Shown here: positions 1-54,297 of the stretch, in pieces
How the letters are laid out: each line of letters opens with the position of its first letter
Numbering within the stretch: the first letter of the stretch is position 1
NCBI RefSeq assembly: GCF_016937535.1
Contig: NZ_JAFHKK010000018.1
Location: 1 to 54,297, forward strand
Direction: 5' to 3'
Length of the DNA: 54,297 nt
Source: Sulfurospirillum tamanense
Lineage (GTDB): Bacteria > Campylobacterota > Campylobacteria > Campylobacterales > Campylobacteraceae
Translations under genes and position numbers: made by a program
Notes under the pieces: model-generated
Databases searched by the model: none
Told to the model about the DNA's origin: nothing
What the model saw: the letters and a program-made list of their open reading frames with translations, nothing else

Positions 1-2063
1 GGGGCTTGAATAATGGCAACTTTAATGGACTTGAAGGCTGCTGTGCCTGTTAGGTTATCGCGTCGGTCTCCAAAAAGATGATTGATGTTAGACGTGGCAT
101 GGTGAAAGGTGCAGAATAAGGTTTTTGGTTGCACTTTATCGGTAAATTTGACACGCAGTGGCGCGCTTTTTCCAAAAGCAGTTTGAAGCACGACGTACGG
201 AGTTGGAAAATCTTTCGCGTCTTCTTTGTGCACCAATAAAACAGTTTCATCGTAGCGCTTGTTGAGCTTTTCACTGCGTGAGGTTTGGGATGCATTATTG
301 TATTGGGCAAGGGTTCTGCCTGTGGTGAGGTAATAGCCCGTAAGCGCGTTGTTTGTGAGTTCTTGCACCATGCCTCGCAAGAGATAGGGGTGATAGCAAA
401 ACCGTCCGTATCCATCTTCTGTGCGAAAGTCTAGTTGGTGTAAAATGGGCGTGTCTTCTGTGTGTACGGGCCATTGCAAACCGCGAACACGGTGGCGTTC
501 TAGGCGCGTGTAACTTGCTCCTGAGAAGCGTCGATAGGCCACTTCGCGTACCTCATTCCAAATCCCTTTAGAATCACTGTAGTGGTACTCTCCTGCAAGT
601 TTGTTTTCAATCTGTTGAATCACTTCCCAATCATCAGGTAAGTTTGAGTGTACTAAAGGCTGAGAAAGGTGCAATCGGCGCATGGCATTGACATACACTC
701 CCGTTTTCTCGTAGGCGGATTTGACCCCAATGACAATATCTGCACGGGCGGCAATGTCGGTCATGAATAATTCTTGCACCACAATAAGTTCTAGGTTTTC
801 AATGGCTTTGGTGATTTTGTTGGTGTTGGGATGAATGTGGGTAATGTCTTCGCCCATGTTTAGCAACGCCTTAATGCGGCCTTCTTGCATCGCATTAATG
901 AGGTCAGGTGTCATCATCCCTGTCTCTTTTGGTTCTTGGTAGTCGGGTGCATAATTGGGCAACATCCCCATGTCACAGGCGCCTTGGACATTGTTTTGGC
1001 CACGCAATGGCATGAGACCTGCACCAGATTTGCCCACATTGCCCGTCATAAGGGCAAGATGGATGATGGCCATAACCGCCTGAGAGCCATCTACGTGCTC
1101 GGTAATGCCAAGTCCCCAAAATATCATGGAATTTTTAAGAGCGTACTCGCGGGCAACTTTAGGGATAAGTTTGCTAAGGTGCTCGTATCCTGAAATAGTT
1201 TCAAAGTAGGCAGGGTTAGCGAAAGGGTCGCTTAGGATTTTTTCCTTAAATTCGGCAAAGCCTTTGGTTCTGTCTTCTAAAAAATGTTCATCGTAGAGCT
1301 CTTCATCGATAATCACGTAGGCGAGCATGTTCAAGACCATAAGATTGGCTTCATGGGGAAGAATGGCTTTGTATTTGGCAAAACGGTGCAGGGTGATTTC
1401 TCGCACGTCAAATACGGCAAGATTGTCGTGTTTGGTCGCTACATCAACGATGCGGTTAGAGATAATCGGGTGGGCTTCGGTGGTGTTGGAACCGATGACA
1501 ATCATAAATTCTGTGTTATAAATGTCGTTGTAGGGATTGGTCGCGGCTCCTTCGCCGATGGTTTCGCGCATCCCTTTAAGGCTTGGGGCGTGGCAAACCC
1601 TCGCACAGTTGTCCACATGCGGGGAGCCTAGGGTGTGGCGGGTAAATTTTTGGAGTAAATAGGCGCTCTCGCAAGAAGTGCGTGCCCCGCCTAGGGCACA
1701 AATGCTTTTGGCTCCGTATTTTTGGCGTATTTCTTGGAGTTTCATCGCCACTGCGGTGGTGGCAGCATCCAAGGCCGCCTCCATCCACACTTCATCGTAC
1801 TCTTTCAGTAAAGGCGCAATGGCTTCAAAAATCGCGGGATTGTTGGCAAGAAAGCGTTTTTTGATGCGCGGTGTTTTGAGGCGATCGGGTGCGGTGAGAA
1901 AATCAAAGCCGTATTTGCCTTTGACGCAGAGTTTGCCTTGGGAGACAACGCCTTCAGGGTGGGCGTTAATGGCATAAATGGTGTTGTCTTGAACCTCGGC
2001 TGCAATATCGCAACCAACGCCACAGTAGGTACAAACGCTGTCGATTGTGTGGGTGTGTTCCAT
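1..2063 (-). CDS. fdhF: Formate dehydrogenase alpha subunit, FdhF-like, cysteine form (3' end cut by window edge)
   Basis: Molybdopterin- or tungstopterin-containing oxidoreductase expected to oxidise formate to CO2 in the cytoplasm. My translation of the minus strand gives 687 residues from ATG at 2063 and runs off the left edge without a stop. An N-terminal 4Fe-4S site is visible: Cys11, Cys14, Cys18 and Cys46, followed by Lys48. The active-site segment VDNCARVCHAPS places Cys157 (TGC, 1593-1595) where E. coli FdhF has selenocysteine 140. No twin-arginine signal is present, so it is a soluble FdhF-type enzyme rather than periplasmic FdnG. E. coli FdhF has 715 residues, so only the last part is missing. 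An AAAGGAAT ribosome site precedes the ATG. It starts 10 bases after the prephenate dehydratase stop, so the two are probably co-transcribed. Partner subunits would lie to the left. Confidence 0.85.
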   Translation of the reverse strand, partial: MEHTHTIDSVCTYCGVGCDIAAEVQDNTIYAINAHPEGVVSQGKLCVKGKYGFDFLTAPDRLKTPRIKKRFLANNPAIFEAIAPLLKEYDEVWMEAALDAATTAVAMKLQEIRQKYGAKSICALGGARTSCESAYLLQKFTRHTLGSPHVDNCARVCHAPSLKGMRETIGEGAATNPYNDIYNTEFMIVIGSNTTEAHPIISNRIVDVATKHDNLAVFDVREITLHRFAKYKAILPHEANLMVLNMLAYVIIDEELYDEHFLEDRTKGFAEFKEKILSDPFANPAYFETISGYEHLSKLIPKVAREYALKNSMIFWGLGITEHVDGSQAVMAIIHLALMTGNVGKSGAGLMPLRGQNNVQGACDMGMLPNYAPDYQEPKETGMMTPDLINAMQEGRIKALLNMGEDITHIHPNTNKITKAIENLELIVVQELFMTDIAARADIVIGVKSAYEKTGVYVNAMRRLHLSQPLVHSNLPDDWEVIQQIENKLAGEYHYSDSKGIWNEVREVAYRRFSGASYTRLERHRVRGLQWPVHTEDTPILHQLDFRTEDGYGRFCYHPYLLRGMVQELTNNALTGYYLTTGRTLAQYNNASQTSRSEKLNKRYDETVLLVHKEDAKDFPTPYVVLQTAFGKSAPLRVKFTDKVQPKTLFCTFHHATSNINHLFGDRRDNLTGTAAFKSIKVAIIQA

Positions 2064-2073
2064 GTTTATTCCT

Positions 2074-2925
2074 TTAGCGTTTTTGCCCAAAGCGGTAGGG
2101 GTGTTTTTCATACGTGCCCAAGATTTTGATTTCTTTGGCAAAGTAACGCAATTCATCTAAAGCCAAAACAAGGCTACGGTTGTTGGGGTGGCCATCGATA
2201 TCGAGGTGAAATTGGCTCACTTGCAAGTTTCCTGAGGGGGAGTAGCTTTCAAGCTTGACAAGGTTTACGCCGTTGGTTGCAAAACCGCCAAGGGCTTTGT
2301 ACAAAGCTGCGGGGATGTCGCGTACTTGAAAAACCAATGAAGTGATGTACTCTTTGTTGGGCTCGTATTCAAGAGCAACCTTTTCTTTAGAAAGTACAAT
2401 AAAGCGAGTCGTATTACCCAAAAGGTCACCGAAATTTTCGCTTAAAATTTTTAATCCGTAGAGTTTTGCAGCCAATTTGGAAGCAATAGCGCCCTTGGTG
2501 GGGTCACCCAAGGCTTGTACTTCTTTGGCGGAGCCTGCGGTATCAAATTTCGCTTCTGCTTTGTAGCCATGTTTGCTGATATTGAGTTGGCATTGCGCGA
2601 GGGCTTGGGGGTGAGACGCGACGGTTTTGATGGTTTCAAGGGAGCTTTCAGGAAGTCCAAGAAGACAGTGTCTGACAGGCTCGAAGTGTTCTTGGATAAT
2701 ATGAAGTTCTAGCCTTGGGATGAGACGGTAAATCTCCTCTACCCTTCCTGCTGTGGAGTTTTCTACAGGAATCATCGCAAGATTTGCTGTTCCAGATTCA
2801 ACCATTTTCATGGCGTCTACAAAAGCATCACACGCGATGCTAATAGAGGAAGGAAAGGCAGTTTTACAAGCAAGGTGCGAATAAGCCCCTTCTGCTCCTT
2901 GGTAGGCAATGACGATATCGTTCAC
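2074..2925 (-). CDS. pheA: Prephenate dehydratase with ACT domain (monofunctional)
   Basis: Converts prephenate to phenylpyruvate in phenylalanine synthesis. The 283 residues comprise a periplasmic-binding-like catalytic domain (YQGAEGAYSHLA at the start, IPVENSTAGRV, and the catalytic NTTRF near residue 165) and a C-terminal ACT domain from about residue 190. There is no N-terminal chorismate mutase domain, unlike the bifunctional P-protein I would expect in Campylobacterota. The ACT motif usually written ESRP reads ESYS here, and the surrounding segment (ALYKALGGFATNGVN, LDIDGHP, YEKHPYRF) resembles, from memory, alphaproteobacterial PheA. That suggests transfer and altered phenylalanine feedback, which is inference. 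It is transcribed away from the EamA gene and leads into fdhF. Confidence 0.9.
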   Translation of the reverse strand: MNDIVIAYQGAEGAYSHLACKTAFPSSISIACDAFVDAMKMVESGTANLAMIPVENSTAGRVEEIYRLIPRLELHIIQEHFEPVRHCLLGLPESSLETIKTVASHPQALAQCQLNISKHGYKAEAKFDTAGSAKEVQALGDPTKGAIASKLAAKLYGLKILSENFGDLLGNTTRFIVLSKEKVALEYEPNKEYITSLVFQVRDIPAALYKALGGFATNGVNLVKLESYSPSGNLQVSQFHLDIDGHPNNRSLVLALDELRYFAKEIKILGTYEKHPYRFGQKR

Positions 2926-2947
2926 AACATTCCTTTTTTTGGGACGT

Positions 2948-2953
2948 ATTATA
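2948..2953 (-). promoter_or_regulatory. Putative -10 element of pheA-fdhF
   Basis: Read on the minus strand this is TATAAT, 22 bases before the pheA start. Campylobacterota housekeeping promoters are usually recognised by the -10 box alone. It lies back to back with the EamA -10 box. Confidence 0.55.
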
Positions 2954-2981
2954 CCTTTGTGTTTGTAAAGAGTGGATTAGA

Positions 2982-2987
2982 TATAAT
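2982..2987 (+). promoter_or_regulatory. Putative -10 element of the EamA transporter gene
   Basis: TATAAT lies 18 bases upstream of the ATG at 3006, implying a very short leader. It forms a divergent pair with the pheA box. Confidence 0.5.
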
Positions 2988-3005
2988 CAGTGAAAACGGA
3001 ACATT

Positions 3006-3884
3006 ATGGCTGAAAAATCCGCTTACATGTATGCCCTTGGCGCAGTTTTTTTGTGGTCGAGCGTAGCGACAGCGTTTAAGTTCTCCTTGGTACATTTAAC
3101 GCCCACACAGCTTCTGGTGATTGCTTCTGGTGTGTCGCTACTGGTGCTTGGAGCCTTGCTGGGGTGGCAGGGTAAAATTATTCTTTTTCGCTCCCTCCCT
3201 AAAAAATATATTTTAGCCATGCTTTTTCTCGGGGCGGTTAACCCATTTGCTTATTATTTGGTATTGTTTCAAGCTTACGCTTTGTTGCCTGCGCAAGAGG
3301 CGCAAGCCTTGAATTATACATGGGCATTGACGCTGGCTTATCTTTCGGCGTTTATTTTAAAACAAAAACTTCACCCACGGCAAATAGTTGCAGGAATTAT
3401 TTGCTACACTGGCGTGTTAGTGATTGCAACCCAAGGCGATGTGCTTGGGCTCTCTTTTGGAAACCTTGCGGGTGTAGGCTTGGCGCTTGCTTCAACATTT
3501 TTGTGGGCATTTTATTGGATTTATAGTACCAAGTGGGGTTTAGATCCATTGGTGGGGTTGTTTTTAAATTTTTCAAGTGGCTTTGCTCTGGTATTGTGTT
3601 GGGCGTGGGCCAAAGGAGCTCTTGTGGTAATGCCGTGGCAGGGAGTGTTGGGCGCGGTGTATGTGGGGGTATTTGAGATGGGTGTTGCTTTTTTTCTTTG
3701 GCTTCAGGCAATGCAAAAGACAACCCAAACAGCAACCATTGCAAATCTAATCTTTCTTTCCCCTTTTCTTTCGTTGGTTTTTATTGGAATGGTGCTTAAA
3801 GAGGCTATTTTGCCCTCAACGCTTGTTGGGCTTGGATTGATTGTAATGGGGCTATTGTTTCAAAAAGCAAAAAAAGGAGTCTAA
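3006..3884 (+). CDS. EamA/DMT-superfamily inner-membrane transporter
   Basis: A 292-residue, strongly hydrophobic protein with about ten membrane segments arranged as two EamA repeats; the second begins near residue 150 (NLAGVGLALASTFLWAFYWIY). The family exports small metabolites or amino acids, and the substrate cannot be told from sequence. The N-terminus MAEKSAYMYALGAVFLWSS is typical of the first EamA helix. It is followed one base later by a thioredoxin-like gene, so the two are probably co-transcribed. A one-mismatch copy of the TACATGTA repeat (3023-3032) encodes its YMY. Confidence 0.85.
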   Translation: MAEKSAYMYALGAVFLWSSVATAFKFSLVHLTPTQLLVIASGVSLLVLGALLGWQGKIILFRSLPKKYILAMLFLGAVNPFAYYLVLFQAYALLPAQEAQALNYTWALTLAYLSAFILKQKLHPRQIVAGIICYTGVLVIATQGDVLGLSFGNLAGVGLALASTFLWAFYWIYSTKWGLDPLVGLFLNFSSGFALVLCWAWAKGALVVMPWQGVLGAVYVGVFEMGVAFFLWLQAMQKTTQTATIANLIFLSPFLSLVFIGMVLKEAILPSTLVGLGLIVMGLLFQKAKKGV

Positions 3885-3885
3885 A

Positions 3886-4269
3886 ATGCGCTGGTTTGTA
3901 GGGGTGATGTGTGTGGTTTGTTTTGGCTTTGCCGGTCTTTTTGAACAAGCCATAGAAGAAGCCAAAAAAGAAGAAAAGTTGGTGTGGGTATTTGTGGAGA
4001 TTCCTCGTTGCCCTTGGTGCGCGCGTATGCGCCATGAATTATTAGAGAGTGGTGTGTATGATGAGGCATTGTCAGGATTGTATGTTGTGGTGCCTCTTGG
4101 GCGCGAAGAAGCTATTGCCAAAGGGTTGCGGGCGGAGTATTTTCCTACCTCGTTTTTGATAGACCCCACCAATGGGGAAACTTTGGAGATGTTGCCTGGC
4201 TATATGAAAAGCGAAGATTTTATAGAGTACCTCAAATTGGTCTACGAGATTGAGCAGGGCGATAAGTAA
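3886..4269 (+). CDS. Periplasmic thioredoxin-like protein with CPWC motif
   Basis: 127 residues with a hydrophobic N-terminal segment (about residues 1-17) that looks like a signal peptide. A thioredoxin-fold core carries CPWC at about residues 44-47 (VEIPRCPWCARM) and a cis-proline region in YFPTSFLID. It probably acts as a thiol-disulfide reductant in the periplasm, similar to SoxW/DUF255-like proteins. AAGGAG lies a few bases before the ATG. Its last 38 bases overlap the 3' end of the convergent membrane protein gene. The substrate is unknown. Confidence 0.8.
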   Translation: MRWFVGVMCVVCFGFAGLFEQAIEEAKKEEKLVWVFVEIPRCPWCARMRHELLESGVYDEALSGLYVVVPLGREEAIAKGLRAEYFPTSFLIDPTNGETLEMLPGYMKSEDFIEYLKLVYEIEQGDK

Positions 4270-5131
4270 GATAAGCAACAATAGCAAGGGAAAAAAGAAG
4301 AGCAAAAATCAACCGCAAAACAACAATCACCCACGCACTGGCGCCGAAGATTACAAACAAGAGAGTGTCCTCAATAATGGCGTGGCAAATCATTAAAAAC
4401 GTCCCCACGAACCATACCTCTTTGGTGCTCATGGCTGCATTTTCATACTCACTAATGAGCACGCCAGCACCATAGGTAATGCCCAGAATGGTTCCTGTCA
4501 CAAGGCTAAAAGCCGTATTGACGCGCTTGGCATAACGGTTTACAGTCTCAAGAGACTTGATAAAATCCAAAAAAACAATAATCAGCACTACAAGAACTAC
4601 AACCTCTAGTGCCAGTACGACAGCTTCTTGGAGTGAACTAAGAAGCATGACGGCGAAAGTTTCATAAGAAGGGAAGGTTGGAGCGTTGTAAAAAACCCCC
4701 TCCCCAAACCAATTTTCAGGAAAAAAAGTCACTAACCAGCCTGCTAAAAGTCCCACAAAAAATCGCAGCAACACAGCGTAAGTGCGGGAGATTTTAAGGC
4801 GATGCATAATGGCAGTCTCTACAAGCAAGGCGTGGCAAATACCCAAAAAAACTGCCAAAATGGTCCACTCTTTTGGGCTTAACCCAAGAGGCGCGGCAAA
4901 AGCAATAGCAGCATAAAGATTTAAAAACATGCCACTAATGATAGACAAAGCCGCCTCTTTAGGGAGTTCAAGGGCTGCTGTGAGAGGGGTAAACAGAAAA
5001 GAGATTTTCTCAAGCCATCCATAGTAAAACAAAACGTCTGCAAAAATATAAATGGGAATAATGAGCTTGAGCACAATCCACGCACTGCGTAGCGACCGGT
5101 AAAGGGAAGGGCGTATGGTTGAAATATTCAT
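4232..5131 (-). CDS. Nucleoside-recognition ('Gate') domain membrane protein
   Basis: A 299-residue polytopic protein. Two homologous halves (SGMFLNLYAAIAFAAPLG and VTGTILGITYGAGVLISEY) match the nucleoside recognition/Gate domain (PF07670) also found in the spore maturation proteins SpmA/SpmB and in FeoB. In non-sporulating bacteria it is likely a transporter-like protein of unknown cargo. Its 3' end overlaps the convergent thioredoxin-like gene by 38 bases, and its 5' side faces the TTACATGTAA palindrome at 5165-5180. Confidence 0.75.
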   Translation of the reverse strand: MNISTIRPSLYRSLRSAWIVLKLIIPIYIFADVLFYYGWLEKISFLFTPLTAALELPKEAALSIISGMFLNLYAAIAFAAPLGLSPKEWTILAVFLGICHALLVETAIMHRLKISRTYAVLLRFFVGLLAGWLVTFFPENWFGEGVFYNAPTFPSYETFAVMLLSSLQEAVVLALEVVVLVVLIIVFLDFIKSLETVNRYAKRVNTAFSLVTGTILGITYGAGVLISEYENAAMSTKEVWFVGTFLMICHAIIEDTLLFVIFGASAWVIVVLRLIFALLFSLAIVAYLTYRPAQSRRPI

Positions 5132-5164
5132 AGGGAAAGTGTAGCTAAAAAAGCGTTGTTTTGT

Positions 5165-5180
5165 GCTTTACATGTAAAGC
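5165..5180. repeat. Perfect 16-base palindrome containing TTACATGTAA
   Basis: GCTTTACATGTAAAGC is self-complementary over all 16 bases and sits in the spacer between the Gate-domain gene and tRNA-Arg. It is one of the window-wide family described in the findings. It is too close-packed for a stable hairpin loop, so a double-stranded recognition site is more likely. Confidence 0.9.
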
Positions 5181-5224
5181 ACACTTCGAATGGCGGTTTT
5201 TCCTTTTTTTAAGAATTAAGTAGC

Positions 5225-5230
5225 TATAAT
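5225..5230 (+). promoter_or_regulatory. -10 element of tRNA-Arg
   Basis: TATAAT is 20 bases upstream of the first tRNA base, in an A/T-rich stretch with no clear -35 box. Confidence 0.6.
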
Positions 5231-5249
5231 ACCGTCCTTAAAACATAGT

Positions 5250-5326
5250 GCGCCCGTGGCTCAGCTGGATAGAGCATCGGTTTGCGGTACCGGAGGTCAG
5301 GGGTTCGAATCCCTTCGGGCGCACCA
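5250..5326 (+). tRNA. tRNA-Arg, anticodon GCG, CCA encoded
   Basis: A complete cloverleaf can be drawn: acceptor GCGCCCG/CGGGCGC, D stem GCTC/GAGC, anticodon stem TCGGT/ACCGG around loop TTGCGGT, T arm AGGGG-TTCGAAT-CCCTT, discriminator A and encoded CCA at 5324-5326. The anticodon at loop positions 34-36 is GCG, reading CGC and CGU. Most bacteria decode this box with ACG modified to ICG. A 71-codon frame overlapping the tRNA is spurious. Confidence 0.95.
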
Positions 5327-5933
5327 CTCTTTTTTATTTAATCAAATCCCCCCCGCTCTTTTTTCTCACATTGATTTTGATCATGCCAATCTAAGTCTGG
5401 CGCACTATAATAACCAATCACATAACACAGGGGCTTGGCTATTAAAGCGTGAAACATTGGAGAAATACTAAGTCTTGATTTATCTCTCTGGGATTATGCT
5501 TAGACTGGCTGCTGGTGCCTTGTATAGATTGGCTTATTGCTTTACCCATTTGGGCGGCGGCGACACAAAGCATGCCATCTCTTTTTCTCCCCGTGAGTCT
5601 CTTGCTTCAGTTGGTGCCTTTGCTGCGGAAAAGTGGGTGCACTAGGATGGCTGCCTGTTCCTTTGCTAGGTGTTGTTGTTTTTTTGGTTGCTGTGGCACA
5701 AGTGTACGCGGTTGTTCATTTTTTGGCAGCATTGTCCCCTTTTTTATTTTCTTTGCGTTTTCGTTGCCGGCCTCCTTTGAGTTTGCTGCAGTTGTTGTTG
5801 TTTTTAATCCTTGGTTGAATTGTTCGGCACGGCTTTTTATGTGTGGTGGGTGCCTAAAAAACTCTATCCCGTGTGACATGCAAGGGCACAAAACCCATTG
5901 ATATGCCTAAATAAAACCCGCTATAATCCCATC
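5327..5933. other. 607-base stretch with no confident gene
   Basis: Three short open frames exist here: plus 5515-5901, plus 5633-5818, and a Lys/Gln/Thr-rich minus frame 5607-5891 from a TTG. They overlap each other, none has a good ribosome site, and none resembles a family I know. The plus frames look like antisense of low-complexity sequence. Lying directly 3' of a tRNA gene, this may be a decayed insertion, but I see no integrase and no repeat of the tRNA 3' end. It contains no copy of the TACATGTA element. Confidence 0.5.
5922..5927 (+). promoter_or_regulatory. Putative -10 element, possibly giving a leaderless transcript
   Basis: TATAAT ends only 6 bases before the ATG at 5934. If it is used, transcription would start at or beside the start codon. 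No Shine-Dalgarno sequence is visible, which fits. Confidence 0.45.
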
Positions 5934-6455
5934 ATGAAAATCCAAACCCTCATTCACACAGCGCTTTGCGCAGAAGCAAAGCCTATTGCTGGTACTTTTG
6001 GCCTTACATGTAAAAGCACAAAACCCTTTTTGTTCTACACTGATGCTACGACGGTTTTGGTGGTTTCAGGTGTTGGATGTGAAAAGACGCGCCTTGCGTT
6101 GGCTTGCACCCTTGCGCGTTATGAGCCTGAAATAATGGTTTCGGTGGGAATCGCAGGATGCACTGATGTGAGCATTCCTGTGGGGACGTTGTTTTGCACT
6201 TCTCATGCCCACTTACCCATTCCTTTTGCAACTCTTTCCACTTATGATGTGCCAGTTGATGGAAAAAACAGACCAGAAACAACACTGGTGGACATGGAGG
6301 CGGATGCATTTGTGCAAAGTGTTCCTTGTGGCGTGGAAGCGTATGTGTTCAAAGTGGTTTCAGACCACCTTAATCCTGTACGCCCGACCAAGGGGCAAGT
6401 TGGCGATTGGATTGGACGAAGCATTGGGCGATGGAGGGGTTATGCAAAACACTAA
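5934..6455 (+). CDS. Nucleoside phosphorylase/nucleosidase-like protein (COG0775 type)
   Basis: 173 residues from ATG at 5934; an upstream in-frame start at 5898 lacks support. Family signatures are the glycine-rich VSVGIAGCTD (about residues 68-77), LVDMEADAF, which carries the Met-Glu of the ribose-binding site, and VFKVVSDHLN with the catalytic-type aspartate. It probably cleaves a purine nucleoside such as futalosine or methylthioadenosine, but the substrate cannot be assigned. At 173 residues it is shorter than MTAN or MqnB (about 230). Its end overlaps the radical SAM gene by 14 bases, so the two are translationally coupled. It contains a perfect TTACATGTAA read as LTCKS. Confidence 0.7.
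   Translation: MKIQTLIHTALCAEAKPIAGTFGLTCKSTKPFLFYTDATTVLVVSGVGCEKTRLALACTLARYEPEIMVSVGIAGCTDVSIPVGTLFCTSHAHLPIPFATLSTYDVPVDGKNRPETTLVDMEADAFVQSVPCGVEAYVFKVVSDHLNPVRPTKGQVGDWIGRSIGRWRGYAKH
6004..6013. repeat. TTACATGTAA element inside the nucleosidase-like gene
   Basis: Perfect 10-mer followed by AAAG; translated as L-T-C-K. Confidence 0.9.
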
Positions 6456-7686
6456 AACAACACGTTTTTTTGACGCAACTGCTAATACGCCTTTTGAAAA
6501 ACTCACTCCAAAAACCCAACTATTTTTGCGGGAAAAAGCTTTGTTTTACGGCTTTAGTTTTTCTCAAATACAGCAACTTATTACGTTGGCTATTGATTTT
6601 CAAATGTGGCAAATAGCTCCTCTGGAGGCGCAGTGGGAAGAGCGTGCAAATGCCAAAGCCGCTCTTGAAGCCTTACATGTAAAAGCCCAACACTACAGGC
6701 AAACCCCGAGAGACTACACGCAAGCACCCTTTGTTTTACCTAAAATGCCATTGCGCAAAGTTTTACACCATAAGGAAAAATTGAGTCTAGGGAGTTGTCC
6801 TGTCGCTTCGCCCAATACAAGGTGTTGTAATTTACTCACCCTTGATGCAGTGGAAGGGTGTGGGTTTGCGTGTACGTATTGTTCTATTCGTACCTTTTAC
6901 GGGGCGGGCGAGGTGCGTTTTGATAAGGCTTTCGGGGAGAAGTTGGCGGCACTTGAGCTGGATAAAAACAAAGTGTATCACATTGGCACAGGCCAATCTT
7001 CAGATTCGCTGATGTGGGGAAACCGCGAAGGGGTGCTCGACGCGCTCATTGCTTTTGCCCAAAAATATCCTAAGGTTATTTTAGAATTAAAAACCAAGTC
7101 TCAAGCGATTGATTATTTACTAAGCGTACCTTCTTTGCCTAGAAACATGCTTTTCACTTGGTCGTTAAATCCCCAACCTGTGATCGATCATGAAGAGCGC
7201 TATTGCGCTTCGTTGGAGCAGCGTCTTCAAGCGGCACGAGCGCTGGCAGATAAGGGTGCGTTGGTGGGGTTTCATCTGCATCCTATGATGCTTTATAGGG
7301 GATGGGAGGAGGGCTACACTGCTCTTGCTAAGAGACTTTTGACGCGTTTTTCGCCCCAAGAAGTAGCGATGGTTTCCTTGGGAACGCTGACATTTATCAA
7401 GCCAGTGCTTAAATCCCTTAGGCGAGAAGCTAGGCCTACCAAAATCCTCCAAATGCCCCTTGTGCAAACATATGGTAAATTTTCATACCCCCTAAAAACT
7501 AAAAAAGAGATGTTTTCTTTGTTTTATAATGCCCTTTCGCCTTGGCACGAAAAGGTCTTTTTTTATCTGTGCATGGAGGATAAAGGCTTGTGGAATGAGG
7601 TGTTTGGCTTCGAGTATGTGAGCAACGAGGCCCTAGAAAGAGCAATGAAAAAAGCGTATCGGGAGAAAATACAAGGAGTGTTATGA
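6442..7686 (+). CDS. Radical SAM protein, spore photoproduct lyase-like
   Basis: 414 residues from ATG 6442, chosen because GGAGG lies 4-9 bases upstream; longer in-frame starts would overlap the previous gene much further. The radical SAM cluster motif is C-x3-C-x2-C in VEGCGFACTYCSIRTFY (about residues 138-145). Like SplB it has an N-terminal region of about 130 residues before the SAM barrel, and segments such as MLFTWSLNPQPVIDHEE resemble SplB-family proteins. Bacteria of this group do not sporulate, so repair of a spore lesion is unlikely; a related DNA- or RNA-directed radical reaction is possible. It overlaps the next gene in ATGA. Confidence 0.75.
   Translation: MQNTKTTRFFDATANTPFEKLTPKTQLFLREKALFYGFSFSQIQQLITLAIDFQMWQIAPLEAQWEERANAKAALEALHVKAQHYRQTPRDYTQAPFVLPKMPLRKVLHHKEKLSLGSCPVASPNTRCCNLLTLDAVEGCGFACTYCSIRTFYGAGEVRFDKAFGEKLAALELDKNKVYHIGTGQSSDSLMWGNREGVLDALIAFAQKYPKVILELKTKSQAIDYLLSVPSLPRNMLFTWSLNPQPVIDHEERYCASLEQRLQAARALADKGALVGFHLHPMMLYRGWEEGYTALAKRLLTRFSPQEVAMVSLGTLTFIKPVLKSLRREARPTKILQMPLVQTYGKFSYPLKTKKEMFSLFYNALSPWHEKVFFYLCMEDKGLWNEVFGFEYVSNEALERAMKKAYREKIQGVL
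6673..6682. repeat. TTACATGTAA element inside the radical SAM gene
   Basis: Perfect 10-mer followed by AAG; translated as A-L-H-V-K. Confidence 0.9.
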
Positions 7687-8357
7687 AAACAGTATTGATG
7701 AGCGGAGGAAGTGGCGGCATTGGGAGTGCTATTCGCGCGACGCTTGAAGCGTGTGGGTACTGTGTGGTAAACATCGGGCGCACGCAGGCCGAAATTGTCT
7801 GTGATCTTCAAGATGCGGTTGGCTTGGAAAAAGCACTAAAAACGTGGCTCAAAACCAACACGGTAGATGTGTTGATTCATTGTGCGGGGGTAGGCGTTTT
7901 TGAGCCCCATGAAACACTTAGTGCTGCAAAAATTAAAACACTAGTTGACACTAACCTCACTGCACCTTTGGTGATTACAAGCGTGTGTTTGCGCGCATTG
8001 TGTCAAACCAAAGGGCACGTGATTAGTATCGCATCGGTTGAGGCGACGCGGCACGCGAAGTATTCTGCGCTTTATACGGCGACCAAAAGTGGGTTGCGAG
8101 ACTTTGGCTTGTGTTTGTTTGAGGAGGTTCGCAAGCAGGGGGTGCGGGTGACAACCATTAATCCCGACATGACAAAAACCCCGTTTTTTGATACATTGCA
8201 TTTTGAGCCAAGCGCCTGCGAAGAGAGCTACTTGCTACCGCAAACCCTTGCTCAAACAGTCAAGCACGTTTTGGAAACCAAGGGCGTTGTGACCGATATT
8301 ACGGTTCGGCCACAACGGGTTGGGATTGCGAAAAAAACCTTTACATGTAAAGGTTAG
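7683..8357 (+). CDS. Short-chain dehydrogenase/reductase
   Basis: 224 residues, classical SDR fold. The nucleotide-binding loop is SGGSGGIG (about residues 7-14), the CAG variant of NNAG follows strand 4, and the catalytic YTATK is near residues 129-133 with the serine in ISIAS. It probably uses NAD(P)H; the substrate is unknown. The ATG overlaps the TGA of the radical SAM gene (ATGA), so the nucleosidase, radical SAM and SDR genes form one operon. The last codons TFTCKG run through a 20-base palindrome, and the stop overlaps the stop of the convergent LysE gene by 4 bases. Confidence 0.85.
   Translation: MKTVLMSGGSGGIGSAIRATLEACGYCVVNIGRTQAEIVCDLQDAVGLEKALKTWLKTNTVDVLIHCAGVGVFEPHETLSAAKIKTLVDTNLTAPLVITSVCLRALCQTKGHVISIASVEATRHAKYSALYTATKSGLRDFGLCLFEEVRKQGVRVTTINPDMTKTPFFDTLHFEPSACEESYLLPQTLAQTVKHVLETKGVVTDITVRPQRVGIAKKTFTCKG
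8336..8355. repeat. 20-base perfect palindrome around TTACATGTAA at a convergent gene junction
   Basis: The sequence reads AACCTT, then the core TACATGTA, then AAGGTT, the longest symmetric copy in the window. It forms the final codons of the SDR gene and abuts the shared stop region with LysE. Confidence 0.9.
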
Positions 8358-8992
8358 CGTTGGGTAAATGCAAGCTTTAATCCCAATGCAACAAAGACGA
8401 AGGCGGAGAGAGTGTTGATGGTTTTGGCAATGCTAGGGTTGCGCATAAGGGCTGCACTTGCTTTGTGCGCCAAGAGACCACATGTGGAAAAGACAAGAAT
8501 GGTTGTGACCATAAATGCAAGACCAAGTTGGACCATTTGCCACGGTACTGCTCCTGCGCTTGACGAAACAAACTGAGGTAAAAAAGCCAGAAAAAACAGG
8601 GATACTTTAGGGTTGAGCACATTCATTAAAAACCCCTTGGCATAAAGGTTTTTAAGACTAAGCGGGGCTGTGTTGTTCTTTTTTGAGTCGATGCGAACAA
8701 GTTCGTTGCGGTGTTTAAAAGCTTGGTACGCTAGGTAAAATAGATACAAAGCACCCGCGTATTTGACAAGATTGAAGGCCAGTGCAGAGGTTTGAAAAAT
8801 CACCGAAATTCCAAGAGCCGCGGCGGTGGTGTGAATGAGCACGCCTGAGGTTAGGCCAAAGGTGGTAGCTAGTGCAGCTTTAGCGCCTCTTGTGATACCT
8901 TGGGTAATAACAAACAAGATGTCTGGCCCGGGACTAAGGGCCAAAAGGGCGGAAGCGCCCATAAAAAGAAGTAAGGTTTCAAGGCCAATCAT
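8354..8992 (-). CDS. LysE/RhtB-family amino acid exporter
   Basis: 212 residues with about six membrane segments. The N-terminal signature MGASALLALSPGPDILFVITQGITRG contains the SPGPD motif of the LysE/RhtB family, followed by the amphipathic segment after helix 3. It probably exports an amino acid or homoserine-lactone-like compound from the cytoplasm. Its ATG overlaps the stop of the upstream GNAT gene by 4 bases, so the two are coupled. Confidence 0.88.
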   Translation of the reverse strand: MIGLETLLLFMGASALLALSPGPDILFVITQGITRGAKAALATTFGLTSGVLIHTTAAALGISVIFQTSALAFNLVKYAGALYLFYLAYQAFKHRNELVRIDSKKNNTAPLSLKNLYAKGFLMNVLNPKVSLFFLAFLPQFVSSSAGAVPWQMVQLGLAFMVTTILVFSTCGLLAHKASAALMRNPSIAKTINTLSAFVFVALGLKLAFTQR

Positions 8993-9453
8993 TGTGAAAA
9001 AACCTCATCATAGATGCGGTAGGGGGTTTTTTTGAGGTTGAGTTTTTGGTAGTGTTCTTGGCTTTGACTATCGTCTTTGTGGGCATAAAGGCGGATACCA
9101 CACACGTTTTCATGCTCTTTGGCCAAAGCGCGCACTTTATTTAAAAGTGCGTCGTGAATCTCCCTGCATGGATCTTGAGCAAGAACAAAAATATCTTGAA
9201 TACAATAAAACAACCCATTGTTCCAATCACTCCATTCGCGGGTTACCATAGTGACGGCAACAATTTCTCCTTCGCGCTCAGCGACAACGTAAAGTCCATT
9301 GTTAAATGAGTCAAATACATAACGCACGCCCGCGGCTGTCACAGGAAGGGAAAGTTGGCGGTTTTCGTTGGCTTTGGCAAAAAAGACATTAAATTCTGCA
9401 ATGCTTGAGGCGTCATCTCTGGTGGCAATACGAACAGAAAAAGGGGTAGACAT
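8989..9453 (-). CDS. GNAT-family N-acetyltransferase
   Basis: 154 residues with the GNAT core: an N-terminal RIATRDDASSIAEFN strand-helix, a central YVVAEREGEIVAVTMV beta hairpin, then FVLAQDPCREIHDALLNKVRALA as the acetyl-CoA binding helix region. It transfers an acetyl group to an unknown amine. GGAGAATCCCC precedes the ATG. It is co-transcribed with the LysE exporter, so it might acetylate the exported substrate; that is inference. Confidence 0.8.
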   Translation of the reverse strand: MSTPFSVRIATRDDASSIAEFNVFFAKANENRQLSLPVTAAGVRYVFDSFNNGLYVVAEREGEIVAVTMVTREWSDWNNGLFYCIQDIFVLAQDPCREIHDALLNKVRALAKEHENVCGIRLYAHKDDSQSQEHYQKLNLKKTPYRIYDEVFSQ

Positions 9454-9515
9454 GGGGATTCTCCTTTGGATTCAAAAAAACGTATGATACCACAAAGGAG
9501 ATTAAGGAAAAAAAG

Positions 9516-9543
9516 AAAAAGAGCCAAAAACTTGGCTCTTTTT
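9516..9543 (-). terminator. Rho-independent terminator of lactate permease
   Basis: AAGAGCCAA (9519-9527) pairs with TTGGCTCTT (9532-9540) around a 4-base loop, extended by A/T pairs. It lies just beyond the permease stop on the minus strand and is followed in that direction by a T-rich run. Confidence 0.8.
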
Positions 9544-9546
9544 GGG

Positions 9547-11238
9547 TTACATCAGTGGGTCAGTAATCCCCAGTACATACATGCCAACAAGGCCGATAAT
9601 ACCAGAAATGATAAGATAGTAGATGGTAGGAATAACTGTTTTGCGCAAGGTTTCCCCTTCGCGATCAAGAAGTCCTACGGTTGCAGAAGCGGCAACGACG
9701 TTATGGATAGCAATCATGTTACCTGCAGCTGCACCAACGGCTTGGAGGGCCACCATAAGGGCTGTTGAGAGGCCTAGGGCTTCAGCAACACCAAATTGGT
9801 ACTGAGCAAGCATCATGTTACTTACTGTGTTGGATCCTGCAATAAACGCCCCAAGCGCTCCCACCCAAGAAGCAAAGAAAGGATAAATATCGCCTACGCT
9901 TTGGGCAACCCATGTAGCCATGGTGATTGGCATACTCGCAAGTTCAGAGCCATTAACGCCAGAGTTGATGAGAATACGTACCAAAGGAATAGTAAAGATG
10001 AGAACAAAACCCGCGCTTAGCAACAATGCGCTAGATTCTTTGAATGCTGATTTTAGCTCGCCACCTTTCATGTTGTGCAAAAAGAACGTTACAAGTGCAA
10101 CAAATACCAAGATACCACCAGGGAGGTACAGGGGTTGAATGGATGCACTTACGCCTGCTTCACCAAGGATGTTTTTAAGGCCAAAGGACCAAGCGGTAAG
10201 CATGCCTTTAAACTCAGCATTAACGCGAGAAAGCACAAGAATAATTGCTACTAGCAAGTAAGGAACCCAAGCCATGGCAAGAGAGATAGGCTTTTTGCCA
10301 GCTAGTGCGTCTAGATTAATCTCAAGTTTTCCAATCCATGCTGTTGGCCACTCGCTAGCAGGAGCAAAATCCCATGTGTTTTTGGGAATCAAAAACCCTG
10401 CTTTGGCAGCTGGAACAACAATGGCAAGGCCTACAAGCGCACCAATGATGGAAGGAAATTCTGCACCTAAAAAAATGCCCGTAAGCACGTAAGGCACTGT
10501 AAAGGCAAGACCACCAAAAATGGCAAAAGGAAGAATAGAAAGACCTTCTGTCCAGGAGCGGTTACGTCCAAAGAAGCGGGTAAGCATCATAATCATAAAC
10601 AGAGGAATCAACGTACCTGTAATGGCGTGCGTGATAGCTGCTTGAGACGTAATGGCTTGAAGGTAAGTGTCCCAGTTGGAGCCTACAGAAAGAAGGCGCT
10701 CACTGATGGTTGCTTTATCAAGTCCCGCATTAATCCCGATAAGAATCGGTGTTCCTACGGCGCCAAAAGTAACAGGGGTGCTTTGAATCATCATCCCAAT
10801 CATAACCGCCGCCATTGCAGGGAAGCCGATGGCGACCAAAAGTGGCGCAGCTACGGCTGCTGGTGTACCAAAGCCTGAGGCACCTTCGATAAACGAACCA
10901 AAAAGCCATGCAATGATAACCACTTGCACACGACGGTCAGGGCTAATGCCATTAAAGCCTGCCTTAATGGTGGTGATGGCGCCTGAGTGCTTGAGGGTAT
11001 TGAGAAGCATGATAGCCCCAAAAATAATCCACAACACGGAAATAGTAATGATGACACCTTGAACCGTAGACGCCAAAACGCGCGTAACGCTCATGTCCCA
11101 CACAAAAATCCCAATCAATGCCGTTGCGAAAAAAACAATTGGCATTGCGCGTTTTGCTGGCATCCGCAGCCCAACAAGCAAGATTCCTGAAAGGATGATT
11201 GGCATTGCTGCAAACAATGCGTACAGACCTAGACCCAT
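9547..11238 (-). CDS. lctP: L-lactate permease (LctP family)
   Basis: 563 residues, about 12 or more hydrophobic segments, full family length. Characteristic segments include [23 protein letters not shown] and [16 protein letters not shown]. It imports lactate (and glycolate in relatives) with protons across the inner membrane, giving carbon and electrons for respiration. AGAAGGAG precedes the ATG. No lactate oxidation genes are adjacent. The 340-base upstream region holds inverted repeats that may be regulatory. Confidence 0.92.
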
Positions 11239-11581
11239 AAGGTACTCCTTCTAATGTAGATTTAAACTAGGGGCATGGTAGCGACCGCACATGACAAAGA
11301 GATGAAGTTGGTATGATATAAAAATGATAAAAATAGTTACATTTTAGTGGAAATTTAAAAACAACCTAGGGAAGCAAAAATGCCCCAAAGGCTTTTAGGG
11401 GATGTTACAAAACGCCCCATGCCCAGATAATTGGGCATTTGACTGGGTTATATTGGTCAAGAGGGAGGGGCAGGGAAAAAGAAAAAGAAAAGCCTTTATT
11501 TAAGGACTTTAGCAAGGAGTCCTTAAATAAAAAAAAGAGAAGCAAAGAAAGTTTTTTAAAAGATGGGTAATTTTGAAACGC
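11239..11581. other. 343-base intergenic region upstream of lctP and downstream of murG
   Basis: No gene is seen. It holds the murG-side terminator (11495-11531) and the hairpin ATGCCCA-GATAAT-TGGGCAT (11419-11438). It also holds a weaker CCCC/GGGG pair near 11383-11400. The last two lie in the probable lctP leader and could be an operator or leader structure, but I cannot name a regulator. Confidence 0.5.
11495..11531 (-). terminator. Strong stem-loop terminator downstream of murG
   Basis: A 14-base perfect stem: TTTATTTAAGGACT (11495-11508) against AGTCCTTAAATAAA (11518-11531) with a 9-base loop. On the minus strand it follows the murG stop by about 50 bases and is followed by a T-rich tract, so it fits a rho-independent terminator. 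Confidence 0.75.
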
Positions 11582-12607
11582 CTAACGGGAGGGTTTTTCG
11601 CGCTCTAGCCACGCCACAATCTCATCCGCCCCACCTTTAGAGAGACAAGCGGGAAGTGCTAAGTTGATGCGTTTAATGTGAGCATTTTCAAGCCATGCTA
11701 GTACTGCTTGTGGAGTTGCTTCCTCTTGGCGCAATAAGCCCCCAAGGTTTTGGTTAGTAAAGGTTTTGGCGTTGTGATACTGATGGTTGCCAGCAGCATA
11801 GGGAAAAGGAATGAAAAGCGTGGGAATGCCCGCTGCACAAAGCTCCCATACACTTCCCGCACCTGCTCTAGCAATGGCGACGTCGGCCTCGTGAAGTTTG
11901 TCATGCAAGACGTTGCTAAAAGCAAATACGTCTGCATCAATGCCGTGCTTGGCGTAGAAATCCATCATTGCCTCAAGCTCGCTTTTGCCACATTGGTGAA
12001 TGATGCGAATACCTTGGTTGTGTAGTATGGGGGCAATGGCTCTTGCTAGCTGATTAATGAAACGCGCCCCTTGGCTCCCTCCTAAAAAAAGAAGTGTTTT
12101 AAGGGTGTCTCTTGCGCGGTATGCTTCAAAAAAGCGTGTTGCAACAGGGTAATTTTTAAGGGGGGAGTGCGCTTCATAAGAGCTAAAAAATGCCTTAGCG
12201 AAGGGGCGCAATAGGCTATTGAGTTTTCCTGTTATGGCATTTTGCTCATGAATATACACAGGAATGCCAAGAGTAAGTGCTGCGAGTGTTGCAGGAGCCG
12301 CCGCATAGCCTCCTACTGAAACAACTTGCAGAATGTTGTGGCGCTTAAGCAAGGCTCTACATGTAAAGAGTTGTTTGAAAATGATCCAAAGTGCTAAGAC
12401 TTTTCCCAGTCCACGTTGGTTTACTACACCCTTGCTGGGGAGAAAAACGGTGTTTTTAAACCCCGGATACCCCTCAAACCATGTTTTGTCCTGGCCGTTT
12501 GTTGAGCCAATATAAAAAGGGCGTATACCACGGGCGTTGTATGCTTCGCACAACGCTTTTGCGATAGAGAGATGGCCGCCTGTTCCCCCGCCTGTAATAA
12601 GTGTCAT
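11582..12607 (-). CDS. murG: UDP-GlcNAc:lipid I GlcNAc transferase MurG
   Basis: 341 residues from ATG 12607, where MTLITGGGTGGHL begins the family and GAGGAATCC lies upstream; the longer frame would extend far into ftsW. GGTGGH (residues about 6-11) binds the lipid I diphosphate, HEQNA and GGSQGARF follow, and AGAGSVWELCAAGIPTLFIPFP is the UDP-GlcNAc site. It makes lipid II on the inner face of the membrane. Its start overlaps the ftsW stop by 4 bases. A near-copy of the repeat (12355-12370) encodes LFTCRAL. Confidence 0.95.
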   Translation of the reverse strand: MTLITGGGTGGHLSIAKALCEAYNARGIRPFYIGSTNGQDKTWFEGYPGFKNTVFLPSKGVVNQRGLGKVLALWIIFKQLFTCRALLKRHNILQVVSVGGYAAAPATLAALTLGIPVYIHEQNAITGKLNSLLRPFAKAFFSSYEAHSPLKNYPVATRFFEAYRARDTLKTLLFLGGSQGARFINQLARAIAPILHNQGIRIIHQCGKSELEAMMDFYAKHGIDADVFAFSNVLHDKLHEADVAIARAGAGSVWELCAAGIPTLFIPFPYAAGNHQYHNAKTFTNQNLGGLLRQEEATPQAVLAWLENAHIKRINLALPACLSKGGADEIVAWLEREKPSR

Positions 12608-13767
12608 GGATTCCTCGCTTTCTTGCTTACCATCAACACCATCCCTATGCCTACACACAGTGCCAAAAGCGAACTTCCGCCGTAACTTAAAAAAGGAACA
12701 GCAATGCCTTTTATGGGAGTGATAGAGGTAATGCCATAGGCATTCATTAAAAATGAAAACACAATCAATAAGCCAATTCCTAAACTAAAAAGATAGTACA
12801 CGCGGTTTTGGCTTCGTCCAGAGATGCGGAAGATGCGGTAAATAATCACAAATATGATGAGTGTAATGCAGACCACGCCAAGCGCACCAATCTCTTCGGT
12901 GATGCCTGCCAGAACGAAGTCGGTGTGCACCTCGCTTAAAAACCCTAATTTAAAAATCCCACTACCAAGCCCTTCTCCAAATAGCCCACCGTGCTTGATA
13001 GCATTGAGGGAGTGGGAGATTTGATAGGGCTCTGGCGCATCCTCTACTCGAAGGGTGGAAGCAATAGATTCGGGAAAAAAAGAGAGGACCATGTTTTGAA
13101 TGGTGGCCCACCATGTCTTAATGCGCAAAATACGATGCTCAGAGCTAACCACCGCTGTGGTAAAAACCAATACCGAACCCAAAATAGCCAAGGAGAAAAA
13201 TTTAAAACTTGTGCCCGCAAAAAAAGCCATAACAGCTAATGTGAGCGCCAAAACAATTACTTGTCCTAGGTCGTTTTGCAAAATAGCAATGAGGTAAATT
13301 ACCAAAATAAATACCCCAATGTAGGGCAAAATTAGCTTAATTTCATCTTTGAGGGATTTTTGCTCTTCGTCGAGCTTGCGCGCAAAGCTCCACGCTAAAA
13401 AATAGACAAAGCCGATTTTAAAAAACTCCACCGGCGCAATGGAAAACCCAGGCAAGCGAATCCACCGCCTCGCTCCTCCTGATTCGGTTACTAAGGACTC
13501 AGGAAGATAGTGCATAAGGCTCATGGTAAGGATGCAGGCAAAAAAGATAAAAAACCCAATGCCCTTGAGGTATTTGTCGGGATTGAGATTGGAAAGGCCC
13601 CACATGATAAAAATACCCACCATGCCTACGGCAAATTGACGAATAAAAAAATGGTACGGGCTGTAGTTGTAAAAAAGTACCGTAAACACAGGCAATGAGA
13701 GAGAAAAAACCACACCTACGCCAATTAAAAAAGAGCAAAGATAAAAGAGGGTTTTGTCTGTTGCCAA
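12604..13767 (-). CDS. ftsW: FtsW/RodA-type peptidoglycan polymerase
   Basis: 387 residues with about ten membrane segments. SEDS-family motifs are GGARRWIRLPGFSIAPVEFFKIGFVYFLAW and the C-terminal IKGIAVPFLSYGGSSLLA. It polymerises lipid II at the division site with a class B PBP. Pairing with murG favours FtsW over RodA. I take the TTG at 13767 as start because AAGGA lies about 10 bases upstream and no ATG fits the N-terminus. It is divergent from flgB. Confidence 0.88.
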   Translation of the reverse strand: MATDKTLFYLCSFLIGVGVVFSLSLPVFTVLFYNYSPYHFFIRQFAVGMVGIFIMWGLSNLNPDKYLKGIGFFIFFACILTMSLMHYLPESLVTESGGARRWIRLPGFSIAPVEFFKIGFVYFLAWSFARKLDEEQKSLKDEIKLILPYIGVFILVIYLIAILQNDLGQVIVLALTLAVMAFFAGTSFKFFSLAILGSVLVFTTAVVSSEHRILRIKTWWATIQNMVLSFFPESIASTLRVEDAPEPYQISHSLNAIKHGGLFGEGLGSGIFKLGFLSEVHTDFVLAGITEEIGALGVVCITLIIFVIIYRIFRISGRSQNRVYYLFSLGIGLLIVFSFLMNAYGITSITPIKGIAVPFLSYGGSSLLALCVGIGMVLMVSKKARNP

Positions 13768-13842
13768 GCAAAATATCCTTAGGTGAATTTCTAGGATTGT
13801 ACCAAAAATGCGTTGAAATCTCCCTAGGCGACTTCTCCTTTA

Positions 13843-13858
13843 TGGAACGAAAATTGCT
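13843..13858 (+). promoter_or_regulatory. Sigma-54 type promoter of flgB
   Basis: TGGAACG-AAAA-TTGCT matches the RpoN consensus TGGCACG-N4-TTGCT at all but one base with exact -24/-12 spacing, about 58 bases before flgB. In Campylobacter and Helicobacter the rod genes are RpoN/FlgSR-controlled, so this is what one would expect. Confidence 0.8.
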
Positions 13859-13882
13859 TTAATTTAGCCGTGCGCCACGGCG

Positions 13883-13892
13883 TTACATGTAA
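13883..13892. repeat. TTACATGTAA element in the flgB leader
   Basis: Perfect 10-mer followed by AG (plus-oriented TACATGTAAAG), between the sigma-54 promoter and the flgB start, so it would be in the 5' untranslated region. Confidence 0.9.
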
Positions 13893-13915
13893 AGCTAATA
13901 GACAAGAGAGACAGA

Positions 13916-14344
13916 ATGGTTACGACACACAAATCTAAGCCACTATTAGAGCAAGCCCTTGCTGCGCGCTCCTTGCGCCAGCAAATGATTGCCAGTAATA
14001 TTGCGAACATTGACACGCCTTTTTATAAGTCGCGTGATGTGGATTTTGAAACCGTGCTCATCCAAAAAGCCAAAGAAATACATGGGATAAAAGAGCCCAA
14101 AGAGCTCAAGATGGCAACTTCCCACGAAAATCACCTCCAAGGAGCTTTTGGCAGTAGTTTTGGCGCGGGAATGATTTATTTGCGTGATGGGCATTTAGCG
14201 CGAAATGATGGCAATACGGTGGATTTGGACGTAGAAACCACCGAAATGAGTAAAAATGCCTTGATGATTGATGCGCTCACCCAAGCCATGAAAAAGAAAA
14301 GCGCAATTTTCAAAAGCGTGCTTGAAGCATCTGGCAAAGTATAA
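13916..14344 (+). CDS. flgB: Flagellar proximal rod protein FlgB
   Basis: 142 residues. The N-terminal rod signature ASNIANIDTPFYKSRDVDFE matches the FlgB/FlgC family ANxANxxTPGYK segment. The C-terminal helix MIDALTQAMKKKSAIFKSVLEA is typical of FlgB. It forms the proximal rod joining the MS ring to the axial structure, exported by the flagellar type III system. It is first in flgB-flgC-fliE behind a sigma-54 promoter. Confidence 0.95.
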   Translation: MVTTHKSKPLLEQALAARSLRQQMIASNIANIDTPFYKSRDVDFETVLIQKAKEIHGIKEPKELKMATSHENHLQGAFGSSFGAGMIYLRDGHLARNDGNTVDLDVETTEMSKNALMIDALTQAMKKKSAIFKSVLEASGKV

Positions 14345-14354
14345 AGGATAACCA

Positions 14355-14849
14355 ATGGCGTATTTAAGCGATTTTGACATTAGCGGGTACGGACTCTCTG
14401 CCCAGCGTTTCCGTATGAACACTATCAGCTCCAACATTGCCAATGCCAACACTACACGCACTGCAGAAGGCGGGGCTTATCGACGTAAAGAAGTGGTGTT
14501 TCGCGCTATTGATTTCAATGAGGCGCTCAATCAAGAAATTAAGAAAAATAATGCCTTCTTGGAGTACGAAAACCCCTTGGATGAAACGCTTTTGCAAAGG
14601 GATGCCAAACCTGCTATAATGAGCGTTATTGTGGATAAAGTAGTGCGTGATGATGGGGATTTTCGCCTAAAGTACGACCCTACTCACCCCGACGCGGATG
14701 CAAAAGGTTATGTGGCGTTTCCCAATATTAATCCCGTGATTGAAATGGCCGATTTGATTGAAGCAACACGTGCCTATCAGGCAAATGTTTCAGCCTTTCA
14801 AAGTGCCAAAACCATCGCCCAAAGTGCGATAGATATGTTAAGAGGATAA
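14355..14849 (+). CDS. flgC: Flagellar proximal rod protein FlgC
   Basis: 164 residues. SSNIANANTTRTAEGGAYRRKEVVF is the N-terminal rod motif, and the C-terminal EMADLIEATRAYQANVSAFQSAK is the coiled-coil shared by FlgC/FlgG proteins. It assembles with FlgB and FliE in the rod. It starts 10 bases after flgB with AAGGATAACC as ribosome site. Confidence 0.95.
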   Translation: MAYLSDFDISGYGLSAQRFRMNTISSNIANANTTRTAEGGAYRRKEVVFRAIDFNEALNQEIKKNNAFLEYENPLDETLLQRDAKPAIMSVIVDKVVRDDGDFRLKYDPTHPDADAKGYVAFPNINPVIEMADLIEATRAYQANVSAFQSAKTIAQSAIDMLRG

Positions 14850-14855
14850 TGACCA

Positions 14856-15149
14856 ATGAATGGAATTAACTCCATCTCCACCCTAGAGATGCTTCAACCA
14901 AAGCAAGAAACCAAGGGCGTTGCCCCAGGGGATGAGTTTGCTAAGGTGCTTGAAAAAACGCTCTCTAATCAAAACACCCTTCAAGAAAACGCAGACAAAG
15001 CGGCTGCGGATATTGCTACGGGTGAGGTGAAAGATTTGCACCAAGCCGCCATTGCCATTGGCAAAGCAGAAACTAGCATGAAGATGATGCTTGAAATTCG
15101 CAACAAAGCGCTCAGTGCTTACAAAGAGATTTTAAGAACACAAGTTTAA
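14856..15149 (+). CDS. fliE: Flagellar hook-basal body protein FliE
   Basis: 97 residues, normal FliE length. The FliE C-terminal segment is AIGKAETSMKMMLEIRNKALSAYKEILRTQV. FliE is the adaptor between MS ring and rod and the first protein exported. It sits 6 bases after flgC and 6 bases before ftsI, so a division gene follows the flagellar operon directly. Confidence 0.93.
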   Translation: MNGINSISTLEMLQPKQETKGVAPGDEFAKVLEKTLSNQNTLQENADKAAADIATGEVKDLHQAAIAIGKAETSMKMMLEIRNKALSAYKEILRTQV

Positions 15150-15155
15150 TCTTGC

Positions 15156-16943
15156 ATGAACCGTCCTTCTTTGGATAGAAAAAAGGCAAAAATCCTCCTC
15201 CTTTTTTCACTTATTAGCCTTGGCTTTATTATTTTTATTGGGACCTTGCTCTATTGGTCACAAATCGATCGCAAGCTCCCGCGCCTTCAAACAAGCCAAA
15301 CCTCTACGGCTTTGCGCGGCACCATCACTAGCCGCGATGGTTTTGTTGTTGCCACCAGTCAAAAACTCTATAAGGCTATGGTAGATACGCGCAACATTGA
15401 CCCCTCTAAGCAAGCACTATTTATCAATCTTTTTTCTTTGTATGCTGACCTTGACCCAAAAGAGATTGCCAAACGCCTTAATTCGGGGCGCGGTAATGTG
15501 GTCCTTTCGTACCAGATTGATGCCAAAAAGGCAGAATACCTACAAGAGCTTGCAGGAAAACTGTACCGACAAGGGGTGTTTCGCACCTATGAAGACCCAG
15601 AAACCGGATTGGCTTTTTTGCGGGGACTTAGTATTTCTGAAAGTGGCGAATACCGCCACTATCCCCAAAGCGATATTTTCACGCCTTTTTTGGGCTACAT
15701 CCGAAAAATAGACCAAGGTCCCATTACAAAAGTTGAGGGCGTCAAGGGCATAGAGGGCCAGCATGAACAGTACTTAAAACCCATTCAAGATGCCCTTTTA
15801 ATCGCCCCTAGGGATATTGGCAATACGTTAATCTTAAATCGAGATTCGGAAGCAAAAAAGCGCATTGATGGCTACGGCATGCGCATAGGTGTTTCGTTGA
15901 AATTACAAAAAATGATTGAGCGTATCCTTGATGAAAAAAAAGAAGAACTTCGTGCCGAGGAAGTTGTTGCCGCGGTGATGAAAAGCGATACGGGAGAATT
16001 GCTAGTGCTAGCCTCTAGTAATCGTTACAATCCCAACGGCATTCGGCGAGAAGATTACGCGTCTTTAAATGCTTCGGCAGTTGAATATGCTTTTGAGCCA
16101 GGCTCCGTGATGAAAACTGTGATGTTTTCGCTTTTGCTTAAAGAAGAAAAAATCAACCCCTTTGATTTGGTGCGCACTTATGGTGGAAAGTACAAACTCG
16201 GCCAACACACTATTCGTGACACCAAAGAGTCTGAATGGCTTAGCGCGGAAGACGTGATTGTTTATTCTTCCAATGTGGGTTCGGTGCAGTTGGCTCAAAA
16301 ACTTGATGCGATTCCTTATTATCAGGGGCTTAAAGATTTTGGTTTTACGGAACGCACGGGAGTGGATTTGCCTTATGAAAACCCTGGAAATATGCCACCT
16401 TTGCAGCGGTTTAATTCGGAAGTATATAAGGGTACAATCGGGTACGGTTATGGGATGCAGGTCAATTTTATGCAAATTCTCAAAGCCTATAATGTGTTTA
16501 ATAACAATGGAAAAATGCTGACCCCACGCCTTGGCTTGGAGTTTCAAGATGCCAGCGGAAAAACGTACCCTATTATGAGACCTCCTGAGGTGGAGGTGCT
16601 TCCTATTGCTGTGGCTAAGCGTGTTAAGCGTGTGCTTGTTAAGGCAGTTCGGCAAGGTACAGGAAAGGTGGTTTCGATGGAGGGGCTCGAAATTGGCGGT
16701 AAAACAGGAACGGCACATATCGCCGAGGGCGGAAGGTATGAAAACCGCTACAATGGGAGTTTTTTTGGTTTTGCCAATGATGCTCAGTCTCAGTACACAA
16801 TCGGCGTGCTAGTGCGAGAGCCCAAGAAGCCTTACCACTATTTTGGCTCATTGAGCGCTGCCCCCATTTTTCGCGCGATTGTGCAAAAAATGGTGGACGA
16901 GCAGTATTTGATTCCTTCTTTAAGCACCCAAGAGGGAAGCTAA
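15156..16943 (+). CDS. ftsI: Penicillin-binding protein, FtsI/PBP3 class B transpeptidase
   Basis: 595 residues. A short cytoplasmic N-terminus and one membrane helix (about residues 12-32) are followed by a PBP dimerisation domain with RGTITSRDGFVVATS. The transpeptidase domain has SxxK in EPGSVMK, SxN as SSN, and KTG in GGKTGTA. It crosslinks septal peptidoglycan with FtsW. It is probably read from the flagellar promoter as well as its own. Its last 24 bases overlap the convergent gene at 16920. Confidence 0.93.
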   Translation: MNRPSLDRKKAKILLLFSLISLGFIIFIGTLLYWSQIDRKLPRLQTSQTSTALRGTITSRDGFVVATSQKLYKAMVDTRNIDPSKQALFINLFSLYADLDPKEIAKRLNSGRGNVVLSYQIDAKKAEYLQELAGKLYRQGVFRTYEDPETGLAFLRGLSISESGEYRHYPQSDIFTPFLGYIRKIDQGPITKVEGVKGIEGQHEQYLKPIQDALLIAPRDIGNTLILNRDSEAKKRIDGYGMRIGVSLKLQKMIERILDEKKEELRAEEVVAAVMKSDTGELLVLASSNRYNPNGIRREDYASLNASAVEYAFEPGSVMKTVMFSLLLKEEKINPFDLVRTYGGKYKLGQHTIRDTKESEWLSAEDVIVYSSNVGSVQLAQKLDAIPYYQGLKDFGFTERTGVDLPYENPGNMPPLQRFNSEVYKGTIGYGYGMQVNFMQILKAYNVFNNNGKMLTPRLGLEFQDASGKTYPIMRPPEVEVLPIAVAKRVKRVLVKAVRQGTGKVVSMEGLEIGGKTGTAHIAEGGRYENRYNGSFFGFANDAQSQYTIGVLVREPKKPYHYFGSLSAAPIFRAIVQKMVDEQYLIPSLSTQEGS

Positions 16944-17351
16944 AGGACTTTTTGAATCTTCCAGTTCTGTTTTGGCGTTTAAGCGTTCTTGCAATTCTTT
17001 GGCGTATTGCTCTAGCAGTTCTTCGATTTTTACAAGGGCACTAGCGCGCTCTTTCTCGCCTAAAGCCTCAACGTTGAAGGCCGCTTCAAGCTCTTTTCGT
17101 TTTTCCTCTAGAAGTTTTTCAATTTTTTCCATATTGAAATGCTGGAAAAAAGCAACCGCACCCATAGAGGTAAGCTGTTCTTTAAAAGCTTGAACCTCTG
17201 GGTCTTTTTCCTCTTTTTTTTCGGGGGCTTGCCCCTTGATAGTTTGCATAAGTTGGCGTTCGAGCTCGGCAGAAAAAGCATCAGATTTTGGGGCAACGGC
17301 TTCTTTGGCGAGGGCCAAAGACTGGACAAATTGGCTTTGTTCAACTTTCAT
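16920..17351 (-). CDS. Conserved hypothetical coiled-coil protein
   Basis: 143 residues, acidic and rich in Lys/Glu. A long amphipathic helical region runs from about residue 75 to 130 (MEKIEKLLEEKRKELEAAF onward), and there is no signal or membrane segment. I do not recognise the family. AAGGAGTTATTC precedes the ATG, so it is a real gene. It converges on ftsI with a 24-base overlap and lies downstream of hemH in the same direction, separated by a spacer with two palindrome copies. A structural or flagella-linked role is possible but unsupported. Confidence 0.65.
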   Translation of the reverse strand: MKVEQSQFVQSLALAKEAVAPKSDAFSAELERQLMQTIKGQAPEKKEEKDPEVQAFKEQLTSMGAVAFFQHFNMEKIEKLLEEKRKELEAAFNVEALGEKERASALVKIEELLEQYAKELQERLNAKTELEDSKSPLASLLGA

Positions 17352-17397
17352 GAATAACTCCTTATCTTTGGGGTATTCATGCCAAGCAAAAAATATT

Positions 17398-17429
17398 CCT
17401 TTACATGTAGAGACTCTTACATGTAAAGG
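17398..17429. repeat. Pair of TACATGTA elements in inverted arrangement
   Basis: CCTTTACATGTAGAG (from 17398) is followed six bases after its core by CTTACATGTAAAGG (ending 17429). The two copies face each other, so the single strand could also fold into a hairpin with CCTTTACATGTA paired to TACATGTAAAGG. It lies just after the hemH stop and may end that transcript. Confidence 0.85.
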
Positions 17430-18380
17430 TTATGCAATTGTGTTGCGGTGATAAAGGTCGCACAATGCTTCAACAAAGGCATCGCTGTCATTGGGGCAAG
17501 TAGCAACACGATAGTCTAAAACCCCATATTCTTGGGCTTTTTCTTTGTACTCTATCCAAAGTTCAAATTCGGTTTCAGAATTATCAATCGTAAAAGCTAC
17601 TGGGAGAATGATGACGTTTTTCCCCTTAAGGGCTTCAAGGGTGTGGCCAAGTTCGGGCGTTAGCCATTTAATGGGCCCAAGCTTGGATTGATAAGCAGTG
17701 ATTGTGTCTGCAAAAACAAGTCCGTTTTTGCCCAACATATCAGTGAGTAAGTCGCTGTGGGAAAGTACCTCTTTTTGGTAGGGATCACCCTTGTCGACAA
17801 TCTTTTGGGGCAAAGAGTGGGCAGAATAGATAAGTGTGTAATCTTCTGGCTTAGCTTCTCCTAGGGACTCTTTGATGCGCCTACAAAGGCTTTGGTTGAA
17901 TCCTTCATGGGTATAAAAACGCTCCACTATAGTGCATTTTGGATGAAAATCAGCCAAGTCTAGCGCTTTTTGAAAATCCTCCAAAGAAGATTTGGTGGTC
18001 GTGGTGGAGTAGTGTGGGTAGAGAGGTAAAATGCACAGCTGGGTTACGCCGTGGGTTTTAAGTTCTTCGATGGCCCCAGTGGCAAAAGGAGGGGTGTAGC
18101 GCATGGCGTACGTCACATAGGTATCAGGAAGGGCGTGTTGAAGTTTTGCTACAAGGGCTTTTGTGTAGTCAACCAGTGGCGACTTTCCGCCAAGGGCAGC
18201 GTAGTTTTCTTTGGCCTCATTTTTTCGCGATGCGGTAATCATAAAAGCAATGAAACGCCGCAAAAGATCACTTTTTACGGTGATGATATTGGGGTCATTG
18301 AACATGTTTTTTAAAAAGAGTTCCACCTCATCAAGGTTGTTTGGTCCGCCCATGTTAAGCAATACTAGTCCCTTGCTCAT
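17430..18380 (-). CDS. hemH: Ferrochelatase HemH
   Basis: 316 residues, full length for bacterial HemH. It opens with LVLLNMGGPNNLDEVELFLKNMF and contains LIYSAHSLPQKIV, which holds the catalytic histidine, and later FTIDNSETEFELWIEY with the metal-site glutamate. It inserts ferrous iron into protoporphyrin IX on the cytoplasmic membrane face. Its start overlaps the Gfo/Idh stop by 4 bases, an unusual companion for sugar genes. Confidence 0.95.
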   Translation of the reverse strand: MSKGLVLLNMGGPNNLDEVELFLKNMFNDPNIITVKSDLLRRFIAFMITASRKNEAKENYAALGGKSPLVDYTKALVAKLQHALPDTYVTYAMRYTPPFATGAIEELKTHGVTQLCILPLYPHYSTTTTKSSLEDFQKALDLADFHPKCTIVERFYTHEGFNQSLCRRIKESLGEAKPEDYTLIYSAHSLPQKIVDKGDPYQKEVLSHSDLLTDMLGKNGLVFADTITAYQSKLGPIKWLTPELGHTLEALKGKNVIILPVAFTIDNSETEFELWIEYKEKAQEYGVLDYRVATCPNDSDAFVEALCDLYHRNTIA

Positions 18381-19279
18381 GCCTCTTCTCCAGCACTAAT
18401 GCGCAAGGTGATCATGCTATCGTCAATGCTGCTAAGACCGCCTTGGTCGCCCGTTTTGACAAAACGCACAAAGGCTTTTAGCTCGCGCACCAATGGCTCC
18501 TCTTTTTTAACCATACACTTGCGAATGACGTAAGAGAAGTTTTTTTGGTAGGCCGAATATTCCACCAAAGTTTGCTCCATTAAATCCGCTTCGTAATAGG
18601 CTTCTTTGGTGGCTACTTCGATGGTGCGCTTGCGAAAGGGGGTAAGCCAGTTGGTGGTAACGCTTGCCACCACTTCATTTTCAAGTTTGAAAGACAAAAT
18701 AGCGTTGTCTTCGTGGTGGTTATGGATTTTTTGGGATTTGAAAATGGCTGTTTGGTTGATTTCTTGCCCCGAGATAAACCGGATGAGGTCGATGTCATGC
18801 ACAGCAAGGTCGGTTAAAATCCCAACATCTGCGATGCGTGGCGGAAAAGGCCCTACACGGGTGATGCCGATGCTGTAAATTTCTTTGTCTTCAAGTTCTG
18901 CTTTGAGTGCTTCTACGACAGGGTTAAAGCGTTCAATGTATCCCACGCATACTTTTGCGCCCATGCTTTGGGCTTTTTTTAGGATTTCTTCGGCTTCTTC
19001 GCAGTTGGAGGCTACGGGTTTTTCAATAAACAAATCCTTACCCTTGGCAAGGCATTTGAGGGCAACCTCTTTGTGTAAAAAAGTTGGTACCACGATGAGG
19101 GCTGCGTCAAATTCTGCCTCTTCTAAAAGGGTGTCTACGCTATCAAAAAAAGGTTCGCTGTATGCATCGTTTTTAACCACATCACACAGGGCGACTACCT
19201 CTACACCAGAAAGGGTTTTGAGGACGCGATAGTGGTTTCTTCCCATGGATCCAAGGCCAATGAGTGCCACCCTTAGCAT
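18377..19279 (-). CDS. Gfo/Idh/MocA-family oxidoreductase
   Basis: 300 residues. The Rossmann motif is LIGLGSMGRNHYRVL (about residues 6-20), the conserved EKP is in FIEKPVASNCEEAEEIL (near residue 90), and the C-terminal alpha/beta domain carries VHDIDLIRFISG. Next to a DegT aminotransferase, it probably oxidises or reduces a nucleotide-sugar intermediate, as WlbA does for UDP-sugar acids. The start overlaps the DegT gene by 7 bases. Confidence 0.87.
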   Translation of the reverse strand: MLRVALIGLGSMGRNHYRVLKTLSGVEVVALCDVVKNDAYSEPFFDSVDTLLEEAEFDAALIVVPTFLHKEVALKCLAKGKDLFIEKPVASNCEEAEEILKKAQSMGAKVCVGYIERFNPVVEALKAELEDKEIYSIGITRVGPFPPRIADVGILTDLAVHDIDLIRFISGQEINQTAIFKSQKIHNHHEDNAILSFKLENEVVASVTTNWLTPFRKRTIEVATKEAYYEADLMEQTLVEYSAYQKNFSYVIRKCMVKKEEPLVRELKAFVRFVKTGDQGGLSSIDDSMITLRISAGEEA

Positions 19280-20370
19280 AGGGTTTCCTTAAGGGCACCG
19301 ACGACCATGTCTTGTTGTTCTTCGGTCAAAAATGGACTCATGGGAAGGCTCATGATCTCTTTAGCAATCGCTTCGCTCAGGGGGAAATCCCCCTCTTTGT
19401 AGCCAAGGTAGGTAAAGGCGGGCTGGAGATGCAAAGGGATGGGATAGTGGATGGCGGTGGGAATGCCCGCTTCGTTGAGTACTTTGGCGACCTCTTCGCG
19501 GTTTGGAACGCGCACGGAATACTGCGCATACACGCTGGTGCAATCTTTGGAAAGGGCAGGGGTAATGAGCACGTCTTTAAGAAGTTGGCTGTAGCGTGCA
19601 CCAATGCGTTCACGTGCTTTTACTTCATCGTCAAAATAGGCAAGTTTGACATTTAAAACGGCGGCTTGGATGGTGTCAAGACGCCCGTTGATGCCTACGT
19701 ATTCGTGCTTGTAGCGCTCTTCTTGGCCGTGGTTTAAAAGGATGCGCATTTTTTTAGCCAGCGCGTCGTCATCGGTAAAAATCGCCCCGCCATCTCCGTA
19801 GCAGCCAAGGGGTTTGGAGGGAAAAAAGCTCGTGCACCCGATGGTAGAAAGGGCGCAACTTTTTTTGCCTTTATAGGTCGCCCCAAAGCTTTGCGCCCCA
19901 TCTTCAATGACGGGAATGCCGTGTTTTTGTGCGATGGCATTGATGGCATCCATGTCGGGGCATTGGCCGTAAAGGGAGACGGGCATAATCGCCTTGGTTT
20001 TGGGCGTAATGGCCGCTTCTAAAAGGGTGGGGTCTAGGTTGTAATTTGCAGGGTCAATGTCCACAAACACGGGAGTTGCACGCAAAAAAGCGATAACTTC
20101 AGCGGTGGCGATGAACGTAAAAGGCGAGGTGATGACCTCGTCTCCTGGCCCGATGTCGTACGCCATCAGGGCGAGCAAGAGAGCATCGGTACCGCTAGAG
20201 CACGCTAGTGCGTGTTTGGTGCCACAAAAGTGGGCCAATGTCTCTTCTAGGGTTTTTACCTCTTGCCCCATGATGAATTGCGTGGAGTCAAGTACGTTTA
20301 AAACAGCTTGGTTGATTTCATCTTTGTGGGCTTCGTATTGGGATTTAAGGTCGATAAAAGGCAGTTTCAT
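19273..20370 (-). CDS. DegT/DnrJ/EryC1-family PLP aminotransferase
   Basis: 365 residues from ATG 20370, chosen for MKLPFIDLKSQYEAHKDEI and an AAGGGA ribosome site; the in-frame start at 20388 is weaker. Cofactor features are SSGTDALLLAL, EDGAQSFGATYKGKKSC and the Lys in TSFFPSKPLGCYGDGG, which would form the Schiff base. The family makes 3- or 4-amino sugars for polysaccharide, LPS or glycans. Together with the Gfo/Idh protein this resembles a UDP-3-amino-sugar module. Confidence 0.9.
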   Translation of the reverse strand: MKLPFIDLKSQYEAHKDEINQAVLNVLDSTQFIMGQEVKTLEETLAHFCGTKHALACSSGTDALLLALMAYDIGPGDEVITSPFTFIATAEVIAFLRATPVFVDIDPANYNLDPTLLEAAITPKTKAIMPVSLYGQCPDMDAINAIAQKHGIPVIEDGAQSFGATYKGKKSCALSTIGCTSFFPSKPLGCYGDGGAIFTDDDALAKKMRILLNHGQEERYKHEYVGINGRLDTIQAAVLNVKLAYFDDEVKARERIGARYSQLLKDVLITPALSKDCTSVYAQYSVRVPNREEVAKVLNEAGIPTAIHYPIPLHLQPAFTYLGYKEGDFPLSEAIAKEIMSLPMSPFLTEEQQDMVVGALKETLC

Positions 20371-20401
20371 GGCAGTCCCTTGTGTCAAAATAGTAAGGGC
20401 G

Positions 20402-20407
20402 ATTATA
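20402..20407 (-). promoter_or_regulatory. -10 element of the DegT-Gfo/Idh-hemH operon
   Basis: TATAAT on the minus strand, 32 bases upstream of the DegT start. Confidence 0.6.
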
Positions 20408-20440
20408 CTCCCCCGATGCTTTTGGGGGCATAAAAAGGCG

Positions 20441-20450
20441 TTACATGTAA
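20441..20450. repeat. TTACATGTAA element between divergent DegT operon and alaS
   Basis: Perfect 10-mer, plus-oriented (TACATGTAAAG), in the 176-base spacer between divergent operons. Confidence 0.9.
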
Positions 20451-20508
20451 AGCTATTTACTTAAAGCACTTAAGATGCGTGCTAGGCGTAGTTTAAACCT
20501 TTCTTGGC

Positions 20509-20514
20509 TAAAAT
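20509..20514 (+). promoter_or_regulatory. Putative -10 element of alaS
   Basis: TAAAAT, 33 bases before the alaS ATG, preceded by A/T-rich sequence. Confidence 0.4.
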
Positions 20515-20546
20515 AGGCCAATTTTTTACTCACAGGAAGCGATTTC

Positions 20547-23099
20547 ATGGACATTCGAGCCGAGTTTTTACACTTTTTTGAAAAAAAAGGCCACAAGATT
20601 ATGCCTAGTGCACCATTGGTGCCTGAAGATGCCACATTGCTCTTTGTTAATGCGGGCATGGTGCCCTTTAAGTCGGTATTTACGGGCGAGGTTCCTTTGC
20701 CAAACCCACCGCGCGCCACCACGTGCCAAACCTGCATCCGCGCAGGGGGAAAGCACAATGACCTTGACAACGTCGGCTACACCGCGCGCCACCACACGTT
20801 TTTTGAGATGCTAGGCAACTTCTCTTTTGGGGATTACTTCAAAGAAGACGCCATCGCTCTAGCGTGGGAATTTGTTACCGAAGTCGTGGGCTTGCCCAAA
20901 GAAAAACTCTGGGTCACGGTACACGAGAGCGATGATGAAGCAGAACTTCTGTGGCAGCGCCATATCGCCAAAGAGCGCATTATGCGTTTTGGCGACAAAG
21001 ACAACTTTTGGCAAATGGGCGACACGGGACCATGTGGGCCGTGTAGCGAGATTTTTATCGACCAAGGGGCGGAGCATTTTAATGGGCCAGAAGATTACAT
21101 GGGCGGCGATGGCGACCGCTTTTTGGAGATTTGGAACTTGGTGTTCATGCAGTATGAGCGCTCCAGCGATGGCACGTTAACCCCGCTTCCTAAACCCTCC
21201 ATCGACACGGGCATGGGACTTGAGCGCATGGTGGCTGTTAAGGAAGGTAAATTTAGCAATTACGACAGTTCGTTGTTTATGCCCCTCATTGACAAGGTGG
21301 CACAGCTTTGCGGAAAGCCTTACATGTACGACACGGGAGCGAGCTATCGGGTCATTGCAGACCACATCCGCGCAGTGGCGTTTTTGCTTGCCCAAGGGGT
21401 AGGGTTTGACAAAGAAGGGCGCGGGTATGTGTTGCGCCGCATTTTGCGCCGTGCGGTGCGTCATGGGTATTTGCTAGGTATTACTGCACCGTTTATGCAC
21501 ACGCTTTTAGACACACTATGCGACTTAATGGGTGGACATTACGCTTATTTGGTGGAGAAAAAAGAGGCAGTGAGCGAGCAGATTCGTCTTGAAGAAGAGC
21601 GTTTTTTTGGCACTATTGCCTCAGGTTTAGAGTTATTTCAAGCGGAACTTGAAAATACCAAAGAAGTTTTCAGTGGCGACGTGGCCTTTAAACTGTATGA
21701 CACCTTTGGATTTCCGTTGGATTTGACCCAAGACATGCTGCGCGACAAAGGCTTACATGTAGACAGTGCACGCTTTGATGCTTTGATGCAAGAACAGCGC
21801 GAACGCGCCAAGGCTTCGTGGAAGGGCAGTGGCGACAAAGCCACCAGCGGGGAGTTTAAACCTCTGCTTGAACAATTTGGTGCTAACACTTTTTGCGGGT
21901 ACGATACCTTGTGTCAAGAGACACGTGTTTTGGCGTTGATGAACGAAGAGTTTAAATTGGTCAAAGGGTTGGGTGCTGGCGAAGCGGGATGGGTCTTTTT
22001 GGAAGCCACCCCTTTTTACGCCCAAAGCGGGGGGCAGTGTGGCGACACGGGTGTGCTAGAGGGTGTTGCTTCGGTGCTTGATACTCAGCTTTTCTTTGGC
22101 CTTAACCTTTCCCAAGTAGCCCCAAGTGCGCCCCTAAAGGTGGGTGACACCGTTACGGCCATTGTGGATGAAGCGCGGGATGAAATCATCAAACACCACT
22201 CCGCCACGCACCTGATGCACGCAGCCCTTAAGCACGTTTTAGGAAGCCATGTGGCGCAAGCGGGTTCGTTGGTGGAAGCGACGCGGTTGCGCTTTGACTT
22301 TTCGCATCCTAAGGCCATGACCAAAGAAGAAGTCCAAGCGGTGGAAGCCTTTGTGAATGCCAGTATTGCCAAGGGCGAGGGCAACGTGACGGAGCATATG
22401 GACATTGACTCAGCTAAGGCCAGCGGTGCGATGGCGCTTTTTGGAGAAAAATACGGCGATGAAGTGCGCGTAGTGAGCTTTGGGCAAACGAGCAAAGAGC
22501 TGTGCGGCGGCGTACATGTAAACAACACCGCGCGCATCGGAAGCTTTTTTATCGTGAAAGAATCTGGCGTGAGTGCGGGGGTGCGTCGCATCGAAGCGGT
22601 GTGCGGAAAAAGCGCTTTGACGCTTGCTGTGTCGTGGCGCGAAGGGCTTTTGGAGGCCCAAGAAGCGGTCAAAAACCAAGACATTCTCGCGGGCGTGGGA
22701 CGGCTAAGAGAAGAGATTAAAACCCTTAAAAAAGAGGTGCAAGCCCTCGCGTCAAACTCGGGTGAAACCTTGCAAAGTGTGATGCTTGGCGGTGTGGAAG
22801 TGGTCATCGCTGTGGTGGGTGCGGGAGACATTAAGCAAAGCATTGATGAGCTTAAAAACGCCAAACCTTCGGTGGCGGCGCTGTTGTTTCAACTCAAAGA
22901 CGACAAGATTATGATAGCTGCAGGGGTAAAAAACGCCTCCTTGAAAGCGGGCGAGTGGATCAAAGAAGTAGCACCGTATGTAGGTGGTGGCGGTGGCGGA
23001 CGGGATGATTTTGCACAAGCGGGCGGTAAGAATCCTGCGGGACTAGAAGAAGCCAAAGCAGCCGCGCTTTCCTTTGCAAAAAGCAAGTTAGGGGTCTAG
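20547..23099 (+). CDS. alaS: Alanyl-tRNA synthetase
   Basis: 850 residues, normal length. The N-terminal class II catalytic core contains NAGMVPFK and [22 protein letters not shown]. The editing domain contains [13 protein letters not shown] with the zinc HxxxH and later CGGVHVNNT. The C-terminal DHHA1-like domain ends with the glycine run before [12 protein letters not shown]. It charges tRNA-Ala and clears Ser/Gly mischarges. It carries three one-mismatch copies of the repeat, read as PYMYD, GLHVDS and GVHVNN. The next gene starts on the base after its stop. Confidence 0.97.
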
Positions 23100-23597
23100 A
23101 TGCGCGAAGTGCTGATGGAAATCTTTGGCAATTTTTCACGCTGGATTATCCTTCTTCATATCGTGACAGCCATGCTGTTGGTGGGGAGTTTGGTGACGAT
23201 TCGTTTTATTGTAAAGCCTGTAATGGACGGATTGGAGAATGAAAAAGAAAAGCTCTCTAAGGCGCTAGCATTGATGCGTCGGTTTGGGTACTTTGTGGTT
23301 CCGGTGATGCTTGTGATGATTATCACCTCGGTTTTCATGAATGTGGGGTTGGGGTTTAAATACGGTGACCCCACTACCTATAATCTCATTCATACCAAAG
23401 AGGCGTTGTGGGTATTTATTGGGTTTAATTTTATCTACATGGTGTTTAAGTACAACAATGCCAAAAAAGCCCTCTTGGAAGATGAGTTTGTGGAAGTCCA
23501 AGAAAACGTGATTTTGATGTTTAACTACCTTGTTCCGCTTAATGCTGTCCTTGGTATTATTGGTGCCTATTTGGGGATTGTGATTCGAGGGCATTGA
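23100..23597 (+). CDS. Small integral membrane protein, CopD-like fold
   Basis: 165 residues with about four membrane helices: an N-terminal IILLHIVTAMLLVGSLVTIRF, then a mid pair, then a C-terminal LVPLNAVLGIIGAYLGIVI. A histidine in the first helix and hydrophobic four-helix topology resemble CopD/DUF2214-type proteins, but I cannot assign a function. The start may be ATG 23100 or the ATG five codons later. It lies between alaS and maf with no spacer on either side. Confidence 0.65.
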   Translation: MREVLMEIFGNFSRWIILLHIVTAMLLVGSLVTIRFIVKPVMDGLENEKEKLSKALALMRRFGYFVVPVMLVMIITSVFMNVGLGFKYGDPTTYNLIHTKEALWVFIGFNFIYMVFKYNNAKKALLEDEFVEVQENVILMFNYLVPLNAVLGIIGAYLGIVIRGH

Positions 23598-24148
23598 TGG
23601 TCATTTTAGCTTCCCAGTCCCCCACCCGCGCGGCACTTTTGACAAAGGCAGGTATTGCCTTTAGGCAGTGCGGGGTAGATTTTGACGAAGAGGCGCTACC
23701 TTACACTTCACCCAGACAATTTGCCTACTACGCAACCAAAGGAAAATGTGAGCGCTTTTTGGAATTGTATGGATTAAAAACACCCGTACTGGCCGCAGAC
23801 ACTGTGGTTACATGTAAAGGAAAATTGCTTCAAAAAGCGCCTACGCCCGAAGCAGCGCGCGCCATGCTTGCACTTCAAAGCGGAAGTGAGGTGGCAATTA
23901 TGACATGCATGATGTACCGCACTTCGCGTTTGGCGTACACGGATTTTTCTGTGACGCGCTACCATTTTGCTCCTTTTGGGGAGGAGGCTGTGGAAGCGTA
24001 CCTTGCCAGTGATGCGTGGCAGGGTAAGGCAGGTGCTGTGATGGTGGAAGGATTTTGCAAGCCTTACATTCGTGATGTTGTTGGTTTTGAAAGTACCGCC
24101 ATGGGGTTGTGTATTGAAAAGCTTTTGCCTTTTTTGGAGCACGCGTGA
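23597..24148 (+). CDS. maf: Maf-like nucleotide pyrophosphatase
   Basis: 183 residues from ATG 23597. The family signature is ILASQSPTRAALLTKAGI (SxSPRR-type, here SQSPTR), followed by LAADTVVTCKGKLLQKAPTPEAARAML with the catalytic aspartate. Maf proteins hydrolyse dTTP/UTP or modified nucleotides to monophosphates. A perfect TTACATGTAA encodes the VTCKG right beside the catalytic ADTVV. It overlaps the membrane protein gene and the ABC gene by 1 and 4 bases. Confidence 0.9.
   Translation: MVILASQSPTRAALLTKAGIAFRQCGVDFDEEALPYTSPRQFAYYATKGKCERFLELYGLKTPVLAADTVVTCKGKLLQKAPTPEAARAMLALQSGSEVAIMTCMMYRTSRLAYTDFSVTRYHFAPFGEEAVEAYLASDAWQGKAGAVMVEGFCKPYIRDVVGFESTAMGLCIEKLLPFLEHA
23808..23817. repeat. 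TTACATGTAA element inside maf
   Basis: Perfect 10-mer followed by AGG; read as V-T-C-K-G. Confidence 0.9.
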
Positions 24149-24834
24149 GCTTTACATGTAAGCAGTTGCGTATCGTTAGTAAAGAGAGCACGCTGGTGGA
24201 TATTGACTTTCATATTGCCCATTCGATGGCGCTTGTCGGGCAAAGTGGAAGCGGAAAAAGCCTTACCCTCAAAGCACTCCTTGGCATGGCGCCAAAACGT
24301 TTACATGTAAGCTTGGAATATGAGGCGCCTTTTGTGCTTGAGCGGGGCAAGAGCGTGGGGTTTGTGCCTCAAAATCCTTTTACGGCATTGTCGCCACTGA
24401 CGCGCATTGATGCGCAGTTTTTTCATCCCGAAGCAGCATCTTTTTGTGCCAAAGTAGGGCTTGATGCACATCTACTTAAACGCTATCCACCAGAACTTAG
24501 TGGCGGGCAATTGCAGCGTGTGGCCATTGCGATGGCCCTTTCCCATCAACCTGCCTTACTTTTGATGGACGAACCAACCACGGCGCTTGATGCTTCAACA
24601 CGCACACAGGTACTGGAAATGATACAAAAATTGCAAGATGAGCTAGGTTTTTTGACCTTGTTTGTAACCCACGACATGCACTCAGCCGCGCTCATATGCC
24701 AAGAAATTGCTATTTTAAATGCAGGAAAGATTGTAGAAAGAGGGCAAATGGACACACTGATTGCTTCGCCTTCGCACCCTTATACCCAAGCGCTTTTAAG
24801 TGCTGGGTTTGCCACGAGAGGATTTCGCCAATGA
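24145..24834 (+). CDS. ABC transporter ATP-binding protein, Opp/Dpp/Nik type, lone
   Basis: 229 residues starting with GTG in the GTGA overlap with maf. Walker A is GQSGSGKS (about residues 31-38), the signature is LSGGQLQRVAIAMAL, Walker B is LLLMDEPTTALD and the H-loop is FVTHDMHSA. The C-terminal PSHPYTQALLSA is typical of peptide/nickel importer ATPases (DppD/NikD). No permease or binding protein lies nearby, and it is shorter than DppD (about 320) because the iron-sulfur-like C-terminal part is missing. Two perfect repeats encode SFTCKQ and RLHVSL, the first at residues 2-7. Confidence 0.85.
   Translation: MSFTCKQLRIVSKESTLVDIDFHIAHSMALVGQSGSGKSLTLKALLGMAPKRLHVSLEYEAPFVLERGKSVGFVPQNPFTALSPLTRIDAQFFHPEAASFCAKVGLDAHLLKRYPPELSGGQLQRVAIAMALSHQPALLLMDEPTTALDASTRTQVLEMIQKLQDELGFLTLFVTHDMHSAALICQEIAILNAGKIVERGQMDTLIASPSHPYTQALLSAGFATRGFRQ
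24152..24161. repeat. TTACATGTAA element at the start of the ABC gene
   Basis: Perfect 10-mer preceded by CT (minus-oriented long form), within codons 2-6. Confidence 0.9.
24301..24310. repeat. TTACATGTAA element inside the ABC gene
   Basis: Perfect 10-mer, 140 bases from the preceding copy; read as R-L-H-V-S. Confidence 0.9.
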
Positions 24835-26756
24835 GGATATTATTAGGAATACTAGGCGCGTTGGTTTTGACAGTTGTCGCTGGATTACTGTACGTGTACG
24901 CTCAAATACGCTTTGATGCTTACGGAATTATTGATTACAAGCCCAAGCTTACCACCCAAATTTTTGATAGGCACGGAAAGTTAGTAGCCAATCTGTTTGA
25001 CGGGGAGCACCGTTTGTATGTGCCCTATGAAGCGATTCCTCCGCGTGTTGTCGAAGCCCTTGTGGCCATCGAAGATACCTCGTTTTTTGAGCACGGCGGC
25101 ATTAATGTAGAGGCGATTTTTCGTGCGGCTATCAAAGACATTCAAGCCATGAAGCTTGTTGAGGGCGCAAGCACTATTACGCAGCAGTTGGTTAAAAATG
25201 TTGTGCTCACGCGAGACAAAACCTTTCAACGCAAACTCAACGAAGTCGTGTTGGCTTTTAAAGTCGAAAGTGAACTTACTAAAGAAGAAATCTTAGAGCG
25301 CTACTTAAATCATGTCTATTTTGGGCACGGGTATTATGGCATCAAAACAGCGGCGCAAGGCTATTTTAACAAGGAACTTTCCGAGCTCACCCTTAAAGAG
25401 ATTGCCATATTGGTGGGGCTGCCCAAAGCCCCAAGTGCGTACGACCCCACGCGCAACCTTGACCTTGCGCTTGGACGCGCTAATCAAGTGCTTTCGCGTA
25501 TGAATACACTAGGCTGGGTAAGTGAAGAAGAGTACATTACTTCCCTTAATGAGCTGCCCCTTGTATACGATGAAACCCTCACTAAAAACCGCGCCCCTTA
25601 TGTGGTGGATGAGGTAATTAAACAAGCCAGTATTTATTTAGAAGATCTACGCCACGGCGGGTATGAGCTTCACCTTACTATTGATCTTGCTCTTCAAGAA
25701 GCAGGCCACCAAGCTCTAAATCGAGAAAAAATAGCTATTTTAGAGCGAAATCCTGAAGCGGATGAAGCTTTATTGAATGGTGCGTTAATTGCCATGGAAA
25801 ATGGTAGTGGCGAGGTGCTGGCACTTGTGGGGGGTGTGGATTATGGGCAAAGCCACTTTAATCGCGCAACCCAAAGTTCACGTCAACCTGGCAGTAGTTT
25901 TAAACCTTTTATTTACCAACATGCGTTGGATGCAGGTTATTCTCCTTTGACGCTTATTCCTGATATTTCAAGGGTTTATTCTGATAAAGAGACGGAAGAC
26001 GATTGGAAGCCTCGGAATTATGGGGAAAATTTTGATGGATTGGTGACACTAAAAGAGGCTCTAGTACGCTCGCGTAATCTAGCAACCATCAACTTACTTT
26101 CTGCTTTGGGGCTTGATGTGGTGCATCGGGATTTAACCAGAGCAGGTTTTGAGCGACTGCCACAGGATTTGACTATCGCTTTGGGTTCTTTTGGAATCTC
26201 CCCCCTTGCATACGCGCAGCTGTATTCGGCATTTTCCAACGCTGGGGAGATGGTAAGCCCGCTTATTATTAAAAAAATTAAAGACAGGTTTGGCAATAGT
26301 CAAACCTTTCAAGCAAGCAAAAAGCGTTTCACAAGCCCAGAGCAAAGTTTTTTAATGGTTGATATTTTAAAGGAAGCGGTCGAGCAAGGAACGGGCAAAA
26401 GAGCACAAGTGTCAGGCCTTGAGATTGCAGGAAAAACAGGCACAACAAACAACAACGTAGACGCTTGGTTTTGCGGATTTTCTCCCGAAATAGAAGTGTT
26501 GGTGTGGTTTGGGAATGACGATAATACACCCATGAATAAAAGTGAAACTGGAGGTCGGTCTGCCAGTACGGCTTTTGCGGATTTTATGAAGGAGTATTTA
26601 GCGCTTTATCCGCAAACCCGCCGTGCCTTTGTGCGTCCTAATGGGGTCGAGAGTGCTGTGATTGGTGGTAAAGAGGAATACTACACAACCACCTCCCCTT
26701 TGCCGCGCCCTTCCCAGGGAAGCAACGGGGCTCAAGAGGGTGGACTCATTTTTTAA
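24831..26756 (+). CDS. pbpA: Penicillin-binding protein 1A, bifunctional glycosyltransferase/transpeptidase
   Basis: 641 residues from ATG 24831 behind GAGAGGA; a far upstream in-frame start would run through the ABC gene. It has one N-terminal membrane helix, then a GT51 domain with ALVAIEDTSFFEHGG and GASTITQQLVKN (about residues 75-125). The transpeptidase domain has SSFK in RQPGSSFKPFIYQH, SRN in LVRSRNLAT and KTG in AGKTGTTNNN. It polymerises and crosslinks peptidoglycan. The C-terminal tail is short and Ser/Gly-rich. It converges on the antiporter gene with only 4 bases between stops. The symbol is by analogy. Confidence 0.93.
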   Translation: MRILLGILGALVLTVVAGLLYVYAQIRFDAYGIIDYKPKLTTQIFDRHGKLVANLFDGEHRLYVPYEAIPPRVVEALVAIEDTSFFEHGGINVEAIFRAAIKDIQAMKLVEGASTITQQLVKNVVLTRDKTFQRKLNEVVLAFKVESELTKEEILERYLNHVYFGHGYYGIKTAAQGYFNKELSELTLKEIAILVGLPKAPSAYDPTRNLDLALGRANQVLSRMNTLGWVSEEEYITSLNELPLVYDETLTKNRAPYVVDEVIKQASIYLEDLRHGGYELHLTIDLALQEAGHQALNREKIAILERNPEADEALLNGALIAMENGSGEVLALVGGVDYGQSHFNRATQSSRQPGSSFKPFIYQHALDAGYSPLTLIPDISRVYSDKETEDDWKPRNYGENFDGLVTLKEALVRSRNLATINLLSALGLDVVHRDLTRAGFERLPQDLTIALGSFGISPLAYAQLYSAFSNAGEMVSPLIIKKIKDRFGNSQTFQASKKRFTSPEQSFLMVDILKEAVEQGTGKRAQVSGLEIAGKTGTTNNNVDAWFCGFSPEIEVLVWFGNDDNTPMNKSETGGRSASTAFADFMKEYLALYPQTRRAFVRPNGVESAVIGGKEEYYTTTSPLPRPSQGSNGAQEGGLIF

Positions 26757-26760
26757 GGAG

Positions 26761-28227
26761 TCACTCTTTTGGGCCGTGGGTTAAAAATGCAAAGGTGTGA
26801 TTGAACACAAGGCTATCTTCGCATTGGACCAAAAGTAAATCGCCCTCTTGGAAAATAGTAGAGCCTGTTGGCTTTATATACTCTCCTTCACGCTTTAAAA
26901 GCAATACAAGAAAGTTCAAGGGAAGTGTGAGTTCGGCCAAGCTTTTCCCTATGGCATAAGTATTTTCATTGATGTAAAATTGTTTTAATGTGCGGCCAAG
27001 CAAAGGGGAGCTTGGAGGCTCTTGGGGCGTTTTTTGCGGGGGCGCCTCTACGCCAAGAATGCGTGCCATCAATGGAAGTGTAGTTCCTTGGATTAAAATA
27101 GAAGCAAGCACAACAAAAAATACTGTGTTAAAAATCAAAGAAGCATGTTCAAGTTTATACATAAATGGGTATGTTGCCAAAATAATAGGAACAGCGCCAC
27201 GCAGCCCAACCCAAGAGGTGAACAGTTTTTCACGCAAGTGAAGTGTGCTAAAAAGCAAGGTAAAAAGAACACCCAAGGGACGTGCAATAAAAATAAGCCA
27301 TAGTGCAATACCAAGAGCAGGAAGCGCTACGGCAGGAAGGTCTGAGGGAAAAACAAGCAAACCCAAGGTTAAAAAGACCCAGATTTGCATCACCCAAGCA
27401 AGTCCGTCGTGAAATCCTATGAGATTTTTTTTATGGACAAATTCGCGCGCATTAATGCAAATCCCTGCAACATAAACAGCCAAAAAGCCATTGCCTCCCA
27501 AGAAAGTTGCTCCGCCAAAGAGCAGCAAAACCCACCCAATGCTAAAGACCACATACAAGCCATAATGTGCTAGATGAAGTTTATTAAACAAAGAAGGCAT
27601 CATGACACCAAATCCATACCCCATGATGCCACCTATGAAAAATTGTAAAAGAAATTCCAAGAGTAGCTCTTCAAAACTAGCACTTTGAGGTAGGGCAATA
27701 ACTTGCAAGATAGTGATAGTGAGAAAGATAGCCATGGGATCATTGCTGCCAGACTCAAGTTCAAGAAGAGAGCCTAAACGCTTGCGAATAGCAAGACCTT
27801 TGGCACGAAAAATAGCAAATACAGCAGCCGCGTCGGTGGAAGAGATGATAGCGCCTAGCAAAAATGCCTCAAGAAACGAAACCTCCAGCAAAACATAGAC
27901 AGCTCCAGCTACTAGCCCTGCAGTCAAGACCACACCAAGAGTAGCTAGCAAAAGCCCCTCTTTTAGAACAGGACGAATAGACTTCCATAGGGTGTCAAGG
28001 CCTCCTGCAAATAAAATAAAAATAAGCGCTAAAGTGCCCACGGTTTGCGCAAAAAATGCATCATCAAAATAAATACCAAGTACGCCATCTGAACCTGCAA
28101 GCATTCCAATGCCCAAAAAAATAAACAAAGCGGGAATTCCAAACTTGTCAGAAAGTTTGCTAGCAATGACACTCAAAAGCATGAGGCTTGCGGCAATAAT
28201 TAAATACACTTCAAGCGTGCCCAGCAT
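26761..28227 (-). CDS. CPA1-family cation/proton antiporter with RCK_C domain (NhaP2/CvrA type)
   Basis: 488 residues. About 12 membrane segments include ISSTDAAAVFAIFRAKGL and ELESGSNDPMAIFLT, the ion-binding aspartate motifs of CPA1. The soluble C-terminal tail from about residue 405 (YAIGKSLAELTLPLNFLVLLL, FQEGDLLLVQC) is a TrkA_C/RCK_C domain. Such proteins exchange K+ or Na+ for H+ in pH and osmotic homeostasis. The RCK_C domain makes K+/H+ exchange more likely. Confidence 0.9.
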   Translation of the reverse strand: MLGTLEVYLIIAASLMLLSVIASKLSDKFGIPALFIFLGIGMLAGSDGVLGIYFDDAFFAQTVGTLALIFILFAGGLDTLWKSIRPVLKEGLLLATLGVVLTAGLVAGAVYVLLEVSFLEAFLLGAIISSTDAAAVFAIFRAKGLAIRKRLGSLLELESGSNDPMAIFLTITILQVIALPQSASFEELLLEFLLQFFIGGIMGYGFGVMMPSLFNKLHLAHYGLYVVFSIGWVLLLFGGATFLGGNGFLAVYVAGICINAREFVHKKNLIGFHDGLAWVMQIWVFLTLGLLVFPSDLPAVALPALGIALWLIFIARPLGVLFTLLFSTLHLREKLFTSWVGLRGAVPIILATYPFMYKLEHASLIFNTVFFVVLASILIQGTTLPLMARILGVEAPPQKTPQEPPSSPLLGRTLKQFYINENTYAIGKSLAELTLPLNFLVLLLKREGEYIKPTGSTIFQEGDLLLVQCEDSLVFNHTFAFLTHGPKE

Positions 28228-28295
28228 TTATTCTCCTAAGTTTTTTGCAAAAGTGTAGCAAAGAAAGGCTAAAAAAGAGGGGCAGAAGTAGGAGG

Positions 28296-28320
28296 AAAGG
28301 GGGCCTTGAAGACTCCCTTT
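28296..28320 (-). terminator. Possible terminator downstream of glnA
   Basis: On the minus strand AAAGGGAGTC pairs with GGCCCCCTTT (one mismatch, one G-T pair) around a five-base loop, four bases past the glnA stop. The T-run after it is interrupted, so termination is not certain. Confidence 0.4.
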
Positions 28321-28323
28321 TGA

Positions 28324-29754
28324 TTAGCAGGAATAGGTGGTTTTGAATTCAAAAGGCGTAGGTCTGGCTTCGTAGGGCCATACTTGCGTCTCAAATTTGT
28401 AGTGTTGGTAGGTATCAATAAAATGTTTGCTCATAACTGGCTTCAAATACTCATTGTCGCGAATCACTGCCTCTAGAGATCCACGAAGCGTGTGGGGCAT
28501 TTGATTGATGCCGCGCTCACGGATTTCATCCAAAGAGAGCTCAAATAAATCTTCGTCCATTGGCCCAGCAGGCTCAGTTTTGTTTTTGATACCATCAAGG
28601 CCCGCCATAAGCATGGCACTAAAGGCAAGGTACGGGTTGCCAGTGGAGTCAGGAAAACGCATCTCAATACGGGTTGATTTTTCACCACTACCGTAAGGAA
28701 TACGGCAAGAGGCCGAACGGTTTTGTGAAGAGTAAGTCAAGATGGACGGTGCTTCAAAGCCGGGAATCAAACGCTTATACGAGTTGGTGGATGCATTGGT
28801 AAAGGCAGCAACGCTACGTGCGTGGGCCAAGATCCCGCCAATATAATAGCGTGCCATGTCGCTAAGGTTTGCGTATTCGCCTTCTTTATAAAAAAGGTTT
28901 TTTCCGTCTTTCCAGATGGATTGGTGGACATGCATGCCGCTACCGTTGTCGCCATAGAGAGGCTTTGGCATGAACGTAGCTGTTTTTCCGTTAAGGTGAG
29001 CTACCATGCGCACAACGTATTTGTATTTTTGCACATTGTCTGCTGCTTCAACAAGGGTGCCAAATTTTACACCGATTTCACCTTGGGCTTGCGCCACTTC
29101 GTGGTGGACTACGAACACCTCAAGGCCCACTTGTTCAAGGACTTGTACCATCTCTGCGCGCAAATCTACCATAGAGTCGATAGGTTGGCATGGGAAATAG
29201 CCGCCTTTGGTACGCGGTCGGTGGCCTGTGTTGTAGCCGTCTGGGTAATCAGTGGCATCATTCCAGCCACCTTCTTCGGAATCAACACAATAGGAGGCGC
29301 AGTTAATGTCATCTTTGATTTTGACATCATCAAAGACAAAAAATTCATTCTCTGGCCCAAAAAAAGCAGTATCGCCCACGCCACTTTCGCTTAAATGGCT
29401 TACTGCTTTTTTGGCGATACTTCGAGGGCATTTTTCGTACATTTGACCTTTGTAAATGTCGTAAACGTCACAAATAACAATGACAGTAGAATCTGCAGTG
29501 AAGGGATCTAAAAAGGCAGTTTCTGCCTCTGGGATAAGCACCATGTCTGAACGGTTAATGGGCTGCCAAGCGTCTACTGAGGAGCCATCAAACGGAATTC
29601 CACTCTTGAAGGTATCAGGGCTGATGGCGGTCATTGTGTAGGTAACATGGTGCCATGTGCCTTTAATGTCAGTGAAACGAAAATCAACAAATTTTACTTC
29701 GTTTTCTTTGCAGTAAGAGAAAAACTCTTCAACGCTATTAACAAACTTTCCCAT
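28324..29754 (-). CDS. glnA: Glutamine synthetase type I
   Basis: 476 residues from ATG 29754, supported by AGGAG 4-8 bases upstream; a longer frame to 29814 is not needed. Family motifs include [41 protein letters not shown] and [19 protein letters not shown]. It makes glutamine from glutamate, ammonia and ATP. At the adenylylation loop, where E. coli has NLYDLP, this protein has DLFELS (Phe at about residue 404), so GlnE-type modification at that tyrosine is impossible. H. pylori GlnA is reported to show the same loss. It is monocistronic with a possible -10 at 29786-29791. Confidence 0.97.
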
Positions 29755-29785
29755 ATGAACTCCTGTGTAAGATAGTGTTGGCAGT

Positions 29786-29791
29786 ATTGTA
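29786..29791 (-). promoter_or_regulatory. Putative -10 element of glnA
   Basis: TACAAT on the minus strand, 32 bases upstream of the glnA ATG. Confidence 0.45.
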
Positions 29792-29826
29792 CCGCATTGC
29801 TTTGGAAAAGCCACCGCGCATAATGA

Positions 29827-30606
29827 TTAAAAAGTAATCAATTCGCGCTCTCGATTGGAAAAAATTGCACATTTTGTATACCCAAAGGTTTTGGCTAGCG
29901 CAACAACAATCTCGCCGCCTTCACCAACATGTTCTGGCGCGTGCGCGTCTGAGCTAAACGTGATAGGAATATTTAGATTAGCAACCTCTTCCAAAAGCAG
30001 TGCAGAGGGGTACTGTTCCTTGATGGGCTTGCGGAAGCCTGCGGTATTGATCTCTACAACCATGTTGGCTTTCTTAATGGCCATGAGGGCGTTTTTTGCC
30101 AAAAGTCGCACATCTTTTTTAGGGAGAAATTTAAAGACTTTAATCAAGTCGAAATGCCCAACAATGTCAAAATGGCGTGTTTTTGCCATAGCTTCAATGG
30201 CATCAAAATAATCCTGCCAAATCGTATCAATACTGCGTTGCTTGTATTCCCCAATAAACTCAGGGTTGTCAAAGCCCCACTCTCCCAAAAAGTGCACTGA
30301 GCCAATTTGATAATCACACGGTCTTGATAAAACTTTCTCCTCCATATACCCTCGCAAAAAATCGACCTCATAACCCAAAGATACATGTATTTGATCGGCA
30401 TATGCCATTTTGGCTTCTTGCACCATGGCTTCATAGGTTTCCATAAGCTCAAGGCTCATGCGGTAACGGGAGTCAAAGGCCATGGGGGCGTGGTCAGAAA
30501 AACCGAAGTAGCGACATTCTGTTTTGATGGCTGCTTCTACATATTGCATGGGGGTGCCTGTGGCATGATGGCAAAGCGAGGTATGGTTGTGTAAATCAAC
30601 AAGCAT
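29827..30606 (-). CDS. PHP-domain histidinol-phosphatase-like protein (HisJ family)
   Basis: 259 residues. The PHP metal motifs are LVDLHNHTSLCHHA at the N-terminus, GFSDHAPM, LGYEVDF, GSVHFL, IVGHFDLIK and SSDAHAPEHVG. These match the HisJ/HisK family, which dephosphorylates histidinol phosphate in histidine synthesis. No his genes are adjacent, so another phosphoester substrate is possible. It is divergent from cheZ, with a perfect repeat copy in the 100-base spacer. Confidence 0.85.
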   Translation of the reverse strand: MLVDLHNHTSLCHHATGTPMQYVEAAIKTECRYFGFSDHAPMAFDSRYRMSLELMETYEAMVQEAKMAYADQIHVSLGYEVDFLRGYMEEKVLSRPCDYQIGSVHFLGEWGFDNPEFIGEYKQRSIDTIWQDYFDAIEAMAKTRHFDIVGHFDLIKVFKFLPKKDVRLLAKNALMAIKKANMVVEINTAGFRKPIKEQYPSALLLEEVANLNIPITFSSDAHAPEHVGEGGEIVVALAKTFGYTKCAIFSNRERELITF

Positions 30607-30623
30607 GTTTACTCCTTGTGGCC

Positions 30624-30633
30624 TTACATGTAA
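30624..30633. repeat. TTACATGTAA element between divergent PHP gene and cheZ
   Basis: Perfect 10-mer with near-symmetric GCC/GGC flanks, plus-oriented long form, 18 bases upstream of the PHP gene start. Confidence 0.9.
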
Positions 30634-30667
30634 AGGCTCTTTAAACTTGAATTATACGAAACTTTAT

Positions 30668-30673
30668 TATAAT
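30668..30673 (+). promoter_or_regulatory. -10 element of cheZ
   Basis: TATAAT, 34 bases before the cheZ ATG. Confidence 0.6.
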
Positions 30674-30706
30674 CTTCCCCAACTGTCCACACTTAGGAGT
30701 ATTGCA

Positions 30707-31426
30707 ATGACACAAGAAGAGCTTGATGCGTTAATGGCTGGTGGTCTTGATGAGATTAGCGAAGAGGCTGCCAATGACACGCCAGCAGAAGAGGAAGCTG
30801 CGCCTGAGGAAGAGCTGTCTGAACCAGAGGCTGACCCTGTAGAGGATTTTAATGCAAGCAGTTACCGCATTTCCTCAAGCCTTTCGTGGCCACCACCACC
30901 CCCTACCCAAGACCACAAAATGGTGCACCAACTTGATGATGTAACGCGCGATTCGGAAATTAAGGCTACAGAAGTTTTTGATAAACTTGAAGCCATCAGT
31001 GCTGCTTTGGGTGAGGTTCAAAACGAAGCAAATGAGGTAACGACCACTCTTGATAACACCGTGGCGCTTTTTGCAACGTTGATTGAAAAATTCCCCAATG
31101 TGGAGCGTTTTGCAACCGCCTTGGAAGAAGTTGCTCAGGCAAAAGAAAAAATGGACAACTTGGTGATGAATGCGCAAATGGCCGAAGATGAGATCATGAT
31201 GACCATGGATATTATGCAGTATCAAGATATCCATCGCCAAAAAATCGAACGGGTTATTAATGTTATGCGCGCGCTTTCACACTACATGAGTAGTTTGTTT
31301 GAGGGAAAAATCGAAGATTCAAAGCGTGTGAGTTCTGCTGTGCATATCGAAGGAGATAGCACTACTGCGGATGTGGTAACCAATGAAGACATTGAAGCAC
31401 TTATTGATACCCTTGGAAAGAAATAA
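30707..31426 (+). CDS. cheZ: CheY-phosphate phosphatase CheZ
   Basis: 239 residues from ATG 30707, with AGGAGT upstream; an earlier in-frame start at 30587 is antisense to the PHP gene start. The catalytic segment MDIMQYQDIHRQKIERV supplies Asp174 and Gln178 in the D-x3-Q spacing of E. coli CheZ D143/Q147. A long helical hairpin spans about residues 85-215, preceded by an acidic and then proline-rich linker (WPPPPPT). Both ends carry short peptides (TQEELDALMAGGL and NEDIEALIDTLG) resembling the CheY-binding N-terminus of FliM. It ends chemotaxis signals by dephosphorylating CheY. Confidence 0.88.
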   Translation: MTQEELDALMAGGLDEISEEAANDTPAEEEAAPEEELSEPEADPVEDFNASSYRISSSLSWPPPPPTQDHKMVHQLDDVTRDSEIKATEVFDKLEAISAALGEVQNEANEVTTTLDNTVALFATLIEKFPNVERFATALEEVAQAKEKMDNLVMNAQMAEDEIMMTMDIMQYQDIHRQKIERVINVMRALSHYMSSLFEGKIEDSKRVSSAVHIEGDSTTADVVTNEDIEALIDTLGKK

Positions 31427-32683
31427 TTGAAACGTCCTGAACTACTCTCTCCTGCGGGAAATCCTGAAAAACTGAAGCTCGCTTTAGCGTATGGAGCAGA
31501 CGCTGTATATGGAGGCGTGAGCCACTTTTCGTTGCGCATTCGCTCAGGCAAAGAGTTTACCTATGAGAGTTTTCATGAGGCGGTGGAGTATACCCATCGG
31601 CTTGGAAAAAAGATTTATGTAACTATTAATGGGTTTCCCTTCAATGCGCAAATTGAATTGCTAAAAAAACACATCAGTACCATGGCAGCCATGAAACCCG
31701 ATGCTTTTATTATGGCAACGCCAGGGGTTGTGCGCCTTTCGCGTGAATTGGCGCCAGAGATTCCAGTGCATCTCTCTACGCAAGCCAACGTGCTCAATTA
31801 CCTTGATGCGCAAGTGTATTGGGATCTTGGGGTAAAACGTATTGTCGCAGCACGTGAAATTGGACTCAAGGATTTGGCGGGCATTAAAGAGCGATTGCCA
31901 GAGCTTGAACTAGAAGCCTTTGTGCACGGGTCAATGTGCTTTGCCTACAGTGGAAGGTGCCTGATAAGCTCCGTACAAAGTGGGCGCGTGCCCAACCGCG
32001 GGAGTTGCGCCAACGATTGCCGTTTTCCTTACACCTTGTATGCCAAGAATGAAGAAACAGACACTTTATTTCGCCTTGAAGAAGACGAAACGGGTACACA
32101 TATCATGAATGCCAAAGATTTGAATTTGGCTGTACATGTAGAAGAAATTATCCAAAGCGGCGTGGTGGACGCGCTAAAAATCGAAGGACGCACCAAGAGT
32201 CCTTATTATGTTGCCACAACGGCCAGGGCGTATCGCATGGCAATTGAAGACGCACTTGTGGGAAATTTTCAACCCAAGCGTTACGAGGAAGAGCTTGATA
32301 CCATCAAAAATCGTGGGTTTTTTGATGGGTATTTGGTGCATCGCCCTTTTGAAAAACACCAAGCGCAAAATTTGAAAACTTCTATCGTGGAGGGAAGCGC
32401 TCAAGTATTTGCACTTGTGGATGAAAGTGGCAGTTTTTTTCATGCCAAAGACACAGTAGCACCAGCGCAATGGTATGAAGTGGTGACGCCCTATAATGCT
32501 CCATTTGTAGCGCCCATGTGTAATGAAATTGGTGAGATTAAAACAGCCCAAGGGAAAACGTGGCTACAGTTTTTTCAGATTGAAACGGATCTTGGTAAAA
32601 AACTAGAGGCTATTCACAGCGGCAACACGAATGCTGTAAAACTACCTTGCGCGCTTCCTCCTTTCTCATTTTTGCGCAAGTAA
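31427..32683 (+). CDS. U32-family peptidase-like protein (TrhP/YegQ type)
   Basis: 418 residues starting with TTG immediately after the cheZ stop. The N-terminus ELLSPAGNPEKLKLALAYGADAVYGG and the U32 signature EAFVHGSMCFAYSGRCLIS are complete, followed by more cysteines in NRGSCANDCRFPY that may bind an iron-sulfur cluster. Close relatives (TrhP) take part in prephenate-dependent hydroxylation of tRNA wobble uridine rather than proteolysis. A diverged repeat copy at 32132 encodes AVHVEE. Confidence 0.88.
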   Translation: MKRPELLSPAGNPEKLKLALAYGADAVYGGVSHFSLRIRSGKEFTYESFHEAVEYTHRLGKKIYVTINGFPFNAQIELLKKHISTMAAMKPDAFIMATPGVVRLSRELAPEIPVHLSTQANVLNYLDAQVYWDLGVKRIVAAREIGLKDLAGIKERLPELELEAFVHGSMCFAYSGRCLISSVQSGRVPNRGSCANDCRFPYTLYAKNEETDTLFRLEEDETGTHIMNAKDLNLAVHVEEIIQSGVVDALKIEGRTKSPYYVATTARAYRMAIEDALVGNFQPKRYEEELDTIKNRGFFDGYLVHRPFEKHQAQNLKTSIVEGSAQVFALVDESGSFFHAKDTVAPAQWYEVVTPYNAPFVAPMCNEIGEIKTAQGKTWLQFFQIETDLGKKLEAIHSGNTNAVKLPCALPPFSFLRK

Positions 32684-32697
32684 TTCAAGGAAGCTAC

Positions 32698-33195
32698 ATG
32701 CGATTTGTTTCTATTTTAATGCCCAGTAAAAGTAACATGGATGTTATGAGTGAATGTGCAAAAACGTTGGAAAAATTTGGCGTAAAGCATGAGGTTTTGA
32801 TCACCTCTGCGCACCGAAGCCTTGAGCGAACGCAAGCCTATGTTAAGGAGGCGGAATCCAGGGGCGCACAGCTGTTTATTGTTGGGGCGGGCATGGCGGC
32901 GCATTTGGCGGGCGTGGTGGCTGCTTTAACAACAAGACCTGTTATTGGCGTACCTTTAAATACATCACCGCTGCACGGCGTAGACGCGCTGCTGTCAACC
33001 GTTCAAATGCCTAGTGGTATCCCTGTTGGGGTAATGGCTATTGGAAGCGCGGGCGCTACCAATAGTGCTTTTTTGGCAATGCAAATTTTGGCATTAGAAG
33101 ACGCAGAATTAGACGCCAAGCTCAAAGAGGATCGCATTTTGAAGGCAAAAAAGGTCGAAGTCGATTCAGAGGATATTGAAGTGAGACTTTTATAA
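32698..33195 (+). CDS. purE: PurE-type 5-(carboxyamino)imidazole ribonucleotide mutase
   Basis: 165 residues from ATG 32698 behind CAAGGAAGC. The body is clearly Pur[30 protein letters not shown] and [32 protein letters not shown]. It would move the carboxyl group of N5-CAIR to C4 in purine synthesis. The N-terminal phosphate-binding loop, GSxSD in most PurE proteins, reads PSKSN here (residues 9-13), an unusual change at substrate-contacting positions. There is no purK next to it. Confidence 0.88.
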
Positions 33196-33210
33196 CACAA
33201 AGGACAACCC

Positions 33211-33678
33211 ATGCAAACGTGGCTTGAAATGGATGAGTTTTGCAAATTGGTGCACCTTGATAGAGAGAGTGTGGAAGCATTGGTTGAAAAAGGAGAGCTT
33301 AAAACGCGCAATGAGGCAGAGAGGATTTTAGTGGAAGCATCGTTAGGTAATTTGAGCGTTATTCCAAAACCCACTGCGCCAGTCTCTGATGGACCACTTA
33401 TTGAGGCAGATTTTGTGGAAAAAACCATTGGGACGATTTTGGGTTTGCACGAAAAAGTCTTGGATGCCAAAGATGAAACTCTTGAGGCACTAAAGAGTGA
33501 AAATCGTTTTTTAAAAGAAGCGCTGTTTTCTATGCAAGAACTGTATGATGAAGACCGTAAAACCATCGAAACGTTGACGGAGCAATTGCGCCACTCCCAA
33601 GAAGAGGTGGAATTTTTAAAACGCAAATACAAGCTTATGTGGAACCACGCGGTTGAAAATTACAAAAAAGAATCCTAG
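33211..33678 (+). CDS. DUF3972-type conserved coiled-coil protein
   Basis: 155 residues. The N-terminus WLEMDEFCKLVHLDRESVEALVEKGEL looks like a MerR/excisionase-like winged helix, and the second half (about residues 80-150) is a continuous coiled coil. I place it in the Campylobacterota family DUF3972 from memory. The role is unknown; the helix-turn-helix plus coiled coil suggests a DNA-binding dimer. Its end overlaps the glutaredoxin-like frame by 26 bases. Confidence 0.7.
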   Translation: MQTWLEMDEFCKLVHLDRESVEALVEKGELKTRNEAERILVEASLGNLSVIPKPTAPVSDGPLIEADFVEKTIGTILGLHEKVLDAKDETLEALKSENRFLKEALFSMQELYDEDRKTIETLTEQLRHSQEEVEFLKRKYKLMWNHAVENYKKES

Positions 33679-33913
33679 TGTACATGTAACGCTTTTTGGA
33701 GCGCCTAGGTGCCCTTGGTGCGCAAAGGCAAAGGCTTTTTTGAAGCGTCACGGTGTTGGGCACCGTTATGTTGATGTTTTGAAAGACCCTTTGGCAAAAT
33801 CTCAGTGTAATCAACACGGGTGTTTTCAGATTCCTGTTGTTGTTGTAGGCAGGCGCTGGATGTGTGGGTTTTATGAACTGAAGCTAAAAAAAGAACTCGG
33901 AATAAAAGGATAA
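33653..33913 (+). CDS. Glutaredoxin-like protein with CPWC
   Basis: 86 residues if it starts at TTG 33653; no ATG or GTG fits before the fold begins at VHVTLFG. CPWC lies near residues 20-23, the proline of FQIPVVVV is the cis-Pro, and CGFYELKLKKELG ends the fold. It probably reduces disulfides or glutathionylated proteins. Its start overlaps the DUF3972 gene. A one-mismatch repeat encodes its first strand SVHVT. Confidence 0.75.
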   Translation: MKITKKNPSVHVTLFGAPRCPWCAKAKAFLKRHGVGHRYVDVLKDPLAKSQCNQHGCFQIPVVVVGRRWMCGFYELKLKKELGIKG

Positions 33914-33919
33914 CCATTG

Positions 33920-34777
33920 ATGACATTTTCTCAAATGTTGCTTACATTGCAAGATTTTTGGCAAAAGCAGGGGTGTACGATTGTCCAGCCCTACGACCAT
34001 CCTGCGGGTGCGGGAACCTTTCATCCTGCTACGTTTTTGCGTAGTCTTGGCCCAAAGCCTTGGGCTACGGCCTATGTGGCACCCAGTCGCCGTCCGACGG
34101 ATGGACGGTATGGGGAAAACCCCAACCGCCTTGGGAGTTATTACCAATTTCAGGTGCTGATTAAGCCAAGTCCAGCAGATATTCAGGCGCTATATTTAAA
34201 AAGCCTTGAGGTTTTAGGGCTTGATTTATCTGCGCATGACATTCGCTTTGTGGAGGATAATTGGGAATCGCCAACACTTGGTGCTTGGGGTCTTGGATGG
34301 GAAGTGTGGCTTGATGGTATGGAAGTAACGCAATTTACCTATTTTCAACAAGTGGGCGGCATTCCTTGTGAGCCTGTTTCGGTGGAGATTACTTATGGGG
34401 TGGAGCGCCTAGCGATGTACTTGCAGCAGGTTGATTCGGTGTTTGATATCATTTGGAATGAAAACAGTGCAGGAAAAACCACGTACCGCGACGTCCACCA
34501 TCAAGGAGAGGTAGAGTTTAGCACCTACCATTTTGAAGTGGCCGATGTGCCGATGCTGTTAACCCAGTTTGCGAATGCTTCTAGTGAATGCCAGCGGTGT
34601 TTGGAGGCAAAGCTCCCTTTGCCTGCGTATGATTATTGTTTGCTTGCCTCTCACACATTTAATGTTTTGGATGCACGCAAGGCTATTTCAGTAACAGAGC
34701 GACAAAATTATATTTTAAAAATTCGAGAGCTTGCCAAAGGGTGCGCAATGGCTTATGTCGAGGCAACGACTCCGTGA
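33920..34777 (+). CDS. glyQ: Glycyl-tRNA synthetase alpha subunit
   Basis: 285 residues from the second of two adjacent starts (TTG ATG), behind AAGGATAACC. Signatures are [53 protein letters not shown] and [19 protein letters not shown]. It is the catalytic half of the alpha2beta2 enzyme that charges tRNA-Gly. glyS is not adjacent in this window. Confidence 0.97.
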
Positions 34778-34784
34778 GGCAACA

Positions 34785-35507
34785 ATGAAGCTGGGGGAAA
34801 TTTATGTCCACCTTGACACCCTAAGCCCTTTTGCAACCCAAGAGGCATGGGATAATAGTGGCTTGTTGGTGGGTGCTCAAGACGATGAGGTGCATGCGGT
34901 GTGCTTGTGTTTGGATGTAGATGAGCATGTCTTGCAAAGCGTGCCCGATGGCACACTCATCATCGCCCATCATCCGCTTATTTTTAAAGGGTTAAAGGCT
35001 TTTGATACAGCTTATTACCCTGCTTCTTTGTTAAAAACCATGCTTAAACGAAACATTAGCCTTATTGCAATGCATACCAATATTGACAAAAGCCACCTGA
35101 ACCGTTATGTGTGTGAACAAGTATTTGGTTTGAAGGTGATAAGTCAAGAGGAGTACCTGTGTCTTTGCCATTTTGAGGGAGATTTTGAAGCCTTAGCGTT
35201 ACATGTAAAGAACAGTTTGGGCGTTTCGCAGGTGCGTGCAGTGCCAAAAGAGGGTGCGGTAGAAACTGTGGCAGTAACGACGGGTTCAGGGGGAGATTTT
35301 ATCGGGCGTGTTAAGGCTTCTTGTTTTTTAACAGGAGACATCAAATACCACCACGCCATGGAGGCCAAGGCTAATGGTTTGGGTTTGATTGACATTGGGC
35401 ACTTTGAGAGCGAGCGCTATTTTGGGGAGGTGCTTGCACCCTATTTGAAAAATTTTCCATTAAAAGTTATAATGTCGAATTCTAAAAACCCCTTCACCAT
35501 CATTTAG
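34785..35507 (+). CDS. Nif3-like dinuclear metal centre protein
   Basis: 240 residues from ATG 34785; an in-frame ATG ten codons upstream is possible. It opens with YVHLDTLSPFATQEAWDNSGLLVG, and has the metal-binding LIIAHHPLIFKGLKAF, MHTNIDKS and a C-terminal DIGHFESERYFGE. These are the conserved His/Asp/Glu residues of the Nif3/YbgI (GTP cyclohydrolase 1 type 2-like) fold. Biochemical function is not settled for this family. It lies in a row with glyQ and the zinc-ribbon gene, an arrangement I recall as common in Campylobacterota. Confidence 0.88.
   Translation: MKLGEIYVHLDTLSPFATQEAWDNSGLLVGAQDDEVHAVCLCLDVDEHVLQSVPDGTLIIAHHPLIFKGLKAFDTAYYPASLLKTMLKRNISLIAMHTNIDKSHLNRYVCEQVFGLKVISQEEYLCLCHFEGDFEALALHVKNSLGVSQVRAVPKEGAVETVAVTTGSGGDFIGRVKASCFLTGDIKYHHAMEAKANGLGLIDIGHFESERYFGEVLAPYLKNFPLKVIMSNSKNPFTII
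35199..35208. repeat. TTACATGTAA element inside the Nif3-like gene
   Basis: Perfect 10-mer followed by AG; read as A-L-H-V-K-N. Confidence 0.9.
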
Positions 35508-35529
35508 CACATCATAAGGATAGACACGA

Positions 35530-36243
35530 ATGAATAAGTATTTAAATCAATTAGTGCAACTTTCGACAATTGATCAAGAGATTGACGACTTTGGACCACG
35601 TATTGAAAAAATTGAACGGGCACTTAATGGCGCCTTAGACACCAAGCAAGAAGCGCAGTTAAAATTAGATGAGTTGGTAACGCAGACCAAAGAGGCACAG
35701 CTTAAAAGATCACAGCATGAGCTACACCTTGCAGAGCTTTCCGATAAAATCAAAGACATTGCGAAAAAAGTCGGTGCTATTAAGTCTGAAAAAGAGCAAA
35801 AGGCGCTACAACTTGAAGAGGAAATTTGCAAAGAGCAATGTGATTTTTCCAATGAGGAAATTGAGCGCTTGGATAAGATTATTGAATCTAAAAACGGTTA
35901 CTTAGAAGAAGCGAAAGCGCATTTTGAAGCAGCAGAGCAAAAAGTTGAAGCAGCAAAAGTTGCTATTGCTTCAGAAATGGAGTCTATCGACAAAGAACGC
36001 GCTAGTGTGTATGCAAAAAAAGAGCAACTAGTGGGTCAAATGAGCCAAAAAATCTTAACATTTTATGAAAAAATCCGAAAATGGGCTAAGAATACCGCTG
36101 TTGTTCCTGTGCGAAAGCAAGCTTGCTATGGCTGTTTTATGCGCATTAATGATAAAACGTATGCTGCGGTTTTGAAAGGTGAAGACATTGTAACTTGTCC
36201 TCACTGTGGACGTATTTTATACAAGGAAGCAGAAGCGGTATAA
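35530..36243 (+). CDS. Coiled-coil protein with C4 zinc ribbon
   Basis: 237 residues. A long coiled coil (about residues 15-180, Glu/Lys rich) is followed by a zinc ribbon with two CxxC pairs: CYGC near residue 199 and CPHC near residue 225. This is the COG1579 family (CdsZ-like), whose members bind nucleic acid or act in the envelope; a firm role is not established here. Its first codon follows AAGGATAGACACG. A TATAAT at 35468-35473 inside the previous gene could be a private promoter. Confidence 0.85.
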   Translation: MNKYLNQLVQLSTIDQEIDDFGPRIEKIERALNGALDTKQEAQLKLDELVTQTKEAQLKRSQHELHLAELSDKIKDIAKKVGAIKSEKEQKALQLEEEICKEQCDFSNEEIERLDKIIESKNGYLEEAKAHFEAAEQKVEAAKVAIASEMESIDKERASVYAKKEQLVGQMSQKILTFYEKIRKWAKNTAVVPVRKQACYGCFMRINDKTYAAVLKGEDIVTCPHCGRILYKEAEAV

Positions 36244-36245
36244 CC

Positions 36246-37409
36246 GTGAACAAGGGACTCCTTTTTGTCTATCTGGGCGTGTTGGCATTGGTGTATGTGC
36301 TGGCACTTCCTGTTTTGTTTTTCCTTACATGTAAGGCCAAGCATCGCCATAGTATCCCTGCGCGATTTTGGCTGTGGAATAACCCATCGTTTTCATATCA
36401 GGATGTTTGGCTACATGCATGTTCTTTAGGGGAGGTGAATTCCCTCGCCTCACTAAAGGCGCGTATCGCTGGCAAGACTAGCATTAGTGCCATTACTCAA
36501 ACAGGCTATAAAGCAGCCTGTGAAGTGGGGGATGAAGGGCGTTTTTTGCCCTTTGAAATACTGCTTCCTTGGTGGGCAGGAAAGCATAAAGTATTGGTGG
36601 TTACCGAGGCGGAATTGTGGCTCATGTTGTTTGCAATCGCCAAGCAAAGAGGGATGAAAACCGTTTTAATGAATGCGCGCATTAGCGATAAATCCTACCA
36701 GAGCTATTTGCGTTTTAGGTGGCTGTACCAGTCTATTTTTGCTTATGTGGATGTTGTGTTTGCGCAAAGTGATGCAGACAAGGTGCGTTTGGAGTCTCTT
36801 GGTGCAAGAAATGTGTGTGTTTTAGGTAATATTAAAACCGCCAGCACTCCTGTTGTGAAGGTACAATACCCCAAGCCAGCACGACGTGTGATTATTTTGG
36901 CGAGTACGCACGAGGGTGAGGAAGAGCGCATCTTGCGTGCCTTTGAGAAAAAGCCTACCGACATGCTTATCGTAGTGCCACGCCATCCTGAACGCTTTAA
37001 GGGCGTAGACGTTTTTTTAGGAGGCTTGGCGCAGCAAAATCAGTGGACGTATCGACGTTTTTCTGAGGAAGGTTTTGGAGAGTGCGATTTGTTTCTGTGT
37101 GACACCATGGGCGCACTTGTAGATATGTACGCCCTTGGTGATGTGAGTATTTTGGGGGGCTCTTTTGTGGAGGGTGTTGGTGGACACAATCCGCTGGAAC
37201 CAGCTTTTTTTCACAATGCGGTGATCTCAGGAAAACATATTTTTAATCAAAAGGCACTTTTTTCCCAAGTGAAAGGTGCACACCTTGTTGAGCTAGATGC
37301 CCTGTCTGACCTACTTGAGCAGCCATTGGTTCCAGCTGTTTTTAACCCCCACGATGCCCTCGCACCTGTTGTGGCATTGATTAACCAAGCGTTGGAGAAT
37401 AAAAAATGA
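36246..37409 (+). CDS. waaA: 3-deoxy-D-manno-octulosonic acid (Kdo) transferase WaaA
   Basis: 387 residues from GTG 36246, two bases after the zinc-ribbon stop. An N-terminal membrane anchor (LLFVYLGVLALVYVLALPV) is followed by a GT-B glycosyltransferase: DVWLHACSLGEVNSL with the catalytic glutamate, LVVTEAELWLMLF, LMNARISDKSY, and GGSFVEGVGGHNPLEPAFFHNAVISG in the nucleotide-binding half. It attaches Kdo to lipid A precursor. A perfect repeat encodes FLTCKAK at the end of the anchor. It overlaps the next gene by 4 bases. Confidence 0.93.
   Translation: MNKGLLFVYLGVLALVYVLALPVLFFLTCKAKHRHSIPARFWLWNNPSFSYQDVWLHACSLGEVNSLASLKARIAGKTSISAITQTGYKAACEVGDEGRFLPFEILLPWWAGKHKVLVVTEAELWLMLFAIAKQRGMKTVLMNARISDKSYQSYLRFRWLYQSIFAYVDVVFAQSDADKVRLESLGARNVCVLGNIKTASTPVVKVQYPKPARRVIILASTHEGEEERILRAFEKKPTDMLIVVPRHPERFKGVDVFLGGLAQQNQWTYRRFSEEGFGECDLFLCDTMGALVDMYALGDVSILGGSFVEGVGGHNPLEPAFFHNAVISGKHIFNQKALFSQVKGAHLVELDALSDLLEQPLVPAVFNPHDALAPVVALINQALENKK
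36325..36334. repeat. TTACATGTAA element inside waaA
   Basis: Perfect 10-mer with symmetric CC/GG flanks (CCTTACATGTAAGG); read as L-T-C-K. Confidence 0.9.
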
Positions 37410-38149
37410 AAGAAGAAAAAGCGTATAAACTTTTAGCCATGCAGGAAAAAATTTCCAACCGTGCTGCTAAAGATTTAATTGACCAAGGGTTGGTGTATGC
37501 CAAAGGAAAAAAAGTTCTTGTGGCCCGTGGAAACCTTGATGTAGATGTTGAGTTTAGGGTTGAAAAACCTGCCAAGCCTACGGTGATTTTTGAAAATGAC
37601 AAAGTTTTGGTGCTCGATAAGCCCGCCTTTGTGCTCTCTGAAGAGCTCGCCACAACGTATGGACACCCTTTATTGCATCGCCTAGATAAAGAAACCAGCG
37701 GTGTGTTGATTTTGGTCAAAGACGAAGAGTATCAAAAAGCGGCCATCGAAGAGTTCAAGGCACTGCGCGTTGAGAAAATTTATTTTGCCGCAGTGGGTGG
37801 AAAGTGCATTGAACCTGCAACCATTGAAGCGCCTATTTTGACCGTCAAAGGAAAAGGGGGCGCGGTGTCAAAAATCTCAGCCAACGGCAAGCCCGCGCTA
37901 ACGCGGATGGAGCCCTATTTGGTAGAGGGTAAGCATTCGTTGGTAAAGGTTTCGATTCAAACCGGAAGAACCCATCAAATCCGCGTGCATTTGCGCTCTA
38001 TCGGATTCTCGATTTTAGGGGATGAAAAATACGGTGGCAAGCAAGCAGACCGCATGATGTTGCACGCCTATTCTGTAACGCTCTTCGGGCAAACCTTTAA
38101 ATCACCCTTGCCAAGTGCCTTTAAAAAGTACGGTTTTAGCGGGGTCTAA
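37406..38149 (+). CDS. RluA-family pseudouridine synthase
   Basis: 247 residues. A short N-terminal S4-like region (ISNRAAKDLIDQGLVYAKGKKV) precedes the catalytic motif LLHRLDKETSGVLIL, whose aspartate is the nucleophile. TGRTHQIRVHLRSIGFSILGDEKYGG is the second family signature. It isomerises uridine in rRNA or tRNA; the target site is not predictable. Confidence 0.9.
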   Translation: MKEEKAYKLLAMQEKISNRAAKDLIDQGLVYAKGKKVLVARGNLDVDVEFRVEKPAKPTVIFENDKVLVLDKPAFVLSEELATTYGHPLLHRLDKETSGVLILVKDEEYQKAAIEEFKALRVEKIYFAAVGGKCIEPATIEAPILTVKGKGGAVSKISANGKPALTRMEPYLVEGKHSLVKVSIQTGRTHQIRVHLRSIGFSILGDEKYGGKQADRMMLHAYSVTLFGQTFKSPLPSAFKKYGFSGV

Positions 38150-38231
38150 AGGTTCTTAAAGAAAATTTTCTGTATTATTGCACTCTTTTGTGCATAAGCA
38201 AAATCAAACGTAATGAAGTAAAGGAGCCGAT

Positions 38232-39575
38232 GTGTTTGGAGTATTGAGTGAATCGTTTAAAACTGCTGTCAATAAACTTCGATTTGCAGACGATGATAAA
38301 GCACTCAAAAATGCCCTTGAAACACTAAAAAAAGCCCTTTTAAAAGCGGATGTGCACCACAAGGTTACCAAAGAACTTTTACAGCGGGTTGAGGCGCACA
38401 CAAAACAAGCAGGCATTGGCCAAGAAGCTTTTTTAAATGCCATCAAGCATTCCCTTGCTGAGATTTTAACCGCACCTGGCAATCAAGGATTTGTCTACAC
38501 CTCCAAGCCCCCTACGGTGGTTTTGATGAGTGGTTTGCAAGGCTCTGGAAAAACAACAACAACGGTTAAGCTTGGCACCTACCTGAAGTTACGAAAAAAG
38601 AAAGTGCTTATCGCCGCGTGTGATTTACAGCGTCTTGCCGCGGTAGAACAGCTTAAGCAGTTGTGTGCCCAACACGAACTGGATTTGTTTTACGATGAAA
38701 GTGGTAGCGACCCTGTCGATGTTGCTAAAAAAGCCTTAGAAAAAGCCAAAAGTGGGCTTTATGATGTCCTTTTGGTCGATACTGCAGGCCGTTTGGCTAT
38801 CGATGAAGCGTTAATGGCGCAAATCAAAGCTGTTCATAAGGCCATTGCGCCCCATGAAGTTTTTTATGTGGCCGATGCGCTTAGTGGGCAAGATGCGGTC
38901 AAAACAGCAGCCTCTTTTCATGAGGCGCTAGGTATCACTGGTGTGGTGCTGAGTAAATACGATGGTGATACCAAGGGTGGTGTGGCGCTAGGGATTGCGC
39001 ACCAAGTGGGCGTGCCGTTGCGCTTTATTGGCGTGGGAGAAAAGGCGGCAGATTTAGAGGCGTTTTTGCCTGAGCGTATTGTGGGTCGCATTATGGGTGA
39101 GGGCGATCTTGCAACATTGGCCGAAAAGACCAATGCTGTGATTGATGAAAAAAAAGCCAAATTAATGAACAAGAAAATCAAAAAGGGAGAGTTTAACTTT
39201 AATGATTTTCTAGACCAAATGGAAAGCATGAAAAAACTTGGCAGTATGAAATCCATGCTCGGGATGATTCCTGGTCTTTCGGGAATGGCTGACAAGCTTA
39301 AAGATGTGGATTTGGAGAATTCCGTTGAAATGAAGCGCATTAAGGCAATGATTGGTTCCATGACGCTCAAAGAACGTGAGGCTCCTGCCTTGCTTAACAA
39401 CAGCCGAAAACGTCGCATTGCCACAGGGGCTGGGCTTTCACAAGTCGAGGTTAATCGCTTTTTAAAGCAGTTTCAAAATGCCGCCAAAATGGCAAAAAAG
39501 TTTTCAGGGAAAAAAGGCATGCAGGATTTGCAAGCCATGTTAGGACAAAACGCTAGAGGCGGATTTCCGCGCTAG
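38232..39575 (+). CDS. ffh: Signal recognition particle protein Ffh
   Basis: 447 residues starting with GTG 38232 behind AAGGAG. The NG domain contains GLQGSGKTTTTVKLG (about residues 101-115), VDTAGR and SKYDGDTKGG; the methionine-rich M domain follows FNFNDFLDQMESMKKL. It binds 4.5S RNA and signal sequences and delivers ribosomes to FtsY. It heads the ffh-rpsP-khpA-rimM-trmD-rplS block. Confidence 0.97.
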   Translation: MFGVLSESFKTAVNKLRFADDDKALKNALETLKKALLKADVHHKVTKELLQRVEAHTKQAGIGQEAFLNAIKHSLAEILTAPGNQGFVYTSKPPTVVLMSGLQGSGKTTTTVKLGTYLKLRKKKVLIAACDLQRLAAVEQLKQLCAQHELDLFYDESGSDPVDVAKKALEKAKSGLYDVLLVDTAGRLAIDEALMAQIKAVHKAIAPHEVFYVADALSGQDAVKTAASFHEALGITGVVLSKYDGDTKGGVALGIAHQVGVPLRFIGVGEKAADLEAFLPERIVGRIMGEGDLATLAEKTNAVIDEKKAKLMNKKIKKGEFNFNDFLDQMESMKKLGSMKSMLGMIPGLSGMADKLKDVDLENSVEMKRIKAMIGSMTLKEREAPALLNNSRKRRIATGAGLSQVEVNRFLKQFQNAAKMAKKFSGKKGMQDLQAMLGQNARGGFPR

Positions 39576-39644
39576 ACGGTTTATTTATGGAAGCACCCCT
39601 TCCATTACTAAGCCGTAGGACAAAATTTCAAGGAGACCAACACA

Positions 39645-39875
39645 ATGGCAACCGTAGTTCGACTAACCCGTATGGGACGAAACAAAAAACCTTTTTACCG
39701 AATCGTTGTAACAGACAGCAGAAAGCGCCGTGACGGTGGCTGGATTGAATCTATTGGGTATTATAACCCATTGAGTGAGCCAGAAACCATTAAATTTGAC
39801 CAAGAGCGTTTGGCATACTGGAAGAGCGTAGGCGCTAAAATGAGCGACAGGGTAGCTAAAATTACCGGTAAATAA
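39645..39875 (+). CDS. rpsP: 30S ribosomal protein S16
   Basis: 76 residues, normal length. [29 protein letters not shown] is the S16 N-terminus. It starts after AAGGAG in a 69-base spacer behind ffh, and the KH-domain gene follows 2 bases later. Confidence 0.97.
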
Positions 39876-39877
39876 CC

Positions 39878-40123
39878 ATGGCACATGCATTTTTAGGCGC
39901 GTTTGCTAAGCTGATTGTCAATCACCCAGAGCTGGTTCGTGTAGAGCGCGTGGACGTGGATGAGACGTTTGCGGAAATTATCATTTATGCAGATAAAAGC
40001 GACACAGGAAAGCTGATTGGCAAAGATGGCAAGATGATAAACTCTTTAAAAACAGTTATTGCGGGGTACAAGGCTAAAAATGGCATGTCCTATCGCATTA
40101 CCGTCAAAGCAAACGATGAGTGA
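39878..40123 (+). CDS. khpA: KH-domain RNA-binding protein KhpA
   Basis: 81 residues with one KH domain; the GxxG loop is IGKDGK in GKLIGKDGKMINSLKTVIAGY. It binds RNA, usually with KhpB, and is almost always found between rpsP and rimM. Its stop overlaps the rimM start by 8 bases. Confidence 0.93.
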   Translation: MAHAFLGAFAKLIVNHPELVRVERVDVDETFAEIIIYADKSDTGKLIGKDGKMINSLKTVIAGYKAKNGMSYRITVKANDE

Positions 40124-40640
40124 GCTGGAAGTTGCACAAATTGGTAAGGTTGTGGGGCTAAAGGGAGACCTGAAGCTTCACAACCACAGTGATTTCCCTG
40201 AGCAGTTTGGTGTGGGCGCTACTTTCTATACTGCTTCGGGAACCCCTTTGTGTATCTGCGCTTTCGATTCCCAAAAATTTCACGTTCGCTTTGTTGGCTA
40301 TGAAGAGAGAGAGCGTGCAAAAACCCTCACAAATACTTTTTTGTACACCACAGTAGAAGCAACCAAAGAAAAATGCACACTTAGTAAAGGTGAATATTTT
40401 TGGTTTGATGTCGTGGGTTGCTCTGTTGTGGAAGAGGGTGCGCTGCTTGGACAAGTAGAAGAGATTGAACGCATTGGTGCGCAGGACTATTTTGTAGTAA
40501 AAACAGACGATTCTTTGCGTGAGCAAGGCCATGCTGCTACGTTTTTAATTCCCTATGTTGACCGCTATGTTTTACATGTAAGCATTGACAAAAAAGAGAT
40601 TGCTACTAAAGATGCACGCGATTTACTAGAGAGTATATGA
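40116..40640 (+). CDS. rimM: 16S rRNA processing protein RimM
   Basis: 174 residues from ATG 40116 ([19 protein letters not shown]). The N-terminal RimM barrel is followed by a PRC barrel ([27 protein letters not shown], and [18 protein letters not shown]). It helps mature the 30S head domain, acting near S19. A perfect repeat encodes VLHVSI. It overlaps trmD by 4 bases. Confidence 0.94.
40572..40581. repeat. TTACATGTAA element inside rimM
   Basis: Perfect 10-mer; read as V-L-H-V-S. Confidence 0.9.
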
Positions 40641-41350
40641 TGCGTTTTAGTTTTCTCACTCTTTTTCCTGGCCTTGTTGAGGGGTATTTTTCTGACTCTA
40701 TTTTGGGGCGCGCTAAAGAGGAGGGGAAGATTGCTGTGGATTTTCTTAATCCCAGAGACTTTAGCCTTTCACGCCACAAAAAAGTAGATGATTACCAAGC
40801 AGGTGGTGGTGCAGGATTGCTGATGGGCCCTCAACCGCTTGATGATGCGTTGGCGTATTTTTTGAAAAAAACTCCCCATGCGCATGTTGTTTTTCCTGTT
40901 CCCGCAGGCAAGCCCTTTACCCAAAAAGATGCCAAACGTTTGGCAAAAAAATCCCATGTGGTTTTTGTGTGTGGGCGCTATGAGGGAATTGACGAGCGCA
41001 TTGTAGAAGAGTATGCGGATGAGCTTTTTTCCATCGGGGATTATGTCCTCACCGGAGGAGAGCTGGCTAGCATGGTGATGTGTGATGCCATTAGCCGCAA
41101 TGTCGAAGCAGTGCTCGGGAATGATGCCTCTTTGGATGAGGAAAGTTTTGAGGCAGGCTTACTAGAAGCTCCCTCTTTCACCAAGCCTAATGAATTTAAA
41201 AATAAATGTGTTCCCTCAGAGTTTTTAAAGGGTAACCATGCTAAAATTGCAGGCTTAAAAAAAGTGATGGCGTGTGCGAAAACTCAGTTTTACAGACCCG
41301 ACCTCTTTGTCAATCAAAAACTAACGTGTCAAGAAAAGGACCACCGATGA
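40637..41350 (+). CDS. trmD: tRNA (guanine-37-N1)-methyltransferase TrmD
   Basis: 237 residues (236 if the second ATG is used). SPOUT-fold signatures are [40 protein letters not shown] and [22 protein letters not shown] around the trefoil knot. It methylates G37 of tRNAs to prevent frameshifting. Its stop overlaps the rplS start (ATGA). Confidence 0.96.
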
Positions 41351-41709
41351 GAAATAAATATATCGACGCATTTGAAAACGCACAAGTTGCAAGTAAAAAC
41401 GTCCCAGATTTTAGAGCAGGGGATACCCTTCGCGTCGCCGTTATGATTAAAGAAGGCGAAAAGCAACGGGTTCAAAATTTTGAAGGCGTGTGTATCGCAC
41501 GTCGTGGAACAGGTACGGGCGAGACGTTTATTATCCGTAAAATTGGTGCAAACAGCGTTGGTGTTGAGCGTATTTTCCCTATCTTTAGTGACAGTATCCA
41601 AGACATTACAGTGCTTCGCCGCGGCCGTGTACGCCGTGCAAAACTCTTTTATCTTCGTGGACTTCGCGGTAAGTCTGCACGTATTAAAGAGCTCAAGCGC
41701 CCTCAGTAG
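41347..41709 (+). CDS. rplS: 50S ribosomal protein L19
   Basis: 120 residues from ATG 41347 in the ATGA overlap with trm[34 protein letters not shown] and the C-terminal [22 protein letters not shown] are the L19 signatures. It is the last gene of the block before a clear terminator. Confidence 0.97.
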
Positions 41710-41718
41710 TCTTCAAAA

Positions 41719-41752
41719 ACAGCGCAGATTTTTTCTGCGCTGTCTCTTTTTT
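41719..41752 (+). terminator. Rho-independent terminator of the ffh-rplS block
   Basis: ACAGCGCAGA (41719-41728) pairs with TCTGCGCTGT (41734-41743) around a T-rich loop, followed by CTCTTTTTT. A textbook intrinsic terminator. Confidence 0.9.
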
Positions 41753-41769
41753 AATCTCTCTGCTGTAGT

Positions 41770-41779
41770 GTACATGTAA
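41770..41779. repeat. One-mismatch repeat (GTACATGTAA) upstream of the PIN-PhoH gene
   Basis: Lies between the rplS terminator and the -10 box of the next gene, within the region where a -35 element or regulator site would be. Confidence 0.8.
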
Positions 41780-41790
41780 CCTTCTTGTGT

Positions 41791-41796
41791 TACAAT
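41791..41796 (+). promoter_or_regulatory. Putative -10 element of the PIN-PhoH gene
   Basis: TACAAT, 28 bases before the ATG at 41824. Confidence 0.5.
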
Positions 41797-41823
41797 GCCA
41801 AATCTCCTTTTAAAGGGACGGCC

Positions 41824-43200
41824 ATGGCAGACAAAATCTACGTCGTTGACACCAATATCATCCTCCAAAACCTCCAAAACATTAAAAACCTCTCCCAAGA
41901 AGGCAAAAATATCGTTGTTGTTCCTGAGACCGTACTTATTGAGCTTGAAGATAAAAAGCGCTTAATGGACGAGCTTGGGTATCAAGCAAGAGAGTTTGCG
42001 CGTTTTATTGCTGAAGCAAAAGTTAAAGAAGTGGATCATGAAAACGACTACAAAGTCGTCAAGATGTTTCATGACCCGCACCAAATTCATCTTATTGCAA
42101 AATCGCATTATGAGGCTGCGATTGAATATAACCACACCTCTGAAAGCAATGATAAACGGATTATCGAAGTAGCCGAAGTGGCGCGTGAATACTATAAAGG
42201 GCATAAGGTCATTTTTGTTTCCATTGATGTGTACGCGCGAATTTTCGGACTCTTTAAAAACATTAAAACCGAATCCTTGCACGAAGACCGCTCCGAGGTG
42301 CCAAAGCAACAGTTTTTCAAAAGCATCCAAACCACCTCAGCCGTTTTAAATGAAGCCATTTACAAACCCATCACTTGCCTTGACCCCCAGTACCGACCTG
42401 ACAATTTTTGCTATGAGTTTATCGTGGAGGACGGCAGTAAGGTGTATGGATTAATCTTTAACGAGATGCTTCAAATAGTAAGTGAATTGGATTTTCGCGG
42501 TATGAAAGTTAAGCCTGTCAACACCCGTCAGAAATTTTTTATGAAAGCCATTTTGAGCAATGTGTATAATTTGCTTGTGATTGATGCCAAAGCAGGAAGT
42601 GGTAAAACCCTGATTGCGCTAGCCTCAGCAATGCGTCTTGTCGACAAGGGCCATTATGACAAGATTGTCTATGTGCGAAATTCCATCGAAAGCCTTGACC
42701 GTGGTGCGGACGTGGGATACCTTTCGGGGAATGATGAAAAGTTTCGTATTTATAACATGGCCCTGTATGATACGCTGGAGTTTATTGCCAAAAAGGCACT
42801 TAAGCGCAACGAAAATAAAGACGACGCCGACGCTATTAGTTCTAAGATCGTGGAGCTTTCCCAAAAATACCGCATCGAAAAATTGTGGCCAGGAGAGGCA
42901 CGTGGACGCACTCTTAGTGACGCTGTGGTGATTATGGATGAGTGGCAAAACAGCTCAGAAAACACCACACAGCTGATTCTCTCGCGGCTAGATAATTCGT
43001 GCATGGCCATTGTGATTGGCTCCAACCGTCAAATCGACAATCCGTATCTTAATAAATACAACAATGGCCTTACGAGTTTACTAAAGCTTACTGCACAACA
43101 ACACGACGAGCTTAATATGTTTGCTATTGACCTGCAAAAAGCCGTGCGCGGGCGTTTTGCAGAATTTAGCGAACGGGTGTACGAAAACAAAAAACATTAA
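41824..43200 (+). CDS. PIN-domain PhoH-like ATPase
   Basis: 458 residues from ATG 41824. The N-terminal PIN nuclease domain (YVVDTNIILQNLQN, VVPETVLIELEDKK, FVSIDVYARIFG) spans about residues 1-160. The C-terminal PhoH ATPase has Walker A DAKAGSGKTLIALA, Walker B VVIMDEWQNSS and the PhoH segment GSNRQIDNPYLNKYNNG. Homologues (PhoH2/YlaK) unwind and cleave RNA. Its stop shares the four bases TTAA with the stop of the convergent aminotransferase gene. Confidence 0.9.
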   Translation: MADKIYVVDTNIILQNLQNIKNLSQEGKNIVVVPETVLIELEDKKRLMDELGYQAREFARFIAEAKVKEVDHENDYKVVKMFHDPHQIHLIAKSHYEAAIEYNHTSESNDKRIIEVAEVAREYYKGHKVIFVSIDVYARIFGLFKNIKTESLHEDRSEVPKQQFFKSIQTTSAVLNEAIYKPITCLDPQYRPDNFCYEFIVEDGSKVYGLIFNEMLQIVSELDFRGMKVKPVNTRQKFFMKAILSNVYNLLVIDAKAGSGKTLIALASAMRLVDKGHYDKIVYVRNSIESLDRGADVGYLSGNDEKFRIYNMALYDTLEFIAKKALKRNENKDDADAISSKIVELSQKYRIEKLWPGEARGRTLSDAVVIMDEWQNSSENTTQLILSRLDNSCMAIVIGSNRQIDNPYLNKYNNGLTSLLKLTAQQHDELNMFAIDLQKAVRGRFAEFSERVYENKKH

Positions 43201-44363
43201 AAGAGTGTATAGGCTTTTTTGAGACGCGCAACCCCTTCGTCAATCTTTTCGTGGCTTGTGTGGGTGAAATTCAACCGCATGGTATTTTGCCCACCTCCGC
43301 AAGGGAAAAACACAGACCCTGGTACAAAAGCCACGTGATGTTTGATGGCCTCATGAAACAAGGCCATGGTATCGCGCCCATCGTTTAAGCTAGCCCAGAC
43401 AAACATTCCGCCTTCTGGCACCTCTACATGTAAGGCTTCTTTGAAGTGTTCTTTGAGTGTGTTGACCATGATGTTGCGTTTTTCCATGTAGGCGCGTTTA
43501 AGCCTTTTTTGGTGGGTGCGCAAGGTGTCATTAGTCATCATCTCATGCAACACGCGCTGAAAAAAATAACTGCTTTGCAAGTCCGTGCACTCTTTGAATT
43601 TAATACAGGCTTCCAGTGCTTCTTGGGGGCCATAAAGCCAACCAAGCCTAAAATCGGGAGCCGCAACCTTAGAGGCGGTGCCCAAAACAATTGTGCCTTC
43701 TGGATAAAGCGAGGCGTAAGAAGGTGGCGTGGTGCCCTCGTAACGCAAGGCACCGTAAGGGTCATCTTCGATAATCCATACCCCATATTGTTTTGCTAAC
43801 GCAGCCACTTTACGGCGCAATAGTGCGTTACATGTAAAGCCTGTGGGGTTTTGAAAGGTGGGGATGGTGTAGAAAAACCGTATTGTATTTGTTTGAAACA
43901 GTGTTTCAAGCGCCTGAATATCTGGACCTTCGTGGGTGATTCCAACGCTGTGAATATTAGCTTCGTGGGAGCGAAAGAGCTGTAAGGCGGCCAAATAAGT
44001 GGGCGATTCAACCACGATGGCATCTTTGGGATTCATGAGGGCGCGACAGGCCAAATCTAGCCCCTGTTGGCTACCTGAGGTAATGAGAATGTCCTTTGCT
44101 TGTGCGCGTATATCTTTGTGTTGATATTCCGATGCAAGAGCTTCGCGCAAGGGCAAATACCCTTGTGTGGGACCGTATTGAAACAAAGAAACATCTACGC
44201 TTTCCATGAGTGTTTCGACAGCTTTTTTAATAGGGGTGAGGGGAAAAAGAGAGGGGTCGGGTAAACCTCCTGCAAAGGAGATGACGCCTGGTTTTTGGGT
44301 GAGCGCCAAGATGTTGCGCACAAAAGAGTGGTTGATGCGAGATGCCCCATAAGAAAGTTTCAT
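43197..44363 (-). CDS. PLP-dependent aminotransferase, fold type I (2-aminoadipate/MocR-core type)
   Basis: 388 residues from ATG 44363 behind AAAGGGC; a longer frame is not needed. Features are ISFAGGLPDPSLFP, LITSGSQQGLDLACRAL, PTFQNPTGFTCN, WIIEDDPYGALRYEG and the Schiff-base lysine in LGTASKVAAPDFRLGW. That lysine usually lies in GSFSK; here the segment is GTASK. It resembles LysN/ARO8-like enzymes that transaminate aromatic or branched amino acids. No helix-turn-helix is fused to it. It is divergent from an AraC regulator. Confidence 0.87.
   Translation of the reverse strand: MKLSYGASRINHSFVRNILALTQKPGVISFAGGLPDPSLFPLTPIKKAVETLMESVDVSLFQYGPTQGYLPLREALASEYQHKDIRAQAKDILITSGSQQGLDLACRALMNPKDAIVVESPTYLAALQLFRSHEANIHSVGITHEGPDIQALETLFQTNTIRFFYTIPTFQNPTGFTCNALLRRKVAALAKQYGVWIIEDDPYGALRYEGTTPPSYASLYPEGTIVLGTASKVAAPDFRLGWLYGPQEALEACIKFKECTDLQSSYFFQRVLHEMMTNDTLRTHQKRLKRAYMEKRNIMVNTLKEHFKEALHVEVPEGGMFVWASLNDGRDTMALFHEAIKHHVAFVPGSVFFPCGGGQNTMRLNFTHTSHEKIDEGVARLKKAYTLF
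43828..43837. repeat. TTACATGTAA element inside the aminotransferase gene
   Basis: Perfect 10-mer, plus-oriented long form although the gene is on the minus strand; read as G-F-T-C-N. A second, one-mismatch copy at 43434-43443 in the same gene reads A-L-H-V-E. Confidence 0.9.
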
Positions 44364-44464
44364 GTTTTGCCCTTTGGAAAAGTTAATGCAGAAGATAAGT
44401 ATAAGGCAAGAAAAAAAATAAGAGTATCGCAAAAGTGCTATTTTTCTTGTTTAAAAGTGCGAAT

Positions 44465-45331
44465 ATGCTACACTTAAACATGCAACGCCACACCACGACA
44501 CAGCTGCACCGAGAGAAAATCAACGACGCGCTGTATAAAATACATCTTGACATCGCAAACCCTTTACATGTAAAGGATGTTGCCGCGTTTGTGTCTACCT
44601 CTATGTATCATTTTAATCGGCTTTTTTACGCGCATATGGGAGAGCATGTGCATGGTTATATCAAGCGCGTTCGCCTCGAAAACGCGGCCAATGCGTTGCT
44701 GTTTAATCCTCAGATGTCGGTACTTGAGATTGCTCATGCTTCAGGGTTTGGCTCGGGGGCTAGTTTCACCCATGCCTTTAAGGACTATTTTGGTGCAACA
44801 CCTACAAAATGGCGCGAAGTGGATAAAGAGAGCGAGGGCTGTTCGCGCCCCATTACCCCCCTATTAAATGCGCCAAAAATTGTGCGTCTCCCCTCTAGAA
44901 AGGTAGCGTATGTGCGCCACCGTGGTTACGACCGAAGCATTCAAAATCCGTGGCTTAAACTTCTTGAGTGGGCTAAAGAGGAAGGCATCTCGCCTGACGC
45001 GCCTATGTTAGGGCTGCACCACAGCAATCCGCGGTTTGTTCCCTTGGCCAAATGCCACTATGTGGCCTGTTTGGAGATTAAAAAAACCCATTTTGCCAAA
45101 GGTGAGGTGGGGATTATGCGTATGCCAAGTGTGTTGTGTGCAATGTTTTCATTTAAGGGGAGGTATGGAGAATTCTTGAGTCAGATGGACAGCGTGTATT
45201 ACGAATGGCTTCCCACGAGTGGTTTTGAAAAATTGCCATTACCCTCATTTGCTATTTATCATAAAAACCACTTTACGTCACCTGATGAAACCTATGTGCT
45301 TGATTTTTGCATTCCTGTAAAACACGCATAA
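44465..45331 (+). CDS. AraC-family regulator with GyrI-like effector domain
   Basis: About 289 residues; the start is uncertain (ATG 44465 or 44480, or an upstream TTG at 44435) because no good ribosome site is visible. The N-terminal AraC DNA-binding domain has two helix-turn-helix units: IHLDIANPLHVKDVAAFVSTS and MSVLEIAHASGFGSGASFTHAFKDYFGATPTKWRE. The C-terminal GyrI-like domain starts near residue 135 (IVRLPSRKVAYVRHRGYD), as in Rob/SoxS-like multidrug sensors. It probably controls the divergent aminotransferase or distant genes. Confidence 0.85.
   Translation: MLHLNMQRHTTTQLHREKINDALYKIHLDIANPLHVKDVAAFVSTSMYHFNRLFYAHMGEHVHGYIKRVRLENAANALLFNPQMSVLEIAHASGFGSGASFTHAFKDYFGATPTKWREVDKESEGCSRPITPLLNAPKIVRLPSRKVAYVRHRGYDRSIQNPWLKLLEWAKEEGISPDAPMLGLHHSNPRFVPLAKCHYVACLEIKKTHFAKGEVGIMRMPSVLCAMFSFKGRYGEFLSQMDSVYYEWLPTSGFEKLPLPSFAIYHKNHFTSPDETYVLDFCIPVKHA
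44561..44576. repeat. 16-base perfect palindrome with TTACATGTAA inside the AraC gene
   Basis: CCTTTACATGTAAAGG is symmetric over 16 bases. It encodes P-L-H-V-K-D within the first helix-turn-helix of the regulator. Confidence 0.9.
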
Positions 45332-45382
45332 CCCATCCTTAACGCGACCTAGGGTATACTTCTTTTTTTTCAAGGAGCACCA

Positions 45383-46810
45383 TTGCGGTCAACACTATCT
45401 CTTGCGGGCGCACTCGTATTGACGCTGCTTACTCTTTTTTTTGCCACGCACCGTTATATTTTGTCAAACTACTACGCGCTTGAAATTTCACAAAATGAAC
45501 GCACGATTAGCGGCTTGTTGCAAAGCATCCATGCCCAAACTGATTTTGTAAAAAAAATAGCCAGAGATTATGCTGCATGGGATGATACTTTTGCTTTTGT
45601 AGAAACAGGCTCCCGTGACTTTATAAATACTAATTTTAGAGAAAACACCCACACGCTAGAGGAGCTTGAGGTTTGTGGGATGATTTTTCTTAATAGAAAC
45701 AATCAACCCGTTTGGCAAGTTTTCTCTTCCGCTCTCCACGCCCCCAAGGTGCTGATGGAAAAAGTGCTTGCGCGTGAAGGCGTGGCGTCTGGGGGATTTG
45801 TGTTTTTGGATGAAGAGATTTATTTTTATGATGGTCATCCGATTACCAAATCAGATGCCAGTGGGCCTTCAAATGGGCGATTGCTGGTTGTTGGAAAATT
45901 GGACATCGTGGCACTTAAAAACCAAAACCCTGAGCTGATTGCGCTTCATACACTCTCTTCCTTTGTATCCAAGCAAAACCCACGGCATTTTACCGTAGCG
46001 GGCAGAGAGGTTGCTGTTGTGACCCAGTGGAAAGAGGAGAGGGCGGAGAATTTTATTCATATTGGCGGGCTTGATGAGGGGCAGGGGCTTTTCGCAATCC
46101 ACGGCCGTGAAATGATGCTGCAAGGCAAGCGGGCTTTGCAGTTGTTTTTGCTAGTAGTAAGTAGCATGACAACGGTGATTTTTTTGCTTATTTTCTTTCG
46201 GCAAAAAGAAGCTCAAAAAGAGAAAGAGATTCTCAAGCAAACCGTTGCGTTGCGTACACAAGATTTAAAGCGCACTACTAAAGAACTTGAGTTGACGGTT
46301 GAAAAACTTGAGCGCATTGCTTATGTGGACGAACTTACGGGGGTTCAAACAAGACGGAGTTTTTTTGAGACGATTCGCTCCTTGCTAAAAAGTGCCGCCA
46401 AAGAGAAAAAGAACCTCTGTGTGGCGTTGATTGATTTGGATGATTTTAAACTCATTAATGACACGTATGGGCATGGGGCTGGGGATTTGGTTTTGAAAGA
46501 TTTTTGCGATGCTTGCCGAAAGTTCCTAGATGAGCGTATGCTTTTTGCACGGATTGGGGGCGAAGAGTTTGTGATTAGTTTTTACGGCATGTCACTTAAA
46601 AGTGCCGAGGCCATCTGTGTAAAAATTCAGGATTATGTGGGTGAAAATCCTGTGGCTATCGATGCTCGTACCCACGTTGCGTATACCTTTAGTCTAGGGA
46701 TGGCAGACAACGGGGATGCTGAAGATATCGATGCCATACTGCGTCAGGCAGATGAGCGGTTGTATACGGCAAAATCCCTAGGAAAAAATAACATTCGGAG
46801 TCGAAGCTAG
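45383..46810 (+). CDS. CHASE4-GGDEF diguanylate cyclase
   Basis: 475 residues starting with TTG 45383 behind AAGGAGCACC. An N-terminal membrane helix, a periplasmic CHASE4-like sensor (about residues 35-250, with KIARDYAAWDDTFAFV and a late HIGGLDEGQGLF), a second membrane helix, a coiled coil and a GGDEF domain. The active-site motif is GGEEF in ARIGGEEFVISFYG, so it should make cyclic di-GMP in response to a periplasmic signal. No RxxD inhibitory site is obvious upstream of GGEEF. Its stop overlaps the stop of the convergent thioesterase gene by CTAG. Confidence 0.9.
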   Translation: MRSTLSLAGALVLTLLTLFFATHRYILSNYYALEISQNERTISGLLQSIHAQTDFVKKIARDYAAWDDTFAFVETGSRDFINTNFRENTHTLEELEVCGMIFLNRNNQPVWQVFSSALHAPKVLMEKVLAREGVASGGFVFLDEEIYFYDGHPITKSDASGPSNGRLLVVGKLDIVALKNQNPELIALHTLSSFVSKQNPRHFTVAGREVAVVTQWKEERAENFIHIGGLDEGQGLFAIHGREMMLQGKRALQLFLLVVSSMTTVIFLLIFFRQKEAQKEKEILKQTVALRTQDLKRTTKELELTVEKLERIAYVDELTGVQTRRSFFETIRSLLKSAAKEKKNLCVALIDLDDFKLINDTYGHGAGDLVLKDFCDACRKFLDERMLFARIGGEEFVISFYGMSLKSAEAICVKIQDYVGENPVAIDARTHVAYTFSLGMADNGDAEDIDAILRQADERLYTAKSLGKNNIRSRS

Positions 46811-47277
46811 AGGTTACTGTAGCCATGCAGACGCAATTCTCGGCGTTTTTGACCGTCGTGAAAACGGCGTTTTTCGAGATCTGTTTTTGGTTCAAAGGGC
46901 GGAACCGGCACAGGCTTTCCCTCTGGGTCTACGGCCACCATTGTAAAAAAACAACTGTTGGTGTCCATAACAGTTCCTTTCTGAATGTTTTCAGAAACCA
47001 CCTTAATGCCCACCTCCATGGATGTTTTGCCCGTATAGTTAACACTGGCTAAAAACGTTACAAGATCACCCACATGTACCGAATGGCGAAAGACTACCTG
47101 GTCGACGCTCATGGTGACTACATAGCCCCCACAATAGCGTGATGCGCACGCATAAGCCACTTGGTCGAGGTATTTTAAGATGTCACCCCCGTGTACTTTG
47201 CCTGAAAAATTGGCTTTATCGGGCGTCATAAGCACGGACATGGTGAGCTTGTGTTTTTCAAAGGGTAACATTTCCAC
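46807..47277 (-). CDS. Acyl-CoA thioesterase, hotdog fold (YciA/BFIT type)
   Basis: 156 residues from GTG 47277, chosen because AAGGATGG sits 6-12 bases upstream; an ATG two codons later is possible. The core is DKANFSGKVHGGDILKYLDQVAYACASRYCGGYVVTMSVDQVVF, with the catalytic aspartate and the HGG motif. It hydrolyses acyl-CoA thioesters. It is 54 bases downstream of the ANL ligase on the same strand, so it could belong to the glutamate mutase operon. A perfect repeat overlaps its ribosome-site region. Confidence 0.87.
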   Translation of the reverse strand: MEMLPFEKHKLTMSVLMTPDKANFSGKVHGGDILKYLDQVAYACASRYCGGYVVTMSVDQVVFRHSVHVGDLVTFLASVNYTGKTSMEVGIKVVSENIQKGTVMDTNSCFFTMVAVDPEGKPVPVPPFEPKTDLEKRRFHDGQKRRELRLHGYSNL

Positions 47278-47287
47278 TAAACCATCC

Positions 47288-47297
47288 TTACATGTAA
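47288..47297. repeat. TTACATGTAA element at the thioesterase ribosome site
   Basis: Perfect 10-mer in the spacer between the ligase and thioesterase genes; on the minus strand its last TAAGG merges with the AAGGATGG Shine-Dalgarno region. Confidence 0.85.
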
Positions 47298-47331
47298 AGT
47301 TATTTGCCTTTTCCAGAGCGCTAAAAATGCT

Positions 47332-48909
47332 CTATTCAACGGCCACCACCTCTTTTTTGAGGGCTTCTTTGTCGATTTCCCCTTGGCTAGGACTCGTCAG
47401 AGGCAAGCGCAGTTTGTAAAGAATGCGCGTGGGAAGCATGTGGTTGGGCAAGTGTTTTTTGAGCTCAAAGAGTAACTCGTTTTTTGGAATCTCACTCAGA
47501 GCGCTATAGCACAAGACAATGGCTTCTTCGGTCGCTTCATCGGGGATGGAAAAGACCGCGCACTCTTTCACGGAGGGCACATGGTGGTACACTACCGTTT
47601 CGATTTCGTAAGGACTAACGCGAAAACCGCAGGATTTTATCATGTCGTCTTTGCGGTCCACAAAGTACAAAAATCCCTCTTCATCGCTATAGACATAATC
47701 ACCACTGGCTACGACAATCTCATCGGTAAGTTGCCCCTCAAGGTCAACCACATTTTTGAGTATTTGCACGCTTTTAAAGCGTTGGGCTGTAGCATCGGGC
47801 GCATTCCAAAAGCCTTTGTAGATGTACCCGCCACGGTGAATCAGTTCGCCCACTTCGCGGGGTTTGCACGCATTGCCCTCTTCGTTTAGCACGTACACTT
47901 CCACATCCGGAATGGGCTTGCCGATGGAGTTTGGACGAATGGCAAGCTGAGACGGGTCAAGGTAGGTAGAACGAAAGGCTTCAGTGAGGCCATGCATAGA
48001 GTAAAACTTGGCATGGGGGTACAGCGTGGCAATGTGTTGGAGCATCTTGGGCGTGATTTTCCCTCCTGAGGAAGTGACGGTGCGCACATGGCGCAAAAGC
48101 TCAGGATGGGGCAAGCGGTGGCCGGGTTCTTCATCGACCATCAACGAAATGTGAATAGGCATGAGGGGCAGGATGGTCACCTTGTCTTGGATGAGGTGAT
48201 TAAAAAAGTCTGAGGGCAGCACAAGGCGGTGTAAGGCGAGGGTGGCGTGTTTGTAAAGAGCGCAAAAAAGTTGGTTGAGGCCGTAGTCAAAAATGAAAGG
48301 CAAAATACCTGAGATAACGTCATGGGAGCGGATGTCAAGGTAGTGGGAAACTACCCGCGCCGAGTCGATGAGGTTGCGGTGGGTGAGGACGATGCCATTG
48401 GGTAAGGCGGAGGCGCCAAAGCTGTAGGTGATGGCGGCGTTGGCATGGCCAAGGATGGTACATGTAAAGCTTTTGGCACAACATTTGTAGATCTCTTCAA
48501 AAGAAACCAACGCCTTATCGCACGCTTCGTAGGTGATGATGGTGCCTTCAAAACTGCTCTCTTGCAAGGCGGGAAGCTTTTTGGCGTCGGTTAACACGCA
48601 GCTAATGGCGCAATCTTGAATGATGTGCTCCACTTGTTCGGGTTTGAGGAGTCTGGAGATGGGCACAAGGATGTACGGGGAAGAGAGCAGGGCGTAGATG
48701 GCGATGCATTGCTCTAGGGATTTGTGGGAGTAAATGCCCACCCGTGCTCCTTTTTTAAGGCCAAGGCTGTCAAGGTAGGTGGCCACTTGGTTGACTTTTT
48801 CAAAGAGTTCGCCGTAGGTGATGCGCCGCTCTTTTTCAATGAGGGCAATAGCTTCAGGATTGGTGCGTGCCGCGGTTTCAAGCAGGGTTCGGATGCAGTT
48901 AATCGACAT
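47332..48909 (-). CDS. ANL-superfamily (AMP-forming) ligase with degenerate catalytic motifs
   Basis: 525 residues from ATG 48909, supported by AGGAGAACACC. The overall fold is clear: NPEAIALIEKERRITYGELFEKVNQVATYL, FSMHGLTEAF in place of YGxTE, SGDYVYSDEEGFLYFVDRKDDMIKSCGFRVSPYEIE. Two core motifs are unusual. The Ser/Thr/Gly-rich P-loop (normally YTSGSTGxPKG) reads YSFGASALPNG, and the catalytic lysine of the C-terminal GKID is glutamate (GEID, near residue 511). It may activate an acid poorly or work by another chemistry. It is the fourth gene of the glutamate mutase operon and overlaps glmL by 11 bases. Confidence 0.85.
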   Translation of the reverse strand: MSINCIRTLLETAARTNPEAIALIEKERRITYGELFEKVNQVATYLDSLGLKKGARVGIYSHKSLEQCIAIYALLSSPYILVPISRLLKPEQVEHIIQDCAISCVLTDAKKLPALQESSFEGTIITYEACDKALVSFEEIYKCCAKSFTCTILGHANAAITYSFGASALPNGIVLTHRNLIDSARVVSHYLDIRSHDVISGILPFIFDYGLNQLFCALYKHATLALHRLVLPSDFFNHLIQDKVTILPLMPIHISLMVDEEPGHRLPHPELLRHVRTVTSSGGKITPKMLQHIATLYPHAKFYSMHGLTEAFRSTYLDPSQLAIRPNSIGKPIPDVEVYVLNEEGNACKPREVGELIHRGGYIYKGFWNAPDATAQRFKSVQILKNVVDLEGQLTDEIVVASGDYVYSDEEGFLYFVDRKDDMIKSCGFRVSPYEIETVVYHHVPSVKECAVFSIPDEATEEAIVLCYSALSEIPKNELLFELKKHLPNHMLPTRILYKLRLPLTSPSQGEIDKEALKKEVVAVE

Positions 48910-50086
48910 GGTGTTCTCCTGTGATGCCAAGGGTCCAAATGGCGTAATGGGTGTCTAAAACCACCGCTGGAGCGTGGTGGAGGCCGAGGATTTTTTTGTA
49001 AAAAAAGTGCAAAATACTCTCGCACTCTTCCTGACTTAATACCTTAGTGATGCCGCCGGTGAGCACGATGCTCTCCAAGCGTTCAAGCCCCAAAGTAATG
49101 TAGCCTTGGTGAAACTTGGAGGTTTTGTATAGCACTAAAAAGATGGAGAGTTGCATGAGTACATGTAAGGCTTTTTCGCTGTGCTCTTCAAAGATTTTCT
49201 CTGTCACATCCAGCGTGCTTAAGAGTTCGTACACGTACTCGTTTTGTTTGGCCGCGTGGATGAGGCTCTCTTTGGATTTGTACACACCGAGTTTCTTAAA
49301 AACCAAGCGGTCGTAGGCGTTGCCCGTGAGCAAGCGTTCACTTACAAGGTCTTTGCTGTAGTGGATGTCCGTCGTCGCCCCGCCAATGTCAAGGACGATG
49401 AAGGGGTCCACGACTTCGAGTTGCTCCCCGATGCGTGGCAACGCGCGGTTGACGATGTAAGGCGTGGGGTAGATTTGGTTAGCGGTGATGGCGTAGAGTT
49501 CTTTGATCTCTTCTTTGCCCATAATGTCCGCTTGGTAGAGATTGGTGAGGGTGGTTTTTAGGGGTTCTTCTTGGATGTGTAAGCGTTCGTCAATGATGTT
49601 GGGCAAAAGGATAGCATGGGGAAGATTGGCGCTGATAAAGGGCGTATCTTGCGCAGTGCCTACGTACACAAGGTTAGTGTAGTTTAGGTTTTGAAGGTAG
49701 GTCAACAAGGCATCATCAAACACGCCATTGACGCCATCAATCCCGCCTACCAAAATGACTACGTCTAGCACGTCGCCTGGGACGGGAGCGTGGGCGATGT
49801 CTTTGTACAGGACGGTATCGATGATGTTGATGCCCGCGTTGTAGGTAATGTTTTTGGCGTATTTGAGGCTAAAGGAGTGGGTTAGGCCGATAATCAGCGT
49901 ACTTAAACCACCATTTGCAGAAGAGCAGATGTAAATATCTTCTTTGGGTACGCCTTGGAGGAGTTCCCCACATTTGGCGCGTAAATCTTCGTGGATGGGG
50001 CGTGAAAAATCCCGAAAATGCTGGCTAAGGCCATGGGCGGAGGCGGTTTTGATGTAGGTGCTTCCCACGTCGATGAGTAGTTTCAT
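48899..50086 (-). CDS. glmL: MutL/GlmL-type protein associated with glutamate mutase
   Basis: 395 residues, ASKHA ATPase fold. The N-terminal phosphate-1 loop is LLIDVGSTYIKTA, the second is FIVLDIGGATTDIHYS (about residues 225-240), and the adenosine motif is SIVLTGGITKVLS. This family protects or reactivates coenzyme B12-dependent glutamate mutase. It is shorter than clostridial MutL (about 460). It overlaps glmE by 4 bases. A one-mismatch repeat encodes ALHVLM. Confidence 0.87.
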   Translation of the reverse strand: MKLLIDVGSTYIKTASAHGLSQHFRDFSRPIHEDLRAKCGELLQGVPKEDIYICSSANGGLSTLIIGLTHSFSLKYAKNITYNAGINIIDTVLYKDIAHAPVPGDVLDVVILVGGIDGVNGVFDDALLTYLQNLNYTNLVYVGTAQDTPFISANLPHAILLPNIIDERLHIQEEPLKTTLTNLYQADIMGKEEIKELYAITANQIYPTPYIVNRALPRIGEQLEVVDPFIVLDIGGATTDIHYSKDLVSERLLTGNAYDRLVFKKLGVYKSKESLIHAAKQNEYVYELLSTLDVTEKIFEEHSEKALHVLMQLSIFLVLYKTSKFHQGYITLGLERLESIVLTGGITKVLSQEECESILHFFYKKILGLHHAPAVVLDTHYAIWTLGITGEHHVD

Positions 50087-51447
50087 TGCATGACTCCAAT
50101 GTCGTGGATGATTTTTTCCACCATGGCGGTTTTGTTTTCAAAGCTTCCCGCTTTTGCCCGCTCATATGCTAGGCAACGCGCAGGGATAGGCACGTTACCT
50201 GGTTCCACGATGCGAATTGACCCACTGGGGTCGCGCAGGGTCAAGATGGCGTTGTGGTTGATGATGTGGGGCGAAAAAGGCACGTCGATGATGCCGTGCT
50301 TGATGGCGTTAAATGCCTTGCGCCACAAGGAGTCGGCAGGGTCGTTAAAGACCGCTTCCATGATGGCATGCACGGCAAGCTCTAAGTGTTCTTCTTCTTC
50401 GCCATCTTCAAACTGGGGCAGTCCTTGGACGATGCGCAAGATGTATTGGGTGTTGGCCACCGCTTGGGCGTTGCACTCCATGGTGGGGATGCCAAAGGCT
50501 TCGTCGCGGGTTTTGGTGATGATTTTATCGGCTCCTACCAATGTGGCAACGAGCGTGGCGGTGGTGATGAGCGCATCAGAGAACTCTTTGTTGCGCGGGA
50601 AAGCACCCATCCATTGGTGGTACACGAGCTGTGTTTTTGCACCCGCGCATCCGTGCAAGGCGGCGTAATGGGGGGCGAGTTTTTTGAGTACCTTGGCGGT
50701 GATGATGTCTTGGGAGAGCGAACCTGACTGGGAAAAACTCACCGAAAAACTCCGCACCCCTTCTTCCAAAGAAAGCAACATTTCAAGGAGTTGGATGACG
50801 ATGGTGATGGCGGGAGGCACCAAGGTGGCGGTGAGTGGCCCAAAGGATTCGCGGTTGATGGGCAGGTTGAGCGTTGAGTAGTGGGCGCACACTTTTTCCA
50901 CGTATTTCCAGTACAAAAAGGCCTTATCTAGCGGGAAGTTTTTGGAGTAAGGAAGCATGTAGGTGATGGGCCCGCCTTCAATCTCAAAAATCCCACTGGC
51001 AATGGCCGTTTCTACCAAGAGCCTTGCATCGGGCGTGCCATGGCGCAGGCTCACAGGGAGGTTGAAATGGGTCATCATTTTGCGCGTGGTGCGGTAGCCG
51101 TGGTTGATGAGCGGGAAGCCGTTGAGCATGTCGGTTTCGTTTTCTTCGGAGAGCATGAGCATTTTTTTGGCACTGGCGTAGTCGTTAAGGCGTGTGTGCG
51201 AATCAATAGTAATAGGCAAGACGTCGATGCCAGCCCCTGCAAAGGTTTCGTAGAGTTTGAACATTTTTTGGTACGTGGGAAAGCCCCCGCGAGGTTGGAC
51301 GAGCATTTTTGTTTTGGTGGCGTAGTGGTGGGAGATGAAGAGGTTTTTATCGGCTCCCTTGACAAACTCTTCCACTTCGGCAAAGTCAAAATTGTCCACG
51401 TATTCGTTAGACACGATGGTCTGGCGCTCCCGCTCAAACAGGCTCAT
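50083..51447 (-). CDS. glmE: Glutamate mutase epsilon (E) subunit
   Basis: 454 residues, TIM-barrel substrate-binding subunit of methylaspartate mutase, which interconverts glutamate and (2S,3S)-3-methylaspartate. The substrate contacts known in Clostridium cochlearium are all present at a constant offset of 13-14: Arg53 (QPRGG), Arg86 (SHTRLN), Arg135 (LRHGTPDARLL), Glu157, Tyr163 and Tyr167 (EGGPITYMLPYSKN). The Lys/Glu pair is also present in KTRDEAFGIPT. The enzyme should therefore be active on glutamate. It overlaps glmS and glmL by 4 bases each. Confidence 0.93.
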   Translation of the reverse strand: MSLFERERQTIVSNEYVDNFDFAEVEEFVKGADKNLFISHHYATKTKMLVQPRGGFPTYQKMFKLYETFAGAGIDVLPITIDSHTRLNDYASAKKMLMLSEENETDMLNGFPLINHGYRTTRKMMTHFNLPVSLRHGTPDARLLVETAIASGIFEIEGGPITYMLPYSKNFPLDKAFLYWKYVEKVCAHYSTLNLPINRESFGPLTATLVPPAITIVIQLLEMLLSLEEGVRSFSVSFSQSGSLSQDIITAKVLKKLAPHYAALHGCAGAKTQLVYHQWMGAFPRNKEFSDALITTATLVATLVGADKIITKTRDEAFGIPTMECNAQAVANTQYILRIVQGLPQFEDGEEEEHLELAVHAIMEAVFNDPADSLWRKAFNAIKHGIIDVPFSPHIINHNAILTLRDPSGSIRIVEPGNVPIPARCLAYERAKAGSFENKTAMVEKIIHDIGVMQ

Positions 51448-51848
51448 GCGCGCTCCTTCAAGTAAGCTTCCAAACGGTCAAGGCCCGTGTTGAGGTCGAT
51501 TTGGTGAAACACGAGGTCGAAGCCGTAGGCTTGGTATTTTGGCACAATAGTATCGTGGTTGGCTTCGCCCACGGCAAGGTTGCCGCCAATCATAAAGGTG
51601 ACGTTGCCAAAGTCGCGTTGGGATTTAATGAAGGGCAATTCACGGCACCATCCTTCGGCTTCGCCGTTGAGGGAAGAGATAAGCAAGATGTCTGCTTTGG
51701 TTTCGATGAGGGCATCGATGAACTCATCAAGGGAGGTGTTCACACCAAGGTTAAATACTTCAAATCCGCGGGCTTCAAGGGAGATGTGAATGAGACGGTT
51801 GGCAACAACGTGGATGTCGTTTCCAACTACACCAGTGACGACTTTCAT
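51444..51848 (-). CDS. glmS: Glutamate mutase sigma (S) subunit, cobalamin-binding
   Basis: 134 residues from ATG 51848 (MKVVTGVVGNDIHVVANRL). The B12-binding motif DxHxxG appears as D11-x-H13-x-x-A16, keeping the cobalt-ligating histidine but with alanine for glycine. The SxL of LLISSLNG and the GG of FMIGGNLAVG, which line the nucleotide tail pocket, are present. It is the first gene of the operon and overlaps glmE by 4 bases. It should not be confused with glucosamine synthase GlmS. Confidence 0.9.
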   Translation of the reverse strand: MKVVTGVVGNDIHVVANRLIHISLEARGFEVFNLGVNTSLDEFIDALIETKADILLISSLNGEAEGWCRELPFIKSQRDFGNVTFMIGGNLAVGEANHDTIVPKYQAYGFDLVFHQIDLNTGLDRLEAYLKERA

Positions 51849-51918
51849 GGGCAAGCCTAGTGAGGGAGTGGGCATAAGGAATAATGGGGGAAATTGTATC
51901 AAAAATATCTAAAAATGG

Positions 51919-51924
51919 TATAAT
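51919..51924 (+). promoter_or_regulatory. -10 element of rraA
   Basis: TATAAT, 25 bases before the rraA ATG; AGGAGG follows as a strong ribosome site. Confidence 0.6.
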
Positions 51925-51948
51925 CGGCGTATTATCAGGAGGTGCGCG

Positions 51949-52425
51949 ATGGGGTTTTTTACAGCAGATTTTTGCGATACATGTAAGGAAGGGATTCAAG
52001 TCCTCGGGCCAGGATTTTCGAACTTTGGGGGCAAGAAAAAGATGAAAGGTTCGCTTGTTACAGTCAAGCTCAATGAAAACAACCAAGAACTCATCCGCGT
52101 GTTGGACGAGGCGGGCCAAGGACGCGTGGTGGTGGTGGATGTGCAAGGGGTGTACGTGGCGGTTGTGGGGGAGAATTTAATGAAAAAAGCCCTTAAAAAC
52201 GGGTGGAGTGGTTTTGTGATTAACGGCTACGTGCGCGACGTGCATGCAACCAAGGAGATTGGGGTGGGCTTGTGGGCGCTGGGGACTTGCCCCCGAAAAT
52301 GTCCTGATTTATTGCCTGGATTTGTGGACCACACGGTAGAGTTTGGCGGTGTAAAATTTGAGCCAGGTGCCTACGTGTACGCGGACATGGACGGGGTGAT
52401 TGTGAGCAAGGAAGCCTTAATTTGA
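51949..52425 (+). CDS. rraA: RraA-family protein (RNase E inhibitor-like/aldolase-like)
   Basis: 158 residues, full RraA length. It starts GFFTADFCDTCKEGIQVLGPGF and contains GKKKMKGSLVTVKL, GRVVVVDVQGVYVAVVGENLMKKA, GFVINGYVRDV and a C-terminal GAYVYADMDGVIVS. Members bind RNase E or act as 4-hydroxy-4-methyl-2-oxoglutarate aldolases. If this organism lacks RNase E, a metabolic or other role is likelier. A one-mismatch repeat (51977-51986) encodes DTCKEG. Confidence 0.88.
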   Translation: MGFFTADFCDTCKEGIQVLGPGFSNFGGKKKMKGSLVTVKLNENNQELIRVLDEAGQGRVVVVDVQGVYVAVVGENLMKKALKNGWSGFVINGYVRDVHATKEIGVGLWALGTCPRKCPDLLPGFVDHTVEFGGVKFEPGAYVYADMDGVIVSKEALI

Positions 52426-53633
52426 GCAAACGGTGTGCGATTATCGGAGCGGGTGCTTCGGGGCTTGTAGCGGCCATCGAGGCGGCGCGCGCGGGTTTAC
52501 ATGTAAAGGTGTTTGAGAAAAATGCCAAGTGCGGGCGTAAACTCTTAACCACAGGGAATGGACGGTGCAATATCACCAACCTCGCCTTGGGGTTAGAGCA
52601 TTTTCACAGCAACGCCGTGGATGTAGTGGTGCGGGTGCTTGCGGGCTTTGACACTAAGGCGTGCATGGCGTATTTTAAAGCCTTGGGCGTGGAAATCGTA
52701 GCAAGCGAAGGGGAAAAATGTTTCCCCATGTCCTTTCAAGCCCGCACGGTCGTGGAGATGTTAACCTTTACATGTAAAGCCTTGGGCGTGGAGTTTTCCT
52801 TTGCGTGCGAAGTCTTACATGTAAAGAAAGAAAACGGCGTGTTTGCCCTTGAAACACAAGAAGGCGCTCAGGTATTTGACGCGGTGCTTGTTGCCACGGG
52901 CGGGATGAGTGTACCGACCCTTGGGAGCAGTGCGAGTGGTTTGATGTTTGCGAAGCACTTTGGCCACCGCGTGCATGCGACCTTTCCTTCTTTAGTGCAA
53001 CTGGTTACCAAGGAAGATGCAAGTTTGGCCAGTGGCGTGAAGTGGTATTGCGAGGTGAGCGTTGTGGTGGATGGGCGCACCAAGGGGGTGCACCAAGGAG
53101 ACGTGTTGTTTGCAAGCTACGGACTTTCAGGGCTGGCTATTTTAGACGCAAGCCGCGAAGTGGTGGCAAATCTTGCCTTGGGGCACAAGGTGGCGGTCTG
53201 TTTGGATTTGTTTCCCACACTCTCTAAAGAGGCCTTAAAGGGGTTGTTTCAAAAGCGTTCATACCTACTCTCTACGATGCCTTTAGTAACGTGGCTAGAA
53301 GGGGTATTGCACCACAAGTTGGCCCGCTTGGTCTTAGAAAATCTGGGGCTTCATGGGGCAAGCACACTGGACACTAAAACCTTAAACCGCCTTGTGCACG
53401 GGTGTAAACGTTTTGAATGGGAGATAAAAGAGAGTAAAGGCTACGCTACGGCTGAGGTGATGGCTGGCGGCGTGGCGATGGAGGAGATTGACCCGTTAAC
53501 CATGGGCTCACGCAAGGTAGGCGGGCTCTATTTTAGCGGGGAAGTGTTGGATGTGGATGGAGATTGCGGGGGATACAATCTCCATTTTGCGTGGGCGAGC
53601 GGGATTAAGGCGGGGCGCGGCATGGCCCGCTAG
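52422..53633 (+). CDS. HI0933-family NAD(P)/FAD-dependent oxidoreductase
   Basis: 403 residues starting with TTG in the TTTGA overlap with rraA. The FAD dinucleotide motif is IIGAGASGLVAAIEAARAG (about residues 6-24), followed by EKNAKCGRKLLTTGNGRCNITN, which marks the HI0933/YhiN family, and the C-terminal GEVLDVDGDCGGYNLHFAWASG. The reaction is unknown. It holds three perfect repeats, read as GLHVKVF, TFTCKAL and VLHVKKE, the densest cluster in the window. Confidence 0.9.
   Translation: MSKRCAIIGAGASGLVAAIEAARAGLHVKVFEKNAKCGRKLLTTGNGRCNITNLALGLEHFHSNAVDVVVRVLAGFDTKACMAYFKALGVEIVASEGEKCFPMSFQARTVVEMLTFTCKALGVEFSFACEVLHVKKENGVFALETQEGAQVFDAVLVATGGMSVPTLGSSASGLMFAKHFGHRVHATFPSLVQLVTKEDASLASGVKWYCEVSVVVDGRTKGVHQGDVLFASYGLSGLAILDASREVVANLALGHKVAVCLDLFPTLSKEALKGLFQKRSYLLSTMPLVTWLEGVLHHKLARLVLENLGLHGASTLDTKTLNRLVHGCKRFEWEIKESKGYATAEVMAGGVAMEEIDPLTMGSRKVGGLYFSGEVLDVDGDCGGYNLHFAWASGIKAGRGMAR
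52497..52506. repeat. TTACATGTAA element in the HI0933 gene, copy 1
   Basis: Perfect, plus-oriented long form; read as G-L-H-V-K inside the FAD-binding strand. Confidence 0.9.
52768..52777. repeat. TTACATGTAA element in the HI0933 gene, copy 2
   Basis: Perfect, symmetric CTTTACATGTAAAG form; read as F-T-C-K. Confidence 0.9.
52815..52824. repeat. TTACATGTAA element in the HI0933 gene, copy 3
   Basis: Perfect, plus-oriented long form, 47 bases from copy 2; read as L-H-V-K. Confidence 0.9.
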
Positions 53634-53724
53634 TAGAGTATTTTGCTTAAAAATTTCTTTGGCTGATTGTTTTTAAGAAAAAATAGATTATTATGAAGTG
53701 TTAAAATCAAAAAAAGGCTTTGCC

Positions 53725-54297
53725 ATGAGGGGTCTGTTTCTTTGGTTGGCACTGGGTGCGCTAACGTTGCTTTATGCAGCAGTAGGGTCAGTGACACTGG
53801 TGGTGGGGGAAGCCCACGTGGTGCGAGGTGAGCAAACGCTCAATGCTGTATCGGGGATGACACTTTTGGAAAAAGACAGTGTAAATACCCAAGCAAACGG
53901 CCAAGTGCAGATGCGTTTTAGCGATGATACGATTATCTCTTTGGGAAAAAATTCAAGTTTTAGCATTGATGCGTACCTTAACGACGCGGTTGCGCCTCAG
54001 GCGAAGTTTGGTATAGCTCAAGGGACTTTTGGTGTAATGACGGGCAAGATTGGAAAAATCGCGCCACAGAATTTTAACATCCAAACTAAAACTGCGACTA
54101 TCGGAATTCGTGGTACGCACTTTCGGGGGCGTACAAGTGAAGCAGGGGATGTGATTTTGTGTTTGAGCGGAATGATTCAGGTTGTCACCTTGTTGGGCGG
54201 TGCGAGTGTCGATGTGCCAGCGGGAACGTTAACGTATGTCATACCAGGCCTACCGCCATCACCACCACGCCCAGTAGGGCCCGCTGATATGGAAGAG
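53725..54297 (+). CDS. FecR-domain periplasmic protein (3' end beyond window)
   Basis: 191 residues are visible from ATG 53725 and the frame is open at the right edge. A signal peptide (about residues 1-18) is followed by a FecR domain: GEAHVVRGEQTLNAVSGMTLLEKDSV, RFSDDTIISLGKNSSFSID, and the hallmark KTATIGIRGTHFRGR. The visible part ends in a proline-rich linker. Stand-alone FecR-domain proteins often sit beside adhesins, CHASE2 or secretion genes. The function is unknown. Confidence 0.8.
   Translation, partial: MRGLFLWLALGALTLLYAAVGSVTLVVGEAHVVRGEQTLNAVSGMTLLEKDSVNTQANGQVQMRFSDDTIISLGKNSSFSIDAYLNDAVAPQAKFGIAQGTFGVMTGKIGKIAPQNFNIQTKTATIGIRGTHFRGRTSEAGDVILCLSGMIQVVTLLGGASVDVPAGTLTYVIPGLPPSPPRPVGPADMEE

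Follow-up and report, generated by a model that had tools for sequence, protein, structure and literature searches.

What does glutamate mutase do in Sulfurospirillum tamanense? This textbook B12 enzyme is known from fermentation and from a few antibiotics, and in the stretch of DNA analyzed here (the window, all 54,297 nucleotides of contig NZ_JAFHKK010000018.1) its genes run directly into a gene for an AMP-forming ligase (Table 1). A preliminary description of the window held that glmS, glmE, glmL, and the ligase gene overlap by 4 to 11 bases, and the coordinates agree: the overlaps are 4 bases for glmS/glmE, 4 for glmE/glmL, and 11 for glmL/ligase, with a gap of 54 bases before a thioesterase gene. 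We found no riboswitch or other RNA element at the gathering threshold across 11 loci. The same description proposed that 3-methylaspartate is made and then activated by the ligase, and this is the reading that we favor.

Table 1. Genes of the glutamate mutase locus, in positions of the window.
Feature	Positions	Strand	Remarks
glmS	51444-51848	-	conserved Met start at 51848; ORF open to TTG at 51902
glmE	50083-51447	-	catalytic epsilon subunit of glutamate mutase
glmL	48899-50086	-	MutL-type ATPase
ANL-superfamily (AMP-forming) ligase	47332-48909	-	conserved Met; ORF opens at TTG 48930
YciA-like hotdog thioesterase	46807-47277	-	4HBT, 66 bits
RraA-family gene	51949-52425	+	divergent from the operon; PF03737, 133 bits

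Comparison of the predicted proteins with known families and structures supports a functional-looking glutamate mutase. GlmE matches PF06368 (Met_asp_mut_E) with 390 bits and TIGR01503 with 373 bits, slightly short of the cut-off of 390, and it aligns with PDB entries 6h9e and 1cb7 at E values of about 1e-81. All 14 of the active-site residues of C. cochlearium GlmE that we checked are kept (R66, R100, R149, E171, Y177, Y181, K322, K326, E330, and five others); from the C. cochlearium structure, we take these to include the arginine claw that holds the substrate and the adenosyl-binding residues. GlmS, the B12-binding sigma subunit, scores 155 bits against PRK02261, above the cut-off of 110, and matches the solved GlmS structure 1be1 (E=4e-22). 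Its base-off motif reads D-x-H-x-x-A rather than D-x-H-x-x-G in 21 of 21 aligned orthologues, with the Asp and His kept. GlmL, which is shorter than clostridial GlmL, matches PF13941 (MutL) with 97 bits and NF040745 with 82 bits, far under the cut-off of 475; it is probably the reactivation or assembly factor of the mutase.

The ligase is inherited together with the mutase. In a sample of 397 Campylobacterota genomes, 57 of which encode GlmE and 340 of which do not, the ligase is present in 56 of the GlmE-positive genomes and in none of the GlmE-negative ones, counts that are inflated through shared ancestry; the single GlmE-positive genome without it is a metagenome-assembled genome in 170 contigs. 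Far from standing apart from the mutase, ligase orthologues adjoin it: across 80 named contigs from two phyla, the ligase is found with glmL in 79, directly adjoining it, with glmE in 71, and with glmS in 66, many contigs ending inside the operon. Such linkage shows that the arrangement is not due to chance. The GlmE-ligase partnership is obligate. Where the preliminary description called for a survey of how well the gene set is conserved, the pairing of mutase and ligase held up, but its spread had been missed: the unit occurs across 20 Campylobacterota genera, with hosts that include Sulfurospirillum, Arcobacter, Sulfurimonas, and Sulfurovum, several of them cultured, and the named contigs extend to marine Gammaproteobacteria (Colwellia, Neptuniibacter, Halieaceae). 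The apparent restriction of GlmE to the window genome within its own family is partly an assembly artefact; in a sister species, a contig starts inside glmE, keeping the final 28 codons of that gene together with glmL and the ligase gene.

What might the ligase activate? It contains the PF00501 (AMP-binding) domain, at 211 bits, as well as AMP-binding_C, and its AlphaFold model (pLDDT 85) has an ANL fold; a structure search with this model returned generic ANL neighbors only and did not discriminate the substrate. Searching the ligase core against all of PDB gave VinN (3wvn, E=4e-28), which activates 3-methylaspartate in vicenistatin synthesis, as the top match. Like the vicenistatin starter pathway, the operon combines glutamate mutase with an ANL ligase. 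Its pocket residues (numbered from the TTG at 48930) are D215, Y216, S288, F319, and R320, of which D215, Y216, S288, and R320 fall at the positions of D230, F231, S299, and R331 in VinN, whose roles are described in a review (PMC11253843). Thus the amino-group Asp, an aromatic residue at 231, Ser299, and Arg331 are common to both enzymes, and D/Y/S/R is found in 81 of 81 homologues, whereas K330 of VinN is replaced by Phe in the operon ligase. By full-length identity the closest relatives are the exosortase-associated ligases (35-37%, compared with 28% to VinN over the core), and the match to TIGR03098 reaches 454 bits, under its cut-off of 592. These exosortase-A ligases, which come in a set with a PLP decarboxylase (TIGR03099) and an ACP, have the pocket Asp and Arg in common with the operon ligase and the same LTEAFRSTYL loop that carries Arg331, but at VinN positions 231 and 299, the two positions for a beta-amino acid, they have Ala and Thr instead of Tyr and Ser. 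In the loci that we read, their neighbors are polysaccharide genes rather than those of glutamate mutase, whereas the operon ligase has no exosortase or polysaccharide context. The analogy with VinN that the preliminary description drew was apt, and 3-methylaspartate is probably the substrate. The activity of the ligase may nonetheless be weak or unusual, because its A3 loop is degenerate and its A10 lysine, a residue usually required for adenylation, is variable (K in 41 of 81 homologues, Glu in the window copy).

A further gene appears to belong to this set. The usual annotation of bacterial RraA homologues is RNase E regulator, and the preliminary description overlooked both the conserved, divergent RraA-type gene and an aromatic/aspartate aminotransferase gene that adjoins RraA in the gammaproteobacterial loci and is unlinked in Campylobacterota. 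An RraA-family gene is present in 57 of 57 GlmE-positive genomes and in 15 of 340 GlmE-negative ones; in 13 of the former it is unlinked, separated from the operon by more than 10 kb or located on a different contig, and is still present. The operon-linked copies have the fold of the RraA/HMG-CHA aldolase family and its metal/catalytic motif (D/E)-X20-R-D, which is intact in the window copy (E75-X20-R96-D97) and kept in the aligned orthologues but lost from E. coli RraA, the RNase E regulator. Co-occurrence thus points to RraA as a functional partner of the mutase-ligase unit, apparently catalytically intact, although it could be a neighbor with a separate role. Class II pyruvate aldolases, the HMG/CHA aldolases among them, decarboxylate oxaloacetate, the latter via a pyruvate enolate (PMC5065237).

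This activity suggests an alternative purpose for the operon, the supply of 2-oxobutyrate: glutamate would be converted to 3-methylaspartate and this transaminated to 3-methyloxaloacetate, which RraA would decarboxylate to 2-oxobutyrate, a precursor of isoleucine or propionyl-CoA; the ligase would be secondary. The mutase, an RraA with its motif intact, the gammaproteobacterial aminotransferase, and the known chemistry of HMG/CHA aldolases all fit such a route. Threonine deaminase IlvA, however, is encoded in 57 of 57 GlmE-positive genomes, so isoleucine synthesis does not depend on the route and is ruled out as its sole purpose, and the ligase would have no role even though it is co-inherited as strictly as RraA. 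We consider this alternative unlikely.

In the vicenistatin starter pathway, the mutase VinH/VinI and the ligase VinN work with the decarboxylase VinO and the carrier VinL. If our operon served secondary metabolism of this type, a carrier protein encoded away from the operon would accept the activated amino acid, which would then be decarboxylated and incorporated into a polyketide or peptide. Several observations speak for this possibility: VinN is the top match of the core in PDB, polysaccharide clusters combine the TIGR03098 relatives with an ACP and a PLP decarboxylase, and a Streptomyces plasmid carries glmS-glmE with an ACP and an AMP-binding enzyme. But vicenistatin has a carrier, a VinO-type decarboxylase, and a PKS, and this operon, conserved in 20 Campylobacterota genera, comes without them and with RraA instead. 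The sole PF00550 protein in the window genome adjoins FabF-type and FabG-type genes, and 23 of the 57 GlmE-positive genomes have one PF00550 match only; an unlinked dedicated carrier is ruled out for these 23, the others having one to eight additional PP-binding matches. No VinO-like decarboxylase (TIGR03099-type) scores above the cut-off in the window genome, where the two weak matches below it probably represent LysA and a second decarboxylase with the same fold, and the flanks of the operon contain no PKS or NRPS. The lack of carrier and NRPS that the preliminary description reported at the locus thus holds, and we regard this alternative as quite improbable.

The most familiar partner pathway of glutamate mutase fares worse. 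In a variant of glutamate fermentation or of the methylaspartate cycle, the ligase would make mesaconyl-CoA or a similar ester in place of a CoA-transferase. The clostridial and rhizobial pathway has the same GlmS, GlmE, and GlmL with the same active sites, and rhizobial and rhodobacteral loci pair the mutase with methylaspartate ammonia-lyase, CoA-transferase, and CoA ester lyase. Yet where that pathway has the ammonia-lyase and mesaconate genes, this operon has the ligase and RraA. As the preliminary description had it for the locus, there is no ammonia-lyase: it has no match anywhere in the window genome, which leaves none to be co-regulated from elsewhere, and none of full length in 72 further GlmE-positive genomes, where the only matches are partial, score 19-40 bits, and are of a broader enolase type. 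The pocket Asp of the ligase also argues for a substrate that bears an amino group, making this variant very improbable. Finally, AMP-binding enzymes are common and the window genome has three further, weaker ligase paralogues, but the view of the operon ligase as an ordinary acyl-CoA synthetase that merely lies near the mutase in a few related genomes is scarcely credible given the co-occurrence, the linkage across two phyla, and the overlapping genes.

The hotdog thioesterase lies where the preliminary description placed it, 54 bases downstream, but it is not a member of the conserved unit. It adjoins the operon only within this genus (the window and isolate Kmv14), is not among the gene clusters common to the 20 other loci, and also occurs in relatives from a different genus in which no GlmE is seen.

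Co-inheritance of mutase and ligase without their known partners indicates that they probably feed an undescribed small-molecule pathway. No paper joining these genes was found, which is weak evidence because most subscription journals lay outside the search. The proposal that 3-methylaspartate is made and then activated draws partial support from the intact mutase active site and the VinN-like amino-acid pocket. Under it, the four overlapping genes and the divergent RraA-type gene would form a self-contained B12-dependent module. GlmS and GlmE, maintained by GlmL, would rearrange L-glutamate to (2S,3S)-3-methylaspartate, which the ligase would recognize as a beta-amino acid in the manner of VinN: Asp215 would bind the amino group and Arg320 the free carboxylate, with Tyr216 and Ser288 shaping the pocket. 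The other carboxyl group would be adenylated. Because no dedicated carrier exists, its acceptor would be CoA, the ACP of fatty-acid synthesis, or an amine that reacts directly. An aspartate-family aminotransferase and RraA, acting as a metal-dependent 2-oxoacid aldolase/decarboxylase, may handle the 2-oxo acid derived from 3-methylaspartate; this conversion of 3-methyloxaloacetate into 2-oxobutyrate would serve as a drain or a second branch. For this scheme as a whole, from glutamate to a CoA or other general acceptor with the branch to 2-oxobutyrate, the case is evenly balanced. More tentatively, the pathway may need no carrier at all, be ancient in Campylobacterota, and have been passed on to marine Gammaproteobacteria. 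In this reading, 3-methylaspartate would be made solely so that its dedicated ligase can activate it for attachment to a general component of the cell (CoA, an amine, a lipid, or a sugar). The result would be a metabolite or cofactor not yet described, and RraA would be a partner in metabolism and not an RNase regulator.

Such a pathway would be a third, widely conserved use of glutamate mutase, in free-living Campylobacterota and marine gammaproteobacteria. It would rest on a defined set of five genes and would give RraA homologues a catalytic job.

The five genes named in the preliminary description lie on the minus strand where it placed them, with overlaps of 4, 4 and 11 bases and the thioesterase following after a 54-base gap. 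Family searches bear out its gene names: they identify the first three products as GlmS, GlmE and a short GlmL, the fourth as an AMP-forming ligase and the last as a YciA-like hotdog protein. Aligned to the clostridial glutamate mutase, GlmE gives an E value of about 1e-81; all 14 active-site positions that we checked, whose roles we take to be those in the clostridial structure, are identical. The B12 motif of GlmS reads D-x-H-x-x-A, not D-x-H-x-x-G, in 21/21 aligned orthologues, with the Asp and His kept. That the operon carries out glutamate mutase chemistry is close to certain. No Rfam element reached the gathering threshold in the 11 loci searched. Downstream, a CHASE4-GGDEF diguanylate cyclase, 65% identical to the sister-species copy, is convergent with the thioesterase, their 3' ends overlapping by 4 bases.

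Coordinates of the operon, its neighbours and loci in other genomes
Feature	Sequence	Positions	Strand
Diguanylate cyclase	window	45383-46810	
Thioesterase	window	46807-47277	-
Ligase	window	47332-48909	-
glmL	window	48899-50086	-
glmE	window	50083-51447	-
glmS	window	51444-51848	-
RraA-family gene	window	51949-52425	+
Mutase locus	Methylobacter sp. YRD-M1 plasmid (L059)	4847-10207	
Mutase locus	Streptomyces sp. NBC_01216 plasmid (L152)	5501-13059	
Insert between glmE and glmL	L046	10134-14648	
Very long ORFs	G227, contig 1	about 2.18-2.20 Mb	

The ligase travels with the mutase. In an even sample of 397 Campylobacterota genomes, GlmE occurs in 57 genomes (20 of 68 genera), and the ligase in 56 of these and in no genome lacking GlmE; the sole exception is a fragmented MAG. 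All 20 loci that we fetched contain glmS, glmE and glmL, with the ligase after glmL in 19; in one (L046), an insert of ~4.5 kb, its genes mostly on the opposite strand, separates glmE from glmL, and all four operon genes are kept. A scan of 84,980 genomes of named species gave 80 loci, many from marine Gammaproteobacteria, with the ligase beside glmL in 79, glmE in 71 and glmS in 66, the missing genes falling where contigs end. The gammaproteobacterial ligases form one group adjoining Sulfurimonas, consistent with a single transfer, the root of the tree being uncertain. Within the window's own family GlmE was matched in the S. tamanense genome alone, partly because of an assembly gap: the contig of the sister-species isolate Kmv14 starts with the final 28 codons of glmE, followed by glmL and the ligase. 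Against Kmv14, dS is 0.45 for glmL and 0.31 for the ligase, versus 1.56 for the adjacent thioesterase and 1.31 for the flanking AraC-type gene; together with the G+C content of the operon (50.7% vs 46.4% for the window), this suggests recent exchange within the genus or unusual constraint.

The top NCBIfam model for the ligase is TIGR03098, the exosortase-A-associated family, with a score under the cut-off. Searched against all PDB chains, its core (residues 170-450) matches best to VinN (E=4e-28), which reads 3-methylaspartate as a beta-amino acid through D230, F231, S299, K330 and R331 (PMC11253843). The aligned ligase residues, D215, Y216, S288, F319 and R320, are invariant in 81/81 sequences; in exosortase ligases the D and R are shared, whereas the two beta-amino-acid positions are occupied by Ala and Thr. 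From these sequence comparisons, the ligase likely adenylates 3-methylaspartate. AlphaFold predicts an ANL fold with confidence (pLDDT 85), but the structural neighbours of the model are generic. At the position of the A10 lysine (residue 518, near 47377 in the window), 41 of 81 homologues have K, 27 have Q, 6 have R and 3 have E, and the S. tamanense copy has Glu; the A3 loop (residues 170-179) is degenerate, with Phe replacing the P-loop Ser/Thr in 80/81. The A10 and P-loop substitutions are unusual for an active ANL enzyme and call for caution about the predicted activity.

The reported absence of methylaspartate ammonia-lyase extends to the whole S. tamanense genome, where our search found none; 72 further genomes with GlmE gave only partial matches of 19-40 bits, as expected from other enolase-superfamily proteins. 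The genome encodes a single PP-binding protein, flanked by FabF-type and FabG-type genes, and 23 of the 57 sampled genomes with GlmE likewise have exactly one. Searching it for the VinO-like decarboxylase family gave two weak matches, both under the cut-off. In G227, another Campylobacterota genome with GlmE, a number of very long ORFs, the longest of 3241 aa, encode numerous carrier domains and are probably NRPS/PKS genes. We found no paper in the searchable library that joins the operon genes.

On the Methylobacter plasmid, another glutamate mutase adjoins a beta-carboxyl-activating enzyme: asparagine synthetase A is encoded in a row with a B12 protein resembling GlmS, an unnamed protein at the GlmL position, a protein resembling GlmE and an EamA transporter, a set that perhaps makes 3-methylasparagine. 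On the Streptomyces plasmid, glmS-glmE are followed by a lantibiotic dehydratase, an acyl carrier protein, an AMP-binding enzyme and an ATP-grasp protein, which looks like an uncharacterised biosynthetic cluster based on 3-methylaspartate.

The core idea of the preliminary description stands, and its membership list needs two changes: conservation of the operon does not extend to the thioesterase, and the divergent RraA-family gene belongs to the set. RraA is present in 57/57 genomes with GlmE versus 15/340 without (Fisher's test 2e-55, an overstatement because the sampled genomes are related). Adjacency alone does not account for the co-occurrence, since RraA lies >10 kb away or on a separate contig in 13 of the 57 genomes with GlmE. 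The window RraA retains the (D/E)-X20-R-D motif, whose two acidic positions are occupied by Ala and Gln in the E. coli protein; most homologues that carry it are presumed to be class II pyruvate aldolases, enzymes that have oxaloacetate decarboxylase activity (PMC5065237). An aromatic/aspartate aminotransferase (NF006719, 566 bits for the one copy tested) adjoins RraA or glmS in 15 loci, all gammaproteobacterial, and IlvA is found in 57/57 genomes with GlmE. RraA and the aminotransferase would convert 3-methylaspartate to 2-oxobutyrate, a branch that would serve as a drain or a second output.

Follow-up and report, generated by a model that had tools for sequence, protein, structure and literature searches.

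The present study suggests that an ANL-superfamily protein encoded in a 54,297-nucleotide stretch of Sulfurospirillum tamanense DNA (the whole stretch analysed, hereafter the window) may be a non-adenylating protein of the lineage of VinN, a 3-methylaspartate ligase, and the dedicated partner of a glutamate mutase. We hold this tentatively, as the best explanation of sequence comparisons, because its P-loop and A10 motif are changed, its pocket and thiolation residues are fixed, and its gene is inherited with the mutase and lies directly behind GlmL. ANL enzymes ligate in two steps: the P-loop and the A10 lysine act in the first, the A8 region in the second. An entire family, kept by selection, whose first-step residues are lost or variable and whose pocket and second-step residues do not vary would amount to a natural separation of function. 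The features concerned are the following.

47332 to 48909, minus strand: ANL-superfamily protein of 525 aa, of the VinN/TIGR03098 lineage, with degenerate adenylation motifs (ATG start; Pfam and NCBIfam profiles; orthologue alignment)
48394 to 48426, minus strand: A3 P-loop YSFGASALPNG, residues Y162 to G172, F164 being family-wide
47377 to 47379, minus strand: E511 (codon GAA; ttc on the plus strand) at the A10 catalytic lysine column, within SQGEIDKEAL
48283 to 48288, minus strand: D208-Y209, matching VinN D230-F231 (amino-group Asp and bulky neighbour), invariant in 86 of 86 orthologues
48067 to 48069, minus strand: S281, aligned with VinN S299, invariant in 86 of 86
47971 to 47982, minus strand: E310-A311-F312-R313, with the A5 Glu and, in a gap-free alignment, R313 as VinN R331; E310 and R313 invariant in 86 of 86
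47620 to 47637, minus strand: A8 region from K425 (GrsA K434, the thiolation lysine) to R430 (GrsA R439), both invariant in 86 of 86
48899 to 50086, minus strand: GlmL/MutL-type glutamate mutase accessory ATPase, 395 aa, overlapping the ANL start by 11 nt
50083 to 51447, minus strand: GlmE, methylaspartate (glutamate) mutase large subunit
51444 to 51902, minus strand: GlmS, cobalamin-binding small subunit, likely starting near 51848 to 51854, with the B12 motif DIHVVA
51949 to 52425, plus strand: RraA-like protein of the HMG aldolase/oxaloacetate decarboxylase fold, divergent and co-occurring with the mutase

The protein scored above the curated Pfam cut-offs for AMP-binding (PF00501; 3.2e-62, 211 bits versus 29.9) and AMP-binding_C (PF13193; 4.8e-6, 27.9 bits versus 24.5). 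Active ANL enzymes carry the A3 P-loop pattern [ST][SG]G[ST]TGxxKG; the window P-loop fails this pattern, and the window A10 motif lacks the catalytic lysine. A first-pass annotation had described GEID instead of GKID (codon GAA), the P-loop YSFGASALPNG and the A8 hinge stretch DRKDDMIKSCGFRVSPYEIE in a full-length protein of an intact operon that did not look like a pseudogene, and all of these observations were borne out. The same E511 and P-loop residues occur at 96% identity in a second Sulfurospirillum species (genome G001; L005/L073). Substitution counts between the window and this sister genome gave a dN/dS of 0.073 for the ANL gene and 0.049 for its GlmL and YciA neighbours; thus, the ANL gene evolves under purifying selection. 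All 86 distinct full-length orthologues are intact as well. The YciA-like acyl-CoA thioesterase gene (46807 to 47277) lies directly downstream of the ANL gene and, in the loci read, was matched at that position only in the window genus. An AlphaFold model from a 30-row alignment reached a mean pLDDT of 68; its P-loop and most of residues 305 to 421 fell below 50, too poor to judge the P-loop.

A local mutation, a sequencing error or an early pseudogene in a single lineage is contradicted by these data and can hardly be the explanation. The nearest clade, Sulfurospirillum, does have the A10 lysine and G, not A, at P-loop residue 168, so that E511 taken singly is lineage-specific, and a normal lysine in orthologues had been named at first pass as the sign of a local change. 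However, sequencing error and pseudogene were rejected on the identical motifs of the sister genome and the low dN/dS. Furthermore, since the lysine state has changed repeatedly elsewhere in the family and the P-loop change is family-wide, the case is not reducible to a local mutation.

Scanning genome contigs yielded 68 loci: 58 orthologues (L005 to L062; 59 to 96% identity) and 10 distant ANL relatives. The orthologue records are labelled Sulfurospirillum, Arcobacter-type genera, Sulfurimonas, Colwellia, Thalassotalea and other Gammaproteobacteria; many are MAGs, and some labels may be wrong. The alignment set comprises 86 distinct full-length family rows, with fragments shorter than 480 residues and all loci from number 123 upwards omitted (L162, L163, L166 and L167 are thus absent). 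In these rows, the A10 lysine column reads K in 59, Q in 10, E in 7, R in 5, V in 2, L in 2 and M in 1, the lysine being missing from 27. The conservation of Glu, raised as a question at first pass, was therefore not found, and Glu as a new conserved catalytic residue was rejected because the column is variable. Residues 500 to 513 of the window protein contain no Lys, hence no obvious substitute within that loop. K514 was likewise rejected as a replacement lysine near A10: it is K in 75 of 86 rows, yet Arg in TIGR03098, and several members lacking Lys511 (L029, L050, L055, L088) are without K514 as well.

At P-loop position 2 (residue 164), Phe is found in 85 of the 86 orthologues, with V in the remaining one, versus none of 40 other ANL rows. 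Position 4 (residue 166) is L, I, V or M in 68 rows, S in 15 and A in 3. Position 1 (residue 163) is Ser in 85 rows and Thr in one, and position 5 (residue 167) is S or T in 80. G165, G168, P170 and G172 are kept in most orthologues. Residue 168 is G in 84 of 86, A168 of the window being a local change; N171 is local too, with N at this residue in 11 of the 86 rows, and the otherwise canonical ligases L170 to L172 likewise contain PNG.

The main rival explanation is that the protein acts as a 3-methylaspartate ligase that continues to depend on ATP (CoA- or carrier-forming), its variant P-loop being functional and its A10 lysine helpful but dispensable. We consider this possible, though less than probable. 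Lysine is the commonest A10 residue, and the hydroxyls at P-loop positions 1 and 5 remain; both facts count against a non-adenylating protein, and together with the largely kept glycines and proline of the loop they favor an active ligase. The strong purifying selection and the invariance of the A5 Glu, A7 Asp and A8 Arg/Lys point the same way. The A5 Glu (E310 here) normally lies near Mg-ATP; its invariance and the remaining P-loop hydroxyls would therefore suit an active enzyme as well. Against such a ligase stand the 27 orthologues with Q, E, R, L, V or M at A10, E being the window residue, and the nearly universal Phe at position 2.

In GrsA, K434 (A8) is the lysine of the thiolation half-reaction and K517 (A10) that of the adenylation half-reaction, and an R439-E327 salt bridge forms upon the switch to the thiolation state (an excerpt of PMC11253843). 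By motif alignment, GrsA K434, K517, R439 and E327 correspond to K425, residue 511, R430 and E310 of the window protein. D208, Y209, S281, E310, R313, D404, R419, K425, G428 and R430 are each present in 86 of 86 orthologues, and these include the A5 Glu, the A7 Asp and the A8 Arg/Lys (E310, D404, R419, K425, R430). With the GrsA roles mapped onto the variable residue 511 and the invariant K425, R430 and E310, the alignment indicates free variation of the adenylation lysine and strict conservation of the residues of the thiolation state. A thioester-only enzyme or a binding protein, proposed at first pass beside a ligase of altered chemistry, agrees both with what is kept (the A8 lysine, the A5-A8 salt-bridge residues and the pocket, each 86 of 86) and with what is lost (the A10 lysine in 27 of 86, the canonical P-loop in all); Glu as a conserved replacement is unsupported.

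The same contrast between K425 with the E310-R430 pair, the thiolation-state residues of the PMC11253843 excerpt, and the variable adenylation-only lysine would also be expected of a thioester-only enzyme that interconverts or hydrolyses a 3-methylaspartyl adenylate or thioester supplied from elsewhere. This is unlikely: no other, canonical 3-methylaspartate ligase that could supply the adenylate was found within the operon, adenylates are labile, and the neighborhood lacks a conserved gene for a dedicated thiol partner.

The substrate pocket connects the protein to VinN, the (2S,3S)-3-methylaspartate adenylation enzyme of vicenistatin biosynthesis (PDB 3WV4, 3WV5, 3WVN). Among solved structures, VinN ranks first for residues 255 to 430 (3wvn, 2.2e-20; 3wv4, 1.2e-16; next HitB-type, 5e-13), an affinity that is regional, as linear gramicidin synthase ranks higher for the whole protein and 4-coumarate-CoA ligase for residues 150 to 330. 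The alignment is gap-free over VinN chain positions 304 to 406, including S299 and R331, the chain numbering being taken as 16 above the literature numbers (an inferred offset under which K330, R331 and S299 fall on the expected residues). In the window protein, S281 and R313 take the places of VinN S299 and R331; K330 corresponds to F312, which is F in 85 of 86 orthologues. D230/F231 were placed on D208/Y209 by offset and motif, that VinN stretch lying outside the printed alignment, and Y209 is aromatic, not F. Through the b13-b14 loop, which is short in VinN-type enzymes, the window protein aligns without gaps. According to an excerpt of PMC11253843, the VinN pocket residues allow (2S,3S)-3-methylaspartate to be bound as a beta-amino acid. 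The P-loop and A10 of the window protein are altered, unlike those of VinN.

An excerpt of PMC10662134 has VinN pathways beginning with a glutamate mutase, which is also the setting of the window operon, and describes natural-product clusters whose glutamate mutase and 3-methylaspartate adenylation enzyme are predicted to cooperate with a carrier protein and a decarboxylase. A VinN-like pocket beside a mutase that makes 3-methylaspartate mirrors these clusters with their predicted ligase, in favor of an active ligase. However, no carrier protein, PLP decarboxylase or polyketide genes were seen adjoining the operon in the loci read, which is less easily reconciled with a ligase.

TIGR03098 (ligase_PEP_1, exosortase A-associated AMP-forming ligase) is the top NCBIfam match of the window protein (6.7e-136, 453.8 bits; next 242.1). 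The score lies below the curated cut-off of 592.35 bits, and seven other orthologues scored 420.1 to 449.3. TIGR03098 members align to the window protein at about 33 to 37% identity and have FDYG (A4), GLTEAFRST (A5) and MIKTSGYRV (A8) in common with its family. They were represented by 23 rows standing for 43 over-cut-off genomes (22 of the 30 fetched loci with an ANL-labelled ORF, plus L172_3). All 23 have the P-loop T-S-G-S-T and the A10 Lys, in both of which the mutase-linked family differs, and TSG and the A10 Lys are kept in 40 of 40 non-family ANL rows. Because these relatives are canonical throughout, the P-loop and A10 changes are, judged from the alignment, derived within the mutase-linked clade. 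The 23 TIGR03098 rows have 160 columns conserved at 95% or more. Of these columns, 84 are retained by 90% or more of the mutase-linked family; the P-loop and A10 fall among the other 76, and are not the sole ones there.

A tree was built by a quick method from 72 of the 86 family rows (below 93% mutual identity) and 8 of the 23 TIGR03098 rows, with both motifs excluded. On it, the mutase-linked family forms a single clade against TIGR03098 (SH-aLRT 100), with a long branch between the groups, and the K/non-K state at A10 changed at least 9 times. At the pocket columns, the 23 TIGR03098 rows read D in 23, Y in 20 and A in 3, S in 20 and T in 3, and R in 23. Since they show the same signature, the VinN-like pocket by itself predates the mutase link. 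TIGR03098 ligases with this signature (L126 to L155, L172) may activate an aspartate-type amino acid via its beta-carboxylate. Their gene context differs from that of the window family, a PLP-decarboxylase-like gene lying beside the ligase in L126, L131 and L155 (by eye).

The operon runs GlmS-GlmE-GlmL-ANL, with gene overlaps of 4, 4 and 11 nt. The product of glutamate mutase is 3-methylaspartate. Nine substrate residues of Clostridium cochlearium GlmE (R66, R100, R149, H150, E171, Y177, Y181, K326, E330) are all identical in the window GlmE alignment, and their window counterparts (R53, R86, R135, H136, E157, Y163, Y167, K312, E316) are invariant in 60 to 63 GlmE rows. GlmE scores just below the TIGR01503 cut-off (373.1 versus 390.1 bits), and GlmS is over NF002612 (155.3 versus 110) and under TIGR01501 (97 versus 135.8). 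The cobalamin motif of GlmS is DxHxxG; here each of the 57 rows reads DxHxxA, with the Asp and the His kept. GlmL is short (NF040745, 81.7 bits versus a cut-off of 475), with its ATPase motifs kept. The clostridial operon, GlmS-GlmL-GlmE with methylaspartase, has the GlmS, GlmE and GlmL homologues and the kept GlmE substrate residues in common with that of the window, which differs in its added ANL gene, its GlmL of 395 aa, its DxHxxA motif and the lack of methylaspartase. Classic glutamate fermentation via methylaspartase is unsupported, as that enzyme was over cut-off in 0 of 49 genomes (44 Campylobacterota and 5 reached via Gammaproteobacteria-labelled loci).

The ANL protein was detected in 56 of 397 sampled Campylobacterota genomes (E at most 1e-100) and GlmE in 57; all 56 ANL-bearing genomes are among these 57, and none of the 340 genomes lacking GlmE has the ANL protein. 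GlmL stands immediately before ANL in 54 of the 58 contig loci, the other four (L050, L053, L056, L059) beginning at or inside ANL. In L111 and L178, GlmE is apart from GlmL, yet GlmL and ANL are still adjacent. The one exception, G356, keeps GlmS-GlmE-GlmL-RraA without ANL, GlmL being followed by another gene with no ANL trace downstream. In other words, the partner is not strictly needed in that genome, since the mutase genes and RraA persist there. Its genus-mate G350 (L107) has an ANL protein whose A5 motif is altered (SMIGHIEAF); both genomes keep the mutase genes and RraA.

These observations point to a glutamate-mutase system (GlmS-GlmE-GlmL-ANL plus RraA) without methylaspartase in Campylobacterota and Gammaproteobacteria, the ANL protein accompanying the B12-dependent mutase in numerous bacteria of marine and sulfur habits. 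A literature search found no description of the ANL protein or of this operon. The glutamate-mutase link and the 3-methylaspartate pocket both go beyond the first-pass reading.

For a non-adenylating mutase partner, we propose that a 3-methylaspartate ligase ancestor, recognisable by its pocket, would have become a fixed companion of the mutase-GlmL pair. The mutase would convert glutamate to (2S,3S)-3-methylaspartate, and the ANL protein would bind this product, perhaps with an adenosine nucleotide, in a thiolation-like conformation, the ATP-dependent adenylation half-reaction no longer being needed. Alternatively, it might use the second half-reaction alone. More speculatively, and as a proposal from gene order, the bound ligand could serve to sense the product or to maintain the reactivation machinery of mutase and GlmL in its proper state. 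A further extension, in which the ANL fold, no longer adenylating, was recruited to serve an adenosylcobalamin mutase as cofactor chaperone or product sensor, seems a long shot; through its retained pocket for adenosine and 3-methylaspartate, the protein would then act with GlmL in loading, adenosyl handling or reactivation of the mutase. We know of no B12-mutase accessory system with an ANL fold.

Given the lack of methylaspartase, the fate of 3-methylaspartate in these bacteria becomes a testable question. The RraA-like gene was found in 44 of 44 mutase-bearing genomes versus 1 of 36 others, a comparison uncorrected for kinship that covers 44 of the 57 mutase-bearing and 36 of the 340 other genomes of the Campylobacterota sample. 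Of the 57 loci that extend 700 bases or more upstream, near-duplicates included, 45 have it in divergent orientation no more than 3 kb from GlmS, and it probably belongs to the glutamate-mutase pathway. The single genome with such genes among the 36 mutase-free ones, G208, has three of them. HMG/CHA aldolase has an essential Arg-123 and a metal-binding Asp-124 and also decarboxylates oxaloacetate (an excerpt of PMC5065237). Because the equivalent pair, R96-D97, is present in 43 of 43 RraA-like proteins, the protein is probably an enzyme, and the oxaloacetate activity of the aldolase makes conversion of 3-methyloxaloacetate to 2-oxobutyrate a plausible onward step. More speculatively, RraA and an aminotransferase would take the carbon skeleton onward, possibly from methyloxaloacetate to 2-oxobutyrate. 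A glutamate-mutase route to isoleucine is named in an excerpt of PMC7476758. That the mutase route replaces threonine deaminase in isoleucine synthesis is unsupported, as IlvA (TIGR01127, over cut-off) occurs in 44 of 44 mutase-bearing genomes of the same subset; 2-oxobutyrate formation is possible as an additional route beside IlvA. In L027, a Gammaproteobacteria-labelled locus and the one tested, an aromatic amino acid transaminase gene (NF006719) adjoins RraA on its upstream side, and L034, L038, L049, L055 and L060 have a 395-residue ORF, matched by length only, at the same place.
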